A DNA stretch of 64,000 nucleotides from Prorocentrum cordatum (Eukaryota > Sar > Dinophyceae > Prorocentrales > Prorocentraceae), in assembly GCA_963575745.1 (NCBI GenBank), contig CAUYUJ010000729.1:46059-110058 (forward strand), read 5' to 3'. Each line of letters opens with the position of its first letter. Position 1 is the first letter of the stretch. The position numbers and the translations under genes are program-made. Shown in pieces: positions 1-64,000 of the stretch. The notes under the pieces are model-generated. The model did not search any database. It worked only from the letters and a program-made list of their open reading frames with translations, and was not told the origin of the DNA.

Positions 1-360
1 GGTTTGTTATGCTTGGGCGACAAAGGTTGCCGATTGATACTTCGCCACACTTTACTCCGAGACGCCCTGGCCAGAGATGCTCCAAAACCCGCCCATGTCA
101 GTCAAGTCGCGAAGACCCAACTACGACGACAACGGCTCCTGCAAGATACCTCCTCGCTATTTACTCCCACACGCTCTGGCCGGATGCTGTCTCACACTCA
201 AGAAAGGCGCTCTGTGCCTAGTGTTTCTCCCAGGAGCTGTTATGAAAAGAAGCCCCCCACCCCCGAAATGAGGCTGTTTTGTGGATTCAGAGTGCGGGCA
301 CAAGGAGGGGGAAAACAAAGGGAAGGTGAAGCATCTTTGTAATTCATATCTTCGCAAGAC
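1..360 (+). repeat. Partial DR-A dispersed repeat unit at window edge
   Basis: The stretch carries the DR-A hallmarks seen in fuller copies downstream: an ACAACGGCTCC block followed by degenerate ~40-bp units built on CTCCTCAC...ATTTACTC...CGCTCTGG. The left part is cut by the window edge. Short open frames overlap in several frames, none with a recognisable domain, so I see no gene. Confidence 0.5.
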
Positions 361-1050
361 GGTCGTCGTCGTTGGTATTATCGTCGTCGTTGTCGTCGTC
401 GTCGTCGTTGTCTTGGTTGTCGTCGCCGATGTCATTGTTGTCGTCATCGTCGTCGTTGATGTCGTTGCCCTCGTCGTCGATCGAGGCTCCAGGTTCACAG
501 TTCGAGGCTTTCTGGCGATTTCATTGCGTTGGGGGCGACATCCAGAAACCTCTAGAGGTCTCGAGACAAAGTCTGTCGTCGTCTGTCGTGGTCATTGTCG
601 TCGTCGACGTCGCGGTCGGCTGTCCTAGACCGTCCTCGATTATCGATCGTCGTCGTCGATCGTCGTCCCTCGTCGTTGTCGATCGTCGACGTCGCGGGGC
701 GTTCTGGGCGTCCCTCGAAGAGCTCGTCGCCGTGGCCGGGCGCAGCTCGAGACGTGGCCAGGACGGATTCCTGGAGGGGTTCAGAGACCAGTTTTGATTG
801 GACGTCTGTCGACGTCATCCACGTCGTCGTTCGACGATCCAGATTCGAGGACAGAAGTGTTCGGGGCCTTTTTGGGGCCTCTAGGGCGCCCTTGATGGCC
901 AGAACGCGCCCCAGCACAGGTTTAGAAGTCGTCGCCGTCGCTGTATTCGTCGTCGTCGTGCGTCGTCGTCGTCGTTGTCGTCGTCGTTGCTGTTGTTGGT
1001 GATGATGTTGTTGCTGCTGTTGCTGCTATTGCTGTTGCTGTTGCTGCTGG

Positions 1051-1084
<34 letters not shown>

Positions 1085-1139
1085 AGTGTTAGTGTTAGTG
1101 TTAGGGTTAGTGTTATTGCTAGTGTTAGTGTTAGTGTCG
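361..1139. repeat. Degenerate GTC/GAT and TGTTGC/GTTAGT tract
   Basis: About 780 bp of imperfect CGT/CGA trinucleotides pass into TGTTGC units and then GTTAGT hexamers near 1080-1138. Reading frames stay open only because the repeats lack stops. No gene is visible. Confidence 0.8.
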
Positions 1140-1740
1140 AATTCTCATTTCAATCGGAAAAGTATTGTTGATCCCCCTCCGGTAATCATAGCGTTTTGCA
1201 ACTAAAGTGACTACCCTTTTGTTCGCAACCTGTTCTGTACAAGGGAAAGCGAGGGGTCTTGGAGCAGCGCCCCTGGCCCCGGAACTACAACAACGGCTCC
1301 CGTCGGATATTTCTTCACGATGTATTCCCAAATCGCGTTCTCGCGCGGGACCTCCTCACGATTTATACAGGAATCGCGCTCTCGCGTGTAACTCCATCAC
1401 AATTCATTCAGACGCCGTGCCCTCTACACTCAGGAGCACGGTTTATTTGGGAATCGCGCTATCGTTCGAGATTTCTTCGCCATTCATGCAGGACCCACGC
1501 TTCAGCAACCCGCCTGCCCCTTGTCCCTTCCATTCATCATCTCCTCCCCTGCCTTAGGGGCTTCACGAAATGCACGCTGCAGGTAAGAAAGATATACCCA
1601 GAAGGGAGTAAGATCGAAGACGAAGAGGGCGGGCATGGAGGGTTTGGGGTATAGGTGGAATGGCGCGCGAGCAGATCCGAGCGAACAGTCTCAAAATGAT
1701 GATTGTTGCTGCTGTCGTTGTTGCTGTTGTTGATGAGAAC
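1140..1740 (+). repeat. DR-A dispersed repeat, copy 1
   Basis: Ordered blocks recur in every copy: GAATTCTCA, ATTGTTGATCCCC, a TACAACAACGGCTCCCG block, ~40-bp units containing GGAATCGCGCTCTCGCG, a core with AGGTAAGAAAGATATA, then GATCGAAGACGAAGAGG at 1612, and finally a (TTG)n end. It is non-coding in appearance. The core contains a perfect AG|GTAAG splice-donor string; I cannot tell whether it is used. Confidence 0.75.
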
Positions 1741-1915
1741 GTGTTCCTGGGGTCTGGATGCGCATTAAAGGTCTGGATGCGTTGCGCCCGGGGGGGGGGG
1801 GCGCAACGCGCAACCGTGCAACGCTCGAGCGCGTTCGTAGCTGGGTTGCGAACTCGGGTGGCGCCCCCCATTGCGCGTCTCGTGAGCCTTTCGCTGGACG
1901 CCCCACAGCATCGGA
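1741..1915. other. Short spacer with G-run
   Basis: A G-run near 1790-1800 is flanked by GCGCAACG words that partly repeat, and GGTCTGGATGCG occurs twice. No gene or RNA is seen. Confidence 0.5.
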
Positions 1916-3095
1916 TCTGTATAGGATGATTGTGCAGGCCGTATGGCATTGTTTCGGATCTCATACAAGCCGCATGGGATCTGTCTCGGATCCCATAGAG
2001 GCCGCATGGGCTTTGTATCGGATCCCGTTCAGGGCGTATGGGATCGTTATCGGATCCCATACAGGCCGAATGGGATTTGTATCGGATTCCATACAAGCCG
2101 CATGGGCATTTGTATCGGATCCCAGACACGCCGTCTGGGATCTGTATCGGATCCCAGGCAGGCCGTCTGGGATTTGCATCGGACCCCATACAGGCAGTGT
2201 TGAATTGAACTCAGATCCCATACAGGCCGCGCGTGATATGTATCGGGTACCATAAAGACCGTATGGGATGCGTATCGGATCCCATACAGGCCGTACGGGG
2301 TTTGTCCAGGATGCTTCATACAGGTCGCATGGGATCTGCATTGGATCCCATACAGGCCGTGTGGAACTGCATCGGATCTCATTCAGGCCGTATCTGATCT
2401 GTATCGGATCCCAGACACGCCGTCTGGGATCTGTGTCGTACCCCAGGCAGGCCGCATGGGATTTGTATCGGATCCCATATAGGCAGTTGGGATCCGTATC
2501 GGGCTCCATACAGGCCGTATGGGATCTGTATCGGATCCCATGTAGGCCGTATGGGATCTGTACCGGATCCCGTACAGGCCGTATGGGATCCGTATCGGAT
2601 CCCATACAGGCCGAATGGGATTGCATCGGTATGGGATTTGTATCGGATCCCATACAGGCCACATGGAACTTGTATCGGATCTCAGGCAGGCAGGGCGTAC
2701 TGGATCTGTATATGATCCCATACAGGCCGTATGGGATTTGTATCGGATACACTACACGCTGCATGAGATGTGTATCGGACCCCTTACAGGCCTTATGGGC
2801 TCTGTATCGGACCCCGTTCAGGCCGTGAGGGGTCCGTTTCGGATCGCACGCAAGCCGTATAGGATCTGTATTGGATCCCATACAGGCCGTATGGGATGTG
2901 TATCGGGCCCCATACAGGCCATACGGGGTCGGTCTCGGGTCCCAGTCAGGCCGTATGGGATCTGTGTCGGATCCCAGACAGACCGTATGGGGTTTGTGCC
3001 GGATCCCACACAAACCGTATGTGATTTGCATCGGGCCCCATACAGTCCGTATAGGGTCTGTCGCGGATCCCGTACAGGCCGTACGGGATCTACAC
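1916..3095. repeat. 32-bp hairpin minisatellite (~37 units)
   Basis: A contiguous array of ~32-bp units. Each typical unit contains the arm GATCCCATAC, the 5-base spacer AGGCC, then the arm GTATGGGATC, which is the exact reverse complement of the first, followed by a short TGTATCG link. Every unit can therefore fold as a 10-bp stem. Units are degenerate but the pairing is often kept. Both strands are open for long stretches because 3 units (96 bp) make a 32-residue pattern; I regard those ORFs as artefacts of the repeat. Confidence 0.9.
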
Positions 3096-3317
3096 AGTTC
3101 GTGGCTCCACAAGGGACACAACCGAAGGCTTCGGGTCCACTGCGGCACACCCCTCACACAGTTCGTGACCCCACAGGGGGCACAACCGAACGTTTTGAAT
3201 CCATTTCGGCACACCCCTCACACGTTTTGTGGCCCCACAGGGGGTGCAATAAAAGGCCTCTGGTCCAGTCCGACAGCACCTTCACACGGCTTGTGGGCCT
3301 ACCGGGGGCGCAACCGA
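3096..3317. repeat. ~70-bp minisatellite (3 units)
   Basis: Units begin with CACACAGTTCGTGGCCCCAC or a close variant, followed by AGGGGGCACAACCGAA. They are related in wording to the ~90-bp array at 11905-12880, which suggests a shared ancestor. Confidence 0.75.
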
Positions 3318-3925
3318 AGGCCAGTAGGTCTTGTAACATCCGTATAGAATTCCCAGTAGGTCCTGTACCATCTTTGCAAAGTTCCCAGTGGGTCTTATAC
3401 CACCCTTCTAGATTTCCCAGTAAGTCCGGTACCATCTCTATAGAGTTCCCAGTAGCTGTTGTACCATTCCTAAAGACTTCCCAGTAGGTCCTGTACCATC
3501 TTTGTAGAATTCCCGCTAGATCTTGTATCATCCTTATAGAGTTCCTATGTAGGGCCTGTATCATTCCTACAGATTTCCCAGAAGGTCTTGTACCACCTTT
3601 TATAGATTTCCCGGTAGGTCCTGTACGATCCGTATAGAATTCCCAGTAGGTCTTGTACCTTCCCGGTAGAGTTTCCCAGTAGGTCTTGTATCATTCCTAT
3701 GAAGTTCCCAGTAGGTCTTGTACCATCCCTTTAGACTTCCCAGTCGTTCCTGTTCCATCCTTATAGAGTTCCCAGTAGTTTCTGTACTATCCTTTTTGAG
3801 TTCCCAGTCGGTTCTGTACCACCTCGTCTCGATTTCCCCGTAGGTCCTGTACCTTCCCCATCGAGTTTCAAGTAGGTCCTGACCACCCCTACAGAGTTTC
3901 CAGTAGGTCCAGCTCCATCCCTATA
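3318..3925. repeat. Second 32-bp minisatellite (~19 units)
   Basis: Units follow TTCCCAGTAGGTCTTGTACC then ATCCTTATAGAG with point differences; two successive starts at 3350 and 3382 give the 32-bp period. Unlike the neighbouring 32-bp array it lacks an internal inverted repeat and shares no sequence with it. Confidence 0.9.
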
Positions 3926-4460
3926 GAATCCATCCGTCCTGCACCATGAGTTCCCAGGAAAAGCTCGCTTCGTTAGCGCGCACATCGATGTTGTGCCCTG
4001 AATCCCATAGCAAACCTTGATGGTACTGATTTACAAAAACTTCAGATAGGACCGGAAGTGACGCTGTTTCGGTTGCGCCCCTCCCTCCCCCCGCAGTTGG
4101 GGGTTGGTTCCCAGGAGACTCCAGGGTCCTGGTGCCCTGGGGGCAGGGCACCAGCAAGCCGTTTTCACTTTGTTGTTGTTGTTGTTGTTGTTGAATTTTT
4201 GCCTCTGAGGAATAATTATTCCGACGGTGGGACCCCACACGAAGAGCCATTTAGATTACCTTTCGCTCTTTCTTCTTCGCCTTGGCCGAACCCCCCCGTC
4301 CCACCCTCTGTTGCGCCTCCTCCTCATCATCTTTGTTTCCTCGTCCTCCGTCTCCTCCTGCTGAGGGGCGCATGCCAGTTTTCCTCGACGCCCTCGCCGC
4401 CACGCCCGGCAGGGGCGCGTTCTCCGACGGCAATATCGCCAAGCCGTCGGGGCAACGGCC
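3926..4460. other. Stretch with no recognised gene
   Basis: It contains a short (TTG)n run at about 4171-4193 and pyrimidine-rich DNA. Open frames on both strands are compositional. Nothing is recognised. Confidence 0.5.
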
Positions 4461-5095
4461 GTTGGGACCCGCTCGGATGAACAACATGAAGTACGGACCC
4501 CAAAGGGGGCGTTCGTTTGAGACGTCCTCGCAATTCGCTCACACACCAAAGCTCCCGCCTGAGATATCTACTATGGTCAGTCCAGAGGAGCCGAACATTC
4601 ACGATAGTTACAACAAGGACCCGATGACCCGCTCGGATTACTAACATGAAGTGCGGACCCCATGGGGAGGGGGCTCTCTCTCTCGCTTGAGACTTCCTCA
4701 CAATTCAGTTACAGACACAGCTCCCGCTCGAGACGTCCTCCACATTCAGTCCCAGAGGGTCCGACAAACGACGACAGTTACAGGAATCCGATGACCCGCT
4801 CGGGTTACCAACGTTCAATGCGGACCCCATAGGGAGGGGGCTCTCGGTTGAGATTTCTTCACAATTCACACAAATCTCCAGCCTGAGACTTCCTCCATTG
4901 TCAGTCCAGAGGAACCGAAAAGTGACGACGGTTTCTCGGATCTGATGACCAGCTCGGACTACCGTCGTGAAGTGCGGACCCCATAGGGAGGGGGCTCTCG
5001 CTTGAGACTTCCTCACAAATTCACTCACATATAAAGCTCCCGTTCGAGATTTCCCCGGTACTCAGTCCAGACGAAGCCAGTGAGGATGTAGTGGG
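4461..5095. repeat. ~160-bp tandem repeat (4 units)
   Basis: The word GCTCGG recurs at 4471, 4631, 4798 and 4952, each time followed by GTGCGGACCCCATAGGGAGG-like sequence, a CTTGAGACTTCCTCACAATTC block and a TCAGTCCAGAGG block. The unit length varies from 154 to 167 bp. Some words resemble the ~40-bp units of DR-A. Confidence 0.85.
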
Positions 5096-5097
5096 AT

Positions 5098-5101
5098 GAC
5101 A

Positions 5102-5180
<79 letters not shown>

Positions 5181-5265
5181 GTGATGATTGTGATGATTGT
5201 GATGACTGTGATAAGGATGATGACGGCGACGACGACGACGATGACGATAATGATGGTGTGGGAGG
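5098..5265. repeat. (GAT)n microsatellite with GAC tail
   Basis: About 25 near-perfect GAT units (5102-5180), then GATTGT variants and GAC/GAT mixtures. Poly-Asp or poly-Met frames here are artefacts. Confidence 0.95.
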
Positions 5266-5334
5266 GGGTGGAGAGGAGAGGTATGCGCGGGGTGTCCAGA
5301 GAAAACCAGATCCCCAGTTAACATGTGGGGATGT

Positions 5335-6030
5335 TTTGTTGATCCCCCCTCCGGTTACAATTGTATGTTTCAATTTAAGTGCCCTTTTTAGGGCTCGCAC
5401 CTCGTTCGTTCTCGGAGACAGCTTGGTGTCACCAAGCTGCGCCCCTGGCCTCCAGACTACAACAACAACGGCTCCCGCTCGATGTTTCCTCACAAGTGAT
5501 TCCGGAATCGCGCTCCCGCGTGGGACTTTCACACAATGTATGCAGGAGTAGCGCTCTCGCGCCGGACTTCCTCAAATTATTCACGCCGCGCAATCGACAC
5601 TCTGCGTTCATGCTCTCGCCTCGGCCTTTCCCACTCACGACGTACTTGGGAATCGTGTTTTCGCTTGAATTCTCTTCTCGATTCATGCATCACTCACGCT
5701 TCAGCGACACGCCTTCTCGACCTGGCCGCTTGGACCCGCCTTCCCGACCCGCCCGTTTGGGTCTACCCGCCCGATGGGCGCGTCTGGTTCTGCCCCGTGT
5801 TTTCTGCTCCTAGCCCCCCCTCCTGCCAATCCCGTGTTCCATCATGTTCCCTCCCACTTCCATCCGTTTTTGGCCCTATTCCAGGGGATGCACCAAGTAC
5901 ACGCGGCAGGTAAGGAAGATACATTCCAAGGGTGGCACGATCGAAGACGAACAAGGCGGGTACCGAGATGTGGGGAGATACGTGCTGCATGGCACGCGAG
6001 CAGGCAAGAGCTAATAGTATCGAAATGATT
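5335..6030 (+). repeat. DR-A dispersed repeat, copy 2
   Basis: It has the same block order as copy 1, starting with the GTTGATCCCCCCTCCGG block, with ACAACAACAACGGCTCCCGC at about 5459 and the GATCGAAGACGAA core at 5939. The middle contains three to four ~40-bp GAATCGCGCTCTCGCG units. Confidence 0.8.
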
Positions 6031-6210
6031 GCTGCTATGTTTGTTGTTTTGTTGTTATCACTGTGATTGTTATTGGTAGTGTTGTTGTTGCTGGTGTTGT
6101 TGTTGGTAGTGTTTTTGTCGTTGTTGTTGTTGTTGTTGATGGTGTTGCTGTTGTTGATGTTATTGTTGTTGGTTGTTTTTGTCGTCGTCGCTGTTGTTGC
6201 TGAATTCTCA
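6031..6210. repeat. Degenerate (TTG)n tract
   Basis: TTG/GTT-rich microsatellite that joins DR-A copies 2 and 3. All copies end in such a tract. Confidence 0.85.
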
Positions 6211-6900
6211 CTACAGAATAATTACTGTTGATCCCCACTTTCCGGGGCACATGGTGCTTTTTCAATTGAAGTACCCTTCCCGGGGCTCGCGCCCTGTTTT
6301 TCATTAGAGAAAATCTCGGGTCTCAGAATTATGTGTTGGGCTCCTGGTTTACAACAACAACGGCTCCCGCCGGATACCTCACACTTTATTCTAAACTCGC
6401 GCTCTCGCGCGGGACTTTCTCACAATGTATGCAGAAATCGCGCTCTCGCGTGGGAGGCCCTCGCAATTTATTCACACGCCGCGCCTTCGACAGTCAGGAA
6501 TCAAACGCTTTCGCTGTGGCCTTTCTCACGATTTACTTGGGAATCGAGACTTCCTCGCGATCCATGCGGGATTCACGCTTCAGCAACCTGCCTTCCCTGG
6601 CCGCCTGGACCCGGCTTCCCGACCCACCCGCTTGGGCCTGCTCTGGTTCTGCCACGTGTTTTCTGTTCCTAGCCCCCCTCCTGCTAATTTCTCTCGTGCT
6701 CCATCCTTCTCTCTCTCCCCCTTCCATCCGTCCTCCCTTCCCCTGCCTTAGGGCCTGCTATCCATGCACGGGGCAGGTAAGCCAGATATGTCCCCAAGGG
6801 GGTTCTGATCGAAGACGAAGAGGGCGGGTACCGAAGGTTTGGGACTTACGTGTTGAGTGGCGCGCAAGCACATACAAACAATCAGTATTGAAATGGGTGT
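6211..6900 (+). repeat. DR-A dispersed repeat, copy 3
   Basis: It begins with GAATTCTCA, followed by GTTGATCCCCACTTTCCGGG, ACAACAACAACGGCTCCCGC, GCGCTCTCGCG units and the GATCGAAGACGAAGAGGGCG core at 6807. No gene. Confidence 0.8.
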
Positions 6901-7988
6901 TGTTGTTGCTGATGATGATGCTGTTGTTGATGATGGTGTTGTCGTTGACCCTTCACTGTTGAAGAATAAGTATTGTTGTCCTCTCCAGGTACCACTGTCT
7001 CTTCAATTGAAGTGTTTCCCCCAGGGCTCGCACCTGCTTTCTGTCTAAACCAGGGGAAGCCATTAGGCTCAAACTGTGTCGTTGGCTCCCAGATAACAAC
7101 AATAACGGTTCCCGCATGAGTCGTCCTCACAGTTTAGCCAGGACCCGTTCCCGCTTGAGATTTCCTTGCATGTTACTCAGGAGTCGCGCTCTCGATTGAT
7201 ATTCGCCTTACAATGTTTTCAGGAATCGGTTTCTCGGCGCTCTGGAGTCGCGCTCTCACTGGAGACTTGCTTGCAAGATACTGAAGAATCGCGCTCTTGC
7301 GTTGGACTTCCCCGCCATTTACTCAAGCGCCGCGCTCCCGACACTCTGGCACCCAGGAGTCGCGCTCACGCTTAGGACTCCCTCACAGCTTAGTTAGGAA
7401 TCTGCCCTTCGTGGCCCCGTTGTAGCCCTTGGTGGCCCGCTCGCTGCCCTTCGTGGACCCGTTGCAGCCATTCGTGGCCCCCTCGCTGCCTTTCGTCGCC
7501 CCGTTGCAGCCCTTCGCGGACTACTCGCTGCCCATCGTGGCTCCTTATATGTATGCCCTTAGTGGCCAACGCTCGGTCGCGCCCGTCGTGGCCCCATATG
7601 CATGCGTTTCGTGGCCCCGCTGTCGCCCTTCGTGGCCCCCTCGCTGTCCTTCGTGGCCCCGTTGCTGCCCTCAGTGGCTCGGTCCTTGCCCTCTGCGGCC
7701 CAATATACGTATGCCATTCGTGGCCAACGCTCGGTCGCGCCCGTCGTGGCCCCATATGCATGCCCTTCGTGGCCCCGCTGTCGCCCTTCGTGGCCCCCTC
7801 GCTGTCCTACGTGGCCCCGTTGCTACCCTCAGTGGCCCCGTCGTTGCCCTCTGTGGCCCCGCATTATATGCCCTTCGTGGCCCCCGCTCGTTCGCGCCCT
7901 TCGTGGCCCCATACTCATGCCCTTCGTGGCCCCGCTGTCGCCCTTCGTGGCCCCCTCCCTGCCCTTCGTGGCCCCGCTTTCGCTTTGG

Positions 7989-8062
<74 letters not shown>

Positions 8063-8300
8063 GGTCGGTCCCCTGTCCGTCCCTCTTGGGGTCGGGCTGC
8101 CGCCGATCAGCGCTGCCGCTGGCCAGGCCGACGGTCCGCGGCCGCCCCGCCGCTTGCGGGGGCCCGGCCTGCAGGGAAGAAAGATATAGACCCCAAAAGG
8201 GATACGATCGAAGACGAAGAGGGCGGGTATCGAGGGCGCGGGAAATGCACATTGAATGGCACTCGAGCAGATAAGAGCGAACTGTCTTAAAATGATTGCT
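6901..8300 (+). repeat. DR-A dispersed repeat, copy 4, with embedded 21-bp array
   Basis: A long-form copy. After the CGGCTCCCGC block and CGCGCTCTC units comes a 21-bp satellite (7390-7985; CGTGGCCCC spaced by 12 bases), a (CGT)n run (7985-8062), a GGTCGGTCCCCTGTCCGTCC block present only in long-form copies, and the GATCGAAGACGAAGAGGGCG core at 8206. The 21-bp array has a higher-order period of about 157 bp, judged from recurrences of CCCCATATG at 7592 and 7750 and CCCCATACT at 7907. It is open in several frames as a 7-residue repeat (VAPLSPF-like), which I treat as non-coding. Confidence 0.8.
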
Positions 8301-8921
8301 GTTGTTGGTGGTGGTGTTGTTGTTGTTGTTGTTGTTGTTGGTGTCGTTGCCGTTTTCGCTGTCAATGTCGTTGTCGCTGTCGTTGTCGTCGTCGTCATTG
8401 TCGTCGTCGTCGGTTGTACGGTCGTCGCCGTAGTGCGTTGTGCCTCGTAGGCCATGTGTCCTGCATCAACGTCGATCGTCATCGACGTCCCCCCGACCCC
8501 CTTCCATCTCTCCCTCCTCCCATCGCCCCCTCCCCCTTCCATTCCAACCGCTCAGAGGTGGCAGGGCAGGAGTACAAGGAAGATGTCCTCACTCCGTCAT
8601 CCCTCATATCTTCGCTTTTCCTATCCTTCATTATCCTTCATGTTCCCCTCCAGCCCGCCCTCCACATGTCCTCCGACGCCCCTCCTTGCGAGGTGTTTGC
8701 CCGATCTTGCCTCTTCCCTCCTTCCTCGATCTATCCTCTCTCCCTTTTTCCTCCATCCCTCCATCCTTCCCCCATCCGCCCCCTCTCACCCTCCATGTCC
8801 CCCCGTCCCCTTCGGAACCTGCGTGTTTTGTTGTTGTTGTTGTTGGTGGTGGTGGTGTTGTTGTTGGTGTTGTTGTTGTTGTTGTGGTTGTGGTTGTGGT
8901 TGTTGTTGTTGTTGTTGTTGG

Positions 8922-9018
<97 letters not shown>

Positions 9019-9022
9019 GAAT
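8301..9022. repeat. Trinucleotide tracts around a pyrimidine-rich stretch
   Basis: (TTG)n/(GTC)n at 8301-8420, CT-rich DNA with no gene at 8420-8820, then about 190 bp of nearly pure (TTG)n with TCG variants (8820-9022). The hydrophobic or homopolymeric open frames are shadows of these repeats. Confidence 0.85.
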
Positions 9023-9697
9023 AATTCTCATTTCTGAAGAATAAGTATTGTTGATCCGCCCCCACCGGTGCATATTGTTTTTTATCAATCAAAGTGTGCC
9101 CCTCGACGCTCGCACCCTGTTTTTTGACAGGGAAAGTCTTGATGCTCAAACTTGGCCTCTGGCCCCCGGGTTACAAAAACAACGGCTCCCGCTTGAGACT
9201 TCCTCACAATTGAGCCACCACCCCCGCTCCCGCCCGATCAGGAACCGCGCTCTCGCTGGGGACTTCCTTACAATGTATTCAAGAATCGCTCTCCCGGCGC
9301 TCTGGAGTCGCGCTCTCGCTAAAGACTTGCTTGCAACTTACTGAAGAATGGCCTTGCGTTGGAATTTCCTACAATTTGCCAAAGCGCCGCGCTCCCGACA
9401 CCAAGGCACCCAGGAGTCGCGCCCGTTGTGGCCCCATATGCATGCCCTTCGTGGCCCCGCTGTCGCCATTTGTGTCCCCCTCACTGTCCTACGTGGCCCA
9501 GTTGCTACCCTCAGTGGCCCCATAGTTGCCTTTTGTGGCCCCGCATTATCCGCACTTCGTGGCCCCCGCTCGTTCGCGCACTTCGTGGCCCCATCCGCAT
9601 TCCCTTCGTGTCCCCGCTGTCGCCCTTCGTGGCCTACTTCGTGCCCTTCGTGGTCCTGGTGTCGTTCTCTCTCGCTCTCGCTTTCGCTCGTCGTCGC

Positions 9698-9728
<31 letters not shown>

Positions 9729-9990
9729 ATCGTCGTGGTCGGTCTCCTGTCCGTCCCTCTTGGGGTCGGGTCGACGGTCCGCGGTCGCCCCGCCGATCAG
9801 CGCTGCCGCTGGCCAGGCCGACGGTCCGCGGCCGCCCCGCCGCTTGCCGGGGCCCGGCCTGGAGGGAAGAAAGGTATACCCCCCAAAAGGGGTTCGATCG
9901 AAGACGAAGAGGGCGGGTATCGAAGGTTTTTGGGAAATACGCGTTATTGGACACTCGAGCATATAAGGGCGAACAGTCTTCAAATTATTG
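9023..9990 (+). repeat. DR-A dispersed repeat, copy 5 (long form)
   Basis: Same order as copy 4: ATTGTTGATCC block, ACAAAAACAACGGCTCCCGC, GCGCTCTCGCT units, a 21-bp CGTGGCCCC array (about 9425-9660), a (CGT)n run, the GGTCGGTCTCCTGTCCGTCC block and the GATCGAAGACGAAGAGGGCG core at 9896. The array is shorter than in copy 4. Confidence 0.8.
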
Positions 9991-10835
9991 TTGCTGTTGT
10001 TGTTGGTATCCTCCCCCACCCCCGGTCTCCCTTTTCGCTCGAAAGGCCCTCGTCGTCTTCGTCGTCATCATCATTCGTCATACGTCGTGTTGCGTGCGCC
10101 TTCGTCGATCGTCATCGACGTTCCTTCCCCGCCCTCCTCCCATCCTCCCGTCTCCCCCCCAGTTCGACCGCTTAGAGGTGGCAGGGCAGTAGGGTGAGGA
10201 GGAGGCCCTCTCTTGCTCCCCCCTCCCTCTTGCACTCCCTTCCTCCTTTGATTGTGTCCTCCAGCGCCCCTCCCTGTGAGGTGTTGCGCGATTCTCCCTG
10301 CTTCCTCAATCTCTCCTCTCTTCCCCCCTCCCCTCATTCCTCTCCTTTTTCCCTCCCCCCTTCCTTCCTTCCCCCATCCGCCCTCACCCTCCTTGCCCCG
10401 CTCCCCCTCGCGTTTCTGGCTGTTCTCCTCCCCCGCCCCCCCCCTGTCGCTGGTGCTTTGGGTCGCAAGCTCTCCTCGGTCTCTGTCGTGACCTGGGGCT
10501 GTGCATCGACGTACTCTTCGCCGGCTGCCCCCATCCGTCCCGTCATCGAACTCGGCGCGCTCTCTCATCCGGGTCTGTCTTCACGGCGCGCCTCGGGCGC
10601 CTTCCCGCTCCGCCCCGCGCGGGCGGCAGCCGCCGTCGTCGCCACCGCCGCTGCCAGTCGTCCCGCTGCGGGCGCTCTGCGGTCGCCATCCTGGCCGCCG
10701 CCGTCGCTGTCGCCGCCAGTGGCTGCGTTTGTTCCTCTCTGCCTGGACCTCGTGCCCCTTCGTGGGCGCGCGCGCGAGGCCAGCCTTCAGGACGGAAACA
10801 GAGGCACAGACACACAGACGCGCGGACTTCCATGG
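9991..10835. other. Pyrimidine-rich stretch, no gene recognised
   Basis: C/T-rich DNA with short TCC and CCCC runs. Wording around 10100-10200 (AGGTGGCAGGGCAG and neighbours) repeats that at 8550-8580, so this is the downstream continuation of the same repeat neighbourhood. Confidence 0.55.
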
Positions 10836-11040
10836 AAACGCAGGGGAAAACATATGGGAAACGGGGGGGAGCACGAAAATCCAGAAGATGCGAAGACACG
10901 AGAACGCGGGGGAATACATATGGGAAAACGGGGGGAGCACGAAAATCCAGAAGATGTGAAGACGCGAGAACGCGAGGGAATGCATATGGGAAACGGGGGG
11001 GGGAGCACGAAAATCCAGAAGATGTGAAGACACGCCACAA
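10836..11040. repeat. ~67-bp minisatellite (3 units)
   Basis: CATATGGGAAA recurs at 10849, 10916 and 10982, each followed by CGGGGGGAGCACGAAAATCC and AGAAGATG(C/T)GAAGAC. A diverged single unit lies near 17840-17910. Confidence 0.85.
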
Positions 11041-11253
11041 GTTGTGCAAAGTTGCTCGGGCCCCCCCCCCTGGGCCCATGGAAGCTGGGAGTCCTGGAGA
11101 GGCCGCGCACCGTGTGCCGGCCGCGGCCTCCCGGAGGCCGTCGCCGAGGGCGTGCCCAGCCTCATCCTGAGGCACGAGACCCCGAGGCGGCGGGGGCCGC
11201 GCGGCGCCTCGCGAGGCCTCGAGGAGCAGGGAGGACGAGCGAGGCACGACAGG

Positions 11254-11391
11254 CCAGCCACAGCTGGGGGAGCGGTGGTCCTCACCCCCCTGGGGGGCCC
11301 ATCGATTTCGACACCCCTCTCGAGAGATCGTCGACGCGATGGGCTCCCCCAGGGGGGGGAGGACCACAGCTCCTCCCCCAGTTGTGGCTGG
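11254..11391. repeat. Inverted repeat / foldback 1
   Basis: The left arm 11254-11304 (starting CCAGCCACAGCTGGGGGAG, ending CCCATCG) pairs with the right arm 11337-11391 (starting CGATGGGCTCCCCCAG, ending GTTGTGGCTGG), with a few mismatches and small gaps. The loop is about 32 bp. It could be a remnant of a foldback element; I see no transposase. Confidence 0.75.
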
Positions 11392-11399
11392 TCGGCGCC

Positions 11400-11566
11400 G
11401 AGCATGTTCTTCGGGCGGAGGGCAGAGGGTGAAATCTGGAATGCCGTTTCTCGATTGGTTCTCGAGGCCTGAGTCTGCAAGAGGTGAGTCACAGGACGGA
11501 CTGATTCTCGAGCTGCAAAAGCCCATATGGATTTCACCCCGAGCCCTCCACCCGAAGAAAATGCTC
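11400..11566. repeat. Inverted repeat / foldback 2
   Basis: The 37-bp arms 11400-11436 (GAGCATGTTCTTCGGG...) and 11530-11566 (ending GAAGAAAATGCTC) are near-perfect reverse complements around a 93-bp spacer. It starts nine bases after foldback 1, so the two may form one compound structure. Confidence 0.75.
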
Positions 11567-11904
11567 AGAGTGGGGAGGAAGAGCGAGGCACAACGGCTCG
11601 TCGCGGAACACTGCACCTTCCTGGCGCGGTTTCTCGGCGTCGGTGGGTAGCGTCGGGCGCGCGCGCAGACCTGCCCTCGGCCGCAGGAGGAGGAGCGAGG
11701 AAAGCGGAAGAGGGGGGAGCGGGAGCAGGTGGGGGGAGGCCTCCTTCCTTCCCCAACCCCTCCTTCCCAGCCTCGTCCCTCCTCCGTTTTTTCCCGACCA
11801 TCCTGTGGTGTTGGGTCTTCGTTTTGAAGAGACAGCGCCCCGCGTTCTCCTTCCTCCTCCCCCTCCTTCCCGTCCTCCCTCCTCCCAGCATGATTGGCAT
11901 CAAC
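11567..11904. other. Stretch with no recognised gene
   Basis: GC-rich sequence passing into a CT-rich tract. No domain, RNA or clear repeat is seen. Confidence 0.5.
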
Positions 11905-12880
11905 CCCTCACACGCTTCGTGGCCCCAGAGGGAGCTCCACCCAAGGCCCCAGCGGCACCGTTCGCATGTGGGCGACAACCCCCGTTTCGACACACCCCAC
12001 ACACAGTTCCTGGCCCCACAGGCAGCTCCACCCAAAGCCCAGTTGCGCAGCCCGCATGTGGGCGACTTCCTTTTTGTCCAGCACGCCCCTCACACGCTTC
12101 GTGGCCCCACTGGGATTTCAACCTACGGTCCCAGTGGCTCCACAGAGAGCTCCACCGAAGGCCCCAGTGGCACAGTCCGCATGCGGGCGTTGCCCCATCG
12201 GGAGCTTCACTTCAGATCGTATTCACAATTATGGTATTCATAACCGCATACGGTTGGGTTCTTCGCCAGGCTAAGGCCCCAGTGGCACCGTTCGCATGCG
12301 GGCGTCACCCCAGTTTCTGCACTCCCCTTCACACGGTTCGTGGTCCCACAAGGAGCTCCACTTACGGCCCCACTGGCACCGTTCGCATGTGGGCGTCACC
12401 CCCATTTCGGCACACTCGTCACACGTTTCGTGGCCCCACAGGCAGCTCCAGCTAAGGCCCCAATGGCACCGTTCGTATGTGCGCGTCGCTCCCGTTCCGG
12501 CACACCTTCACACGTTTTGTGGCCTTATAGGGAGCCCTGGCTACGGCCCAAGTGGCACCGTTCGCATGTGGGCGACACCATTGTTTCGGCACACCCCTCA
12601 CACAGTTCTTGGCCCCACAGGCAGTTCCACTTGAGGCCCAGTTGCGCAGCCTGCATGTGTGAGACTCTTTTTTTTCAAGCACGCCCCTCACACGTTTCGT
12701 GGCCCCACAGGGAGTTCAACTTACGGTGTCAGTGGCTCCACAGGGAGCTCCACCGAAGGCCCCAGCGGCACAGCCCGCATGCAGGCGTTGCCCCATGGGG
12801 AGTTTCACTTCAGATTGTACTCGCAATTGCGGTACTCACACCTCCATATGACTGGGTTTTTCGCCAGGCTACGTCTTGCC
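11905..12880. repeat. ~90-bp minisatellite in two blocks
   Basis: CACACG(C/T)TTCGTGGCCCCAC or variants occur at 11909, 12000, 12091, 12330, 12420, 12509, 12599 and 12689 (steps of 89-91 within a block), alternating with CACCGTTCGCATGTGGGCG. Each block ends with a distinct terminator unit containing CACTTCAGAT and TTCGCCAGGCTA (12200-12275 and 12795-12873), giving a higher-order structure. Confidence 0.88.
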
Positions 12881-13145
12881 ACCTTCCCTCTTTCCCTCCC
12901 CTCCTTCGTCCTCCTCCCCCTCCTCTTCCTCCTCTTCCTCCTCCTTATATTCCTCCTCCTCCACCTTCTGCTCCCCCTATTCCTCCTCCTCTTTCTCCTC
13001 CTTCTCCTCTTCCTCCTCGTTCTCTTCTTCCTCCTCCTCTTCCTCCTCTTCCTCCTCCTCTTCCTCCTCTTCCTCCTCTTCCTCCTCCTCCTCCTCCTCC
13101 TCCTCCTCCTCCTCCTCCTCCTCCTCCTCCTCCTCCCCCTCATCC
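12881..13145. repeat. (TCC)n microsatellite
   Basis: TCC/TTC-rich tract ending in about 65 bp of pure (TCC)n at 13070-13137. Leu-, Ser- or Pro-rich frames here and Glu/Arg-rich frames on the other strand are artefacts. Confidence 0.95.
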
Positions 13146-14160
13146 CTCCCTCCCTCCTTCCTCCCTGCCTCCCTCCCTTTCCTCCCTCCTTCCCGTCCTC
13201 CTTTCATGCATCTCACTGCAGTCGGGCCTCGCCACCAGCACAGGGGGGGGGCCTGGCCCAACGTGGGCATAGGCTCAGGGGCTCAGGGGCGGGGGTCCTG
13301 AAGCTCTCCGAAGGTTTCGGAAGTTTTCGAGGCCCGGGGTGGGTTTCCATCAGCTGCGCCTCGTCGATAACGTTCCGGGCGCACTGGGGTCGCACCGAGC
13401 GGCCGCCAGGGGCCAGGGTAATGACCCAGAAGCCAAAAAGGGCAACCGTAGGGGGTTGGCTACAACACGTACGCGTCGGTCGTTGAAAGTTATTTCTGGA
13501 CTCCCAGATTCCAATCTACTTGAGGCGGCTTCGTACTTCAAGAATCAATATGACTTGGCCATGTTCTGCGATACTATGAGAGGCCCCGGACCCAATCTAC
13601 TTCGTCCGCCTTCCTATTTCATGTTCTTTAATGTAAATATTCCGACCGATGTGCAAGAGTGATTTTTCGCCGGAATGACTTTGGCGCGGGCCCGCAGGAA
13701 CACCGCCAGGGCACCGGTTGGCGCGTGCGGCCCCCCTAAAGACGCGCACCAAGGATCATTCTTGCCTGGGGTCGTTCCTGTCTGCAGCCGAAGGGGGGGG
13801 TCGTAGACTTCAACACATTGAGAAAATCTGGACGGAGAGTGTTGTTCGTCGCTTCGGGCGCCCTGCAGGGTCCCTCGCCAGGCTCCCGGGGCCGCCAAGA
13901 AGCGATGATCGATGCGAGAGGCCAGTTCCCGGGAAGTGGTCCCTAGAGCTCCGGGGGCCCGCAGTGTTGACGAGAGACAGGACGTCGGAGGTTCGCGAGG
14001 ACGGTCCTGCATCGTCGTCGTGGAAAGCGGGTCGCTGCCGTCGCCGCCGCCGTCGTCCTTCGTCGCCGCCGTCCCCGCCGCCGCCTTTCCCGCCGCCGCC
14101 GCCGTCGTCGTCGTCGTTGTCGTCGTGACGAGTCGTCGTCGTCGTCGTCTGCCCCTGAGA
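13146..14160. other. No gene recognised; one dispersed-repeat fragment
   Basis: 13660-13800 (TTTCGCCGGAATGACTTTGG, then CGCGCACCAAGGATC) matches 26865-27030 in wording and order, so it is a dispersed repeat. 14035-14130 is a GTC/GCC-rich tract. Nothing else is identified. Confidence 0.5.
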
Positions 14161-15900
14161 TCCTGGCGTTTCAATTGTTTCGAGCGGGGCGTTTTCGCCT
14201 GATCTCGGGCCCTCGCAGTTCGATCCCGTTCGGAAAATGATGCAGGAAGGTGGGGTCTGGGGTGTTGGTCGTATGTTTTAGCGATGTTTCCATTAGTTTG
14301 CGCCGTCGGATATCAGGGGGGTCCTCGCGCCGTGTCATCTTCGTGCCTGGAGCACCGGGCTGCCTTCGTGCCTTCTGGGGTGTCCTCTGCCAGCGGCCCC
14401 AGCTGCGCAGGGAAGTCGGAGAAGACGAACGAGGCCAGCACTTCAGCCTTTTCCCCCAGACCCCCTCGCGTCACGACGGGAGATTTTTGTATATTTTCGG
14501 CCCTCACCGGGCCTCGGGGCCGTCAAAAAACTGCAGGATGAAAATCCAGTCCCCGGGGAATGGATTGAAAAAACATGACGTCGGGGGTCTGGGCCTGCCC
14601 TGGCTGGTGTTCGCTGGCCTTTCCAGCCCTGGCCACCACGTACCCTCGCGTCTGTCTCGGGCTCTCTCTTTGCAGCGTAGGCGAGTTCGAGCCCGGCGTG
14701 GCCGCTTCCACTCCTGTCGCGGAGCTCCCACCTGCATTCTGCTGTGCGCCCCTGCGCGCCGCCGCACTGCTGCTGGAGAGGCCAAACCCTGGGCCCAGGA
14801 CCTGCATCGGCCCTGGCTGGTGCGAAATCCTTGGCCCAGGTCTATCCCGAATTTCACCATAAGGGGGTGGGTCATAAACCCTCCAGGCGAGCAATTTTAG
14901 ACCGCGGCCTTTTGCCCAGACCGGTAGGAAGCCTCCAAGACAGCTCAAATCGGACCCCCCCCAAGTCGGACCCCCCGTTTAAAATGGACTCTGGAGCAGG
15001 TGTGCACGCCTACAGAGGCCGGGCCAGGAGGGCCTGTCTGCGCGCAGACGAGCCTTGGGCGGTTGCGCGCGCGCGCGGTTGCACCGGTGCTGGCTGGGCC
15101 CGGGGTGAGCCCAGCCAGAGCTGGCGCAGGTACATCCGAAGGGAGGGCAAACGCAGCGTTTCGGAGGTCCGCGCGGATTTCTTGGGTCGGCGCTTGGCCC
15201 CTCCTGGCGGCGCCTCTGGCGCCGCCCTGACGCGCTGCGCGCCCCAGCGCCGATCCGAGAAGTCCGCGCGGGCCTCCGAGCGTGTTCATCCCGTTGTTTC
15301 TTCTCCGCAGGGCTGGCGCAGTCCTGATGCACCGTACTGATTGGAGAGATCCTCGTGCCCTCCAGAGGTTCCAAGCGGCAAGGCTGAAGTGTGCTGCTGT
15401 GGCGCGCCTCCTCTTCATCCTCAAAAAATCTGGCGCGGGTTCTCGGGCCTGTTCTTCCAGATTCGAGCGCGGCTCGACGTTGCCAACACAGAAGGGGGCA
15501 TGGGCGGAATTAGCCCTGGATGGACCACAGGGGGGGGGGGGCGGGTCGAATCTGCTGACAGAGAGTAGGGCGCGCGCGGCAGCAGCTCGGGGTTGACCAA
15601 TTGACCAAGGGCGGGTGCGAAAAGAACTCCATGACCAGAGTGTCCGGCCGCCTGCGGCCGCCGTGCCAGCGCAGCAGATTTTGTGTGGAGATGCTTGGAG
15701 CACCGCCCCCGAAGGCCGTAACATGTGGCACAACTCGTTCGTTTCTGCAGTCGAACCGAGGCATAAGATCGAGGTCGGTTCGGGGTGGCACCCTGGTGTT
15801 CTTCGTGCTTGTTGGATGTTCTTGTGCGTCCTGGGGAGGGTGCCCTTGGATGCCCTGTGCGTCTGGGCCGGCGCAGGGTCTCATGTTCTTGCAGGATGTT
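14161..15900. other. Gene-poor stretch
   Basis: GC-rich DNA with overlapping compositional open frames on both strands. A (CG)n run lies at about 15064-15076. No domain, tRNA or rRNA pattern is seen. Confidence 0.5.
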
Positions 15901-16480
15901 ATTATGGCCTTGGTCCGACTGTGTTTTTTGAGGGGCTCTCACGGGGACCACTTGGGGCCATCTTGGGGCTGCGCTTGGCTCCCGCGGGGCCCTGGCTGTT
16001 ATAGGGGGCCCTTTTCGGCCCTCGTGGGTCGTCGCGGGGCTCCCTTGGGCCGTCTTGTTGCCGTCTTGAGTCCCTCTTGGCCGTCTGAGGACTCGTGGGG
16101 CTGTCTTGGGTCGTCTCTGGGCCCTCGTGGGGCCGCCCTGGGCCACAAGGGGAGCTGCTTGAGGTCATCGTGGGGCTCTTTTGGCGTCCCCCTGGCTCCG
16201 CCGAGGCCCTCGAGTGCCCCAGGAAACATGACATGTTCTCAACACCCAAACAAGGTTGCCTCATGGTCCGTGTGTTTGTTGATGAGCTTGGTTTTTCTGG
16301 ACCCTGGAGGGTCTCCCTGGCCATTACTTTCATGTCCTGGAAGCATATTTGGGCCCCTTTGGCGCCCCTTTGGGTTTTCTTGCAAAATGTTGGGTGCCTC
16401 CTGAGGCAATGTTGAGCCACATTTGCGGCTTTGGTTGCCTTCTGGGCCATACTGGAAGCCTTGGAGATCCCCGGGGATGT
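15901..16480. repeat. Degenerate GGGCC/CTTGG satellite-like DNA
   Basis: Loose repeats of CTTGGGCC, CGTGGGGC and GTCTTG words, like those in DR-C (30300-31030), but I cannot align it end to end with DR-C. Confidence 0.5.
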
Positions 16481-16984
16481 GTCGGGCAGGCCAGGTTGCC
16501 TTGGGAGGGGTCGGTGCACGCAGATGGGTGCGGGGAGGAGGATGGATGCTTAGAAGACTTCTGTGGGGCCTACCAGACAGCACTTTGCATTCTACCACGC
16601 CTCATGGTGCCATGGGGCATGGTAGCGGATCGAATGGCATGCGGCCCATGTGGCCATAGTGCCAGGGTTTCGTGGAAGGTTTTTTCGTGACCTCTGGAGT
16701 GCTTAATTATTGTGGCCTTTTGAGTGGTTTTGTTGTCGTCTTGGGCGGGAGATGTCCTGGTCACCATCTGTGGCCACTAGGCAGGACCGCATCCGATTAC
16801 TTCAACAAGTTTGGCCCCTGGGAGTGTCAGGCGGGGGTGCGGACAAGGGAAGACACTGGGCAACTCCAGGGAGACGCCATGAACACATGGAGAGAAGCGT
16901 CTGCGCTGGGCCGCCTGAAGACGCTGGGACAGTCGTACGGCGTCTCCGAAGCTCTCACAACAGAGCGTGCACAATTACGGATAA
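16481..16984. other. Stretch with no recognised gene
   Basis: Mixed-composition sequence, short open frames only, no recognised repeat. Confidence 0.45.
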
Positions 16985-17465
16985 GAGAAGGAGGAGGGGA
17001 GGAGGAGGAGGAGGAGAAGAGTGATGACGATGACAATGGAGATTACGATGGCGACGACGACGATGATGTTATGTTGATGCTGATGCTGCTGATGATGCTG
17101 CTGAGGCTGAGGCTGATGCTGATGGCGATGGCGATGGTGTGATTGTGATGCTGATGAGGATGGGGATGAGGATGCGAATGCGGATGAGGATGATTGTGAT
17201 GATGATGTTGATGACGACGACTATGACGATGCCGATGACGATGATGACGATGATGCTGATGACGATGCTATTGATTATGCTGGTGATGATGCTGGTGCTG
17301 CGGATGATGATGATTCTGGTGATGATGATGTTGATGCTGTTGCTGATGATGATGACAATGAAGATGAAGATGAAGAGCAGGATGATGAGGAGGGTGATGA
17401 GGAAGAGGAAGAGGAAGAGGAGCAGGATGATGAGGAGGGTGATGAGGAAGAGGATGAGAAGGCAG
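16985..17465. repeat. (GAG)n/(GAT)n microsatellite complex
   Basis: About 480 bp of GAGGAG, GATGAT and GATGCT units with higher-order recurrences such as GATGAGGAGGGTGATGAGGA occurring twice near 17382-17460. Confidence 0.9.
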
Positions 17466-18424
17466 GGTCGTCCACGAACCAATCGGTCGGGGGGAGTGCG
17501 CGCCGATGTCAGCGCGCCGCGCTGACCCGTTACGTTCCGCACGCCTGAGGGCGGCCTCCCTTCTCCCTGGGTTCGATGGGTCCATGCAGTAAGTGTGCGA
17601 TTCGGGCGACGTGTGAGTTGGCGGTTGCTTGCGACTCCAGCTCCGCCTCCGACTCCGCTTGGGACGCGCGCCTTCGTTCAGCAGGTGCAGTAAGCGGGCC
17701 CCGGCCCACCCGCGCTGCCCCCAGGGGGCCTGCTGGCCGACCGGCCGGCGGACTCGGCGCGCTCCTCCCCCCCGTTTCGGGCACCTGCATCCGAGTATCT
17801 CAGGAGGGGAAAAAACACACAGACACAATGAAACGTCCACTCCCAGGAAAATATGGGAAGTGGGGGGGAAGACAAAAACCCAGAAAGTATGGGAAAAGAT
17901 GGGGAGTCCTTTCATTTGTGTGTACTTATTGGCGTGTCCCAGGGCCCATTCAGCATCACGCAGAGGTCTCCCAGCAAGCTCAGCTGCGCGGGGCCTTCGA
18001 GCGCCCCTGCCCTGCCCTGCCTCCGCGGAGTCTCTGCCGCCCTCCCCCTGGGAGAGGGCCCCCGCCGGCCCTTGGCTCCTCGGACGCGAGGCCCGTGCGC
18101 GCGAAGATCGCCGCGCTCCTCAACGCGAAGCGGGACTACCACTGGACGCTGAGCGAGGAACGGGGGAGGGGGCGGAGCTGGAGGAGGAATCCGAGGAATC
18201 CGAGGATCGAGGATTCGGAGCGTCTGGGACTCCGAGACTTGTGAAGACCTCCATCGTAAACCTCCGGGGACCTCCAGAGATTTGGGCGGAAGATGGGGAA
18301 GAACATGAGAAGGAGGAGAAGGAGGAGACAGAAGGAAGCACAGAAGCAGGAAGAGAATGAGGAAGAGCTGGAGAAGGAGCTGGATTAGCCCAGTGCGACC
18401 CTTCCTAGGAGTTGGAGGATCTAG
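17466..18424. other. No gene recognised; degenerate minisatellite unit
   Basis: 17815-17920 is a diverged relative of the 67-bp minisatellite at 10836 (CACACAGACAC, ATATGGGAA, GGGGGGAAGA). The rest shows compositional open frames only. Confidence 0.5.
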
Positions 18425-18525
18425 GAAAACAACATCTACATGAAGCTAAGTTAAGCTACGATGAAGCTAAGCTAAGATGAAATGAGCTAAGCTAAGATGA
18501 GGTAAGCAACGCTAAGCTCAGGGAA
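18425..18525. repeat. AAGCTAAGCTAAGATG minisatellite
   Basis: Short AAGCTAAG-based units, each with the palindromic AGCTAAGCT word, repeat about six times with gaps. Confidence 0.75.
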
Positions 18526-18639
18526 CGTCACTGGGGGAACCGCGGGGCGGATACTGGGGAACCGCCTGGGGCGAGTTGCACTGCCCAGCCCTTTAAGCAT
18601 ACCGAGTAAGAACCCTTCTAGGCAGAGCCTAGCTAGGGA

Positions 18640-19160
18640 GGAATGAGGAGGAGCATGAAGAGGACCAGGAGAAGCAGGAGGAGGAGGAGAAAGAGGAGGA
18701 GGAGGAGGAGGAGGAGGAGGAGGACAAGAGTAAAACCAAGATACATCAACTGATGCTGCAATCGATTTTTCCGTCCTAACACCTTCCGTGATAAGTCCAT
18801 ACAAGTCTTCCTTCCCACTGCGGGCGCCCCCCTTAAATGACGAGTGGCAGGTCGGTCCGCCAGGCAGACGAGGGCGCTTGTTGTAAAGGATCCCCCCGGG
18901 GTAGGCCCATTTGGAGAAACACATGCCTTGTTTCAATATAAGCGCTGCAAGATGTTAAAGCCGTAAACGCATGCTCTGCGCAAGTCCCACGCGAGTGCCC
19001 TTCAGGGAGGCCCATGGATAGCCTCATATTTAGAGTTACGCACCTTACATCAGTCTAAGCGTGACAGGGTGTTAAAGTCGTGGACGTATGATTCGCGGAA
19101 GCATCACGCGGAACCTTCGCTTCGAAAGCGGAGCCGCCTTCCATCTTTGTTAGTTGTTAC
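18640..19160. repeat. (GGA)n tract followed by fragments of the 44-46.7 kb repeat family
   Basis: (GGA)n at 18640-18725 is followed by AAGATACATCAACTGATGCT, then units ending GCGGAGCCGCCTTCCATCTT. The same order, GGA tract then AAGACGCATCAACGATGCTG then GAGCCGCCCTCCATC units, occurs at 43760-44500. Confidence 0.6.
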
Positions 19161-20340
19161 ACAACATGGAACGCCGTGTCATGCAGGCCGAGGAATGGTC
19201 ACGTGATTGTGGATGGTGGACTTTGTATTCGAATGTGCGCGGTGCCACAGGTTGACCCCAATATGGCGGGGGCGTTCGACAAGGAACTTGCCCAGGAGGC
19301 AACAGACCCTGGAGGAGTCCTTGTCTAATAAGAGCGGCGGTGGTATGCATGGCTTGTGTGTGACCCAGGGTCAGAGGTCCTCGCTTGAAAACGCGAGATG
19401 TTTAGGGGGGCACTATGCCCGCAACATTCACAACAGGATTTGGACCAAGTTGGTGTGACCCCTGCACAGATCATATCGAAGCTGCTTTTTCGTTCGGCCG
19501 CGCTACACCCTGCAAGGAGCAAATATGTACACACGAATAGCGCATTATGACGGATTTTTTGTTATGCCCAGTCGTACCATTATCCGCCTCTGTTCGGCTC
19601 TGTTCCTACTCCAATTGGAGCTGGATGCTGCTGCTTACTGCAGAGCCGAAGGGAGTCAGTCGCACTGATGTTTTTGTATTATCACGCCTTCTAGATTCAA
19701 CCCAACAGGTAACGTACATGAGGCTGAACGGGGAAGCGTGCAAATTTAAACAGAGAAGGTGCTGTGGTAGTCCGTTCCACACAAGATCGGCCAGATGTTT
19801 TCCATGTTTTTGACGTTTCTCGTGCCCCCCCCCCCAAAAAAAAAAAAAAAAGGCCAGCCAGAAGCGGTGCCCACGTGAATTGCTGGGAGACGGAACAAAT
19901 TCGGACATAGACGAAGCAGATTGGCCAACAATGACGAGTCAAGATGCATTGGGAGTCTTTCGGGTTCTGGTCGCAGCCATGCGGGAGTTCCCGTGGGACT
20001 CGTTTGTGGGTTGTTGTAGCCCTCTCGTGGTTTCTCGGGGCCCTCATGGACACCGGTGGTGGCATCTACGGGCCGTTTTGGAGGCCGTCCAAGACATGAC
20101 GAGCCAGTGCCAGTTTGCACTGCCCGTCTGGAGCCCGAAATATGGCATCTTGGATCCTTGTTGGGACGCTATTGGGGCGCTTCTGGGCGTTCCTGAGGCC
20201 ACATTGGACCTCTTATGGGCCACTGTCAGCGCTATCTTGTGCGATATTGGTGCGTTTTGGGGCAAAGCACGTTCGTTCCTCCATGGTCCCTGCAGGTCCG
20301 CCGTCTGGCCAGTAAATCAAAACCGACGTATTCGAAATTG
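19161..20340. other. Gene-poor stretch with A-tract
   Basis: A C11/A16 homopolymer pair lies at about 19827-19852. 19980-20310 shows loose TTGGGCC-type words like DR-C. An 83-codon plus-strand frame at 19207-19458 has no recognisable features. Confidence 0.45.
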
Positions 20341-23300
20341 CCCGTCGATTGATTTCCTGTCGACGCCCCCGATTATGAGGGGTTGGCCGGCGAGGCCCCC
20401 GCTTCGGGGCGGAGATGTTCGGGGCCCCAGTGCGGGGCGCAGTGAAAATGGGGGCCCCCGTTGCGACCGGCGGCAGCTTAGGCCCGCGCGCCGAGAGTGC
20501 TTCGCCGCGCCTCCGCTGGTCATGGCACCAACGAGTTCGCTTCCGGCTTACAGGCTGAGTTTGGCGCGCGCGCGCGCCTCGAGCTGCAAAGCCTTCCGTC
20601 GCCGCCAACGCGCGTCAACTCGGCGCCCAGGGCGCCCCCGCGGAGTCGAGGCGAAAATCGCACAGCAAGCGGGTAGTCATGGAGCGGAATGGCCGCGCAT
20701 TCGGGCGGGCTGCCGAGACGCGGAGGACCGCGCGCTCGGGCAGTCGAGAGGCCGAGAGAAGCCGCCGAGGGCAGCGCACTGAGGTAAACAGTTCGAACGG
20801 GCGACACACACCCTGAGTCGAGTCAAGGACCGCAGTCAAGTTGGGCAATCATCTCTCGGTGATTCGCGCGTTTTTTTTTCACGGATCTTTGGCCCTCGCC
20901 GCCGCTTCCGATCGGGCGCCGCTCGAAGTTCCCCCGGGCCGAGGCGCCCCCCGGACACAGCCCCCCCCCCCCGCGATCAATTCGAGCCGCGAGACAAGAT
21001 CGAACAGACAGCGGATCGTTGCAAGTGGAGTTTCCCACTCCAGCCTCCTGCGGCGCATCCGCGCGCCCGCTCGAGTCGGCGGTCGCTCGCGACGCCCCCC
21101 GCCCCAACGCCCCGCCCCGTGACGACGTCGTCGCGGCCGGGTGTTCCCGGGAGACCACGTCGCCGCGAATGGGAACGGAGCGCGCGCGCGCGCGGTGCGA
21201 CCCACATTGCGCGGCGACCCGCAGCATCGCGCATTGCCGCTGCAGTCGCCCAGTCGCAGGGGGCCCCGCAGTCGAACGCAGGTCGCCACAATTGAACGCG
21301 GCGCTTCCCCGATGCGCGGCTGCGGGCGCCCGCGACTCACGGCCGGCACCACCCAGTGGCGGGCGCGGTTTTCCACGGACGGGGGCCCGCGGGGCGCCGC
21401 AGGATTGGGCCCGGGAAACTGGGCCGCACCACTGCGAAAAGCGGGCGACGGCGAGGATCGAGCTGGCGAACAAGAATTGAAGGAAGAGGAGGAGGAGGAG
21501 GAGGAGGGGGAGGAGGAGGAGGGGGCAAAGGACCCCCCCATCCCGGCCCCTTTCGGGCCTCCCCACCGCCCCGGCCCCCTCCCGCGCGGACTCTTTCTGA
21601 TTTGGGCTTCCCCTAGCCCCCCCCGCCGCGGACCCGTTCCATTCCGCCCCCCCCATTCACTCACGCCCCAAACTTCTCCAGCTCTTTCCGAGTCTGGCCC
21701 ACGTCTGTCTTCCCAGCCAGCGCTCCGATGCCGTTTTTTTCCGGCCCCCCCGTTCTGGCCCCCCCCCTGCCACGGCCCCTTCCAATTCGGGCACATTTCT
21801 CCTCCGCGGCGCCATATCGTTTCAGGTCATCATTGTTCCCACCCGCCCCCAATCCAGGCCGCCCCCGCCCACTCCCGCCCCGCCCTATTCCGACCCCCCC
21901 ACCGCGCTCGGGCCCCTTTCCCGTTCAGGCCCCGCCACGTTGCGGGCCCCTCCCACGTCGGCCCCTCTTCTCGTTCTGGCCCCCCCCAATTTGGGACGTT
22001 TGGACCCCCCGCCCCCCCCGCCATATCGGCGCCCGCCGGCATTTCTCACCCCTGACCTGACCCTCCCGGCCCCCTTCGCCGCTCTGCTTGACTCCGCGCG
22101 CCGTGGCGCCCGGGCTGCCAAGCTGCGCTGGCATCGCCCCAATCCGGCCCCCTCGCGCCCGCCCCCCTCGCACTCTGGACCACCCCGTGCCGGCTCTCCT
22201 TTGATAGTGGTTCTGCGTGGTCCTGCGCCCCCGGAGTTCGAACCCCCCCCGTTGCTTCCGGCGCTTTTCATCCCCTCGGGCCCGGGCCCCGGTCTCCGAC
22301 CAGGAGCGCCGCCGGCGGGGGGGGCCAATCGCGGGCCCTGACCCCCGCGAACCCCCCCGTCAAATCCCGGGGGGGGCCCACGGCGCAACTTTCAAGACCC
22401 CCCCCAGAATTCGCAGATGCACGGAGACTCGTGAATTTGCGTCGCGTTGAATCGTTGAATATATCGTCGAACCTCGCCACGCTAAGATTCGCCAAATCGC
22501 GCCAGGCGGGAATCACCTCGTCAAAACCATTGGCAGCGGGTGGAATTCGAGGGGAAAGAATGATTATGATAATTGGGCGCGCGGGGCGGGCGACGAGCCC
22601 CCGCTCGAGCCCCCGGCGCGGTCGCCGCGCGACACGCCCTCCCAGACAGCTCCACGCGAGGGCAGAGTAGCTTCGGGGGTCGAGTGATTGAGCTTCACCC
22701 CCCTCCCTTTGTAACATTCCTTTGGTTCGTGCTTTCCCGTCGCCCTTCCTGGCCCCCCCCGCCACCCCGCGCCCCTTCCGTCTCTGCCCCCCCTTCCCCC
22801 GCCGCCCCCCCCCCGCTGCGGCGCATCCCCGCGCGCGCGCGGGGTCGGACGGGGGGCGCCGGAGGATCGCGGCAGGGCCATTCGCCCTCCACGGAGGTCG
22901 AGAGCTCGGTCTCGCGATCGCCCAAGCAATCCCCTCAGACGCACGCCCTCGGGGGAACGGAAATCGCCCGCGATTCGCGGCGCAGCTCTGCCTCGCCGCG
23001 CGCCCTCCAGTCCAGCTCGCCGCGCGACGGGAGGGAGTCGGCCCGGGGGCTCGATGCGCCCCGTCGCGAAACATTCAGCCAGGGTGGACAAAGTTGCCCC
23101 CCCTCCTGGCTGGGCCACCCGCCCGGCACCGTCGCCCGACAATTAGAGCGCTTCCAGCGGCCCATAAATGACTTGTGAGAAGGCCGCCCCCAGGACAGGA
23201 GAGGCGCAGATCTTCGGCCGACGAGCTCGATCACCGCCGCCGCTTCGCCCCCCAACCTACTCCCGCAGCATGGGCGCCGGCGCGACAGGCGGCTCCGCGC

Positions 23301-24039
23301 CGCGCGTTGCCCGTAGCTTGGTTGGGGAGCTTAGAGCTCGAGATTCCTCGCTGCCCCGTTCCGTTTTAATGCCTTCTCCAGTTCCGTTCGAATGTCGCAT
23401 GCGATCCGTTCTCGGTCTCGCGCCGCACGCCCTGCCCCTGGACGCAGCGACGCCCCGCTCGCGCTCGAGACTGCGCGCCGAGCGCGCTGGCCGAAGGCGC
23501 GGTCGCCACTCCGAAAACGACGCCGCAACGCCACCGATGATGCCCCACCTGCCATGAAGCCAGCCGCATTCAAAACTGCGATGCAGTTCGCCGAGCGAGA
23601 TTTCACCGCGCGACGTCGCGCCTGGGGCCGAAGCAGAAACAAGGCGGGCGCGCGCGAGGGCGCGCCGCGGAGCACCTCCACGCGTCTCTTCGCACGCTGG
23701 CGAAGTTGCCCAGCTGCCCCCAGCTAAACGCACCTGCGCCACTCTCGATGTTTCACTGTCAGAGGATAACGGCGGCCAACAGGGATAGGGGGCCTTCGCA
23801 GCATTGCAAGTGCATGTGGAGCCCGGTTTCAGGCACCTCGGGCGAAACTAGACTAACGATTGGCGCTTGCGCCCCAGCATTATGCACCTGCGGGGCGACG
23901 CCCCAATAGCCAAGTCAACCGCGGGTTTGTCGTTGTCGGCGGAGGGCCAGGAGCCGCGCCCGGCGCCCCAGGGGGGCCTTCTACTGGGGGCACCTCTAGC
24001 AAATCCCGATCCGAAGTCTCCGCCAAGTGGGCATTGCGC
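20341..24039. other. Very GC-rich, C-run-rich DNA without recognised genes
   Basis: About 3.7 kb with many C6-C10 runs (21540-22400), (CG)n runs (about 20567 and 21179-21194) and a (GGA)n tract (21482-21526). Long overlapping frames on both strands, rich in Pro/Arg/Ala, reflect the lack of A/T-containing stops. No conserved domain could be recognised in any frame. Confidence 0.5.
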
Positions 24040-24820
24040 GCTCTCAATCCTACGCCGTTTGAAGTCTGCGCCTTCGCCGCCGACGTCTGCGCCCGCCGAA
24101 TAGTACCCCCGCGGAAATCTGGACTTAAAGGCATCTTCGCTCAGCGAAGTCTGCCCCCGCCGAAGCCGGCGCCCACTGGCGCCTGCGCCTCGTCAACTGC
24201 GCCCGCTGACGCCCGCGCGCGCTGACGTCTGCGACCGCCGATGACTGCGCGCGCTGGCGTTTGCGTCCGCCGACGCGCGCGCGCCCGCCGGCGCCCGCGC
24301 CCGCCGGCTTGCCCGCTGCAGTCGGCGCCCGCGGAAGCCGTCGCCCATCGATGTCTGCGCCCGCTGGCGCGCGCGCTCGGCGCGGCCGGCGCCCGTTGGA
24401 GCCCGCGCCAACCGGCGCGCGCGCCCGGCGATTTCCGCGCCCGCTGACGCCTGCGACCTCAAGACTCCGCTTGCTGAGGCCTGGGCCATATGACACCAGC
24501 GCCCGCTGAATTCGGCGCACGTGGACATGTGCGCCCGCTGGATTCCCCCCCCGCTGAAATCCGCGCCCGCAGAAGTCCGCGCCCGCGGGCGCCTGCGACC
24601 CCTGGCGCGCCCGCCCGTTGAAGTTCGCCCCCGCCGCGATCGTGCCCGCCGAATCCAGCGCCCGCCCGAAGCGCGCGCCCGTCGAGGCCTTTACCTCGCG
24701 AAGCCTGCGCCCGCTGCCAAATTTGACCGAGGCGCTTTGGCCTGGGGCCCCGCGGAAGGCAGCCCGCGCTTCCGCCCGCGGAGTCGACGCCCGCGCGGCC
24801 CGCGTCGCCACCCCCTTCAG
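24040..24820. repeat. Degenerate 16-18 bp GCCCGCTGACGCCTGCG repeat
   Basis: Words GCCCGC(T/C)G(A/G)CG and (G/C)CTGCG alternate every 16-18 bp for about 780 bp. The minus-strand frame reads as Ala/Arg/Gly-rich degenerate repeats, which I consider a by-product. Confidence 0.7.
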
Positions 24821-26279
24821 GCATCGCCCAAACTGTCAATATTTCTCCCCATGTGCGTCCTGCGCGCCCCCCCTGTCCCGCCGCCGCTTCCGTCGCCGCG
24901 TCTTCCACGACCAAAAGTTCGCCTCGCCTGCCCCCCCCGCTCCACCCACCCCCCTGCCGCGCGCAAACCAGGCGGCGCTCGCGCGCGGCGTTGCGCGGGC
25001 AGGGCTTCCATTCGGAGGCGCGCGCATTGGCGCGCGCATTGGCGCGCGCATTCGACGACGGCTCGAGCGGCGCGCGCAGCGCGGCCCGCGCGCAGGGCAG
25101 CCGCGTCGCCGCGCCTGGGCCCCCCTGATTTCCACGCGCTGGCCCCAGCTCCTGTCTCTAAGCACGGGCCGCACATCGCATCGACGCTCGCCTCGGACAT
25201 GATACCCGGCGGCGTCGTTGGCGACCCAGCGGGCCACGTCGCTGCATTCCCGAAATCGCCTTCAACGCCGCCCGGCGCCCCTTTCCCCGGACCCAGCCCC
25301 CGGGGCACGCGCGAGCCCCGGCCGATCCACGGCCATCGCCATACAACCACTCGCGCAGTGAAGGGCAATGCGGGCGTCGAGCACGCACGGCGGCAGGGCG
25401 AGAACCTTTTAAAGAAACGACCCGCCCTCAATATGTCCCATGACTACGTCGAGCGATGGTGCGCGGCGCTGGCGCAGCGAGAGCCCCGTCGTGAAAACCG
25501 GTTGCGGCCCACGCGTCCACGCGATTTGAATTCACATGTTCCTCGAGTCTCCTGCGGCGACGACAACGATGAGGATGGGGATGCCGCTTGTTGCGATGGC
25601 GAGCTTGGGAGCGTTGTGGGAGCGTTTGGGAGCGCCCAAGGCAGCATCGAGGGCGTGGTGGTCCAAACTCGGATTTGGCGAGGGGTGCACGGAACGTGTC
25701 GATTTAAATGGTATCGAGTTATGGATGTGTGTTGCCTTTTGTGCAAACGGGCTTTTCGGGACCACGGGGTCAGTCGATGTTGCAGAACAGCATATGCGCA
25801 CCGAGCACTGTTCGTTACATAGGATGGTGCATGTTCGCTCGTATGGGGGCGAGCAGACTTCTGGTGGGGGTTGTGCCGGGTGGATGCGCACCGGATCATG
25901 TTGAATGTGCGCGGCGCTAAACCGAGGGATGCGTGAGCGATTCCGACAAACGGGGTCGTCTGCGCCGACAACGGCGCGTCAGCTGCCCGCGTAAAGTCGC
26001 GCGCAAGCGCCCTCGTCTCCAGCGGCGTAGCGTGCCGTGCTGGTGGCCCGCGTGAGCAGCCGCGCAAGGTCACTGCGTCACTTCGCGCCAAGCCCATTTC
26101 TTGATCGTCGCCCACGTTTCGAAAACCACCAGGTCTCCATTCCTGAAGCTATCCGAATTTCTTAAAACGAGCGCGCGCGCGCGCGGCGTTCGGGCGAGAG
26201 CCATGCGGGCGCGGCCGCGGGCGCGCCTTGTCCGATCGCCCCCCGGGGTCCCCTCGGAATCGGGGGCCACGGGGCACAC
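24821..26279. other. Gene-poor stretch
   Basis: GC-rich to 25.4 kb, then more mixed. A 122-codon plus-strand frame at 25536-25904 has four scattered Cys/His residues but no recognised domain. A (CG)n run lies near 26167-26182. Confidence 0.45.
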
Positions 26280-26640
26280 AGGAGAAAAAAGAGGAGGAGG
26301 AGGTGGAGGAGGAGGAGGAGGAGGAAGTGGAGGAGCAGGAGGGGGAAGAGGAGGGGGAGGAGGGTGTTGGCAGAGGGAGGAGCAGGAACAGGCGAAGGAA
26401 GAGGAGGAGGACGAGGAGGAGGAGGAGGAGGAGGAGCAAGAGCGGGACGAGGAAGAACAGGAGGAGGAAGAGGAGGAGGAGATGGAGGAGGAGGAGGACG
26501 ACGACGACGAGGAAGAGGAGGAGGAACGGGAAGAACAGGAAGAGGAGGAGGAAGAGGAAGAGGAAAAAGAAGGGAGGAGGAGGGGGAACTGGAGCAGAAG
26601 GAGGAGCGGGAAGAGGGCCCGCGCGACTCCGCCCGCCCAG
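26280..26640. repeat. (GGA)n microsatellite complex
   Basis: About 300 bp of GAGGAG with GACGAC and GAAGAG variants. Poly-Glu and poly-Leu frames are artefacts. Confidence 0.92.
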
Positions 26641-27578
26641 CCCGGCCAACCCGCGCCAGCGGCTGCGGCGACGCCGACGATGATGACGACGCCGATGATG
26701 ACGATGACGATGGCGGCGGCGGCGGCGGCGGCGGCGGTGACGCGGGGTCCGCTTCATCCTTTCCCCGGAACCACCAGGTGGACGCGGGACCGGCCCTCGA
26801 ACCAGCGCGGCCAGCAAAGCCCGAGCAAAAGACACGGGAACAGTTCGACTACACGTAAGAGTGACATTTCGCTGGAGTGACCTTTGGTGCGGGCACAATG
26901 GGGTCCCCCGATCACCGATTACGATGCGATAGTAGCGTCTTGCGCGCCTGAGTTTGGTCCCCCCGCGACCCCCCCAAAGCTGCACACCAGAGGTCGCTCT
27001 TACCCAGGGTCACTCTTGCGTGTAGCCGAACAGCGAGTCCAGGGAGGGCCCAGGCAGCGAGAACATACGGCCAGGAATTGTGGCTCAGCGCGTCGTTCCG
27101 CCGGTTCTGGCCCACCACGCTTCGGCACGACACGCTGTCCACTTCGCGGTCCCCAGGCGTCAGCGCCCCGAGCCCTTCCAAGCGTGTCGCCCCGCCGAGC
27201 GGGTTAGGCGGTCGCTGGGGCCGCGGCTGAGCAAGCGCTCGCGACCTGAACCCCAAACGAGGCAAAGAGGCGGCGGCGGCGGCGGCGGCGGCGGCGACCG
27301 CGATGACGACCGCCGAAGGACGGCAGCGTCGACACGTCGTCGCGGCGACGGTGTCGACGGCGTCGCGGGCGTCGCGGCGGCGGCGACGACCGCGACGACG
27401 CCCGCCGAAGGACGGCAGCGTCGACACGTCCACGATGGAGGCGCCCCGCCCCGCCCGGCAGCCGGCGCCCCGCCTCGCCCAGGCAAGGGGCGCGGGCACG
27501 GCGGCGGCGGGCACGGCGGCGGCGGGCACGGCGGCGGCGTTGTCGTCGTCGTGGCCGTCGTCGTCGTCGTCGTCGTGG

Positions 27579-27651
<73 letters not shown>

Positions 27652-27787
27652 TCGAGCTCCGATGTCCTCGGGCGCTCCGGCTCTCTCCAGCCTCGGGGAG
27701 GCCCTCCGGCGGCCTAACGCCTCGCCGAGAGCGCTCCCAGTGGAGAGGTAGAGAGGCGCAGTAAAAACCACGACAAGGGTTCAGTGG
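26641..27787. other. GGC/GTC trinucleotide tracts and a dispersed-repeat fragment
   Basis: 26865-27060 matches the dispersed fragment at 13660-13850. (GGC)n occurs near 27268-27295, a GACGGCAGCGTCGACACGTC duplication near 27310 and 27410, and a long (GTC)n run at 27540-27650. No gene is recognised. Confidence 0.6.
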
Positions 27788-27966
27788 GGGCCCATGCCAA
27801 GAAGCACCCTGCTCGCCTCCAGGGTGCCGTGGGTTTCGATGCTTCTGCCAGGGAGAGCGTGACGTTCCCACACTCAAGAGTCAGAGGACGCCCTGGGCTC
27901 TCAGGGCTGGGTTTCTTGTGGAAGGTTTCTTGTGGACTGGCCTCCACTGTAAAAGCCACGAGAAGG
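27788..27966 (+). repeat. DR-B dispersed repeat, copy 1
   Basis: It starts CCCATGCCAAGAAGCACCCT and includes GGAAGGTTTCTTGTGGACTG. A second copy in the same orientation lies at 34187-34360 with scattered differences and one short insertion. Function unknown. Confidence 0.85.
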
Positions 27967-28157
27967 GTATTGAGATTCTGCGCGGAGACGAGGGTATGGA
28001 GATTCTGCGCAGGATCGCGAAAAGGCGCGGTGTCACGGGTATTTGCGGATTGGTGTTGGACCGTCCCGGACAGCCGCGGGAGAGCCGAGTTGTGACCCAG
28101 AAGTTGGGGGGCAACGTGAGGGCGCCGGTTCTCTTCCTCTCTCACTCCTCATTGTTT

Positions 28158-28347
28158 GGCCTCCCAGATGGGGTCGGAGTAGACAGAGTCGGAGGATCGC
28201 GCCGCATCGCCGATGCATGTGGCTCGATGTGGAGAACGGCTTTCTCAACGCCGACGTCGCCGATGCATCGCCGATGCATTGGTGATGCATCGACGATGCG
28301 GCGAGGTCCTCCGACCCCATCTATTCTCCGGCCACATCTGGGAGGCC
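28158..28347. repeat. Foldback (MITE-like) inverted repeat
   Basis: The left arm 28158-28209 (GGCCTCCCAGATG ... CGCCGCATCG) is a close reverse complement of the right arm 28294-28347 (CGATGCGGCG ... CATCTGGGAGGCC). The 84-bp centre is rich in GATGCATCG palindromes. Termini are GGCCTCCC/GGGAGGCC. Exact target duplications were not found, so a mobile origin is an inference. Confidence 0.75.
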
Positions 28348-30299
28348 TCTGTTTCTTCGGCTCTTGCAGGTTTTTTGGCCTCGGGTAATGATGTTCCAAC
28401 CTACTGTAGCCTTGATCACCAGAAAGACTTTCGAGCACTAAGAAAATATCGAAACTGGAGAGTGTTCGCGTGTCGGGTCCTGCGAGGCGATGCTTGTTCG
28501 ATTTTGTTTCCATACTTCTCTGGGTGATCGAAGCTATCTCTGGGATGTAGGCCTCGGGATGCTTTCCGGGCGATCCCCAGATCGTCGAGAGCGCCTCGTC
28601 GAGAGCGGTCGGGATACTTTTCGGGAGCGCCTCGTCGAGAGCGGTCTGGGCGTGCCCCTGATCGTCCAACGATCGGCCGGTGGAGTCCCGAGCTGTAGTC
28701 CAGAAAGGTGGGCCTCGCCTCGAAGAACCCTTAAGTCGGGCTTGTCCCACTACAGACGGAAGATTCAGAAGTAAGAAAATGATCAGGGGACGATGTGTTG
28801 AGTATGCTTCTGCATTCTTAAACATGTTTTACCTATGTTTCATTTTTCGTCAAAAATCCGCCTGTACGAGGACGCGCCCGACCTGAAAGAACCCAGACCG
28901 CCCAGGTCACCCGCGGGGGCGCGAAGATGAACGGTCGCGCGGCGCGCGGCGCGAGGGCGTGAGGGCGCGAAGATGGTCGCGCATCGCGGGGCGCGATGCG
29001 CGACGTTCGGGGACCCCGACTGATCGCTCCCCGTTCCCCAGCCTTCCCTCGTCCTCGCCTCCGCACAGCCACGTCGCCAGATGCCGTGGGAGGCTCCCCA
29101 GGGGGGGCCCCTGAAGTCGTCCCGAGGCCCTCGGGACCCAAGGTGACGGAAGAGGCAGATCAGTTCGGATACGAGTCTTGGGAGGTGGCATTTAGCACCG
29201 GCGTTGGTACGCCTTTGGTCGAACATCGTTTTTGAGGGAGTTAGTTTTGAGAGCTCACGTCGTCCTGACCCCCGGCGCGCGAGCGAATGGGCCCGCCAAC
29301 CCGCCCACCCCTGTTCTTTCCAGGAAATCTGGGAAATCTGAGAAGCCCGGCGACGAATTCCAAACCGACGTTCTCGCGTGGGACATCGTCAGAAAACGAG
29401 GCCCCCGAGCTTCCCCAAGGAGGCTCTCAGAGCCCCCCTTGTAACGTTTCCGGGTTCCGGGAAATCTGGCGACGAAGCCCAAATTGGTGCCTGTCGTATC
29501 CTCAGAAAGCTGGCCCCATCGGGTCTGCCCAAGGAGGCCCTCAGAGGCACCACTTTTCCGACTCCGGGAAATCTAGGAAATCCGGCGACGAAGTCCAAAC
29601 TGGCGCCCTCGCGTGGGACCTTGCCTCAATAAGCTTGCCTCGCAAGCCTTCCCCAGGAGGCCCTCAGACGCGCGCCGGGGCGCTCTGGGCGTGTCCCAGT
29701 CTGGGGCTCTCGCTCGAGACATCCGCCCGAAGTCGACCCCCGGCGCGCGTGGAAGTCAGGCCCCAAAGCGCCCCCAGGGACCATTTCCGATGATCTGCCG
29801 GGGCGTGTCCCAGTCTGGGGTTCTCGCTCAAGACATCCTCGCAAGAGTCGACCTGGGCGTCTCCCAATCTAAGGCTCACGCTCGCTCACACGCGCACGCC
29901 CAATCTCCTCTCGCACGGGCGCAATCCTCACCCGCGGCACAATTGCCTTCTGCTCATTCTCCTCTCGCCCACAAGCACACGCCCTTGCTTCGTATATGCA
30001 GAAACTCTTGACGCTCGCGTATCCCCACCAGCCTGCCCACGCAGGTGCCCGGGGTCCGGACTCATGCCTTATCCCGACTTCCTAGTGCTTCCGACGCCCT
30101 GCATACTTGCACGCTGGCAGCTCGACTCAGTTTCAGTCTCCCCTGCCACCCGCCCGTCGCTGGGCCGCCGCGTTTGGCCTCGGCTTGCTGCGTTAGTCGT
30201 AGCCTGTTCGCGCTGCCTTTGCTTAATTAGTCTCTGCGTAGCCCACTTTGACCTGACTCGCCGCCGGCGCGATCGCCCGCGGCCGCTGACTAAAAAGTA
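28348..30299. other. Stretch with weak repeats, no gene recognised
   Basis: 29320-29870 contains loosely repeated units with TCCGGGAAATCTGG(C/G)GACGAA and GCGTGGGACATC words, a degenerate minisatellite of about 120 bp. The remainder shows compositional frames only. Confidence 0.5.
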
Positions 30300-31030
30300 T
30301 CTCCACCAGCCCATCCAGAAACGATGCCCAGGCGAGTTGCTTTTGACAGTCTCCTCGGATGTTTCTTGGAAGCTTTTGGGAGACCTCTTGGAGCGTCTTG
30401 GGGGCCTCTTGGCGGTCCCACAGGCCTCTTGGAGCGCCTCGGGGGGCCTCTTGGGGCCTCTGGGGGGTCTCTTGGGGGTCTCTTGGGAGCCTTTTGGAGG
30501 CCTCTTGGGGCCTCCTGGGCGCCTCTTGGGGCCCTCTGCTCTTGGGAGCCTTGGGAGCTCTCTTTGGGTCATCTCGGAGTAGATCGATCAAAAAAGATGG
30601 AACCCCCAATTTCGTTCCCCCTTCGGGAGCCCAAAAAATCGCCTCTTGGGCCCCTCTTGGGGGCGCTCTTGGGTCTCTCTTGGGCCTTTTTTGGAGCCCT
30701 CTGGAGCCCTGTTGGAGCCGTCTTGAGGCCTCGGAAGGCCATCGGAAACGAAATGGCGAGAAGGCACAAAGCATTGATCTTCCTTCGGTTTCTGAAGGAT
30801 TTGGGCCTCTTGGCGGCCTCATGTGGAGGTTCCGTAGCCACTTGGACCCGTCTTGGAGCGGTCTTGGGCTTCTTGGAGCATTTTGGGAGCCATTTCGAGC
30901 CATCTTGGGCTATCTAGGGCCGCCTTGGAAGTCATCTTGGGCTCTATGAGGCCTTCTTGGCGCCGTCTTGGGCCATCTTAGATGCTCTGACCGCTCGCGG
31001 GGCGCCCCGTCCAGGTCCAGGGGAGGGGGG
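30300..31030 (+). repeat. DR-C dispersed repeat, copy 1
   Basis: It begins near CACCAGCCCATCCAGAAAC and is dominated by degenerate CCTCTTGGGG words. It carries landmarks GATCGATCAAAAAAGATGGA, GAGGCCTCGGAAGGCCATCG and GTCCAGGTCCAGGGGAGGGG. The same landmarks in the same order occur at 48165-49175. It is non-coding in appearance. Confidence 0.85.
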
Positions 31031-31300
31031 AGGGGGAAAACCCCTCCCCGATGGGAAGAAGGGGGTTGGAAGAGGAGCCTCCCTAGACCACCTACGCCTA
31101 GAAGGCTGGTGGGACCCCCGATCAACCACAGAGCGGCCGGCTAGGAATCTTGCCTAATCATGCCTGATCTAGCTGAATCCCGTTCCTACTCACTTGGGCG
31201 CAATCCTGGGCTTGATCTGGCTCAATTGTAACCTGTCGGGCTTGGGTAGACGTTAATGTTATTGTGAAGATGTTGTAGGAGCTGCTTCCGAATATCAGCA

Positions 31301-31468
31301 CACGAGGCGATCCTCGGACCCTCGTCTCCGGGTGGCGCCAGCCGCCAGGAGAACACGAGCTACTGCTCGCAGTTCGAGTGGTTAAGCAAGGGCATGGACG
31401 CGCATCAAGTGAACTGCCTCGTCAGGATCTCGGGCCGCGTGGGCCGCATGTCAGAGGACGAAAAGGTA
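31301..31468 (+). CDS. Candidate isolated exon, unknown protein (low confidence)
   Basis: I do not recognise this. Between a possible acceptor CAG (about 31300) and a possible donor AAG|GTACCC (31468/31469), one frame reads without low complexity and includes NTSYCSQFEWLSKGMDAHQV followed by NCLVRISGRVGRMSEDEK. That composition differs from the simple-sequence frames around it. No neighbouring exon was found, the start phase is uncertain, and no domain is evident. It could be a relic exon, a retrogene piece or chance. Confidence 0.25.
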
Positions 31469-31854
31469 CCCATACCTCTGCCCTTCCCCCGTTTTCCCGT
31501 TTGTCGGCCTCCTGGGAGGCCCTCGTCGCCACCGCTGGATTCGCCTCGAAAGTATGGTCAAGACGCACCCCAGGAGAGGGTTGTGCAGCAGCGGCATCGG
31601 TACCTTTACGTTTCCGCCTCTCTTGCCGCGTGAGCCGCATGGGGAGGGAGAGGAGGAGAGAGGTTCGAGGGCCGAGGTTCGAGAAGGGAGGGTCGAGCAT
31701 CGAGTGTTCGAGGATCGCGAGTCCCAGGTCGCGTGGGGGCGCGTCGTCGGCGGCGGCGACACAGCATCTGTGGGGCGAGGGCGCGCGCCATCAGGGACCT
31801 CGTTGTTGATTGCGTTTCGGACGTGTCTTAGCAGCAGGGGGAGGGAGGAGGCAG

Positions 31855-32030
31855 CCCCCGTCCTCCTCCTCCGCCTCCTCCTCCTCCTCCTCCTCCTCCT
31901 CCTCCTCCTCATCATCATCATCATCATCATCCTCCTCCTCCCCATCCGCCCCCGCCTCCTCCTTCTCCTCCTCCGCCTCCGTTTCCGCCTCCGCCGCCTC
32001 CTCCTCCGCCTCCTCCTCCTCTTCCTTCGA
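31855..32030. repeat. (TCC)n/(TCA)n microsatellite
   Basis: TCC units interrupted by about eight ATC units at 31910-31933, then CCGCCTCCT variants. Confidence 0.92.
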
Positions 32031-33934
32031 GGAGGCGCAGACATGGGTTCAGGCGCATGCATTCGCGGCGTGTCCCGCCTCCGTGCAGGATCGGCACGCT
32101 CGGTCGCCAAGTCGGGCGGCATTGGCCTCATGTTTCGGGAGGTGCCGTGGGCCTGGCGCCCGCGCGCCGGATCCACTGACCCCCGACCCATGCTGCGCGC
32201 CAGATCCACGCATCCCCCCGGTCCACGTTAGCGCGTGCTGTGCCTCGCGCCAGATTCTCGTATTCCTAACTCCTGGAGCGAAACTAGGCTCATGCATTCA
32301 TAGCCTATATTAGCGTGTGCGGCGCCTCCCAAAATCTTCCAACCTCCCCAGAAGCTCCTCATCCCTAGTCCATGTTAGCGTGTGCTGTGCTTCCAAAGAT
32401 CCTCCACCCTCCCAGAAGGTGCCTCCTCTGGAGGACAAGGAGCTATGAATGGTGCTATGGCGAAAACGTGGCTCCCACATGCTAGCCTGGCCACCTCACC
32501 CAATGACCGAGGGAAGGACATTCCCGACTTTGGCGGGAGCCCTCTCTCGAGGCGGTTCAAAGCTTCTACCCTTTTCCGAGCGGGCTGTTGGCAGGGATCA
32601 TTCAGCCGTTTCACTTGGTATCGCTCGGACGTGTGCACAGAGTATCGCCCGGCGGGGATTATTTAGGAGCATCCTGGACCATCCTGCGAAAAAGCCACGC
32701 ACGAAGCCGACAAAAGCACAGGGAATGGACGTCCGAGCGATGGCCAGGTCATGATGCTCACAGCGAAGCCCCCGCAAAACGAACAGATGAGCACCCGCCG
32801 AGCCCCGGCTTTGCACAGGACTCATTGCACGAGGTGGCCAGCGGGTGCGCCGACGGGCCGGTTCCGCCGGCCCCAGGGCCTCGCAGGTCGGGCCAGCTCT
32901 CCTTGGGAGGGGCGACACGCAGAAGACGGGCTGGACACGCGAAGGGGCCAGGCCAACAAAAAGCAGACAGCGCGCCTCGCTTGGAGAAGCGAGCAGAGAA
33001 CACTGCAGACTGCACCACGCCATCACAGCACCTCTGGCAGTGCAGACGACGGGCCTGCCTCAAAAATGCGTGAGAGCCTGATCTGGGCACGGGTCTGAAA
33101 GGGTCTGGCACGCATGAGCGACGCAGAAGAACGGGTTCGTCTTCGCCGGCACTGGCGCGCAAGTTGCCCGCGCAAACTCGCGCGCAAGCGCCCTCGTTTC
33201 CAACGTAGAATGCCGCGATGGCGGCCCAGGTACGCCGCAGCGTGAGGTCACCATGCCATCTCGCGTAAGACATGCTTTTGATCGTCCCTCACATGCTCGT
33301 GCCCAGCACGCAGTCCCGGCTGGATCTGTCCGCCAGTGGCGTTGCAGGCAGCTGATGGCGAGTGGCTTCTGGCTGGTGCTTCGCGCGTTCCCTGTCCTTC
33401 CCTTTTCCCCCCCTTTTAATAAAAAATGGCTCGTGCCCAACATCAAGGGAGTAAAAACCACCCGGATCGGACAATTGGCGTTTACTAAACGGCCCTGGGC
33501 GTTTACTAAACAGCCCTGCCCCGTTTGATTCCTTCCATGGGTGCGTTTACTAAACGGCCTCGCTTGTCGGGGTGGTTATTATGGGGGGGGGATCTTTGGC
33601 CCTCTACAACACGCTCTCGCATTCGCGCCCCTCCTTTCAAGTAAAAAATGCTCGTGCCCCCCCTTTCCCTTCTCCCCCCCTTCCCCTGTTCCCTGTCCTT
33701 CCCTTCTCCCCCCTTCCCTCTTTCCCCCCCTCTCGAAAACAAAAAGGCTCGTGCCCAACACGCTCTCGCACTCGCTCCCTGGAGCGCGTCGCTCCGAGGC
33801 CCCCGGGCAGGGGCCTCCGTCCGCCGCCGGCCCCCCACTCCTGCGGCAGGCCGCTCGCCGTCCGCCTCTCGGGGCTTCGGGGGGGGGGGGTCCTCGTGCT
33901 GATTGCATTGGGCGCCCACGCCAAGAAGCACCTG
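32031..33934. other. Gene-poor stretch with small duplications
   Basis: GCGTTTACTAAACGGCC occurs at about 33478, 33500 and 33543. A TTAGCGTGTGC(T/G)G motif recurs at about 32230, 32310 and 32370. AGGCTCGTGCCCAACA and AAATGGCTCGTGCCCAACAT are repeated words near CCCTTTT tracts (33400-33760). No gene is recognised. Confidence 0.5.
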
Positions 33935-34186
33935 AGTTCCTCCTCCTCCTCCTTCTCCTCCTCCTCCTTCTCCTCCTCCTCCCCCCCCTTCCTCCCCCTC
34001 CCCCTTGATTACAGCCAGGACGCTGAAATAAGGAGCAGTTCGGATTCGGAAGGGGCTCGATGTTCCTTACGTCCTTCCGCGGGTGTTCCTCTAGCCCTTC
34101 TCGTGCACCGAGGACTTTCAGAAGCCGCAGAGGGGCTTCGTTCCTCATTTAGCGCTCCTTATTTCAGCAGCCCGACTGAGCAGTGG
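33935..34186. other. (TCC)n tract and short unique sequence
   Basis: TCC/TTC units at 33937-33995, then unique sequence. CCCACGCCAAGAAGCACCTG at 33911 is a truncated start of DR-B. Confidence 0.6.
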
Positions 34187-34363
34187 AGGCCCATGCCAAG
34201 AAGCACCCTGCTTGCCTCCAGGGTGCCCTGGTTTTCTTGGGTTTCGATGGTTTGCTGTGCAAGGCGCGACGCTCCCACCCCGAAAGCCACTAGAAGTCTT
34301 GGGGTCTCAGGGTTGGGTTTCTCGTGGAAGGTTTCTTGTGGACTGGCCTCTACTGTAATCCCT
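34187..34363 (+). repeat. DR-B dispersed repeat, copy 2
   Basis: Second copy of the 27788 element. Both begin CCCATGCCAAGAAGCACCCT and share TTTCTTGTGGACTGGCCTC near the 3' end. Confidence 0.85.
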
Positions 34364-34910
34364 TCTCCACATGCCTCCTGGGTATTGCTGGTGGTGGTGG
34401 TGCGGGTGGTGGGGTCTGGCGGGGCTGGGATACCCGCCCTCTTCGTGTTCGATCGCGCCCCCTCAGGGGTATATCTTTCTTGCCTGCAACGCGTGCTTCG
34501 TGCAGCCCCTAAGGCAGGGGAAGAGAGGACGGATGGAAGGAAGGGAAGGAAGGGAAGGGGCGGGTGGCTTGCTGAAGCGTGCGTCTTGCATGAATCGCGA
34601 GGAAGTCTCGTGCGACAGCGCGAATCCCAAATAAATCGTGAGGAAATCCACGGCGAGAGCGTGAGTCCTGAGTGTCGAGGGCGCGGCGTCCAATTGTGAG
34701 GAAGTATCAGGCGGGAGCCGTTGTTGTTGCAAGCTGGGGGCCAGGGGCGCAGTTTGGTGACACCCAGCTTCCCCTTGTTAAAGACAGGGTGCGAGCCTCG
34801 GGAGGGGCACTTCAATGTGAAAAGTACAATGTGCACCAGGCGGGGACAATCAATTATAATTATTCTTCAGAAGTGGAATTTTTACATCAACAGCAACAAC
34901 AGCAACAACT
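34364..34910 (-). repeat. DR-A dispersed repeat, copy 6 (reverse)
   Basis: The complement strand shows the DR-A order: TCTGAAGAATAAT, GCACATTGTACTTTTC, CAACAACAACGGCTCCCGCC, GCGCTCTCGCC-like units, AGGCAAGAAAGATATACCCC and the GATCGAACACGAAGAGGGCG core at about 34431-34453. It is a short form, without the 21-bp array. Confidence 0.8.
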
Positions 34911-36480
34911 ACAATCATTTTAAGACTGTTCGCTCTTCGCTGCTCGCGTGCCATTACCACGTATATCCCACACCCTCGACACCCGCAACAGCAACAGCAA
35001 CAACAACAATCAGTTTAAGATTGTTCGTTCGTATTTTCTCGAGTGTCATCCCACGTGTATTTCCCAAACCCTCGATACCCGCCCTCTCCGTCTTCGATCG
35101 TACTCTTTTGGGGGGGATATCTTTCTTCCCTGCAAGCCGGGCCCCGGCAAGCGGCGGGGCAGCCGCGGACCGTCGGTCTGGCCAGCGGCAGCGCTGACCG
35201 GCGGCAGCCCGACCCCAAGAGGGACGGACAGGGGACTGACGACGACGGCGATGACGACGGCGACGGCGACGACGACGACGAGAGAAAGCGAGAGCGAGAG
35301 CGAAAGCGACAGCGGGGCCACGAAGGGCAGTAAGGGGGCCACGAAGGGCGGCAGCAGGGCCACGAAGGGCATGCGTATGGGGCCACGACGGGCGCGAACG
35401 AGCGGGGGCCACGAAGGGCTGAAAATGCGGGGCCACAGGGCAACGACGGGGCCACTGAGGGTAGCAACGGGGCCACGTTGGCCAGCGAGGGGGCCGCAAA
35501 TGGCGACAGCGGGGCCACGAAGGGCACGCGCATGGAACCACGACGGGCGCGAACGAGCGGGGGCCACGAAAGGCGCGCGGAAACTGCGCCGTAGAGGGTA
35601 AGGACGGGGCCACTGAGGGTAGCAACGGGGCCACGAAGGGCAGCGATGGGGGCCGCGAAGGGCGACGGCGGGGCCACGAAGCGCATGCATATGGGGCCAC
35701 GACGGGGGCGAACGAGCGGGGGCCGTTAAGCGCATGCATACGGGGCCACGAAGGGCAACGAGGAGGCCACGACGGGCTGCAACGGGGCCGCGAAGGGCAG
35801 CGAGGAGGCCACGAAGGGTTGCAAAGGGGCCACGAAGGGCAGTGAGGGGGCCACGAAGGGCTGCATCGGGGCCACAAGAGGCAGCGAGGGGGCCGAAGGG
35901 CAGCGAAGGGGCCACGAAGGACCGCAACGGGTCCACGAAGGGCAACGAAGGGGCCACGAAGGGTTATAACGGGGCCACGAAGGGCAGCGAGATCCAGATT
36001 CTTAAGTGAGTTGCGAGGGAGTCCTAATAGTGAGCGCGACTGCTGGGTGCCTGAGTGTCGAGAACGCGGCGCCTGAGTAAAATTCGAGGAAGTCAAACGC
36101 AAAAACGCGATTCTTGAATTGATTGCAAGCAAGTCCCCAGCGAGAGCGCGAATCCAAAGCACCGAGAAATCGATTCCTAAATCGTAAGGAAGTCCCCAGC
36201 GAGAGCGCGACTCCTGAGTATGATGCGAGGAAATCTCAGGCGGGAGCGGGGGTCTTGGCTTGATTATGAGGAAGTTTCAGGCGGGAGTCGTTGTTGTTGT
36301 GATCCCGGGGACAACAACGAAGTTTGACCCCGGCGATTTTCCCTGAAAGAAGTCAGAAAAGAGAAAAAAGGGTGCGAGCCCTGGGGGAAGCACTTCGATT
36401 GAAAAACAAATGGTCACCGGAGGGGGGATCAACAGCAATTATTTCCGGTTGTGAAAGTTCAACACCAACAGTCCGTCAGA
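34911..36480 (-). repeat. DR-A dispersed repeat, copy 7 (reverse, long form)
   Basis: In complement order it has the GTTGATCCCCCCTCCGG block (about 36420), CAACAACAACGACTCCCGCC, GCGCTCTCGC units, the 21-bp CGTGGCCCC array (about 35315-35995), a (CGT)n run, the GTCCGTCCCTCTTGGGGTCG block and the GATCGAAGACGGAGAGGGCG core at about 35076-35099. The low-coordinate end is preceded by a truncated extra core (34911-34985) and a CAGCAA tract. The orientation is opposite to copies 1-5. Confidence 0.82.
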
Positions 36481-36574
36481 GTCCCTGATTCAGACCTCGC
36501 AAGCAAAACTTGGCGGGGCCTCGGTGCACCGAACTATCGTAGCACCCCCAAAGCCTCGCTGCTCCACGGCCAGC

Positions 36575-36773
36575 AGGTGGTGTCTTAGTATTATTATTAT
36601 TCCCATTATTATTATTAGTAATATTATTATTCGTCTTTTGATTCCTCTTATTATTCTTCTGTTTCTTCTTATTATTTTTATGCTTAACATTCTTATTAGT
36701 CTAACTATTATTCTTAGTAGTACTCTTATTATTCTTCTTATTATTCTCCTCCTTCTCCTCCTCCTCCTCCTCC
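36575..36773. repeat. (ATT)n to (TCC)n microsatellite, 5' flank of LINE
   Basis: ATT-rich repeats change into CTCCTCCTC repeats that abut the first base of the LINE element. The sequence on the far side of the element resumes with the same (TCC)n, so the element lies inside this tract. Confidence 0.9.
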
Positions 36774-36795
36774 TCCGTAGCCATTTTGGCTCAAG
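36774..36795 (+). other. Relict dinoflagellate spliced-leader (DinoSL) sequence
   Basis: The 22 bases match the DinoSL: T as the variable first base, then CCGTAGCC, then ATTTTGGCTCAAG. An SL RNA gene would be followed by a GT splice donor; here the next bases are CCGTTCTGG, so this is the exon joined to other sequence, as in a trans-spliced mRNA copied back into DNA. It is the first 22 bases of the LINE and sets its 5' end. Confidence 0.93.
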
Positions 36796-36907
36796 CCGTT
36801 CTGGCACAGGTGGCGACCCTGTGCTTGCACGCGCGCACTTCAGAGCGGCTCGCGCGCGCGGGCCATTCTTCTCGAACCTCTCAGGCCAGCGGGCGCGCCC
36901 GCGGCGG

Positions 36908-38047
36908 ATGGGCAAGGCGTGGCAGTGCGGCAACTGCGCAAAGCAGCATGGCGGGGCGTTCGAGAACTACGGGTTCAGGACGCACTGCTACCGCTGCGGC
37001 CATGCCGCCCCGCGCTCGGCTCAGCAGCAGAGCTGGCCTTGGAGGTCGGGCTATGGCTATGGAGGAGCAAAGGCTGAGAGGCCGAACCGCTGGGCTGCGG
37101 GGCCGCCCCGTCTCGGGCGCGGTGAGCAGAACGCTCAGGCGGACGCTCAGGCACGTACCACTGCAGCCCCTGGCGGGGACGCCAAGATCATCGAGACGGA
37201 CCCTGCGACAGCGAGGACCATGCTGGCCAGCATGGCCAAGGCGCATGGCGACGATCGATCGAGCTGGCCTGACGACTGCAAGCAGCTCGTTGCCGTGTGG
37301 GACAAGGCTGCGCAGTCCGAGCCAAAGGAGGACGAGGTGTACCAGGCACCCGACTATGATAACATGTCATCGTTCCAGCTTGGCCAGCGCATGCAGGGGG
37401 TCACTCAGAAGCTGGACAAGGCCAAAGAACGACTACGAGACCGAGAGGCAGAGCTCGAAGCAGCGTTGGAAGCCAGAGACGCCGAACGTGAGATCGTGCG
37501 CAACCACGAGAACAGGAGGCAGAAGATCAAAGAAGCGCAGGCTGCAGCTTTCATGCGGGAAGCCGCCGATGGAGGACACGCCGATACCGCGCATCCAGCT
37601 ATTGCTCTCTGTGGGCAGGTGGCCAACCTGCAGAAGCGGTTGGGCAAGCCTGGGATGCCTGATGAACTCGCTGGGCCTCTCAAAGCGCTTCAGCAAGCGC
37701 TCGAGTTGCTCGACAAGCAGCTGGCCGAGAGAGAGCAGCAGCAGCAGCAGCAGCAGCAAGCGAATGTACCCAACCAGATATGTCAGCCTGTGCATGCTAA
37801 CGTTGATGATGATGATGTTGATATGGCTGCTGACATTCCCGTACCTGACGAAGCAGATTACGAAGAAGTCTTCGAGCAAGTTGGACTCAAGCTGGATGGG
37901 GTTGACTCAGACGAGGAGAGCAAGCGAATCAAGGCAGCCAGAAGCCGCATGCTCGAGACAATGGTTGCAGTCAACATGGCCGCTGTTGCAAAGCGGCGCA
38001 AAACCCAGCCCCCAGCTACTGAACATGCGCAAGGCGGTCATTTGTGA
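36908..38047 (+). CDS. LINE ORF1: zinc-finger / coiled-coil RNA-binding protein
   Basis: A 379-residue protein that probably binds the element RNA to form the ribonucleoprotein particle. I chose ATG 36908 because upstream in-frame sequence is SL leader and simple repeat. Residues 5-30 form a RanBP2-like CxxC...CxxC zinc finger (W5, C7, C10, N20, C27, C30). A long charged heptad-like stretch follows (about 156-215, rich in KAKERLRDREAELEA-type sequence), then a second helix and a Q8 run near 277-284. A DDDDVD acidic patch and a basic KRRK near the C-terminus follow. The 5' UTR from the SL end is 112 bases. It shares the frame with ORF2. Family assignment rests on architecture and neighbours. 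Confidence 0.8.
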   Translation: MGKAWQCGNCAKQHGGAFENYGFRTHCYRCGHAAPRSAQQQSWPWRSGYGYGGAKAERPNRWAAGPPRLGRGEQNAQADAQARTTAAPGGDAKIIETDPATARTMLASMAKAHGDDRSSWPDDCKQLVAVWDKAAQSEPKEDEVYQAPDYDNMSSFQLGQRMQGVTQKLDKAKERLRDREAELEAALEARDAEREIVRNHENRRQKIKEAQAAAFMREAADGGHADTAHPAIALCGQVANLQKRLGKPGMPDELAGPLKALQQALELLDKQLAEREQQQQQQQQANVPNQICQPVHANVDDDDVDMAADIPVPDEADYEEVFEQVGLKLDGVDSDEESKRIKAARSRMLETMVAVNMAAVAKRRKTQPPATEHAQGGHL

Positions 38048-38182
38048 GGCTGCGGGACATGGTCAAGTTGGCTGGGGGCTACAATATGACGTACTTATGC
38101 TTATGCGGGGCAGTGTGAAGCGGATTACGGAGGGCCTGAAGCAAGGTCTTCTGGACGTGCACGACGGGAGTGGTCGTAGACA

Positions 38183-38845
38183 GTGGGCTACGGACAGGTG
38201 GTTCACGCTTTGGATCAGGTGCTCGTGCGTTTGGGAGTGCCTTTGGGAACTGGAGATGTCTCTAGTATTGGTGGTAGGGCTGAACCCTCTGAGCTGGCTG
38301 CCGACGGGCAGGTGGTCGCTGCCCAGTTCAGAGGCGATCCGCCCCGCGGGTCCTGCGACGGGAGGTCAGCCCTCGCAGGGGAGTGCAGAGGAGGCCCTGC
38401 CACCCATGAACGACGAGTACGCGACAGCGGTGGTGCTGAACCCTCTGGTCTGGCTGCCGACGGGCAGGTGGTCGATGCCCAGACTGGAGGAGATCCGTCC
38501 CGTGGGTCCTCCGACGGGAGGTCAGCCCCTGCAGGGGAGTGCAGAGGAGGCACCACCGCGCATGGACTACGAGAGCGGTCAGATGGCACTGGGGAGCTCG
38601 ATGCTGATGCTGCAGTGTCGACGCAATCGCGACATGAGAGAGACTGGAGTTTTGTCACGGTCAATATCACGGCGGCGCAGAAGGAAGCGGTCAAGATGGT
38701 GCTAGTAGCCACAGAGATCACAGAGATGTTTCCTAACACGGATGGCATTTTGCTTCAGGAGCACAAGATTCTCAAAGGTAACACCGGAGACGCGCAGATG
38801 CGTCTACAGCACCAAGGTTGGAATTGCCATATACCGTCGGCTTAG
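38183..38845 (+). pseudogene. LINE ORF2 N-terminal part: duplicated linker and start of endonuclease
   Basis: This frame continues ORF2 upstream. Its last ~70 residues hold the first endonuclease motifs: an N in VTVNITA and the catalytic-type E in ILLQEHK. It stops at TAG 38843-38845, and the same frame then resumes with SSGVAVGVRQDIASA and the rest of the endonuclease. The stop is therefore internal to a domain and looks like a nonsense mutation. The first ~120 residues contain two copies of a ~52-residue unit (GRAEPSELAADGQVV... and GAEPSGLAADGQVV...). Frame +1 of the linker is also open and equally protein-like, so the true ORF2 start is unclear. Confidence 0.7.
38279..38590 (+). repeat. 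156-bp tandem duplication inside the LINE
   Basis: GCTGAACCCTCTG(A/G) begins at 38279 and again at 38435. The 156-bp unit is a multiple of three, so the duplication keeps the frame. The copies differ at multiple sites, so the duplication is older than this insertion. Confidence 0.85.
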
Positions 38846-38911
38846 AAAGGTCAAGGACATGCCGCCAGCTCTGGAGTCGCGGTTGGAGTCAGACAAGATA
38901 TTGCGTCAGCG

Positions 38912-41900
38912 GTGCCGCCTGACCTTGGGGGAGTTTGTGCACCACAGTGGAGATGGGCTATGCAATGGGTCGATGGTATGCTGCCAGGTGGGTTCATTCT
39001 TGCGTCCATATACTTGATATCAGGGCACAAGGTGCGTGACTATGAAGACGAGAACAAGCGAATCATCATGCTGGTGATGGAGCAGCTGCAGAGGCTAGGC
39101 AGGCCTTTCATCATAGGCGGGGACTGGAATATGACTCCTCAAGAGCTCACCGACCTTAACATTCTTGCACAGGTACCAGCGATGATAGCAGCTCCCACGC
39201 AATGGACATGTGCATGTGGAGAAGGACGAGTGCTCGACTACTTTGTGGTCAGCCAGCATTTCAAAGGACTCATTATGGATGTGGCCAGGATTGAGGGGCT
39301 CTCGATAGCGACGCACTGGGGTGTTCGGCTCCCGCTTCGTGCGGGGCCAGGTGCAGCTCTTGCACAACAGCTCAAGGTTCCAAAGAAGTTGCCCAAGGTA
39401 TGCCCGCTAGGAGCAGCGCCCCCGCCGCCATCAGATCAGCAAGTTCAGCGTGAATGTGAACATGCCACAGACCGTGAGGACCTACATTGGTGTTTCTCTC
39501 AATGGCATGCTTTAGCTGACCAAGAACTCGTTCGCCGATTTCAACTAGAGGATCGACACGGACGAGCTTGCAGGGGGCGGGCACAGTTCACAGAGCCCGA
39601 ATTCAAGATGGTGGCTGCGGTCCGCAAAGCGCCAGGACACTCACCTCCAGGAGATCCAAGGTCCAGACAGTGGAGGCGTGCTTCAATGGTCATGGTTGAT
39701 CTCATGCATGCAAGCAAGCGGAGTTGGCCCACAGACTGCAAATTCATGCAAGACAGGCTTAACACCATGCAGAACCTCAAGAGCAAAAGGCTGGACATGG
39801 GCGAGGCTTGGGACATATGGTGCTACAGGTATGATAACGAGTTCAGTTGGGAGGATGAGTGGTTGCGAGAAGCTAGCTGGACTGCGGCGAAGGAAGCTAC
39901 TACCTTGGAGGTAAAGCTTGCTAATAGCCGTGTGAAGCAGTGGCGCAAGTTGATTGCGGATGTGATTGAGAAGGGCGGTAAGCAGGCGCACAGATGGTCT
40001 AAGCTACCCGCGATGTGGACACAGGCTGACATACACCCCACGCAATGTGTGAGATCCCATGCGCTCCGTTTACAGTCAGACTTGGAAGAGTGGAAGCAGG
40101 TGTGGAGATATCAACAGGGAGAGCGAAGTTTTGGTGAAGGTTTACGATTACAGACACATGACGAGGAGGTGAAGATGTTAGATCCTGCGAGCATCAGGAA
40201 GGTGGCCACTACATTTAAGGTGAACACTGCTTCAGGTATTGACAACCTAGGCCCCAGGAATGTCGCCTTGCTCTCAGACAACGCGCTCACAGCTTTCGCC
40301 GAGCTCATGCACAAGGCCGAGACCATAGGGGAGTTGCCACCGCAGCTCACCTACAACATCATGCCCCGACGCCCAAAGCCTGAGGGCGGACATCGACTCA
40401 TTGGGTTGCTACCTGGCCTTCTTCGAGTATACAACAAGTGCCACAAAACGGACCAGCAGGAATGGCTTAATAAGAACGTCAAGGACTACCACTATGCTGT
40501 TGCAGGGCGTAGTTCTGAGCAGGCGGTATGGTCGCAATCACTTCTTGCAGAAGCTGGGCTTGCTCTCAAGAGGCACACAGCAACTGTCATGCTTGATCTC
40601 AAGAAAGCGTTTGAAAAGATTCCCCATGCCACTTTATGGGACGTTGGCTGCCGACATGGTTTCAAGAGGTCAAGATTGGCGCTGCTACTCAAATCGTACG
40701 CTGGTGGGCGCATGATCAAGTATGGCGACATGGTGTCAGGGGCGGTCAAGACGAATCACGGTGTCATTGCGGGATGTGGTTTCGCGACTACGATGATGAT
40801 GCTATTCACTTTAGGGGCTTACGAACAGGTGTACAAGTTGTGGCCGTCACTCAGCATAACGCAAGTGGTGGATGATGGGAGCTTGCAAGCTACGGGTACG
40901 CACGACCAAGTCCTCAAGATTATCATACCAGTTGCCCGCATGCTGTGTAAGGAGTTGGCGGGGCTTGGACTGGAGCTAAGCCCGAGCAAAGGACACGTAA
41001 TAGCGACCAGCACTCAGTTGGAGAAGCAGATTGAGGCGGCGCTAAAGCAGCATAAATTTCGGAGGCATCGCAAAGTGCGACAGCTCGGTCATGATCGGAC
41101 TTTACGACAAGGATCAGGAGGAGAAGTACAGCATGCTCGGGTACTCGCCACATCTAGAAGAATTTGTCGGTACAGACGTTTGGCTATGGGTGGACGACAG
41201 ATGGGACGACTATTCAGAGGAGGAGGTTTGGCGTCAGTCACCTACATTGTCAAGGTCAAAGGGATGCCAGATACACAATTAAAACAAGTTAGGAGCATAG
41301 CTGGTCATGCACTGTTTGGATCAGCGCGTGGCAGGTGCAGAACCATGGAGTTTCAACTATCCCACTGTCCCCGAGCTGATCCTACCTTTGCGGCGGATGA
41401 ATATCCTGTGGTATATTGGCTCAGAGCGATGCACGGACAGTGGGTGAAGCACCGCGCGATGGCCTTGGCCTTTATGCAAGCACAGAACAACGGAGGTACA
41501 TGGAGGAGTGTACGAGGGCCAGCGGGCGCAGTGGTGCTCACTCTCAAGCGACTGGGATGGAAGGCAACGGCGTGGGATTGTTGGCATACCGAACGTGGGA
41601 TGAAGTTAGATTTACACGACATAGGCCCTGCGACGCTCAAGAAGATAGTCAATCAAAGTACACAAGGACGCCTACTTCGTGAGATACCACATTCTAGAGG
41701 TATGGAAGGGCTCACTGGCCCGCCTTTGCTTGAACCTGCCAAGCGCTTCATCACTCAGCTCAGGGCACAGCAGGATTTCCAAGGTGCTGGGCTCGTTCGC
41801 ACTTGGTTGGCAGGAGGTTTCTTATGCCAAGAGCGCCTGCATCAATTTCGAGCAGTGCATAGCCCCTTGTGTGCAAAGTGCGGGGTGGAAGCTGGCACGG

Positions 41901-43141
41901 ATACTCATCGTATTTTTCGATGTGACTGGCATGCGCTAGAGCGTTTCAGTTGGACAGGGGAAGAACGCGCCTTGCTACGATGGGGACGTAAAGAACATGG
42001 GCAGCGACATCCACACACAATGATGACGACAAAAGGCTTGATGGAGGACCCCACCTTCAACTCACCGATGCCGACCAGCGACAACATAATCAACTGGCAC
42101 AAGTGCACTGTTAGTGGACTCATCAGTGGTGTGGTGTGCATTGATGGCAGCTGTATGTTTCCACATTGTGAAGTTCGAGCACGCGCTGGATGGTCCCTTG
42201 TCATGATTGATGAGGCTGGTGCTACTGTGGCGGCGGCTTCGGGACCTGTACCGCACCCCTGGCAGACCTCAGGTGCTGGTGAAATCTGGGCCGCAACAAA
42301 GGCCTTGCAGCACAAGTCAGCAGGGCGCATCACTATTGTCACTGACTACAAAGATCTCAAGACAGCATGGACGTTGGGATTTCCATACGGGTGCCAGGCT
42401 GGGCATCACTATATGGAACTGTGGAAGACTTGTTGGCGGGTTGCACAAGACATCGGAGTTGGCGAGATTGAATTCGAGTGGATCCCCTCGCACATGACGA
42501 GGAGCAAAGCTATTGATCAAGGAATCAATATGACGTACTGGAACGGGAACAGAAGTGCTGACTACTATGCGAGAATGGGGGCGGACGGCCACCAACGCGA
42601 GAGGCCCAGTGAGAAGGTCAGGAAGCTACGGGAGGCCGCTGTCCCGCTCACCTTGAGATGTGTGCTGCGCATCTTGCGGCTGTGTCAGAAAGGAGGATGG
42701 AGTGATGCACAGGTGAATGAGAGCAGCAGAGTAGATCGCAGTTCCTTTGTGGTCCTCTCTGAAGATGGAGGACATGTCATTCATAGGTTTAGGGGACGAT
42801 GGGTGTGCGGAAGGTGCGGAGATAGCCGTGCTCGGCGGTGTGACCTTGCGGGGCTCCCGTGTGGTGGTGACCCGAAAGGGGTCAGAGAAGCGCACCCGTC
42901 CCATAAGCTCTGGCGTACTGGCCCAATGATCTGGTGTTCAGAATGTGCTGCTAGGTGTGTCTCGCGGGCTTTTCTCATTTCTAAGCCGTGTTTAGGTAGG
43001 CCGCCCTTGGGTTCTCCGAGGCATTTCAAGAGGAGGTACCTCATCCAAGGGAAAGGGCCCTCTGGAGAGAAGGTTGGTTGTGGTTTCTACAGACCTGTTC
43101 CATTCTTCGCTTGTGTTGATCGCTGTGTTCGGCGTGTCTGA
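38912..43141 (+). CDS. LINE ORF2: endonuclease (C-terminal part), reverse transcriptase, RNase H
   Basis: A 1409-residue frame (open from 38846) that copies element RNA by target-primed reverse transcription. The endonuclease end is seen as GGDWNM (69-74), DYFVVS (109-114) and THWGV (134-138), where the usual Asp before His is Thr. Reverse transcriptase: HRLIGLLPGLLRVYNK (about 494-509), MLDLKKAFEKIP with D562, and VVDDGS with D654/D655. A conserved dinoflagellate LINE thumb follows (RHRKVRQLG ... LFRGGGLASVTY). A CCHC-like knuckle lies at C987/C990/H999/C1004. RNase H has D1078, E1124, D1145 and D1217. The C-terminus has CxxC pairs (C1299/C1302, C1342/C1345). The endonuclease-RT-RNase H order fits the I-type group, though clade needs a tree. 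The listed start is only the first ATG after the internal stop. Confidence 0.88.
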   Translation: MPPDLGGVCAPQWRWAMQWVDGMLPGGFILASIYLISGHKVRDYEDENKRIIMLVMEQLQRLGRPFIIGGDWNMTPQELTDLNILAQVPAMIAAPTQWTCACGEGRVLDYFVVSQHFKGLIMDVARIEGLSIATHWGVRLPLRAGPGAALAQQLKVPKKLPKVCPLGAAPPPPSDQQVQRECEHATDREDLHWCFSQWHALADQELVRRFQLEDRHGRACRGRAQFTEPEFKMVAAVRKAPGHSPPGDPRSRQWRRASMVMVDLMHASKRSWPTDCKFMQDRLNTMQNLKSKRLDMGEAWDIWCYRYDNEFSWEDEWLREASWTAAKEATTLEVKLANSRVKQWRKLIADVIEKGGKQAHRWSKLPAMWTQADIHPTQCVRSHALRLQSDLEEWKQVWRYQQGERSFGEGLRLQTHDEEVKMLDPASIRKVATTFKVNTASGIDNLGPRNVALLSDNALTAFAELMHKAETIGELPPQLTYNIMPRRPKPEGGHRLIGLLPGLLRVYNKCHKTDQQEWLNKNVKDYHYAVAGRSSEQAVWSQSLLAEAGLALKRHTATVMLDLKKAFEKIPHATLWDVGCRHGFKRSRLALLLKSYAGGRMIKYGDMVSGAVKTNHGVIAGCGFATTMMMLFTLGAYEQVYKLWPSLSITQVVDDGSLQATGTHDQVLKIIIPVARMLCKELAGLGLELSPSKGHVIATSTQLEKQIEAALKQHKFRRHRKVRQLGHDRTLRQGSGGEVQHARVLATSRRICRYRRLAMGGRQMGRLFRGGGLASVTYIVKVKGMPDTQLKQVRSIAGHALFGSARGRCRTMEFQLSHCPRADPTFAADEYPVVYWLRAMHGQWVKHRAMALAFMQAQNNGGTWRSVRGPAGAVVLTLKRLGWKATAWDCWHTERGMKLDLHDIGPATLKKIVNQSTQGRLLREIPHSRGMEGLTGPPLLEPAKRFITQLRAQQDFQGAGLVRTWLAGGFLCQERLHQFRAVHSPLCAKCGVEAGTDTHRIFRCDWHALERFSWTGEERALLRWGRKEHGQRHPHTMMTTKGLMEDPTFNSPMPTSDNIINWHKCTVSGLISGVVCIDGSCMFPHCEVRARAGWSLVMIDEAGATVAAASGPVPHPWQTSGAGEIWAATKALQHKSAGRITIVTDYKDLKTAWTLGFPYGCQAGHHYMELWKTCWRVAQDIGVGEIEFEWIPSHMTRSKAIDQGINMTYWNGNRSADYYARMGADGHQRERPSEKVRKLREAAVPLTLRCVLRILRLCQKGGWSDAQVNESSRVDRSSFVVLSEDGGHVIHRFRGRWVCGRCGDSRARRCDLAGLPCGGDPKGVREAHPSHKLWRTGPMIWCSECAARCVSRAFLISKPCLGRPPLGSPRHFKRRYLIQGKGPSGEKVGCGFYRPVPFFACVDRCVRRV

Positions 43142-43215
43142 GGTTCTTTTTGTGGCTTGGTGCATCGTTCTCGGCACACCTCGTCGTAATCCAGAGTCTC
43201 CAGAGCCTCCGTTTC

Positions 43216-43797
43216 CTCCTCCTCCTCCTCCGTTTCCTCCTCCTCCTCCTCCTCTTCCTCCTCCTCCTCCTCCTCCTCCTCCTCCTCCTCCTCCTCCTCT
43301 TCCCCTGAGCGCGGCCGCGGCCGTTCGGTGGCCCTCCTCCGTTCGGTGGCCCCCGCCCCTCCTCCTCCTCCTCCTCCTCATCATCATCATCATCATCATC
43401 AGCATCATCATCATCATCATCATCATCATCCACTTCCTCCTCCTTCTCCTCCTCCTTCGCCTCCTCCTCCTCCGCCTCCTCTCCCTCCTCCTCCGTCCCA
43501 TCCTCCTCATCGTCCTCCTCATCCTCCCTCTCCCTCGTTCTCCTCTTTTTCTTCCTCCTCCCCCCTCCTCATCCTCCTTCTCCTCCGCCTCCTCCTCCTC
43601 CTCCTCTTCAGCGGGCGGGGGCTCGTGGCCGCCCGCCCGACTCGCGCGGCGGCCGCCCGAGCAGAGGACGCATTTGGGTATCCGCGACAGCAAACGCATC
43701 CAGGGTTGAGCCCCCCCCCCGCCCATGGGGGGGGGAGGGCGGCGTGCCGCGGCCGCGTTCCAGCGGCGGAGAGGATGAGGAGGAGGAATGGGAAGAG

Positions 43798-43833
<36 letters not shown>

Positions 43834-44095
43834 GAAAAGGAGGAAAACAAGGAAAACGAGGAAAAGGAGGAGGAGGAGGAGGAGGAGGAGGAGGGGGAGA
43901 GGGGAGGGGGAAGGAGGAGGAGGGGGAGGAGGGAGGACGAGGAGGATACAGGAGGGAGGAGGGGAGGGAGGAGGAAAGAGTAAGGAGGAGGAGGGGGAGA
44001 AGAGGAGGAGGAAGAAAAAGAGAGTGAGGGGGGGGAGGGAGGGAAAAAAGGAGGGGAGGGGAGGCGAGGGGGAGGCGGAGGGGGAGTAGGACCAG
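43216..44095. repeat. Microsatellite complex: (TCC)n, (ATC)n, (GGA)n
   Basis: (TCC)n directly after the LINE, a (CAT)n run at 43378-43430, more TCC variants to 43610, a short GC-rich bridge with C- and G-runs (43710-43740), then the purine strand (GGA)n/(GAG)n to about 44090. TCC and GGA arms on the two sides could pair as a very large imperfect foldback. Confidence 0.9.
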
Positions 44096-46700
44096 CACAA
44101 CCCCAAGACGCATCAACGATGCTGCAATTCTTCCTTGACGTTCCAGTCCCATTGGATCCTAAGGTTTTTTGTTTGCGGGAAGGGCCCTATTGGAGGATGA
44201 TTGTCTGAGTGCCTTCAATCGCGCCAAAGCACCGGCGTTGGGATTTCAAAGCTACGGATCAACGTGCCTGCTGCGTCTTGGCAATCCTTAATCGCGCCAG
44301 AACACCATTCCCAGGACTGCAGCACTGTAAATCAACGTGTCTGATGCGTCCTGTCAATCCTAAACCGTGCCGAAACACCGTTCCTGGGACTCAGACCATA
44401 CGAACCTTTGAATGCGCCATACAATGTTCAAGACGAATGTGCGCGGCGCTGAAGCGAGAGCAACATTTTGAGAAGGAGCCGCCCTCCATCTTTGAAATTG
44501 CTGCAAAGTTGTAGATCGAATGTGCGCGGCGCTGGGGCGACAGCACCATTCTCACAAGGACCAGCCCTCCATCCGTGAAGCGAGACGGCTAATTGTTAAG
44601 ACGGGCGTGCGCGGCGCTAGCACGAAAACCACATGGTGAAAATCACCCGTCTTCCACCCGTTAATTGTGGTAAGTATTTTGAGGCGAATGTGCGCGGCAT
44701 TACAGGCGAGAACCACATGTTGAAAAGGACCCGCCCGCCAATCTTTGAACCGTTGCACGGTTCAGGCTCTGGGATCATGCATGGCGAAGACGCCTGGGGC
44801 GACACGCCTGGCCCGCCCGACGGACACGTTCTTGGGGGGGGGGGCGCAGGGAGGAGCGACTTACAAGGAAGCAGGGTGGAGCAGGAGGGGGACGAGAGCT
44901 ACCGCTGGCAACCCAAGACGCATCAACGATGTTGCAGTAACCCCCCCCTCCAATTCCTTCATTCACAGGTCAAGAACTGACCTCAGTCCGGGGGGCGCCC
45001 CATAGGAAGACAACCGTTTCATAATCCCTCCTCGTGCCAAAACACAGTTCTTGGGATCTCAACGCCGCGACCCAATGGGGTTGTTGCACCGCGACAATCC
45101 TGAACTGCCCCAGATCACCATTCCTGGGACTTCAACACCGCGAGTCAACGAGATTGTTGTGTTCTGGCAACCTTGTCCTGTGGTTTCAACCTCGCGGGTC
45201 TTTGAAGCTGGTGCAAATTGTTAAGGCGAGTGCGGGCATTGGGGCGAGAGCCACTGTCCATCTTTGAACAGGTTGCAAACCAGAGGGGGGGGAGACGACA
45301 GGGAGGAGTAATGTATAAGGAGACGGGGTGGAGCAGGAGCAGGGGGGGTGGACGAGGGGTGGGAAATGAAGAGGATGTGGATGACCAGTGCCGTCCCAAG
45401 ACGCATCAACGATGTTACAGCTCACCCGAGAATTGCTCCTGATAGTTCCCTCGCATAATTTATCTCCACCGCGGGCAGGGGGGTATTAGACAGCAACCGC
45501 CCGAAGATCCCGAGCCTTGCCACAACACCGTTCCTGGGACGTCAGCGGCCCAGGGCAGCGTGACTGATGCGCCCTGACGTTCGTACACCGCGTCAGAGCA
45601 CCATCACAGGGACTTCGACACAGCGAATCAAGTTGACTGCGACTTCCTGGCAATGCGGAACTGCGAAGATATTACAAACTGCTGCGTCCTGACTATCCTG
45701 GTTTCGACGACGCGAATCCTTGACACCGTTGCGTTTTTTTGGGCGAGTACGCGCGGTCACACAGCGAGACTTACATGTTGAAAACGAATCGCTCTCGTTC
45801 CTTGAGCCATTTGTTGCATAGGGCGCCCGCCGTTCATCCTTAACACGATGCCGAAGTGTTTACGACGCCTTTACGTCCAGATGGTGGCACCGTCGTGGAC
45901 GCTGACTGCGAGACAGCCTCCTGCGATGGCGATGGCGTCAGCAACGTGTTTTTCACGGTGGCGGCGTCCAGCCTCCTTGCTGCGAGGGGGGACCATCTGG
46001 AGATGTGCGCCGTCGTCCACGTGTTCCAGGCCATCGACGTCTTCATAATCCCGTCCTTCGTGGAGCGCACGTGTGACTGTTGTTTTGCCGTCGTCGCGGA
46101 GACCGACGGGTCGAATTCCGAAGCGCCCTGGTGCAAGGATTACAACGTGCTCCTCTGCCCTTGGCGCCGGCCTCCGAAGTTCGAGCAGCGGTTCATCGCT
46201 GCTGTTGCGCCATGACGGTCTGAAATCGTGCTAGACCACCTTTCCTGGGACTTCAACACCGGTACTTGTTGCGCCCTGACAGCCCTGCATCGTTCCGAAA
46301 CGCCTTTTCTTGTACGTTAGCCATGGGAGTCAGTGAGACAAATTCAATTTTCGTTGAAGACGAACGCGCGCGGCGGTAAGGCGAAGGCCACATTTAGAGG
46401 AGGAACCGCCTTCAATCCGTGCAAATTCTCCAACGTTCACGACGAATGTGCGTAGCGCTGATGCGGGAGCCACATTTTGATGTAAAATAGCTGCCCTCTA
46501 TCCGTAAAACTCTTGCACATGGTGAAAACGAGTGCGCGCGGCGCTAAGTCGAGAGCCAAATGTTTAACACGACACGCCCTCAATCCGCGAAGCGTTTGCA
46601 AGCTTGTAAAACGAATGTGCGCGGTGCTCACTTGAGAGCCACATTTTAGAAACGGCCCGCCGCCCATTTGCGAAACGGCTGCGATTTCTTAACCTCCTGG
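44096..46700. repeat. Interleaved ~74-bp and ~84-bp degenerate minisatellites
   Basis: Unit type 1 contains CAAAACACCGTTCCTGGGAC, TTCAACACCGCG and TCCTGGCAATCCT (44210-44420, 45020-45200, 45480-45700, 46240-46330). Unit type 2 contains GAATGTGCGCGGCGCT, GAGAGCCACATTTTGA and CCGCCCTCCATC (starts at 44435, 44518, 44603 and 44686, then 46350-46660). A third marker, CAAGACGCATCAACGATG, occurs at about 44104, 44913 and 45396, each after a purine-rich tract. The blocks alternate as a higher-order repeat of about 0.5-0.8 kb. Confidence 0.8.
45856..46215 (+). CDS. Small ORF of unknown function (low confidence)
   Basis: A 119-codon frame, not low complexity, with GC-rich third positions and balanced composition (for example GDHLEMCAVVHVFQAIDVFI then IPSFVERTCDCCFAVVAETD). 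It has eight Cys but no motif I recognise. It lies between minisatellite blocks with no visible exon partner. It may be a decayed gene piece or chance. Confidence 0.2.
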   Translation: MFTTPLRPDGGTVVDADCETASCDGDGVSNVFFTVAASSLLAARGDHLEMCAVVHVFQAIDVFIIPSFVERTCDCCFAVVAETDGSNSEAPWCKDYNVLLCPWRRPPKFEQRFIAAVAP

Positions 46701-48164
46701 ATCATAAGTGGTAAGGACGTTTCTGGAGAAACGCCCGGCCTGTCCTTCCCATTGGCCTTTGGTTGCGACACGAAGGAGCTATTCATAAATAAAAGGAGTG
46801 GAGGAGGAAGAGGAAGAGGAGGAGGAGGAGGAAGAGAAGGAGGAACAGGTGAATAGGAAGAAACGAAGGTATTCGTCGAGCGTCGTATGGGGCGTTTTCC
46901 ATTTTCGCACGCACGGGGGCGGGCCCGGGTGGCGCACGAAGCCACCCTTCGCCGAGGTGCACGACGGCGGAACGAGGAGGGATGACCAGCGAGCAGAGAA
47001 CGGAGCGATGACCGCAGGCGTCATGGCATTCTTGTTCGGGACGCCCCCAGGACAAGCCCAAGGGGGGGGGGGGATTTGGAGAGGGCCGGGACGAGGACGA
47101 GGGCGGGACGTCGACGACGGCGACGGCGACGTCGACGGCGGCGATTACGACGACGAGGGGGTTAAGGAGGTCGAAAGATGTAGCGGGATGAGGGCAGAGG
47201 GTGAGGGCGCGGACGAGGGTGGGGATGAGGGAGAGCGGAGGAGCAGGGAGGTGCAGGGGGGGGAAGGCGCAGACGGGATCATTTCGATTTAGGAGGGAGG
47301 GGGAGAGTGGTCCGAGGAGAGGTGCGAGGAAGGGGGAAGATCAGGTTGAAGTTCGAGAGAAGAGGACGGGGGAGGACGGTGGCCGATCCTTCTGGTGCGC
47401 AGCGACCTCCGCATGGGGTCGTCGAGCCGCGTGGCTTCAGCTCGCAGCTGGCAGATTGTTCTTCTTGCCTGCTTGCCTGCAGCTGACAATTTTCTTCCCG
47501 TTTTCCGCGGCAAGCAAGCGGCATTCTTCTCTCGGCGACGCCGCGACCCACACAGCCGCCGCGAACTGCGCCCCTGCGCGACAAGTCGCTAGCGCGACCG
47601 CCCGCCCCGCCTGTCCGCGCGACCATCCGCTCCCGCGCCCGAGGTTCCCAATGAATCCTCAGGCATCCGACAGAGCATGTATGAAGTCGGTCGAAAGCTT
47701 TCGACCGTGGACTATACTCGTCGCATAGCGCCGCCGAAAGCAAAACAAGTTCTACCTACCGTGCTCGTCACGCGGCAACGCTTCGGAAAATACTTTACAG
47801 AACCGTCGCCACGTGACATCGTACGGAAGCGAAGAAACACACTATGTTGTTGCACTCGCCACGTGGCAACGCCAGGGGGGGGCAAAACAACCAGCATTCA
47901 GGTCGACACGCCAATGGCAGCGTGGAGATAAAGCGATGGAAAACAACTAACATTCTTCTCCGCCTGCGGGCGACGACAGCGAGGATGACGTGACGACGAC
48001 GGCGACGGCGACGACGGCGACGACGAGTTACCCCCCCTCCTTTTGGACACGTTGGACCTTTCCGCCCGAAGCCCCCCCTCCGTACCCCACTCCGCCCTTC
48101 CATTTCTGGGCTTGACGGTAATGCAAATCCCCACGAACCCGTCGACATGTCATAAAATTGTTGC
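46701..48164. other. Gene-poor stretch with GAGGA, GAC/GTC tracts
   Basis: A (GAGGAA)n tract lies at 46797-46850, GACGGCGACG-type repeats at 47108-47155 and GACGGCGACG again at 47990-48025. CGTGACATCGTACGGAAGCG and CACGTGGCAACGC words occur near 47810-47870. No gene is recognised. Confidence 0.45.
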
Positions 48165-49175
48165 CACTTCGTGCTCCCCCACCAGCCCATGCAGAAACAA
48201 TGCCCAGGGGAGTTGAGGTGATCAGGGAAGTGGAGGAGCATGCAGAAGAACGAAGGGCGGGGCAGCCGTCATATTCCCCAAGAGAAAGAGGATGGAGGAG
48301 GAATAGTCGTCGTTGGAGGAGGAGGAGGAGGAAGAAGAAGAAGAGGAGGAGAAGGAGAATGAGGAGTAGGAAATGGAGCAGGGCGAGGACGAGGACGACC
48401 AGAAGGAGGAGAAGGAGCAGGAGGAGGAGGAGGGGGAGGGGGAGGAGGGAGGAGAGAGAGGAGGAAGAATAGGTTGATGAGGAAGAGGAAGAAAGCGAAC
48501 AGAAGAGCCGTAAGCCTCTTGAATGACTCTCGGAGTTGCCTCGGATGTCTCCTGGAAGCTTTCTGGAGGCCTCTTGAAGCGTCTGGGTAGTATCTTGGTG
48601 GGTCCAGGACAGTCTTGAAGCGTCTTGGATGTCTCGGGGGTCCTCTTGAGGCCTCTAGGGGATCTCTTGGGAGCCTCTTGGAGGCTTCTTGGGGCGCCTC
48701 TTGGGGCCCTCTTGGGGCAATATTGGATGACATCGATCAAAAAAGAGGGAAGCTCCAACTCGCCCCCCCCCCTCCTCGGGAGCCCCAAAAATCGTCTCTC
48801 CGTGCGCTCTTGGAGCGCTCTTGGGCGCTGTGGGAGTCGTCTTGGGGCTCTCTTGGGCTTGTCTTGGGGTCCTCTTGGGCCATCTTGGAGCCATCTTGAG
48901 GCTTCGGAAGGCCATCGAACGCGAACGGACGACAATGCACAAATCACTGATGTTTGAAGGATTTGGGCTTCTTGGGTGCCTCCCTGGAGGTCTTGGAGGC
49001 CTCTTGGAGCCGTCTTGGTGCCTCTTGGAGCATTGTGGGAGCCATCTTGAGATATTGGGCTATCTTGAGCCATTTTGGAGATCATCTTGGGCTCTCCGAG
49101 GCGCTCTTGAAGCCGTCTTGGGCCATCTTGGACGCTTTAACTACCCACGAACCGTTCAGGTCCAGGGTATGGGGA
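48165..49175 (+). repeat. DR-C dispersed repeat, copy 2
   Basis: Same landmarks and order as 30300-31030: CCACCAGCCCATGCAGAAAC, CTCGGATGTCTCCTGGAAGC, CATCGATCAAAAAAGAGGGA, GAGGCTTCGGAAGGCCATCG and TTCAGGTCCAGGGTATGGGG. It is interrupted by a (GGA)n-rich insertion at about 48285-48490. The two copies are clearly diverged. Confidence 0.85.
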
Positions 49176-50454
49176 GGGGTCAAGCTACCCACACGCCCGC
49201 AAGCCGTCTTGCTCACTCGCACCCGCCCTCCCAACACAGAAGTAACACCCACGTGTCAGCATATCGCGTAAGAACGCCGCAGACGCCACGGGTTTGATTG
49301 GATTCTTCGGGTGTCCTCGATCGCCGATCGTATTCGTCGCGTGACGTCGCAGAAGGCGTGAACAAATGAGAAAGTTTGCTCTGCTCAACGCGTGGCAATT
49401 TGGGAACGGCGAAGAACAAAGAGTAAATTCTACTCGACATCTGGTAACGCAGGGGGCGGAGCACATGTTTCCATGCTACTCGTAGAGCGGCAACGCAGAG
49501 TGCGGAAATCATTTGTACGTGTTACTCTGCTCTACAGTCGAGTCAACGCGCGACGACGACACAATGACGATGACGAGGGCGATGACGACAGCGGCGATGC
49601 CGAGGGCGACAACAACGACGACGAGAAGCACGACGACCAAGACGACAACGACTACGAGGACGACCACTATCATGACGACGACGAAGACGACGACGACGAC
49701 CGACGATCCGCCCGCCGCTGCCTCCTCCCTCCCCTCCCCCTTACTCCTCCTCCTCCCCGCCCTCCCTCCATCCATCCTCCCCTCCTCCGTACTCCTCCTC
49801 CTCCTGCGCCTCCGACTTCTCTCCTTCCCCCCCTTCCTTCCCTTCTCGCCCCTAGCAAAAAGAAGGAGCGTATGACCAGAGAGTCAGCCAGCGGAAATAC
49901 GACAAGACATAAGAAAACCGAGATTGCCAATTGGAGGATCCAGACACATCACCCTTTTATATTTGACAACTTGCGCGCGAAACGGCCAAGCGGCCGCAGT
50001 CCTGAATCGACGTTCCAAGGCAAACTGAAACGGACCGTTGCCCTCATGTCGAAAATTCGAGCGCATTGCATTGGCCTGTGGTCTCCTATGGTGTTCTTTG
50101 TCTAGGGCAGCTTGAAAAAAAACAAGTCACGCCCGCAAGGGCGCCTCACACACAAATGGTGGAGGGCAGAACATTGAGTATGCCAAGAAAGCCAGATATA
50201 ACCTAAGACAGCCCGATGAGGCGCCACCTTCAGAAAGCCAATACGAGACGAAAGCAGGAGTATACATATAACGGCGCACCGGGTCCGGGGGCCCGGGGCC
50301 GGGACCTCGACCGCAAATGTGGGCCCCGGGGGGCCCGGAGGCTCGTCGGACCGCCGGACGCCGTCCAAGATCGTTCGCAGGCGGCTTCGGAACGCGCTCC
50401 GATGGCTCCAGATGCCTTCCAAGACGCCTGTCATGACACCAAGAAGGTCCCAGA
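49176..50454. other. Gene-poor stretch with (GAC)n tract
   Basis: 49548-49710 is a GAC/ACG-rich microsatellite, then CT-rich DNA to 49850. CAACGC(G/A)(T/G)GGCA and ACTC(G/A)ACATCTGGTAACGC words recur in 49390-49490. Open frames are compositional. Confidence 0.5.
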
Positions 50455-51140
50455 AGCCTCCAAGACGCTCCGAGAGGCAGCCCAAGAGAGGCCCAAGAAG
50501 CAAAAATCGTGCCATTCCTATGGGAAAACGTATATTTTTCGCATGTTCGCATCTTGGGCTTTCACCGCGTCCAAGACGGCCCAAGAGGCCTCCAAGACGG
50601 CCTAGGAGGCCTCCGGGAGCGCTCCAAGGCTGCGCACGAGTGGCTCAGGACGGCCCCAAGACGGCCCAAGAGAGCCCCAAGACGAGTTCGAGAGGGGTCC
50701 CAGACGGAGAAAGCCAACCTCGAATTCCGAGCTTCCGGCCCAAGAGGCTCCAGGAGGCGCCAAAATGCCGCCAAGAGGCGCCAAAAGGCTCCCAAAAGCA
50801 CCCCAAGACGTTCCGAGAGGCACCCCAAGAGAGGTCCAAGAAACAAAAATCGTGCCATTCCTATGGGAAAACGTATATTTTTCGCATGTTCGCATCTTGG
50901 GCTTTCACCGCGTCCAAGACGGCCCAAGAGGCCTCCAAGACGGCCTAGGAGGCCTCCGGGAGCGCTCCAAGGCTGCGCACGAGTGGCTCAGGACGGCCCC
51001 AAGACGGCCCAAGAGAACCCCAAGACGACTTCGAGAGGGGTCCCAGAAGGAGAAAGCCACTCTCGAATTCCGAGCTTCCGGCCCAACACATCCCAGGAGG
51101 CGCCAAAACGCCGCCCAGAGGCGCCAAAAGGCTTCCAAAA
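50455..51140. repeat. 343-bp tandem duplication
   Basis: CAAAAATCGTGCCATTCCTA begins at 50501 and again at 50844 (period 343). The two copies are nearly identical over about 200 bp, then diverge moderately. Inside each unit CCAAGACGGC and CCAAGAGGCC words repeat; these are the reverse complement of DR-C-type CTCTTGGGCC words. Overlapping frames of about 120-240 codons on both strands have the same repeat and no domain. Confidence 0.88.
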
Positions 51141-51296
51141 TCAGCCCCGCTTGCTGGAATGTGCGTGGGCGCTGCGGCGAGGGAAAAGAAAAAAATTGCG
51201 TTGGAACCCGAATCGGATTCGGAAACCATTGGAACCATAATCAATAATTTTAAAAGTCTTGCCGGGCGTTTCGTTTCCCCGGCCGTTTTTTGTTAA

Positions 51297-51539
51297 ATGC
51301 ACGGCTGCGGCATTCGAATTGAAGATTTGTTGAGCGTCGTGGAAATAATGCGGGGCTTGGTTATCTTACCGGAAACCGTTCCGGACAGAATACGTCGCAC
51401 TACCAACCTGGGATTATTGCTTCATGGAATATTGCCGGGTCCGGTTATATTACCGGAAACCGTTCCGGACAACATGCGATTACCAACGCGGGTTCAACAA
51501 CATTTCGGTGCCGCTCGCAATCTCACACGGACCAGATAG
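51297..51539 (+). CDS. Small ORF with a 30-residue internal repeat (low confidence)
   Basis: An 80-codon frame in a locally more AT-rich stretch. VILPETVPD occurs twice, from a 90-bp tandem duplication (TACCGGAAACCGTTCCGGAC at 51368 and 51458). Each copy contains the hairpin-forming CCGGAAACCGTTCCGG. The function is unknown and the frame may be only a by-product of the duplication. Confidence 0.2.
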   Translation: MHGCGIRIEDLLSVVEIMRGLVILPETVPDRIRRTTNLGLLLHGILPGPVILPETVPDNMRLPTRVQQHFGAARNLTRTR

Positions 51540-52034
51540 TCGGAGGCCAGCCGCAAATGGGAAACGTCTGCTTGTCTGTCTGAAAATCAAAACACATTTT
51601 TGGTAATGTCTAATTTCCGCCACTGCTGATGTGAGAACCAGCCCCGCAAGACGTAATAGAAGGGCGTACACAGACATAGGAAGAAATACGAAGAGGTAGT
51701 TTAAGGAGCAACAGTTTTCACATACGAAGTCCAAATAATCGGTTCCAGCGCTCTTGATGCTTCCCCGTGTGCTTTCTTACCACTTCTTGCTTCTTCCGGC
51801 CTCCCCTTACGCCCCGCCTTTCTTTACATGTTTTACCTCCTACTGCCTCCTACGTCCGCAGCATTTGGAGCTTCACGGGGATAGTTTACCGATACACCCT
51901 TTTCCATTTATATCCACAATTACACATCCGTACGTAAATCTTCACGATCACCGCGATGCGCGTTTCTTTGGACACATGGGCATTCATATGTCTGTCTATT
52001 GCAGATACACCCCGGCAGATATTTGTCATTTTCG

Positions 52035-52036
<2 letters not shown>
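51540..52036. other. AT-richer stretch without recognised gene
   Basis: Sequence of lower GC than most of the window, short frames only. Confidence 0.5.
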
Positions 52037-52082
<46 letters not shown>

Positions 52083-52127
52083 CATACATACATACATACA
52101 CATGTATATATATATATATATATATAT
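52037..52127. repeat. (TA)n/(CATA)n microsatellite, left flank of PAT-like element
   Basis: (TA)n, then (CATA)n, then (TA)n again, ending directly at the first base of repeat A1. Confidence 0.95.
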
Positions 52128-52210
52128 GTCTGTGACATGTGTTTTCCAGAGAGGCGAGGAGCGTCCCGATTGAATGCTTGCATCGCCCGTGGCATACATG
52201 CTCAAGCGCA
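52128..52210 (+). repeat. Split direct repeat A1
   Basis: 83 bp, starting GTCTGTGACATGTGTTTTCC. It matches A2 (58450-58532) with two differences (T/C at the GAA(T/C)GC site and C/T at CT(C/T)AAGCGCA). It contains a pyrimidine-AG string (TGTTTTCCAG) that could be a trans-splice acceptor; that role is speculative. Confidence 0.95.
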
Positions 52211-52211
52211 T

Positions 52212-52661
52212 ATGGACCTGCTTCAGCTCGGCGGGGTCCTCCGAGAGCTCTCTCACCTCTCCCTGCATCTCAGCAGCAGCCTGCAATCTTGCCCTCCGTG
52301 CCCGTCGCTGATCTGCCCGCACGTGGAGTGCGGCTCCCTGTCGTGCGGCGCGCCAGGCCAGGCGGCAGTGCCTTGCGAGGCTCGGGCGCCCGAGCCGCCG
52401 GCCGCTGCGCCGGCCTGGCCGCTGCTGGTGGTTTTCGCGGCTGGTGTGGCCGTCGGCCTGGCCGTGTCGCCTCGCCTACGACGCGCTCCAGGCGGAGCGG
52501 CTTCGGCGCCCTCAGCGGCGCCACGGGCCGCCGCGGCCCCAGAGCCGGCCGCCTCGGCAGCGGCGCCGACAGCACTGGCGCTGACATCAGGTCCGACGAC
52601 GGGGCCAGTGACACCTTCATCGAGGCATGGCTGCAGTGCCGCGGTGCCCGGACATTCCTGA
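52212..52661 (+). CDS. Small single-pass membrane protein ORF of the PAT-like element
   Basis: A 149-residue product beginning one base after A1. Cys residues 27, 30, 35, 40 and 45 form a Cys-rich N-terminal segment, followed by a Pro/Ala hinge and one hydrophobic segment at about 69-87 (WPLLVVFAAGVAVGLAV), then an Ala/Pro/Ser-rich tail. It overlaps the gag-like ORF by 35 bases in another frame. I recall similar short Cys-plus-membrane ORFs ahead of the gag-like ORF in dinoflagellate retroelements, but the role is unknown. The ATG at 52212 is preferred because the frame upstream runs into A1 and simple repeats. Confidence 0.55.
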   Translation: MDLLQLGGVLRELSHLSLHLSSSLQSCPPCPSLICPHVECGSLSCGAPGQAAVPCEARAPEPPAAAPAWPLLVVFAAGVAVGLAVSPRLRRAPGGAASAPSAAPRAAAAPEPAASAAAPTALALTSGPTTGPVTPSSRHGCSAAVPGHS

Positions 52662-53787
52662 GTTCCAGGTCGCCGTGCGCTTCGATGATGATCCTAATTT
52701 CACTTGGCATCATCGTATCCTGTTGCGACGAGTTCGAGACGCTGTGTGGATCACGCTCACTCCAGATCTCGACCTCGAGAGGATCAATCTGGACGAGCGA
52801 CGGCATCGGGTGCTCGAGCGAGGGCAGGCCTTTCCTGATGCCATCGCTGGGGACCTCTACGCCTTCGACCCGATCGGACGAGAGGCGGTCGCAGGGCACA
52901 AGAGACGTGCCCAACTTCAGGCGGCCGTGCTCGGCGGCGACGAGGACGAGGCCATGGACGCTGAGGAGTGGGTCTATGCTGACCTCGAGGACCCAGCGTT
53001 CGGGACGCTCGTCGCCGCCGATGTCCTCGAGGGGGACGAGTTCGTGGAGCTGGGCAATCGCGGGCTGGCGCGCCGTGAGGGTACCGCTCGTGGGGTCGAG
53101 AAGGTGGGTCGTGCCCGACTGGGAGAATGGTCCGAGCAGCGTCGAGTCGGCGCCGAGGACATCAGGAGCTTGGGCGTCCACACTGCAGCAGACGGCACAC
53201 GTCACCTCGGGTGGACGGACGCCGTCGGCATGCTGCGCGAGAGCGACATGCCTGAGTGGAGGTTCGAGGGGCCGCGAGTGTGCAAAGAGCTGGCGGCCTC
53301 GATCCGAGAAGGCGCAGGGAACCCGACTTCCTATCACGCCGAGTGGATCAGGTTGTCGGGGGTCGACCAGAACAGCGCCATCGCCTATGAGCACAAGAAT
53401 GCCATGGAGATGCTGCGCGTGGCCACCAGCACCGACCAGGTGGACATCAGCAACCTGGCCTCGTTCGAGCTCCTCGCGAGGCGGGTCGTCATGCTGGAGA
53501 TGGCGGCGGCGCGCGACCCCAGGGATCCCGACTTCAGTGGGCTCGGGGTCATCGCTGACGGCGCTGTGGGGACCGACGGTGCTGCACGAGCGCCAAGGTT
53601 CCGCACCTGGGTGTCTGATCGTCAGAAGGAGAGGGCGAACATCCTCAAGCAGTCGAGGTTGTACAAGGAGGAGACCAGGAACGAGAGGGAGAGGAGGCGC
53701 GGCCCGAAGGGGCCAAAGGGCGGCGATGCGAAGGGCAAAGGCAGGGGGGCTGGCGGCCAAGGAGCCGAGGCCCCTCTGCCGAGTTAA
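52627..53787 (+). CDS. Gag-like protein of the PAT-like element
   Basis: A 386-residue protein, probably the structural or RNA-binding partner of the polymerase. The N-terminal ~65 residues read FDDDPNFTWHHRILLRRVRD then AVWITLTPDLDLERINLD, a pattern typical of this ORF in dinoflagellate retroelements. The middle is helical and charged. The C-terminal ~40 residues are strongly basic and Gly-rich (RNERERRRGPKGPKGGDAKG), fitting nucleic-acid binding. No CCHC knuckle is seen. Its stop TAA (53785-53787) is followed at once by the in-frame ATG of the polymerase ORF. Confidence 0.78.
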   Translation: MAAVPRCPDIPEFQVAVRFDDDPNFTWHHRILLRRVRDAVWITLTPDLDLERINLDERRHRVLERGQAFPDAIAGDLYAFDPIGREAVAGHKRRAQLQAAVLGGDEDEAMDAEEWVYADLEDPAFGTLVAADVLEGDEFVELGNRGLARREGTARGVEKVGRARLGEWSEQRRVGAEDIRSLGVHTAADGTRHLGWTDAVGMLRESDMPEWRFEGPRVCKELAASIREGAGNPTSYHAEWIRLSGVDQNSAIAYEHKNAMEMLRVATSTDQVDISNLASFELLARRVVMLEMAAARDPRDPDFSGLGVIADGAVGTDGAARAPRFRTWVSDRQKERANILKQSRLYKEETRNERERRRGPKGPKGGDAKGKGRGAGGQGAEAPLPS

Positions 53788-56643
53788 ATGGCGCCCGACG
53801 GCCCGCAGGTCACCAAGGCCGACTGGTGGCCTGGCGGGGAGTGGAGGCACGGAGGGCCCTTTCCTCTTCCTGTGCCTGATGTTCGGCAGTATCCTCGTGG
53901 GGCCCCTCACTATGTGCAGCAGAGGTGGTGGCGCTCCACGACGCGGCAAAGGCTTGTTAGAGATACAGTACTTGGTGTCAACCAACTGGCGGCCGCTCAA
54001 GCTAACAATTCGCACTTTCGACGGTCTCCGCTGGCGAGCTCGACTCCTGCAGCAGTCCAGCGGGAGATGTTGGCGAGTCTCGAGGATCGGGTGGGGCGTG
54101 CAGGCCTGGTCCCCGACGGACTCTCTCCGAGCAGAGCCCTCCGGGAGCTCTTCAAGACGAAGGACCTGCACGGTCAAGAGCCACGTCACCTTGCCAGTTA
54201 TGATCCAGCCAAGCTGCGAGTGGCCAAGGGAGTGGTGGAACCCAAGGATGCGAGAGCGCTGCTACCACCTCATGCAGCTCAGAGGCCCCGACGCTATAAG
54301 ACGTGCATCGAGCTGTCCGCCGAGGAGATCGAGGCCAAGTTCGCCTCCGAGCCCTCGCCCAAGCCCTACTGGGACCCCGTGCTGCGGCGCAACAAGCGAG
54401 CCCGGCACGAGCTGTTCGAGCGTCTCCTCTCTTCGGGCATCCTGGTGCCTAGGAGGCGTCTCAAGGGCCGCATCGGACTCTTTTTTGTCAAGAAGAAGGA
54501 GGAGGCCATTCGCCTCATCGTGGACGCCCGCTACCCGAATGCCTGCCACAAGCCGCCGCCCACCACGCAGCTGGGGACCGCGCAGTCCTTCGCGGAGCTC
54601 AACCTGGCCGAGTTCGCGGACGTGGCGGCGGAGATGGCGTCTCATTGCGTTCTGCCTGGTGCTGGGGGCGTCCCGGCCCTGGACTTTCACCAGAGTGGCG
54701 CCGACGTGCGCGACGGCTTCTACCAGTTCAGCATCGTCGAGGTGGCCGACTGGTTCGGGATCGACGAGTCGTTCAGCAAGGGGAGTTTTGGCATCACCAG
54801 GGTGTTCGACCCCGAGCTGGGCGTGGACGTGGAGCTGGCCAAGCACGAGTCCTTCTACCTCTGCATGGGGGCCATGCCCATGGGATGGTCGTGGGCCCTC
54901 TACTTCTGCAACGAGGCGGTGGCCTCCCGCGCGGCGGCTGTGGCTGCCGACGGGTGGGGCAGCTTGCTCCGAGAGCGCGCCCCGGCCCCCCGCCTGGTCC
55001 CTGGTCGGCCCGCCCACGCCGTGTACGTGGACAACCACACAGGGCTGGGGCATAGCGCCACGGACGCGGAGCAGGCCCACCAGGACTTCCGCGCGCAGCG
55101 TGCCGCCTTCGGCCTCGACCTCCACGACGAGGTCCCCTGCAGTCCCTATCTCGAGGCTCTCGGGCTGCAGTTCGACGGGCCAGGCCGCCGCCTGCGGCAT
55201 CGGTCCGCCCGCCTTTGGCGCTTCAAGCTGGCAACTGCGGCTCTGCTTCGCCGCCGTGTGGTGGCAGGATGGCAGCTCGAGATCTGGCTGGGCCACGCCG
55301 TTCAAATGCGCGGCCTCTGCCGACCCCTTCTGTCGATCCTGTCACAGAGCTACGCCTGCGTCGCGGCTCACAAGGAGAGGCCAGGCCGCCTGTGGCGAGG
55401 CGTACGGCGCGAGCTCTGGCTCATGTCCAACCTGGTCTTCACCTGCGAGGTGGAGCTGGACGCGCCGTTCAACTCGTCGGTCTACCTCGGCGACTCGTCG
55501 GGCTACGGCTACGCTCTCATGGAGACGAAGGGCACAGGCGACGAGCTGTTGGAGGACTTCAAGTGGAGGGAGCGCTGGAGGTTCAAGGCCGCGCCGCCGC
55601 TGCCTCCGCCGCCACACCCGACCTCGGGGGCGTCGGGTGCGGCTTTCGGGGTTTGTTTCGACGGCGACGATCCCGAGCAGCTGGAGGCGTTCGGTGAGCC
55701 CCACGTCGTGGGGAGGACCGCCTGGGAGCCGCTGGGGGCCCGGACCCGCCTGGCGCAGTGGGCCGTCGAGGCTGCCCACACTGCCGAGGTCGGGGCCGAT
55801 CCCAAGCGACGCAGACGGCGGCGCTCGGCCCGAGGGGCCGCGCCGCGTGAGGAGGTGGAAGGCTTCGAGGCCATCCCCGTGGTCGGCGCCTGCTGGGACA
55901 ATAGGCGGCGCTGGCGTACGCTGGTGGAGGGCTTCTGGCACTGGAAGCAGGAACACATCAACGTCAAGGAGGCTAGGGTCTGTCTCATGGGTATCCGACG
56001 TAGCTTGCGGACCAGACGGGGCTGCCACCGCCGGCTGCTCACCCTGTCGGACAACCTCGTGTCCGCCGTGGTGTTCGACCGCGGCCGCTCGTCGAGCTGG
56101 GCGCTCAATGCGCTGCGCCGCCGCGCCGCGGCCTACCAGATTGCCGGCTGTGTGGCATGGCGGGTTCGCCACATCCGCACGGACAGGAACCACGCGGACG
56201 AGGGCTCCCGTCGTCCCCGAGTACCGCGAGTACTGGTACCCACGAGACTTGAGGGTGGGGCGCCCGCGGCCTCTCAGCGGATGGGAGGCCGCCGCCTGGG
56301 CGCGCCTCGACATCATGGCACGCCCCAGGCGATCCAGGCCTCGCTCGAGCTCTTCTCAGGCTCAGGCCGACTCACCGCTTCTCTCAGGCGCTTGGGGCTG
56401 CGAGTCCTGCCAGGCGCCGAGATCAGGCGCTCCGCCCGATATGATTTGTCACGTCGAACGACGCCGCGAGCTGTGCTGCGTTGGATTCGGAGTGGGAAGC
56501 TCTGGTACGCACATCTGGGGACAGCGTGCTCCGCCTGGTCAGTCGCCCGCTCCACGCCTTGTAAACATCGAGCGGGCGCGGCGGTTGGAGGCAGTTTCTG
56601 TCGACATGGCGCTCTTCACAGCTGGGGTCATCAAAGAGTGTGA
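53788..56643 (+). CDS. Reverse transcriptase - RNase H - methyltransferase (N-terminal part)
   Basis: A 951-residue frame. Reverse transcriptase motifs: LFFVKKKEEAIRLIVDARYP (about 231-250), GADVRDGFYQF with D306, MGAMPMGWSWALYFCN (360-375) and YVDN (413-416) in the catalytic box, with Asn in place of the second Asp. RNase H: D569 in YLGDSSGYG, E728 in NVKEAR, D755 in LSDN and D804 in NHADEGSR. A methyltransferase-like domain then starts with LELFSGSGRLTASLRR (853-868) and GTACSAWSVAR (911-921). The homologous sequence continues in the next frame from about 56561, so the last ~30 residues here are out of frame. A basic low-complexity loop (about 600-690) lies within RNase H. Confidence 0.88.
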   Translation: MAPDGPQVTKADWWPGGEWRHGGPFPLPVPDVRQYPRGAPHYVQQRWWRSTTRQRLVRDTVLGVNQLAAAQANNSHFRRSPLASSTPAAVQREMLASLEDRVGRAGLVPDGLSPSRALRELFKTKDLHGQEPRHLASYDPAKLRVAKGVVEPKDARALLPPHAAQRPRRYKTCIELSAEEIEAKFASEPSPKPYWDPVLRRNKRARHELFERLLSSGILVPRRRLKGRIGLFFVKKKEEAIRLIVDARYPNACHKPPPTTQLGTAQSFAELNLAEFADVAAEMASHCVLPGAGGVPALDFHQSGADVRDGFYQFSIVEVADWFGIDESFSKGSFGITRVFDPELGVDVELAKHESFYLCMGAMPMGWSWALYFCNEAVASRAAAVAADGWGSLLRERAPAPRLVPGRPAHAVYVDNHTGLGHSATDAEQAHQDFRAQRAAFGLDLHDEVPCSPYLEALGLQFDGPGRRLRHRSARLWRFKLATAALLRRRVVAGWQLEIWLGHAVQMRGLCRPLLSILSQSYACVAAHKERPGRLWRGVRRELWLMSNLVFTCEVELDAPFNSSVYLGDSSGYGYALMETKGTGDELLEDFKWRERWRFKAAPPLPPPPHPTSGASGAAFGVCFDGDDPEQLEAFGEPHVVGRTAWEPLGARTRLAQWAVEAAHTAEVGADPKRRRRRRSARGAAPREEVEGFEAIPVVGACWDNRRRWRTLVEGFWHWKQEHINVKEARVCLMGIRRSLRTRRGCHRRLLTLSDNLVSAVVFDRGRSSSWALNALRRRAAAYQIAGCVAWRVRHIRTDRNHADEGSRRPRVPRVLVPTRLEGGAPAASQRMGGRRLGAPRHHGTPQAIQASLELFSGSGRLTASLRRLGLRVLPGAEIRRSARYDLSRRTTPRAVLRWIRSGKLWYAHLGTACSAWSVARSTPCKHRAGAAVGGSFCRHGALHSWGHQRV

Positions 56644-57244
56644 CCGCTGTGGCGTACTGTGGTCGCTGGAGAATCCTGCCAGCTCGAAGTTGTTTCGCTT
56701 CGAGCCCCTTGCTGTCCTTGCCAGTCTGTCAGACGCCCGATACGTCTCGTTCGATCTTTGTGGATTCGGAGAAAATGTTCGCAAACCGACCACCATCTTC
56801 ACCAACGCCATCTGTCTGGACATCCTGGGGAGAAGATGTGATGGGTCACACCGTCATGAGCCTCTGCAGGGCGGGCTCAAGGCTGGAGCCTACTCGCCCG
56901 CCCTCTGCCGAGAGTGGGCTGCCGCGCTATGCTCGGCGGCGCCTCCTCAGGCCTTCGGCGACTCCGAGCCGCTCGCCTCCGAGCGGGACACGGAGCTGGA
57001 GGCGCTGGTGCCGCGGTCGCATGGTGCTGCAGCGAAACTCGGCGAGGCTCACGGCGGGACTGACGCCGAGAGCCGCGGGCAGCACTTCCTCGCGCGCCAC
57101 GCCGTCGAGTTCGGCGGCGCGCGGGGTCATCAAGGCGGCCCTGAGGCCGCCGCAGCGGCAGCAGGGCCGTGCGGCTGTCGGCGAGGAGAAGGAGCGGCTG
57201 GCGGTGGCGCGCAGGGCGCGGGTCCCGCCTGCGGCGCGCGATGA
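56561..57244 (+). pseudogene. Methyltransferase-like domain, C-terminal part in shifted frame
   Basis: This frame is +1 relative to the RT ORF. It carries the rest of the domain: VSVDMALFTAGVIKECDRCG, then SLENPASSKLFRFEPL (about 56660-56710), then YVSFDLCGFGENVRKPTTIF and a CREWAAAL ending. The FxGxG, ACSxWS and ENP motifs across the two frames resemble cytosine-C5-type methylases, and an MT domain here is a known feature of DIRS/PAT elements. It has no useful ATG, so it needs a +1 shift to be made or it is broken in this copy. Confidence 0.75.
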
Positions 57245-58283
57245 CTTTCTGCGGCTCGGGACCATCCGTGACTCCACGAAGCGGCTCTACTCAGACGCGC
57301 TCGGCAGGTTCAAAGGCTGGGCGAAGTCGAGGCACTACGATCTGGGTAGCTTCAGCTCCACGGACTCGGCGATGGAGCAGTATTTCACTGACCTGTACTT
57401 CGAGGGGTCTGGTCCCGCCGAGGGCCGCAACGTTCTCTACGGCTATATTCACTTCGAGACGCACCTGGATCGGAACAAAGCCAACCTCTTCCCGAAGGCG
57501 GCGAGGGCGCTTCGAGGGTGGACCACTCGGGCTCCCCAGCGAGTCCGAGATCCCATCCCCTTCGGCGTCGTCTGCCTGATCGGCCTCTACTTCCTGGACA
57601 AAGGCCTGACCCACGCCGCCGTGTGCCTGGCTCAGCAGTTCGACTGCTACCTGAGGCCGGACGAAGCCGCGTCGCTCCTCCTGTCCTCGGTGCTGCCGCC
57701 TGCTCCCCGGGCTGGCCGGCGCTACGCGCGGGCCTGGGCGCTGCTCCTGGGCGAGGCCGAGCACGCAGCGCCCACCAAGACTGGGGTCGTGGATGGGACA
57801 GTGGTGATCGGAGAGCTGCAACGATCCTGGGTGGCGGAGGCGGTAGGCCTTTGGTACCGCGTGGGCAGTGCAGCTCCCTACATGTTCGATCTGACTCTCT
57901 CCAAGTATGAGGCCCTCTTTCGTCAAGCCGCGTTTGATCTGGGCCTCACCGATCTGGGCATCTCTCCTCGCGGAGTTCGGCATGCCGGTGCTTCGCATGA
58001 CATGTATATGGGCCTAGCGACTCTTGACCAGATCCAGAAACGGGGCCAGTGGGCCCATGCTCAGAGTGTGGTGAGATATTCGAAGCACGGCAAAATCCTT
58101 CGGCAAGTGCATAAGATGTCGCCTGAGCAGCAAGGAAAAGCTTCGGTTGCGGAGAGAGTTTCCTGTCAAGCTCCTTCGGGCTCTCAGGAAATGCTGAAGC
58201 CTGCTTCGCCAGATGCCTTATGGGCAGATATGGGAGTGGAGTCTCTCGATCTCGGCCTTTGTCAACTGATTTTGTTCTGTTGA
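56640..58283 (+). CDS. Tyrosine recombinase of the PAT-like element
   Basis: The protein integrates the circular DNA copy. The frame is 547 codons, but convincing protein starts only near residue 187 (LAVARRARVPPAARDDF). Residues ~205-300 form the helical core-binding domain (TIRDSTKRLYSDALGRFKGW). Catalytic residues: R339 in CYLRPDE, K380 in PTKTG, R447 in SPRGVRHAG, W471 in QKRGQWAH and nucleophile Y480 in VVRYSKHG. The usual His of the HxxR box is Arg444, and the third His is Trp, as some family members allow. The last 17 codons lie inside repeat B1. The true start is uncertain; the frame is +1 to the methyltransferase part, overlapping it by about 600 bases. Confidence 0.85.
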   Translation: MTAVAYCGRWRILPARSCFASSPLLSLPVCQTPDTSRSIFVDSEKMFANRPPSSPTPSVWTSWGEDVMGHTVMSLCRAGSRLEPTRPPSAESGLPRYARRRLLRPSATPSRSPPSGTRSWRRWCRGRMVLQRNSARLTAGLTPRAAGSTSSRATPSSSAARGVIKAALRPPQRQQGRAAVGEEKERLAVARRARVPPAARDDFLRLGTIRDSTKRLYSDALGRFKGWAKSRHYDLGSFSSTDSAMEQYFTDLYFEGSGPAEGRNVLYGYIHFETHLDRNKANLFPKAARALRGWTTRAPQRVRDPIPFGVVCLIGLYFLDKGLTHAAVCLAQQFDCYLRPDEAASLLLSSVLPPAPRAGRRYARAWALLLGEAEHAAPTKTGVVDGTVVIGELQRSWVAEAVGLWYRVGSAAPYMFDLTLSKYEALFRQAAFDLGLTDLGISPRGVRHAGASHDMYMGLATLDQIQKRGQWAHAQSVVRYSKHGKILRQVHKMSPEQQGKASVAERVSCQAPSGSQEMLKPASPDALWADMGVESLDLGLCQLILFC

Positions 58284-58442
58284 ATTTACGTATCCTGACT
58301 GGAGTGCTACAGAACTTAGCGCCCGTGCGATCGGGCGTCCGTGCGAGTGAAATGAAGTTGTGAATGTTCTGGATGGCTACCGCCACTCCGACCGACCACG
58401 CTCCTAAGTTGAGCTCTGGGTAAGCGTGTAGCCGCTAGGGAT
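58232..58442 (+). repeat. Split direct repeat B1
   Basis: 211 bp starting GGGAGTGGAGTCTCTCGATC and ending GCCGCTAGGGAT. It matches B2 with three differences. It overlaps the 3' end of the recombinase ORF. Confidence 0.95.
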
Positions 58443-58449
58443 AATTTTT

Positions 58450-58532
58450 GTCTGTGACATGTGTTTTCCAGAGAGGCGAGGAGCGTCCCGATTGAACGCT
58501 TGCATCGCCCGTGGCATACATGCTTAAGCGCA
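58450..58532 (+). repeat. Split direct repeat A2
   Basis: Second copy of A1 (83 bp), placed seven bases after B1. A unique 90-bp segment (58533-58622) separates it from B2. Confidence 0.95.
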
Positions 58533-58622
58533 CCGCGTCCATCCCCATCCTCCCACCTTTTCTTTTCCAGACGCAGTCGGTGCCGATGCGTGCAGACTTT
58601 CTTTCTTTGATTTCATCGTCAG

Positions 58623-58831
58623 GGGAGTGGAGTCTCTCGATCTCGGCCTTTGTCAACTGATTTTGTTCTGTTGAATTTACGTATCCCGACTGGAGTGCCA
58701 CAGAACTTAGCGCCCGTGCGATCGGGCGTCCGTGCGAGTGAAATGAAGTTGTGAATGTTCTGGATGGCTACCGCCATTCCGACCGACCACGCTCCTAAGT
58801 TGAGCTCTGGGTAAGCGTGTAGCCGCTAGGG

Positions 58832-58833
<2 letters not shown>
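58623..58833 (+). repeat. Split direct repeat B2
   Basis: Second copy of B1 (211 bp); its last bases GGGAT run into (TA)n, which marks the right end of the element. Confidence 0.95.

Positions 58834-58878
<45 letters not shown>
58833..58878. repeat. (TA)n microsatellite, right flank of PAT-like element
   Basis: About 45 bp of TA units, the counterpart of the left-flank TA tract at 52037-52127. Confidence 0.95.
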
Positions 58879-58880
<2 letters not shown>

Positions 58881-59468
58881 CCTCGTATTGTTGCTTCCAC
58901 TTCGGTTGCGCACGCGCGCAGTGGCAAAAGATATCCGGAGTCGGAAGAGGAAGACGACCAGGAATCGTAGTCGGGGCCGGACGAAAACCCAGAGCAGGAA
59001 AAGGAGCCGGAGGAAGCCAGAACGGGAGTCGGAATCGAAGTCGGAAGCGGAGGAAGAGCCGGAGTCGGAGTCGGAATCGGAGCCGGAACGGGAGTCGGAA
59101 TCGGAGTCGGAATCGGAGTCGGAAGCGGAGGAAGATCGAATCGGAATCGGAGCCGGACGAAAATCCGGAGCCGGAGTCGGAGCCGGAGGAGGCGAACTCC
59201 TTCCGCGCTTTTCCCGAATCCAACCCTCCCAATCTCACTCACGCCCGCTCCACTCCCCCGTCGTCCTCCCGCCTCCTCCAGGCTCCTCCGCGCTTTTCCC
59301 GAAGCAAAGCACGGCCATGCAGCAACGACCGTTTCAGAAGAAAAAAAAAACAAACAACAAAAAAAAGGCGGGGGCCCGGGTGCAAAAGCCCGCGGTCCAA
59401 GGTCAGGCCGAGGCCCGGGGGCCAGGCAACAAATCGGGGGTGGGGCATTTTTCTGAAATCGCGCGCAC
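58879..59468. repeat. GGAGTCGGAATC hexamer/dodecamer tract and A-rich spacer
   Basis: 58935-59200 is built of CGGAGTCGGAATCGGA-type units. 59337-59367 is A-rich. No gene; the Ser/Glu-rich frame here follows the repeat. Confidence 0.8.
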
Positions 59469-59981
59469 GTGGAACGCCCGATGGCAAATACCCACATCCC
59501 TACTTCATCCAACGATTTGCGACGATTGGATTTGGTGGTGCCGGGACTGCGTGTGGAACGCGGACTGCCTCTCTTTTGCGACGTAACCGTGGTGTCACCA
59601 ATCAGTGGTACTGGAGCGCCCAGGGGGGGAACAAGCGACCAAGCAGGCCGGCTTTTAGACAATGCGGAACAAGACAATAACATTACGTATGCCGACGTGA
59701 TATCCTCCGGACTTGGTTCACTGCAATGCTTGGGTGTCGAAGTACATGGCAGATGGGGACGACAATGCGTATCGCTAGTCCCTGCATTGGCGCGGGAACG
59801 TTGTCGAGATTTACCCGGCGCTATACGACGGGGTACGGCTTTGGGATTGTTGCATCGGTGGTGGGGGATGTTGGGGATGGCCGTGCAAAGGCCAGTAGCA
59901 GACATGTGCCACCATACTTACACGGACCTTCCCCCTACGCACTTGGAGCCATCCAACCTCAACGACTTGGAGGTCTTGTGA
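59469..59981 (+). pseudogene. 5'-truncated retrotransposon polyprotein, C-terminal fragment
   Basis: The ~165-residue frame reads LDLVVPGLRVERGLPLFCDV, then TVVSPISGTG, then GVEVHGRWGRQCVSLVPALA and ALGLLHRWWGMLGMAVQRPV. I recognise this as the C-terminal tail of a reverse-transcriptase polyprotein abundant in dinoflagellate genomes. It has no RT or endonuclease part, so it is a 5' truncation. It starts abruptly after an in-frame TGA (59454-59456) and has no good ATG. About 157 bases after its stop comes a long A-tract. It differs from the LINE at 36774. Confidence 0.75.
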
Positions 59982-60138
59982 TCGCGAGCCTGACTGCCTC
60001 CCGGGCAGTCCCCTTCCTGTTCCTCCTCCTCCTCTTCTTCCTCCTTTGACGCTGCTTTGCTGCGTCCTCCTACTCGCCGGGTTTCACCCACGTTCGGTTT
60101 TCGAGCGTGCACTCCCGAGGAGCTCGCGGCGGGGGAAG

Positions 60139-60181
<43 letters not shown>
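60139..60181 (+). other. Poly(A) tail of the truncated retrocopy
   Basis: 43 consecutive A residues on the coding strand of the preceding fragment, after a short CT-rich 3' UTR. It marks the 3' end of a retrotransposed mRNA. Confidence 0.85.
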
Positions 60182-60182
<1 letters not shown>

Positions 60183-60859
60183 GCGCCTGTTGTTTCTGAA
60201 ATTGCTCAGCCTTTTTTCTGCAACGGCTTGCCGTTTTTCTGAAAACTTTTTTTTTGTGTCAAATTGCTGTGCGTTTTTTCTGAAACGGTTGCTGCCGGTC
60301 TTAAGAATTTAGTTTCGCTGATTTGGGCGTGGGCCCCCCCTATGTTTGGTGATGTCACGATACCACCCACCCTATGTCCCACCTTTTTAGCGGGCGTTCC
60401 GCGATGGCAATGGCACCCCCGGAAAAAAAGGCATTTGCTGCAACGAGAACGCCCGTCATTGTGCAATGCCGTCGCCCTCGCCGAACAATTTCACAGGCCG
60501 CCGGAATTTCTCGTGCATCGTCGATTTCGCAGCGCGGCACCGAACAGGCCAGAACAAACGCAAATCTCATGATTAAAATCAGTTGTCAAGCCTACGGGGC
60601 AGCCCAGCCTAATAAGTTGCCTTTTTCGTGGAGGGTGGGGTTGGAGACCAATGCCCTGATCATAATGAATGTTTTTTGCAAGCTTTGCTCATCACACCAT
60701 TTCCCAACTGATGCGATGGGTTCACCTTCCCAGAGGTCCTAGACTTGCTAACCTAGACCGGAGGAATCTTACGCGCTATGCATTAGGCCGGAGCATCTGG
60801 AACGTGTAACATTAGGCCGGAGGATGTGCTATGTATATGACAAATGCCCAGCCCAATGC
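60182..60859. other. Stretch with TTTTTCTGAAA motifs, no gene
   Basis: TTTCTGAAA recurs near 60193, 60234 and 60277, and also just before the retrocopy (59450), so the retrocopy seems to lie in a small TTTCTGAAA-rich repeat. TTAGGCCGGAG recurs at about 60784 and 60812. No gene is recognised. Confidence 0.6.
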
Positions 60860-60990
60860 GCTATTTACATACATTGTACATGGTTATGCATACAAGCATA
60901 TGCATACATATACATGTATAAACACGTAGATACACACCATATATATTCATACCACGTATTCACACGTACATTTGCATATATATATACATG

Positions 60991-61021
<31 letters not shown>

Positions 61022-61460
61022 CACAGCCAACAACCAACAAACCAACCACCAACCACCAACAACCACCAGAACCAACAACCAACAACCACCAACCACCAAC
61101 CACCAAACCACCAACAACCAACAACCAACACCAGCACAACAAACAACACATCATAACAACCGACAGCCGACAACCAACAGCCAAACACCAACGATGCAAC
61201 GATCAACCACTGCCAAAAGCGAGGCTGCACCACGCCAGCTGCAGCACACAACGGCACCAAACCAACCACCACCACCGCCACCACCACCACCACGGCAACG
61301 GCGGCGCACGGCGGTGGCGTCGCCGATGGCAACGACGGCGCAGACGACGGCGACGGCGGCGACGTCGGCGGCAGCAGCAGCAGCGACGGCGGCGACGTCG
61401 ACGGCGACTGCGGCACGACGGCGGCGCCCGCCGAAGCCCCCGAGCTCGGGGCACGGGGCG
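60860..61460. repeat. Microsatellites: CATA, TA, CCAACAA, CCA, GGC/GAC
   Basis: CATACA/TATACA words (60860-61000), (TA)n at 61001-61020, CCAACAACCAACCACC-type repeats to about 61195, then CCACCA and CGGCGACGG repeats. Frames open through it are compositional. Confidence 0.9.
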
Positions 61461-61721
61461 GGGCGCGGCGCTCGCCGCCGAGGGGGGCGGCTTTCGCCGC
61501 CGAGGGCGGCGCTCGCGCCGAGGGGGGCGAGGATGGCCGCCGCAGAGCGGCAGCGCTGCAGGCCTCCTCCTCCTCCTTCTCCTCCTGTTCCCCCTCCTCC
61601 TCTTCCTTCTTCTTCTCCTCTTGAACCTCCTCCTTCTTCTCCTCCTCCTCCTCCTCTGCTTCCCCCTCTCTCCTCCTCTCCCCTCGGCCCCCTCCTTCTC
61701 CTCCTCCAGCCTTCGTCCCGC
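61461..61721. other. GC-rich and (TCC)n tract
   Basis: CGCCGAGGGGGGC words repeat three times (61470-61530), then CTCCTCCT/CTTCTC pyrimidine tract. No gene. Confidence 0.6.
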
Positions 61722-62162
61722 GATCGAGTGCCCCCCCCCGATCCCGCCAGGGATGCGTCCGCCCTGAAGGACGCACTGGTGCCCTTCATCAAGAAAAGGC
61801 ACTGGCTGCAGTACGGCAGCAACCCAGGCCCAGGGCCGAGAACGCCCCTGTGTTCGTGCGCCTCGAGATCGAGGCGCACTAACGCAGGCGCGCTCTCGAA
61901 CCTCGATCGAGGGAACGACAGGTTCGGCCCCGACTGCGTCGCAGTCATCCACGAGCACCATGAGATGATCATGGCCCTGCAGCGCGCGTGCCCCAACTTT
62001 GCTATCGACCAGGGCGCCTGCGAGAAAGCATTCCTAGAGATCGGCCAATCCAAGGCCAGCGACTGGGAACTAGACGAGGCTGAGTACAAAGAGTGGGCGT
62101 CGAAGAACAGTTTGAGGACAGCCATTTTTGCCAGGGGGGCCGAGGCCCCGAGGGGGCAATGA
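61722..62162 (+). CDS. Candidate coding segment, unknown protein
   Basis: After a simple-repeat tract the frame becomes protein-like: DALVPFIKKRHWLQYGSNPG, a doubtful middle, then FGPDCVAVIHEHHEMIMALQ, RACPNFAIDQGACEKAFLEI and ASDWELDEAEYKEWASKNSL, ending at TGA. I do not recognise the family. No start codon or clear splice sites are visible. It may be an upstream exon of the gene at 62790, as both lie on this strand within 630 bp, or a separate decayed gene. Confidence 0.35.
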   Translation, partial: DRVPPPDPARDASALKDALVPFIKKRHWLQYGSNPGPGPRTPLCSCASRSRRTNAGALSNLDRGNDRFGPDCVAVIHEHHEMIMALQRACPNFAIDQGACEKAFLEIGQSKASDWELDEAEYKEWASKNSLRTAIFARGAEAPRGQ

Positions 62163-62206
62163 CGTGATCGAGGGAGGCCTCGACGAGGAGAGGGGCCCTG
62201 AGAAGG

Positions 62207-62398
62207 GTGAGGCGGAGGGGGAGGAGGAGGAGGAGGAGGAGGAGGAGGAGGAGGAGGAGGAGGAGGAGGGGGAGCAGCAGCAGAAGCAGTAGCAGGAGGA
62301 GGAGGAGGAGGAAGAGAATGACGAGGAGGAGGATGCGGAGGAGAAGTAGGAGTAGGAGTAGGAGTAGGAGTAGGAGTAGGAGTAGGAGGAGGAGGAGG

Positions 62399-62442
<44 letters not shown>

Positions 62443-62694
62443 TAGCAGGAGGAGCAGGAGAATGAGGGGGGGGAGGATGAAGAGGAGAGGGTCGATGAGG
62501 CCCACCCCCCTTGCGCCGAATGCTGACGTAGTTGCAGTCCTCGGTTGTCCTCTGTGGGCGGGAAGGAAGGGATATATATAGAGAGGGGGGAGGGAGATAA
62601 CGGGAGAAGGGGCAGGCAACGGGAGAGTGGGGAGGGGAGGGAACAGGAGGAGAGATAGAGAGAGAGAGGGAGAGAGGGCGAGCAAGAGAGAGAT

Positions 62695-62752
<58 letters not shown>

Positions 62753-62765
62753 AGAGAGATAATAA
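62207..62765. repeat. (GGA)n, (GGAGTA)n, (GGAGCA)n and (GA)n microsatellites
   Basis: GGA units to 62345, GTAGGA units to 62385, GCAGGA units to 62445, then a 75-bp unique bridge and GAGAGA repeats (62648-62758). The (GA)n ends about 30 bases before the ATG of the next ORF. Confidence 0.92.
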
Positions 62766-62789
62766 CACACGCTCTGCAGATTACAAAGC

Positions 62790-63983
62790 ATGTGCAGACA
62801 CTTATACGACCCTCGGCAGAAAGAGTTACAAGGAGGGATCAAAAAACCACCAAAATGGTTTCTTGAGCTGCGGGGCTTGCAGAAATCGCCAGAACCTGCC
62901 ATTCACGTAGGGTTCGAAACAGTCGATCAGATAGCATGGAAGAAGCTCCCGACCGCCTCCAAGCCCATCACAGCTGACAACGTGTATTTGCGCGATGACG
63001 GAAAAGTTGTTGCTGTGTTTCCCGACGAACCCGAGGTTGAGCGCGAGCTCGACATCAGCAAGGAGGCGTGGCTGGCGTTGCCGCAGGCTTCTGGCGCAGC
63101 TGCAGACGCAGCCGCAGGACCGTCGGCTGCAGCTACACGTAAGGCATCTACGATCTGGTCTGGCACATCGAAGAACGACGAGAAGGTGCAAGTGCTGCAG
63201 AAGGCCCTGTCGACGCTGAAAGATGGCAGCCACTCGTGGGGAGTCTGCATCAAAATTGACGGCAGTCAGAAGGCGCAGCTGACGTACCAGACGGTTGGCA
63301 CAGAAAAACCCGCTCAGGACTTCATGATATCGCTGGCCAAGAAATTCACGAGGGGTGTGATCTCTGAGGGTGACCTGAAGCCGATGAAGATGCAGTACGA
63401 GCGCGAGTGCAACGCTGGCCCGATCAAGAAGAGGCCCGCAGCAAAGTGCGACGATGAGGATGTCTGCCTGCCTGTCAGCAAGAAACCAGCCTTGCACATG
63501 AAGCCAAGTGCCGCGCAGCAGGGAGATGATGACCATGACGGCGCAGAAGCAGAGGAGGAGGAGGAGGAAGAAGAACAGGAGGAGGAAGAGGACTACCCCG
63601 AAGGCGGCCAGAACGAAGAGGGCGAAGAGGAGGAGAAGGACGAGGAGGACGAGGAGGAGGAGGATGAGGAGGAGGACGACAACGACGCCGCTGAAGAGGA
63701 TGAAGAGGAGGGAGAGGAAGAGGAGGACGAGGAGAACGAGAAGGCACCGCCTACGAAGAAGCGCAGGGCGCTGAGGAAGCCAGCGGCCGCGCGCCGACCT
63801 GCAGCCCTGCGCCGCCGACCCGCAGCAGACGGCCAGGAGAATGGCGAGGAAGAGGAACCAGAGGGAGGCCGAGGACCCGACGGGGGGGATGAGGCGGATA
63901 AGGATGATAAGAGGGGTGAGGAGGATAGGCAGGATAATGAGGAGGAGGAGGAAGAGGGGGAGGAGGAGGAGGAGGGGAGATGA
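62790..63983 (+). CDS. Acidic nuclear-type protein with basic KRPAA patches, unknown function
   Basis: A 397-residue protein and the best host-gene candidate here. ATG 62790 is the first possible start, since an in-frame TAA lies at 62763. Residues 1-205 are normal complexity and may fold (VYLRDDGKVVAVFPDEPEVE; SHSWGVCIKIDGSQKAQLTY), but I recognise no domain. Basic patches follow at 213-219 (KKRPAAK), 231-241 and 323-346 (KKRRALRK, ARRPAALRRRPAA), which look like nuclear-localisation or DNA-binding stretches. They alternate with long Glu/Asp runs (247-318, 353-396). The alternating acid/base layout resembles nucleolin-like or chromatin-assembly proteins; this is analogy only. It ends TGA at 63981. 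Confidence 0.6.
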   Translation: MCRHLYDPRQKELQGGIKKPPKWFLELRGLQKSPEPAIHVGFETVDQIAWKKLPTASKPITADNVYLRDDGKVVAVFPDEPEVERELDISKEAWLALPQASGAAADAAAGPSAAATRKASTIWSGTSKNDEKVQVLQKALSTLKDGSHSWGVCIKIDGSQKAQLTYQTVGTEKPAQDFMISLAKKFTRGVISEGDLKPMKMQYERECNAGPIKKRPAAKCDDEDVCLPVSKKPALHMKPSAAQQGDDDHDGAEAEEEEEEEEQEEEEDYPEGGQNEEGEEEEKDEEDEEEEDEEEDDNDAAEEDEEEGEEEEDEENEKAPPTKKRRALRKPAAARRPAALRRRPAADGQENGEEEEPEGGRGPDGGDEADKDDKRGEEDRQDNEEEEEEGEEEEEGR

Positions 63984-64000
63984 AAAGGAGGGGGTGGGGA

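Follow-up and report, generated by a model that had tools for sequence, protein, structure and literature searches.

A copy in the DNA analysed here very probably represents a LINE that takes (TCC)n as its insertion target, has its canonical 5' end at the A of AGCCGTTCTGG, and was reverse transcribed, through the host's spliced leader (SL), from a read-through RNA that had been trans-spliced. No other reading accounts for these sequences nearly as well as trans-splicing with subsequent reverse transcription, a process that appears to be recurrent. The first-pass annotation had proposed that the LINE RNA was trans-spliced and then copied to its very end, and this is now well supported by what is directly observed: precise ends at an AG, SL copies that are scattered through the family (5 of 28) and repeatedly joined at the same AG, SL units nested in one another, and, in sister families, target-site duplications (TSDs) lying directly outside the SL.

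The window (the whole 64-kb stretch of DNA that was analysed) carries the element between 36796 and about 43206, flanked on each side by TCC-rich repeat, and we classify it as a LINE (non-LTR retrotransposon) by its reverse transcriptase domain and the TSDs of its family. ORF1 (36908..38047, + strand) encodes 379 aa with a Cys-rich N-terminus and, judged by eye, a coiled-coil-like middle; it had no Pfam match above cut-off. Its homologue P0007 (41% identical, 97% of the query covered) comes from a transcriptome labelled Pyramimonas sp., in which contamination or prey is a possible source. The ORF2 frame (38183..43141, + strand) contains a reverse transcriptase (RVT_1, E 1.7e-10, 41.4 bits; cut-off 29.6), a weak endonuclease match upstream of it (Exo_endo_phos, E 8.2e-4, 19.6 bits, under the cut-off of 24.5), and an RNase H match that is under its cut-off. 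One in-frame stop (38843-38845) interrupts the endonuclease region at a place where 7/7 relatives examined are open, so the window copy itself is probably not autonomous. A 156-bp tandem duplication (38279-38573) lies near the start of the ORF2 frame. The element closes with a 3' UTR and 3' end (43142..43206, + strand) reading ...TCCAGAGTCTCCAGAGC, without poly(A), and is followed by a TCC-rich target tract on its 3' side (43207..43606, + strand), placed by repeat search and 3'-end comparison. Elsewhere in the window, 52139-57244 holds a 1701-codon open frame without a Pfam match.

At the start of this element stands the full 22-nt dinoflagellate SL, TCCGTAGCCATTTTGGCTCAAG (36774..36795, + strand, 0 mismatches), which runs straight into the LINE start CCGTTCTGGCACAGG. 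It is the sole SL match in the 64-kb window at <=3 mismatches, and a chance match is ruled out, the match being exact against a shuffle mean of 0.01 (100 shuffles). Genome-wide (4.13 Gb, 21,875 contigs), there are 14,218 exact SL 21-mers and none of the reversed control. The bases directly 3' of the SL are CCGTTC rather than a GT donor, and 112 bases lie between the SL and the ORF1 ATG (36908), bearing out the earlier description of an exact SL at the LINE start, at this distance from ORF1 and with no donor. The (TCC)n target microsatellite upstream, detected as a tandem repeat (36746..36776, + strand), overlaps the first three SL bases; since this microhomology makes SL bases 1-3 (TCC) indistinguishable from target, 19 nt of the SL are certain in this copy. 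The last two SL bases, AG (36794..36795, + strand), stand where the 23 family copies without an SL have their own first AG, and would be the trans-splice acceptor. The TSD of the window copy is uninformative (TCC only), and this copy has no extra G at the SL.

A family signature (28 nt of the element start, <=1 mismatch) had 28 matches in the genome and none for its reversed control, and all 28 were inspected with their upstream flank; two of 30 BLAST loci (L042 and L047) lack this anchor and fall outside the 28. Five copies are SL-headed (the window copy, L032, L033, L035, and L043), and 23 start with AGCCGTTCTGG without an SL. The earlier claim that the SL is the LINE's 5' end thus stands for the former and fails as a description of the usual end, which is AGCCG without an SL. 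SL copies are therefore a recurrent minority, in which the SL serves as an alternative to the canonical 5' end, namely the AG that opens a conserved pseudoknotted RNA. The two contrary patterns named in the first-pass annotation, which had proposed this count, are absent, in that the SL heads four family copies besides the one in the window and nothing but repeats was seen to be shared in the 70 nt upstream of the copies read (by eye). A TCC-rich tract precedes 28/28 5' ends, whether directly, before the SL, or, in L037, past six Gs that separate the tract from the AG; the other 22 of the 23 non-SL starts lie directly behind pyrimidines.

The SL joint falls directly after the element's AG in four of the five SL copies. 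In L043, GGG between the SL and AGCCG shows that the SL was joined 5 nt upstream of the usual joint, and in L126, a member of the wider superfamily, GC in the same place puts the joint 4 nt upstream. L035 carries the SL plus two CCATTTTGGCTCAAG units, giving three nested SL units in the published relic register, which suggests three rounds of trans-splicing and reinsertion. On the family tree (1.75 kb), the SL state changes five times and SL copies adjoin non-SL relatives; a single SL clade is rejected (p-AU 9.75e-5), and the change counts do not separate SL gain from SL loss.

Insertion sites were compared at both ends of the element. Sixteen 3' regions were fetched, of which 14 gave a 3' end (L060 and L066 had no match), each reading CCA[G/T]AGC and then passing, without poly(A), into TCC-rich sequence; the window copy ends CCAGAGC, likewise. 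The same target thus recurs at independent insertions, being TCC-rich before 28 5' ends and after 14 3' ends plus that of the window, consistent with a LINE whose sequence preference directs it into (TCC)n microsatellites. Informative (interrupted) TSDs of about 16 nt were found in four of the 14 copies with both ends read (L024, L034, L037, and L046), the remaining TSDs being pure repeat or partial. In these four non-SL copies, the 5' end lies exactly at the A of AGCCG, which indicates that the upstream tract comes from the target rather than from the parent, with the AG contributed by the element. Derivation of non-SL copies from an RNA containing the parent's TCC tract is accordingly ruled out wherever the TSDs are informative. 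LINEs that target microsatellites, such as Koshi, Kibi, and Waldo, are inserted in simple repeat with repeat at both flanks; what sets the present LINE apart is a pyrimidine repeat upstream that, together with the element's own AG, makes up an acceptor-like site.

Genome-wide, there are 468 junctions of an SL with CCGTTCTGGCACAGG at <=3 mismatches (reversed control 0), and the 20 of these joins that were fetched represent many distinct families, some with a decayed or partial SL. L080 has nested SL units in the register of splicing at the SL's internal AG. For five SL-headed LINEs of sister families, the flank before the SL was compared with the 3' flank; four of the five 3' parts fetched match window ORF2 at 24-28% identity. 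TSDs of 12 nt (L088) and 14 nt (L091), each followed by a G, lie directly before the SL, with the target continuing with C, and L090 has a 26-nt TSD directly before the SL with no extra base. The comparison was uninformative for L082 and gave no convincing TSD for L086. Because the TSDs of L088, L090, and L091 lie directly outside the SL, the cDNA inserted there came from SL-headed RNA. A cap-derived G is known at human L1 ends, and the extra G of L088 and L091 resembles it. An extra G accompanies the SL in 4/5 SL copies of the window family versus 2/18 other SL loci behind pyrimidine tracts (6/23 overall; 39 sites obtained from 45 loci supplied), and the latter figure rules it out as a universal cap mark.

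Two further groups of SL-headed elements were seen. L088 and L140 belong to a sister family with an A-rich 3' tail, the window family being without poly(A). L085, L095, and L096 form a LINE-like family in which partial nested SL units precede a different 5' sequence (CCTACCGTGGGCAGGTGGCGCCTG plus a near repeat); L095 is identical to L096 over 484 nt, perhaps as an assembly duplicate.

With SL sites taken in contig order, 14 of the first 20 (L001-L020) lie behind a perfect TCC/GGA tract of >=15 nt within 45 nt, a situation found at 2.0% of 4,324 background flank positions. Taken with the SL ends carried by LINEs, the frequent location of sampled SL sites in the same TCC/GGA repeats points to the retroposition machinery, and because most of the first 20 sites adjoin such repeats, LINEs of this kind or their relatives may mobilise host mRNAs too. 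For six of these sites, chosen by eye from the reading frames present, 5 kb of sequence was examined, and three have a reverse transcriptase homologous to that of the window element. Two of the three (L003 and L010) sit in (GGA)n tracts, so upstream pyrimidine is a feature of the window's class of LINE and not a general condition for SL capture. The SL-headed LINEs in (GGA)n (L003/L067 and L010/L069) have an orientation opposite to that of the window family. L005 and L017 share an SL-headed repeat (90% identical over 1.5 kb) with an open frame from an ATG right after the SL; L005 had no Pfam match.

The 5' end of the element holds a conserved RNA of about 71 nt (36794..36864, + strand), near-invariant in the 28 copies and with covariation across families. 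Its predicted structure combines a stem of AGCCGTTCTGG with TTCAGAGCGGCT, a hairpin (CACAGG/CCTGTG), and a pseudoknot helix (36823-36835 with 36851-36863, + strand; strand coordinates counted by hand). Most of the 20 SL-joined loci that were fetched share the arrangement AGCCGTTCTGGC - hairpin - GCTTG-B - TTCAGARCGGC - B'-CGRGC. The exact pattern AGCCGTTCTGGCN{20,50}TTCAGARCGGC occurs at 948 places in the genome (reversed control 0). From the first 100 places listed, in contig-number order, 40 members were taken systematically, and the 33 with distinct B' strands entered the covariation test (7/40 with a repeated B' were dropped). In both the B/B' helix and the hairpin, strands from the same member among these 33 pair better than strands from different members, with 0/20,000 permutations reaching the observed mean in each case. 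For 15 loci from the SL-headed set together with the window family, 0 and 1 of 20,000 pairing permutations did so (8/28 loci fall outside the structural pattern; 15 of the remaining ones were tested).

No relevant Rfam family matched the window at gathering score, nor the window 5' end or 16 sister loci at a relaxed E-value, and the same searches returned no HDV-family match. Identity with an HDV-like ribozyme was rejected, given this lack of an Rfam match and a 7-bp P1 (assigned by hand) that would need its 3' strand in the variable linker. The strand order of HDV differs from that of the 5' RNA, which is P1, hairpin, P3, P1', P3'. With HDV-like identity dropped, this RNA may yet be self-cleaving. 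Its thermodynamic folds are unremarkable (z -0.80 and -0.72), and such folds cannot show pseudoknots.

Of the 40 superfamily members read, 27 have at least 90% pyrimidine in the 20 nt upstream and 13 have less; an SL stands exactly at the AG in none and is displaced in one. Among the first 100 superfamily places listed, at least six are SL-headed (by overlap of two listings), versus 5/28 in the window family. Since most copies are without an SL (23/28 in the family; 39/40 superfamily members read), the SL is not required for mobility. The 15 nt after the AG in the window match SL positions 8-22 at 11/15, a level reached by 0.0125% of 15-mers in the whole window (+ strand; 8 places). The 40 members, which are not independent of each other, match at 10-12/15; their mean of 11.4/15 is not an independent measure, because the search pattern fixes 10 of the 15 positions and 8 of these match by construction. 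Descent of the 5' motif from an SL relic is plausible on these comparisons, and mimicry, hairpin constraint, or chance are possible alternatives.

We propose that the LINE inserts into (TCC)n with its first A beginning the conserved pseudoknotted 5' RNA. Since its insertions mostly follow pyrimidines, the junction has a pyrimidine tract plus AG, which is the form of a trans-splice acceptor, and this AG would act as the acceptor in RNA. Transcripts running in from upstream, with host read-through as the likely outron, would be trans-spliced at the AG to give SL-CCGTTCTGG... RNA, from which ORF1 and ORF2 may be translated; the full-length copies suggest that both frames would lie on one SL-capped RNA. 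The LINE machinery would then reverse transcribe the SL-headed RNA through the SL into a new site, sometimes with one cap-like G. The non-SL end at A1 could be formed by a start site, by self-cleavage, or by an exonuclease block. The displaced joints of L043 and L126 fit a read-through RNA spliced at a neighbouring AG. Counterpoints to this scheme are the SL-headed L003 and L010 in (GGA)n, the 13/40 superfamily members with <90% pyrimidine upstream, and the six Gs of L037.

The AG common to the SL and the element at the joint offers 2 nt of microhomology, by which reverse transcriptase at the 5' end of the LINE RNA might have jumped to SL RNA or an SL-capped mRNA, the LINE RNA never having been trans-spliced. 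We consider such template jumping improbable, given the added bases between SL and AGCCG in L043 and L126, the nested units of L035 and L080 in register with splicing at the SL's internal AG, and the exact joint of the four remaining family copies. A little less probable again is descent from one old SL-headed founder, with the SL inherited rather than recurrent and lost from other copies by transcription starting at the AG. The resemblance of superfamily 5' ends to SL positions 6-22 (partly fixed by the search pattern) would accord with such a founder, as would the erasure of the SL at each round that a start at A1 entails and a tree that leaves gain and loss unseparated. Yet the five SL copies would need five changes on that tree, the SL is intact in those copies but superfamily starts have diverged from it, and nested units would need renewed trans-splicing.

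It is very improbable, finally, that an SL relic already lay in a TCC tract and the LINE happened to insert directly behind it. SL relics are indeed common and often lie behind TCC/GGA, as the first 20 sites listed illustrate (14, against the 2.0% of 4,324 flank positions), but TSDs enclose SL and LINE together in L088, L090, and L091, refuting chance insertion for those three, and the joint of five family copies falls on one base or 5 nt away from it.

SL relics on host mRNAs that were reverse transcribed and reintegrated are established in dinoflagellates (Slamovits and Keeling 2008, via PMC3229502 and PMC12014239) and include nested truncated SL units cut after the AG at SL position 7 (PMC3229502, PMC12014239). 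Such SL-tagged retrocopies are many and are attributed only generally to retrotransposon activity (PMC12014239). Our copies resemble these retrogenes, as described there, in having an SL or nested SL units at the 5' end and in the same register; unlike retrogenes templated by host mRNAs, the template here would be a LINE with its own reverse transcriptase and a visible target preference. In Schistosoma mansoni, the authors raised the possibility that six SL-containing elements are trans-spliced, retro-transcribed elements, and did not exclude chimeric assembly (PMC5832876); for the elements studied here, the reading is supported by TSDs and nested units, by a tree, and by the many copies. SL-tagged retroposition of host mRNAs was thus known already, and SL-bearing retroelements had been suggested before.

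The L1Tc/ingi LINEs of trypanosomatids carry a 5' Pr77 promoter/HDV-like ribozyme, and Pr77-driven transcripts are reported to be unspliced (PMC8190864, PMC4035085). They too are LINEs of a trans-splicing host, and a conserved RNA of 70-80 nt likewise forms their very 5' end. Unlike Pr77 RNA, the RNA here has a strand order that is not HDV's and no Rfam ribozyme match. Cer1 of C. elegans bears SL1 on a spliced 2.4-kb RNA, SL1 not having been found on its 8-kb RNA (PMC3315495); it too is a retroelement with an SL-bearing RNA, but an LTR element. SL-headed LINEs of dinoflagellates, the AG design, and the 5' RNA were not found described in the open-licence literature available.

Rather doubtfully, the scheme might extend to the LINE superfamily (948 places for one exact pattern) as a whole being built on host SL trans-splicing: a pyrimidine-repeat target plus the first AG would make the acceptor and yield an SL-capped mRNA without a promoter of the element's own, and the 5' pseudoknot RNA would have arisen from an SL relic that was captured (AGCCATTTTGGCTCAAG to AGCCGTTCTGGCTCAGG), and might be a new RNA fixing the non-SL end by self-cleavage or exonuclease block. 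The conserved 5' RNA is widespread, at those 948 places, and its function is amenable to bench test. Our data suggest that a dinoflagellate LINE sometimes copies itself from RNA bearing a host-added SL, and that its usual pyrimidine-repeat targets look acceptor-ready. If this is true, a mobile element uses the host's capping-by-splicing, and its targets may complete the splice signal.
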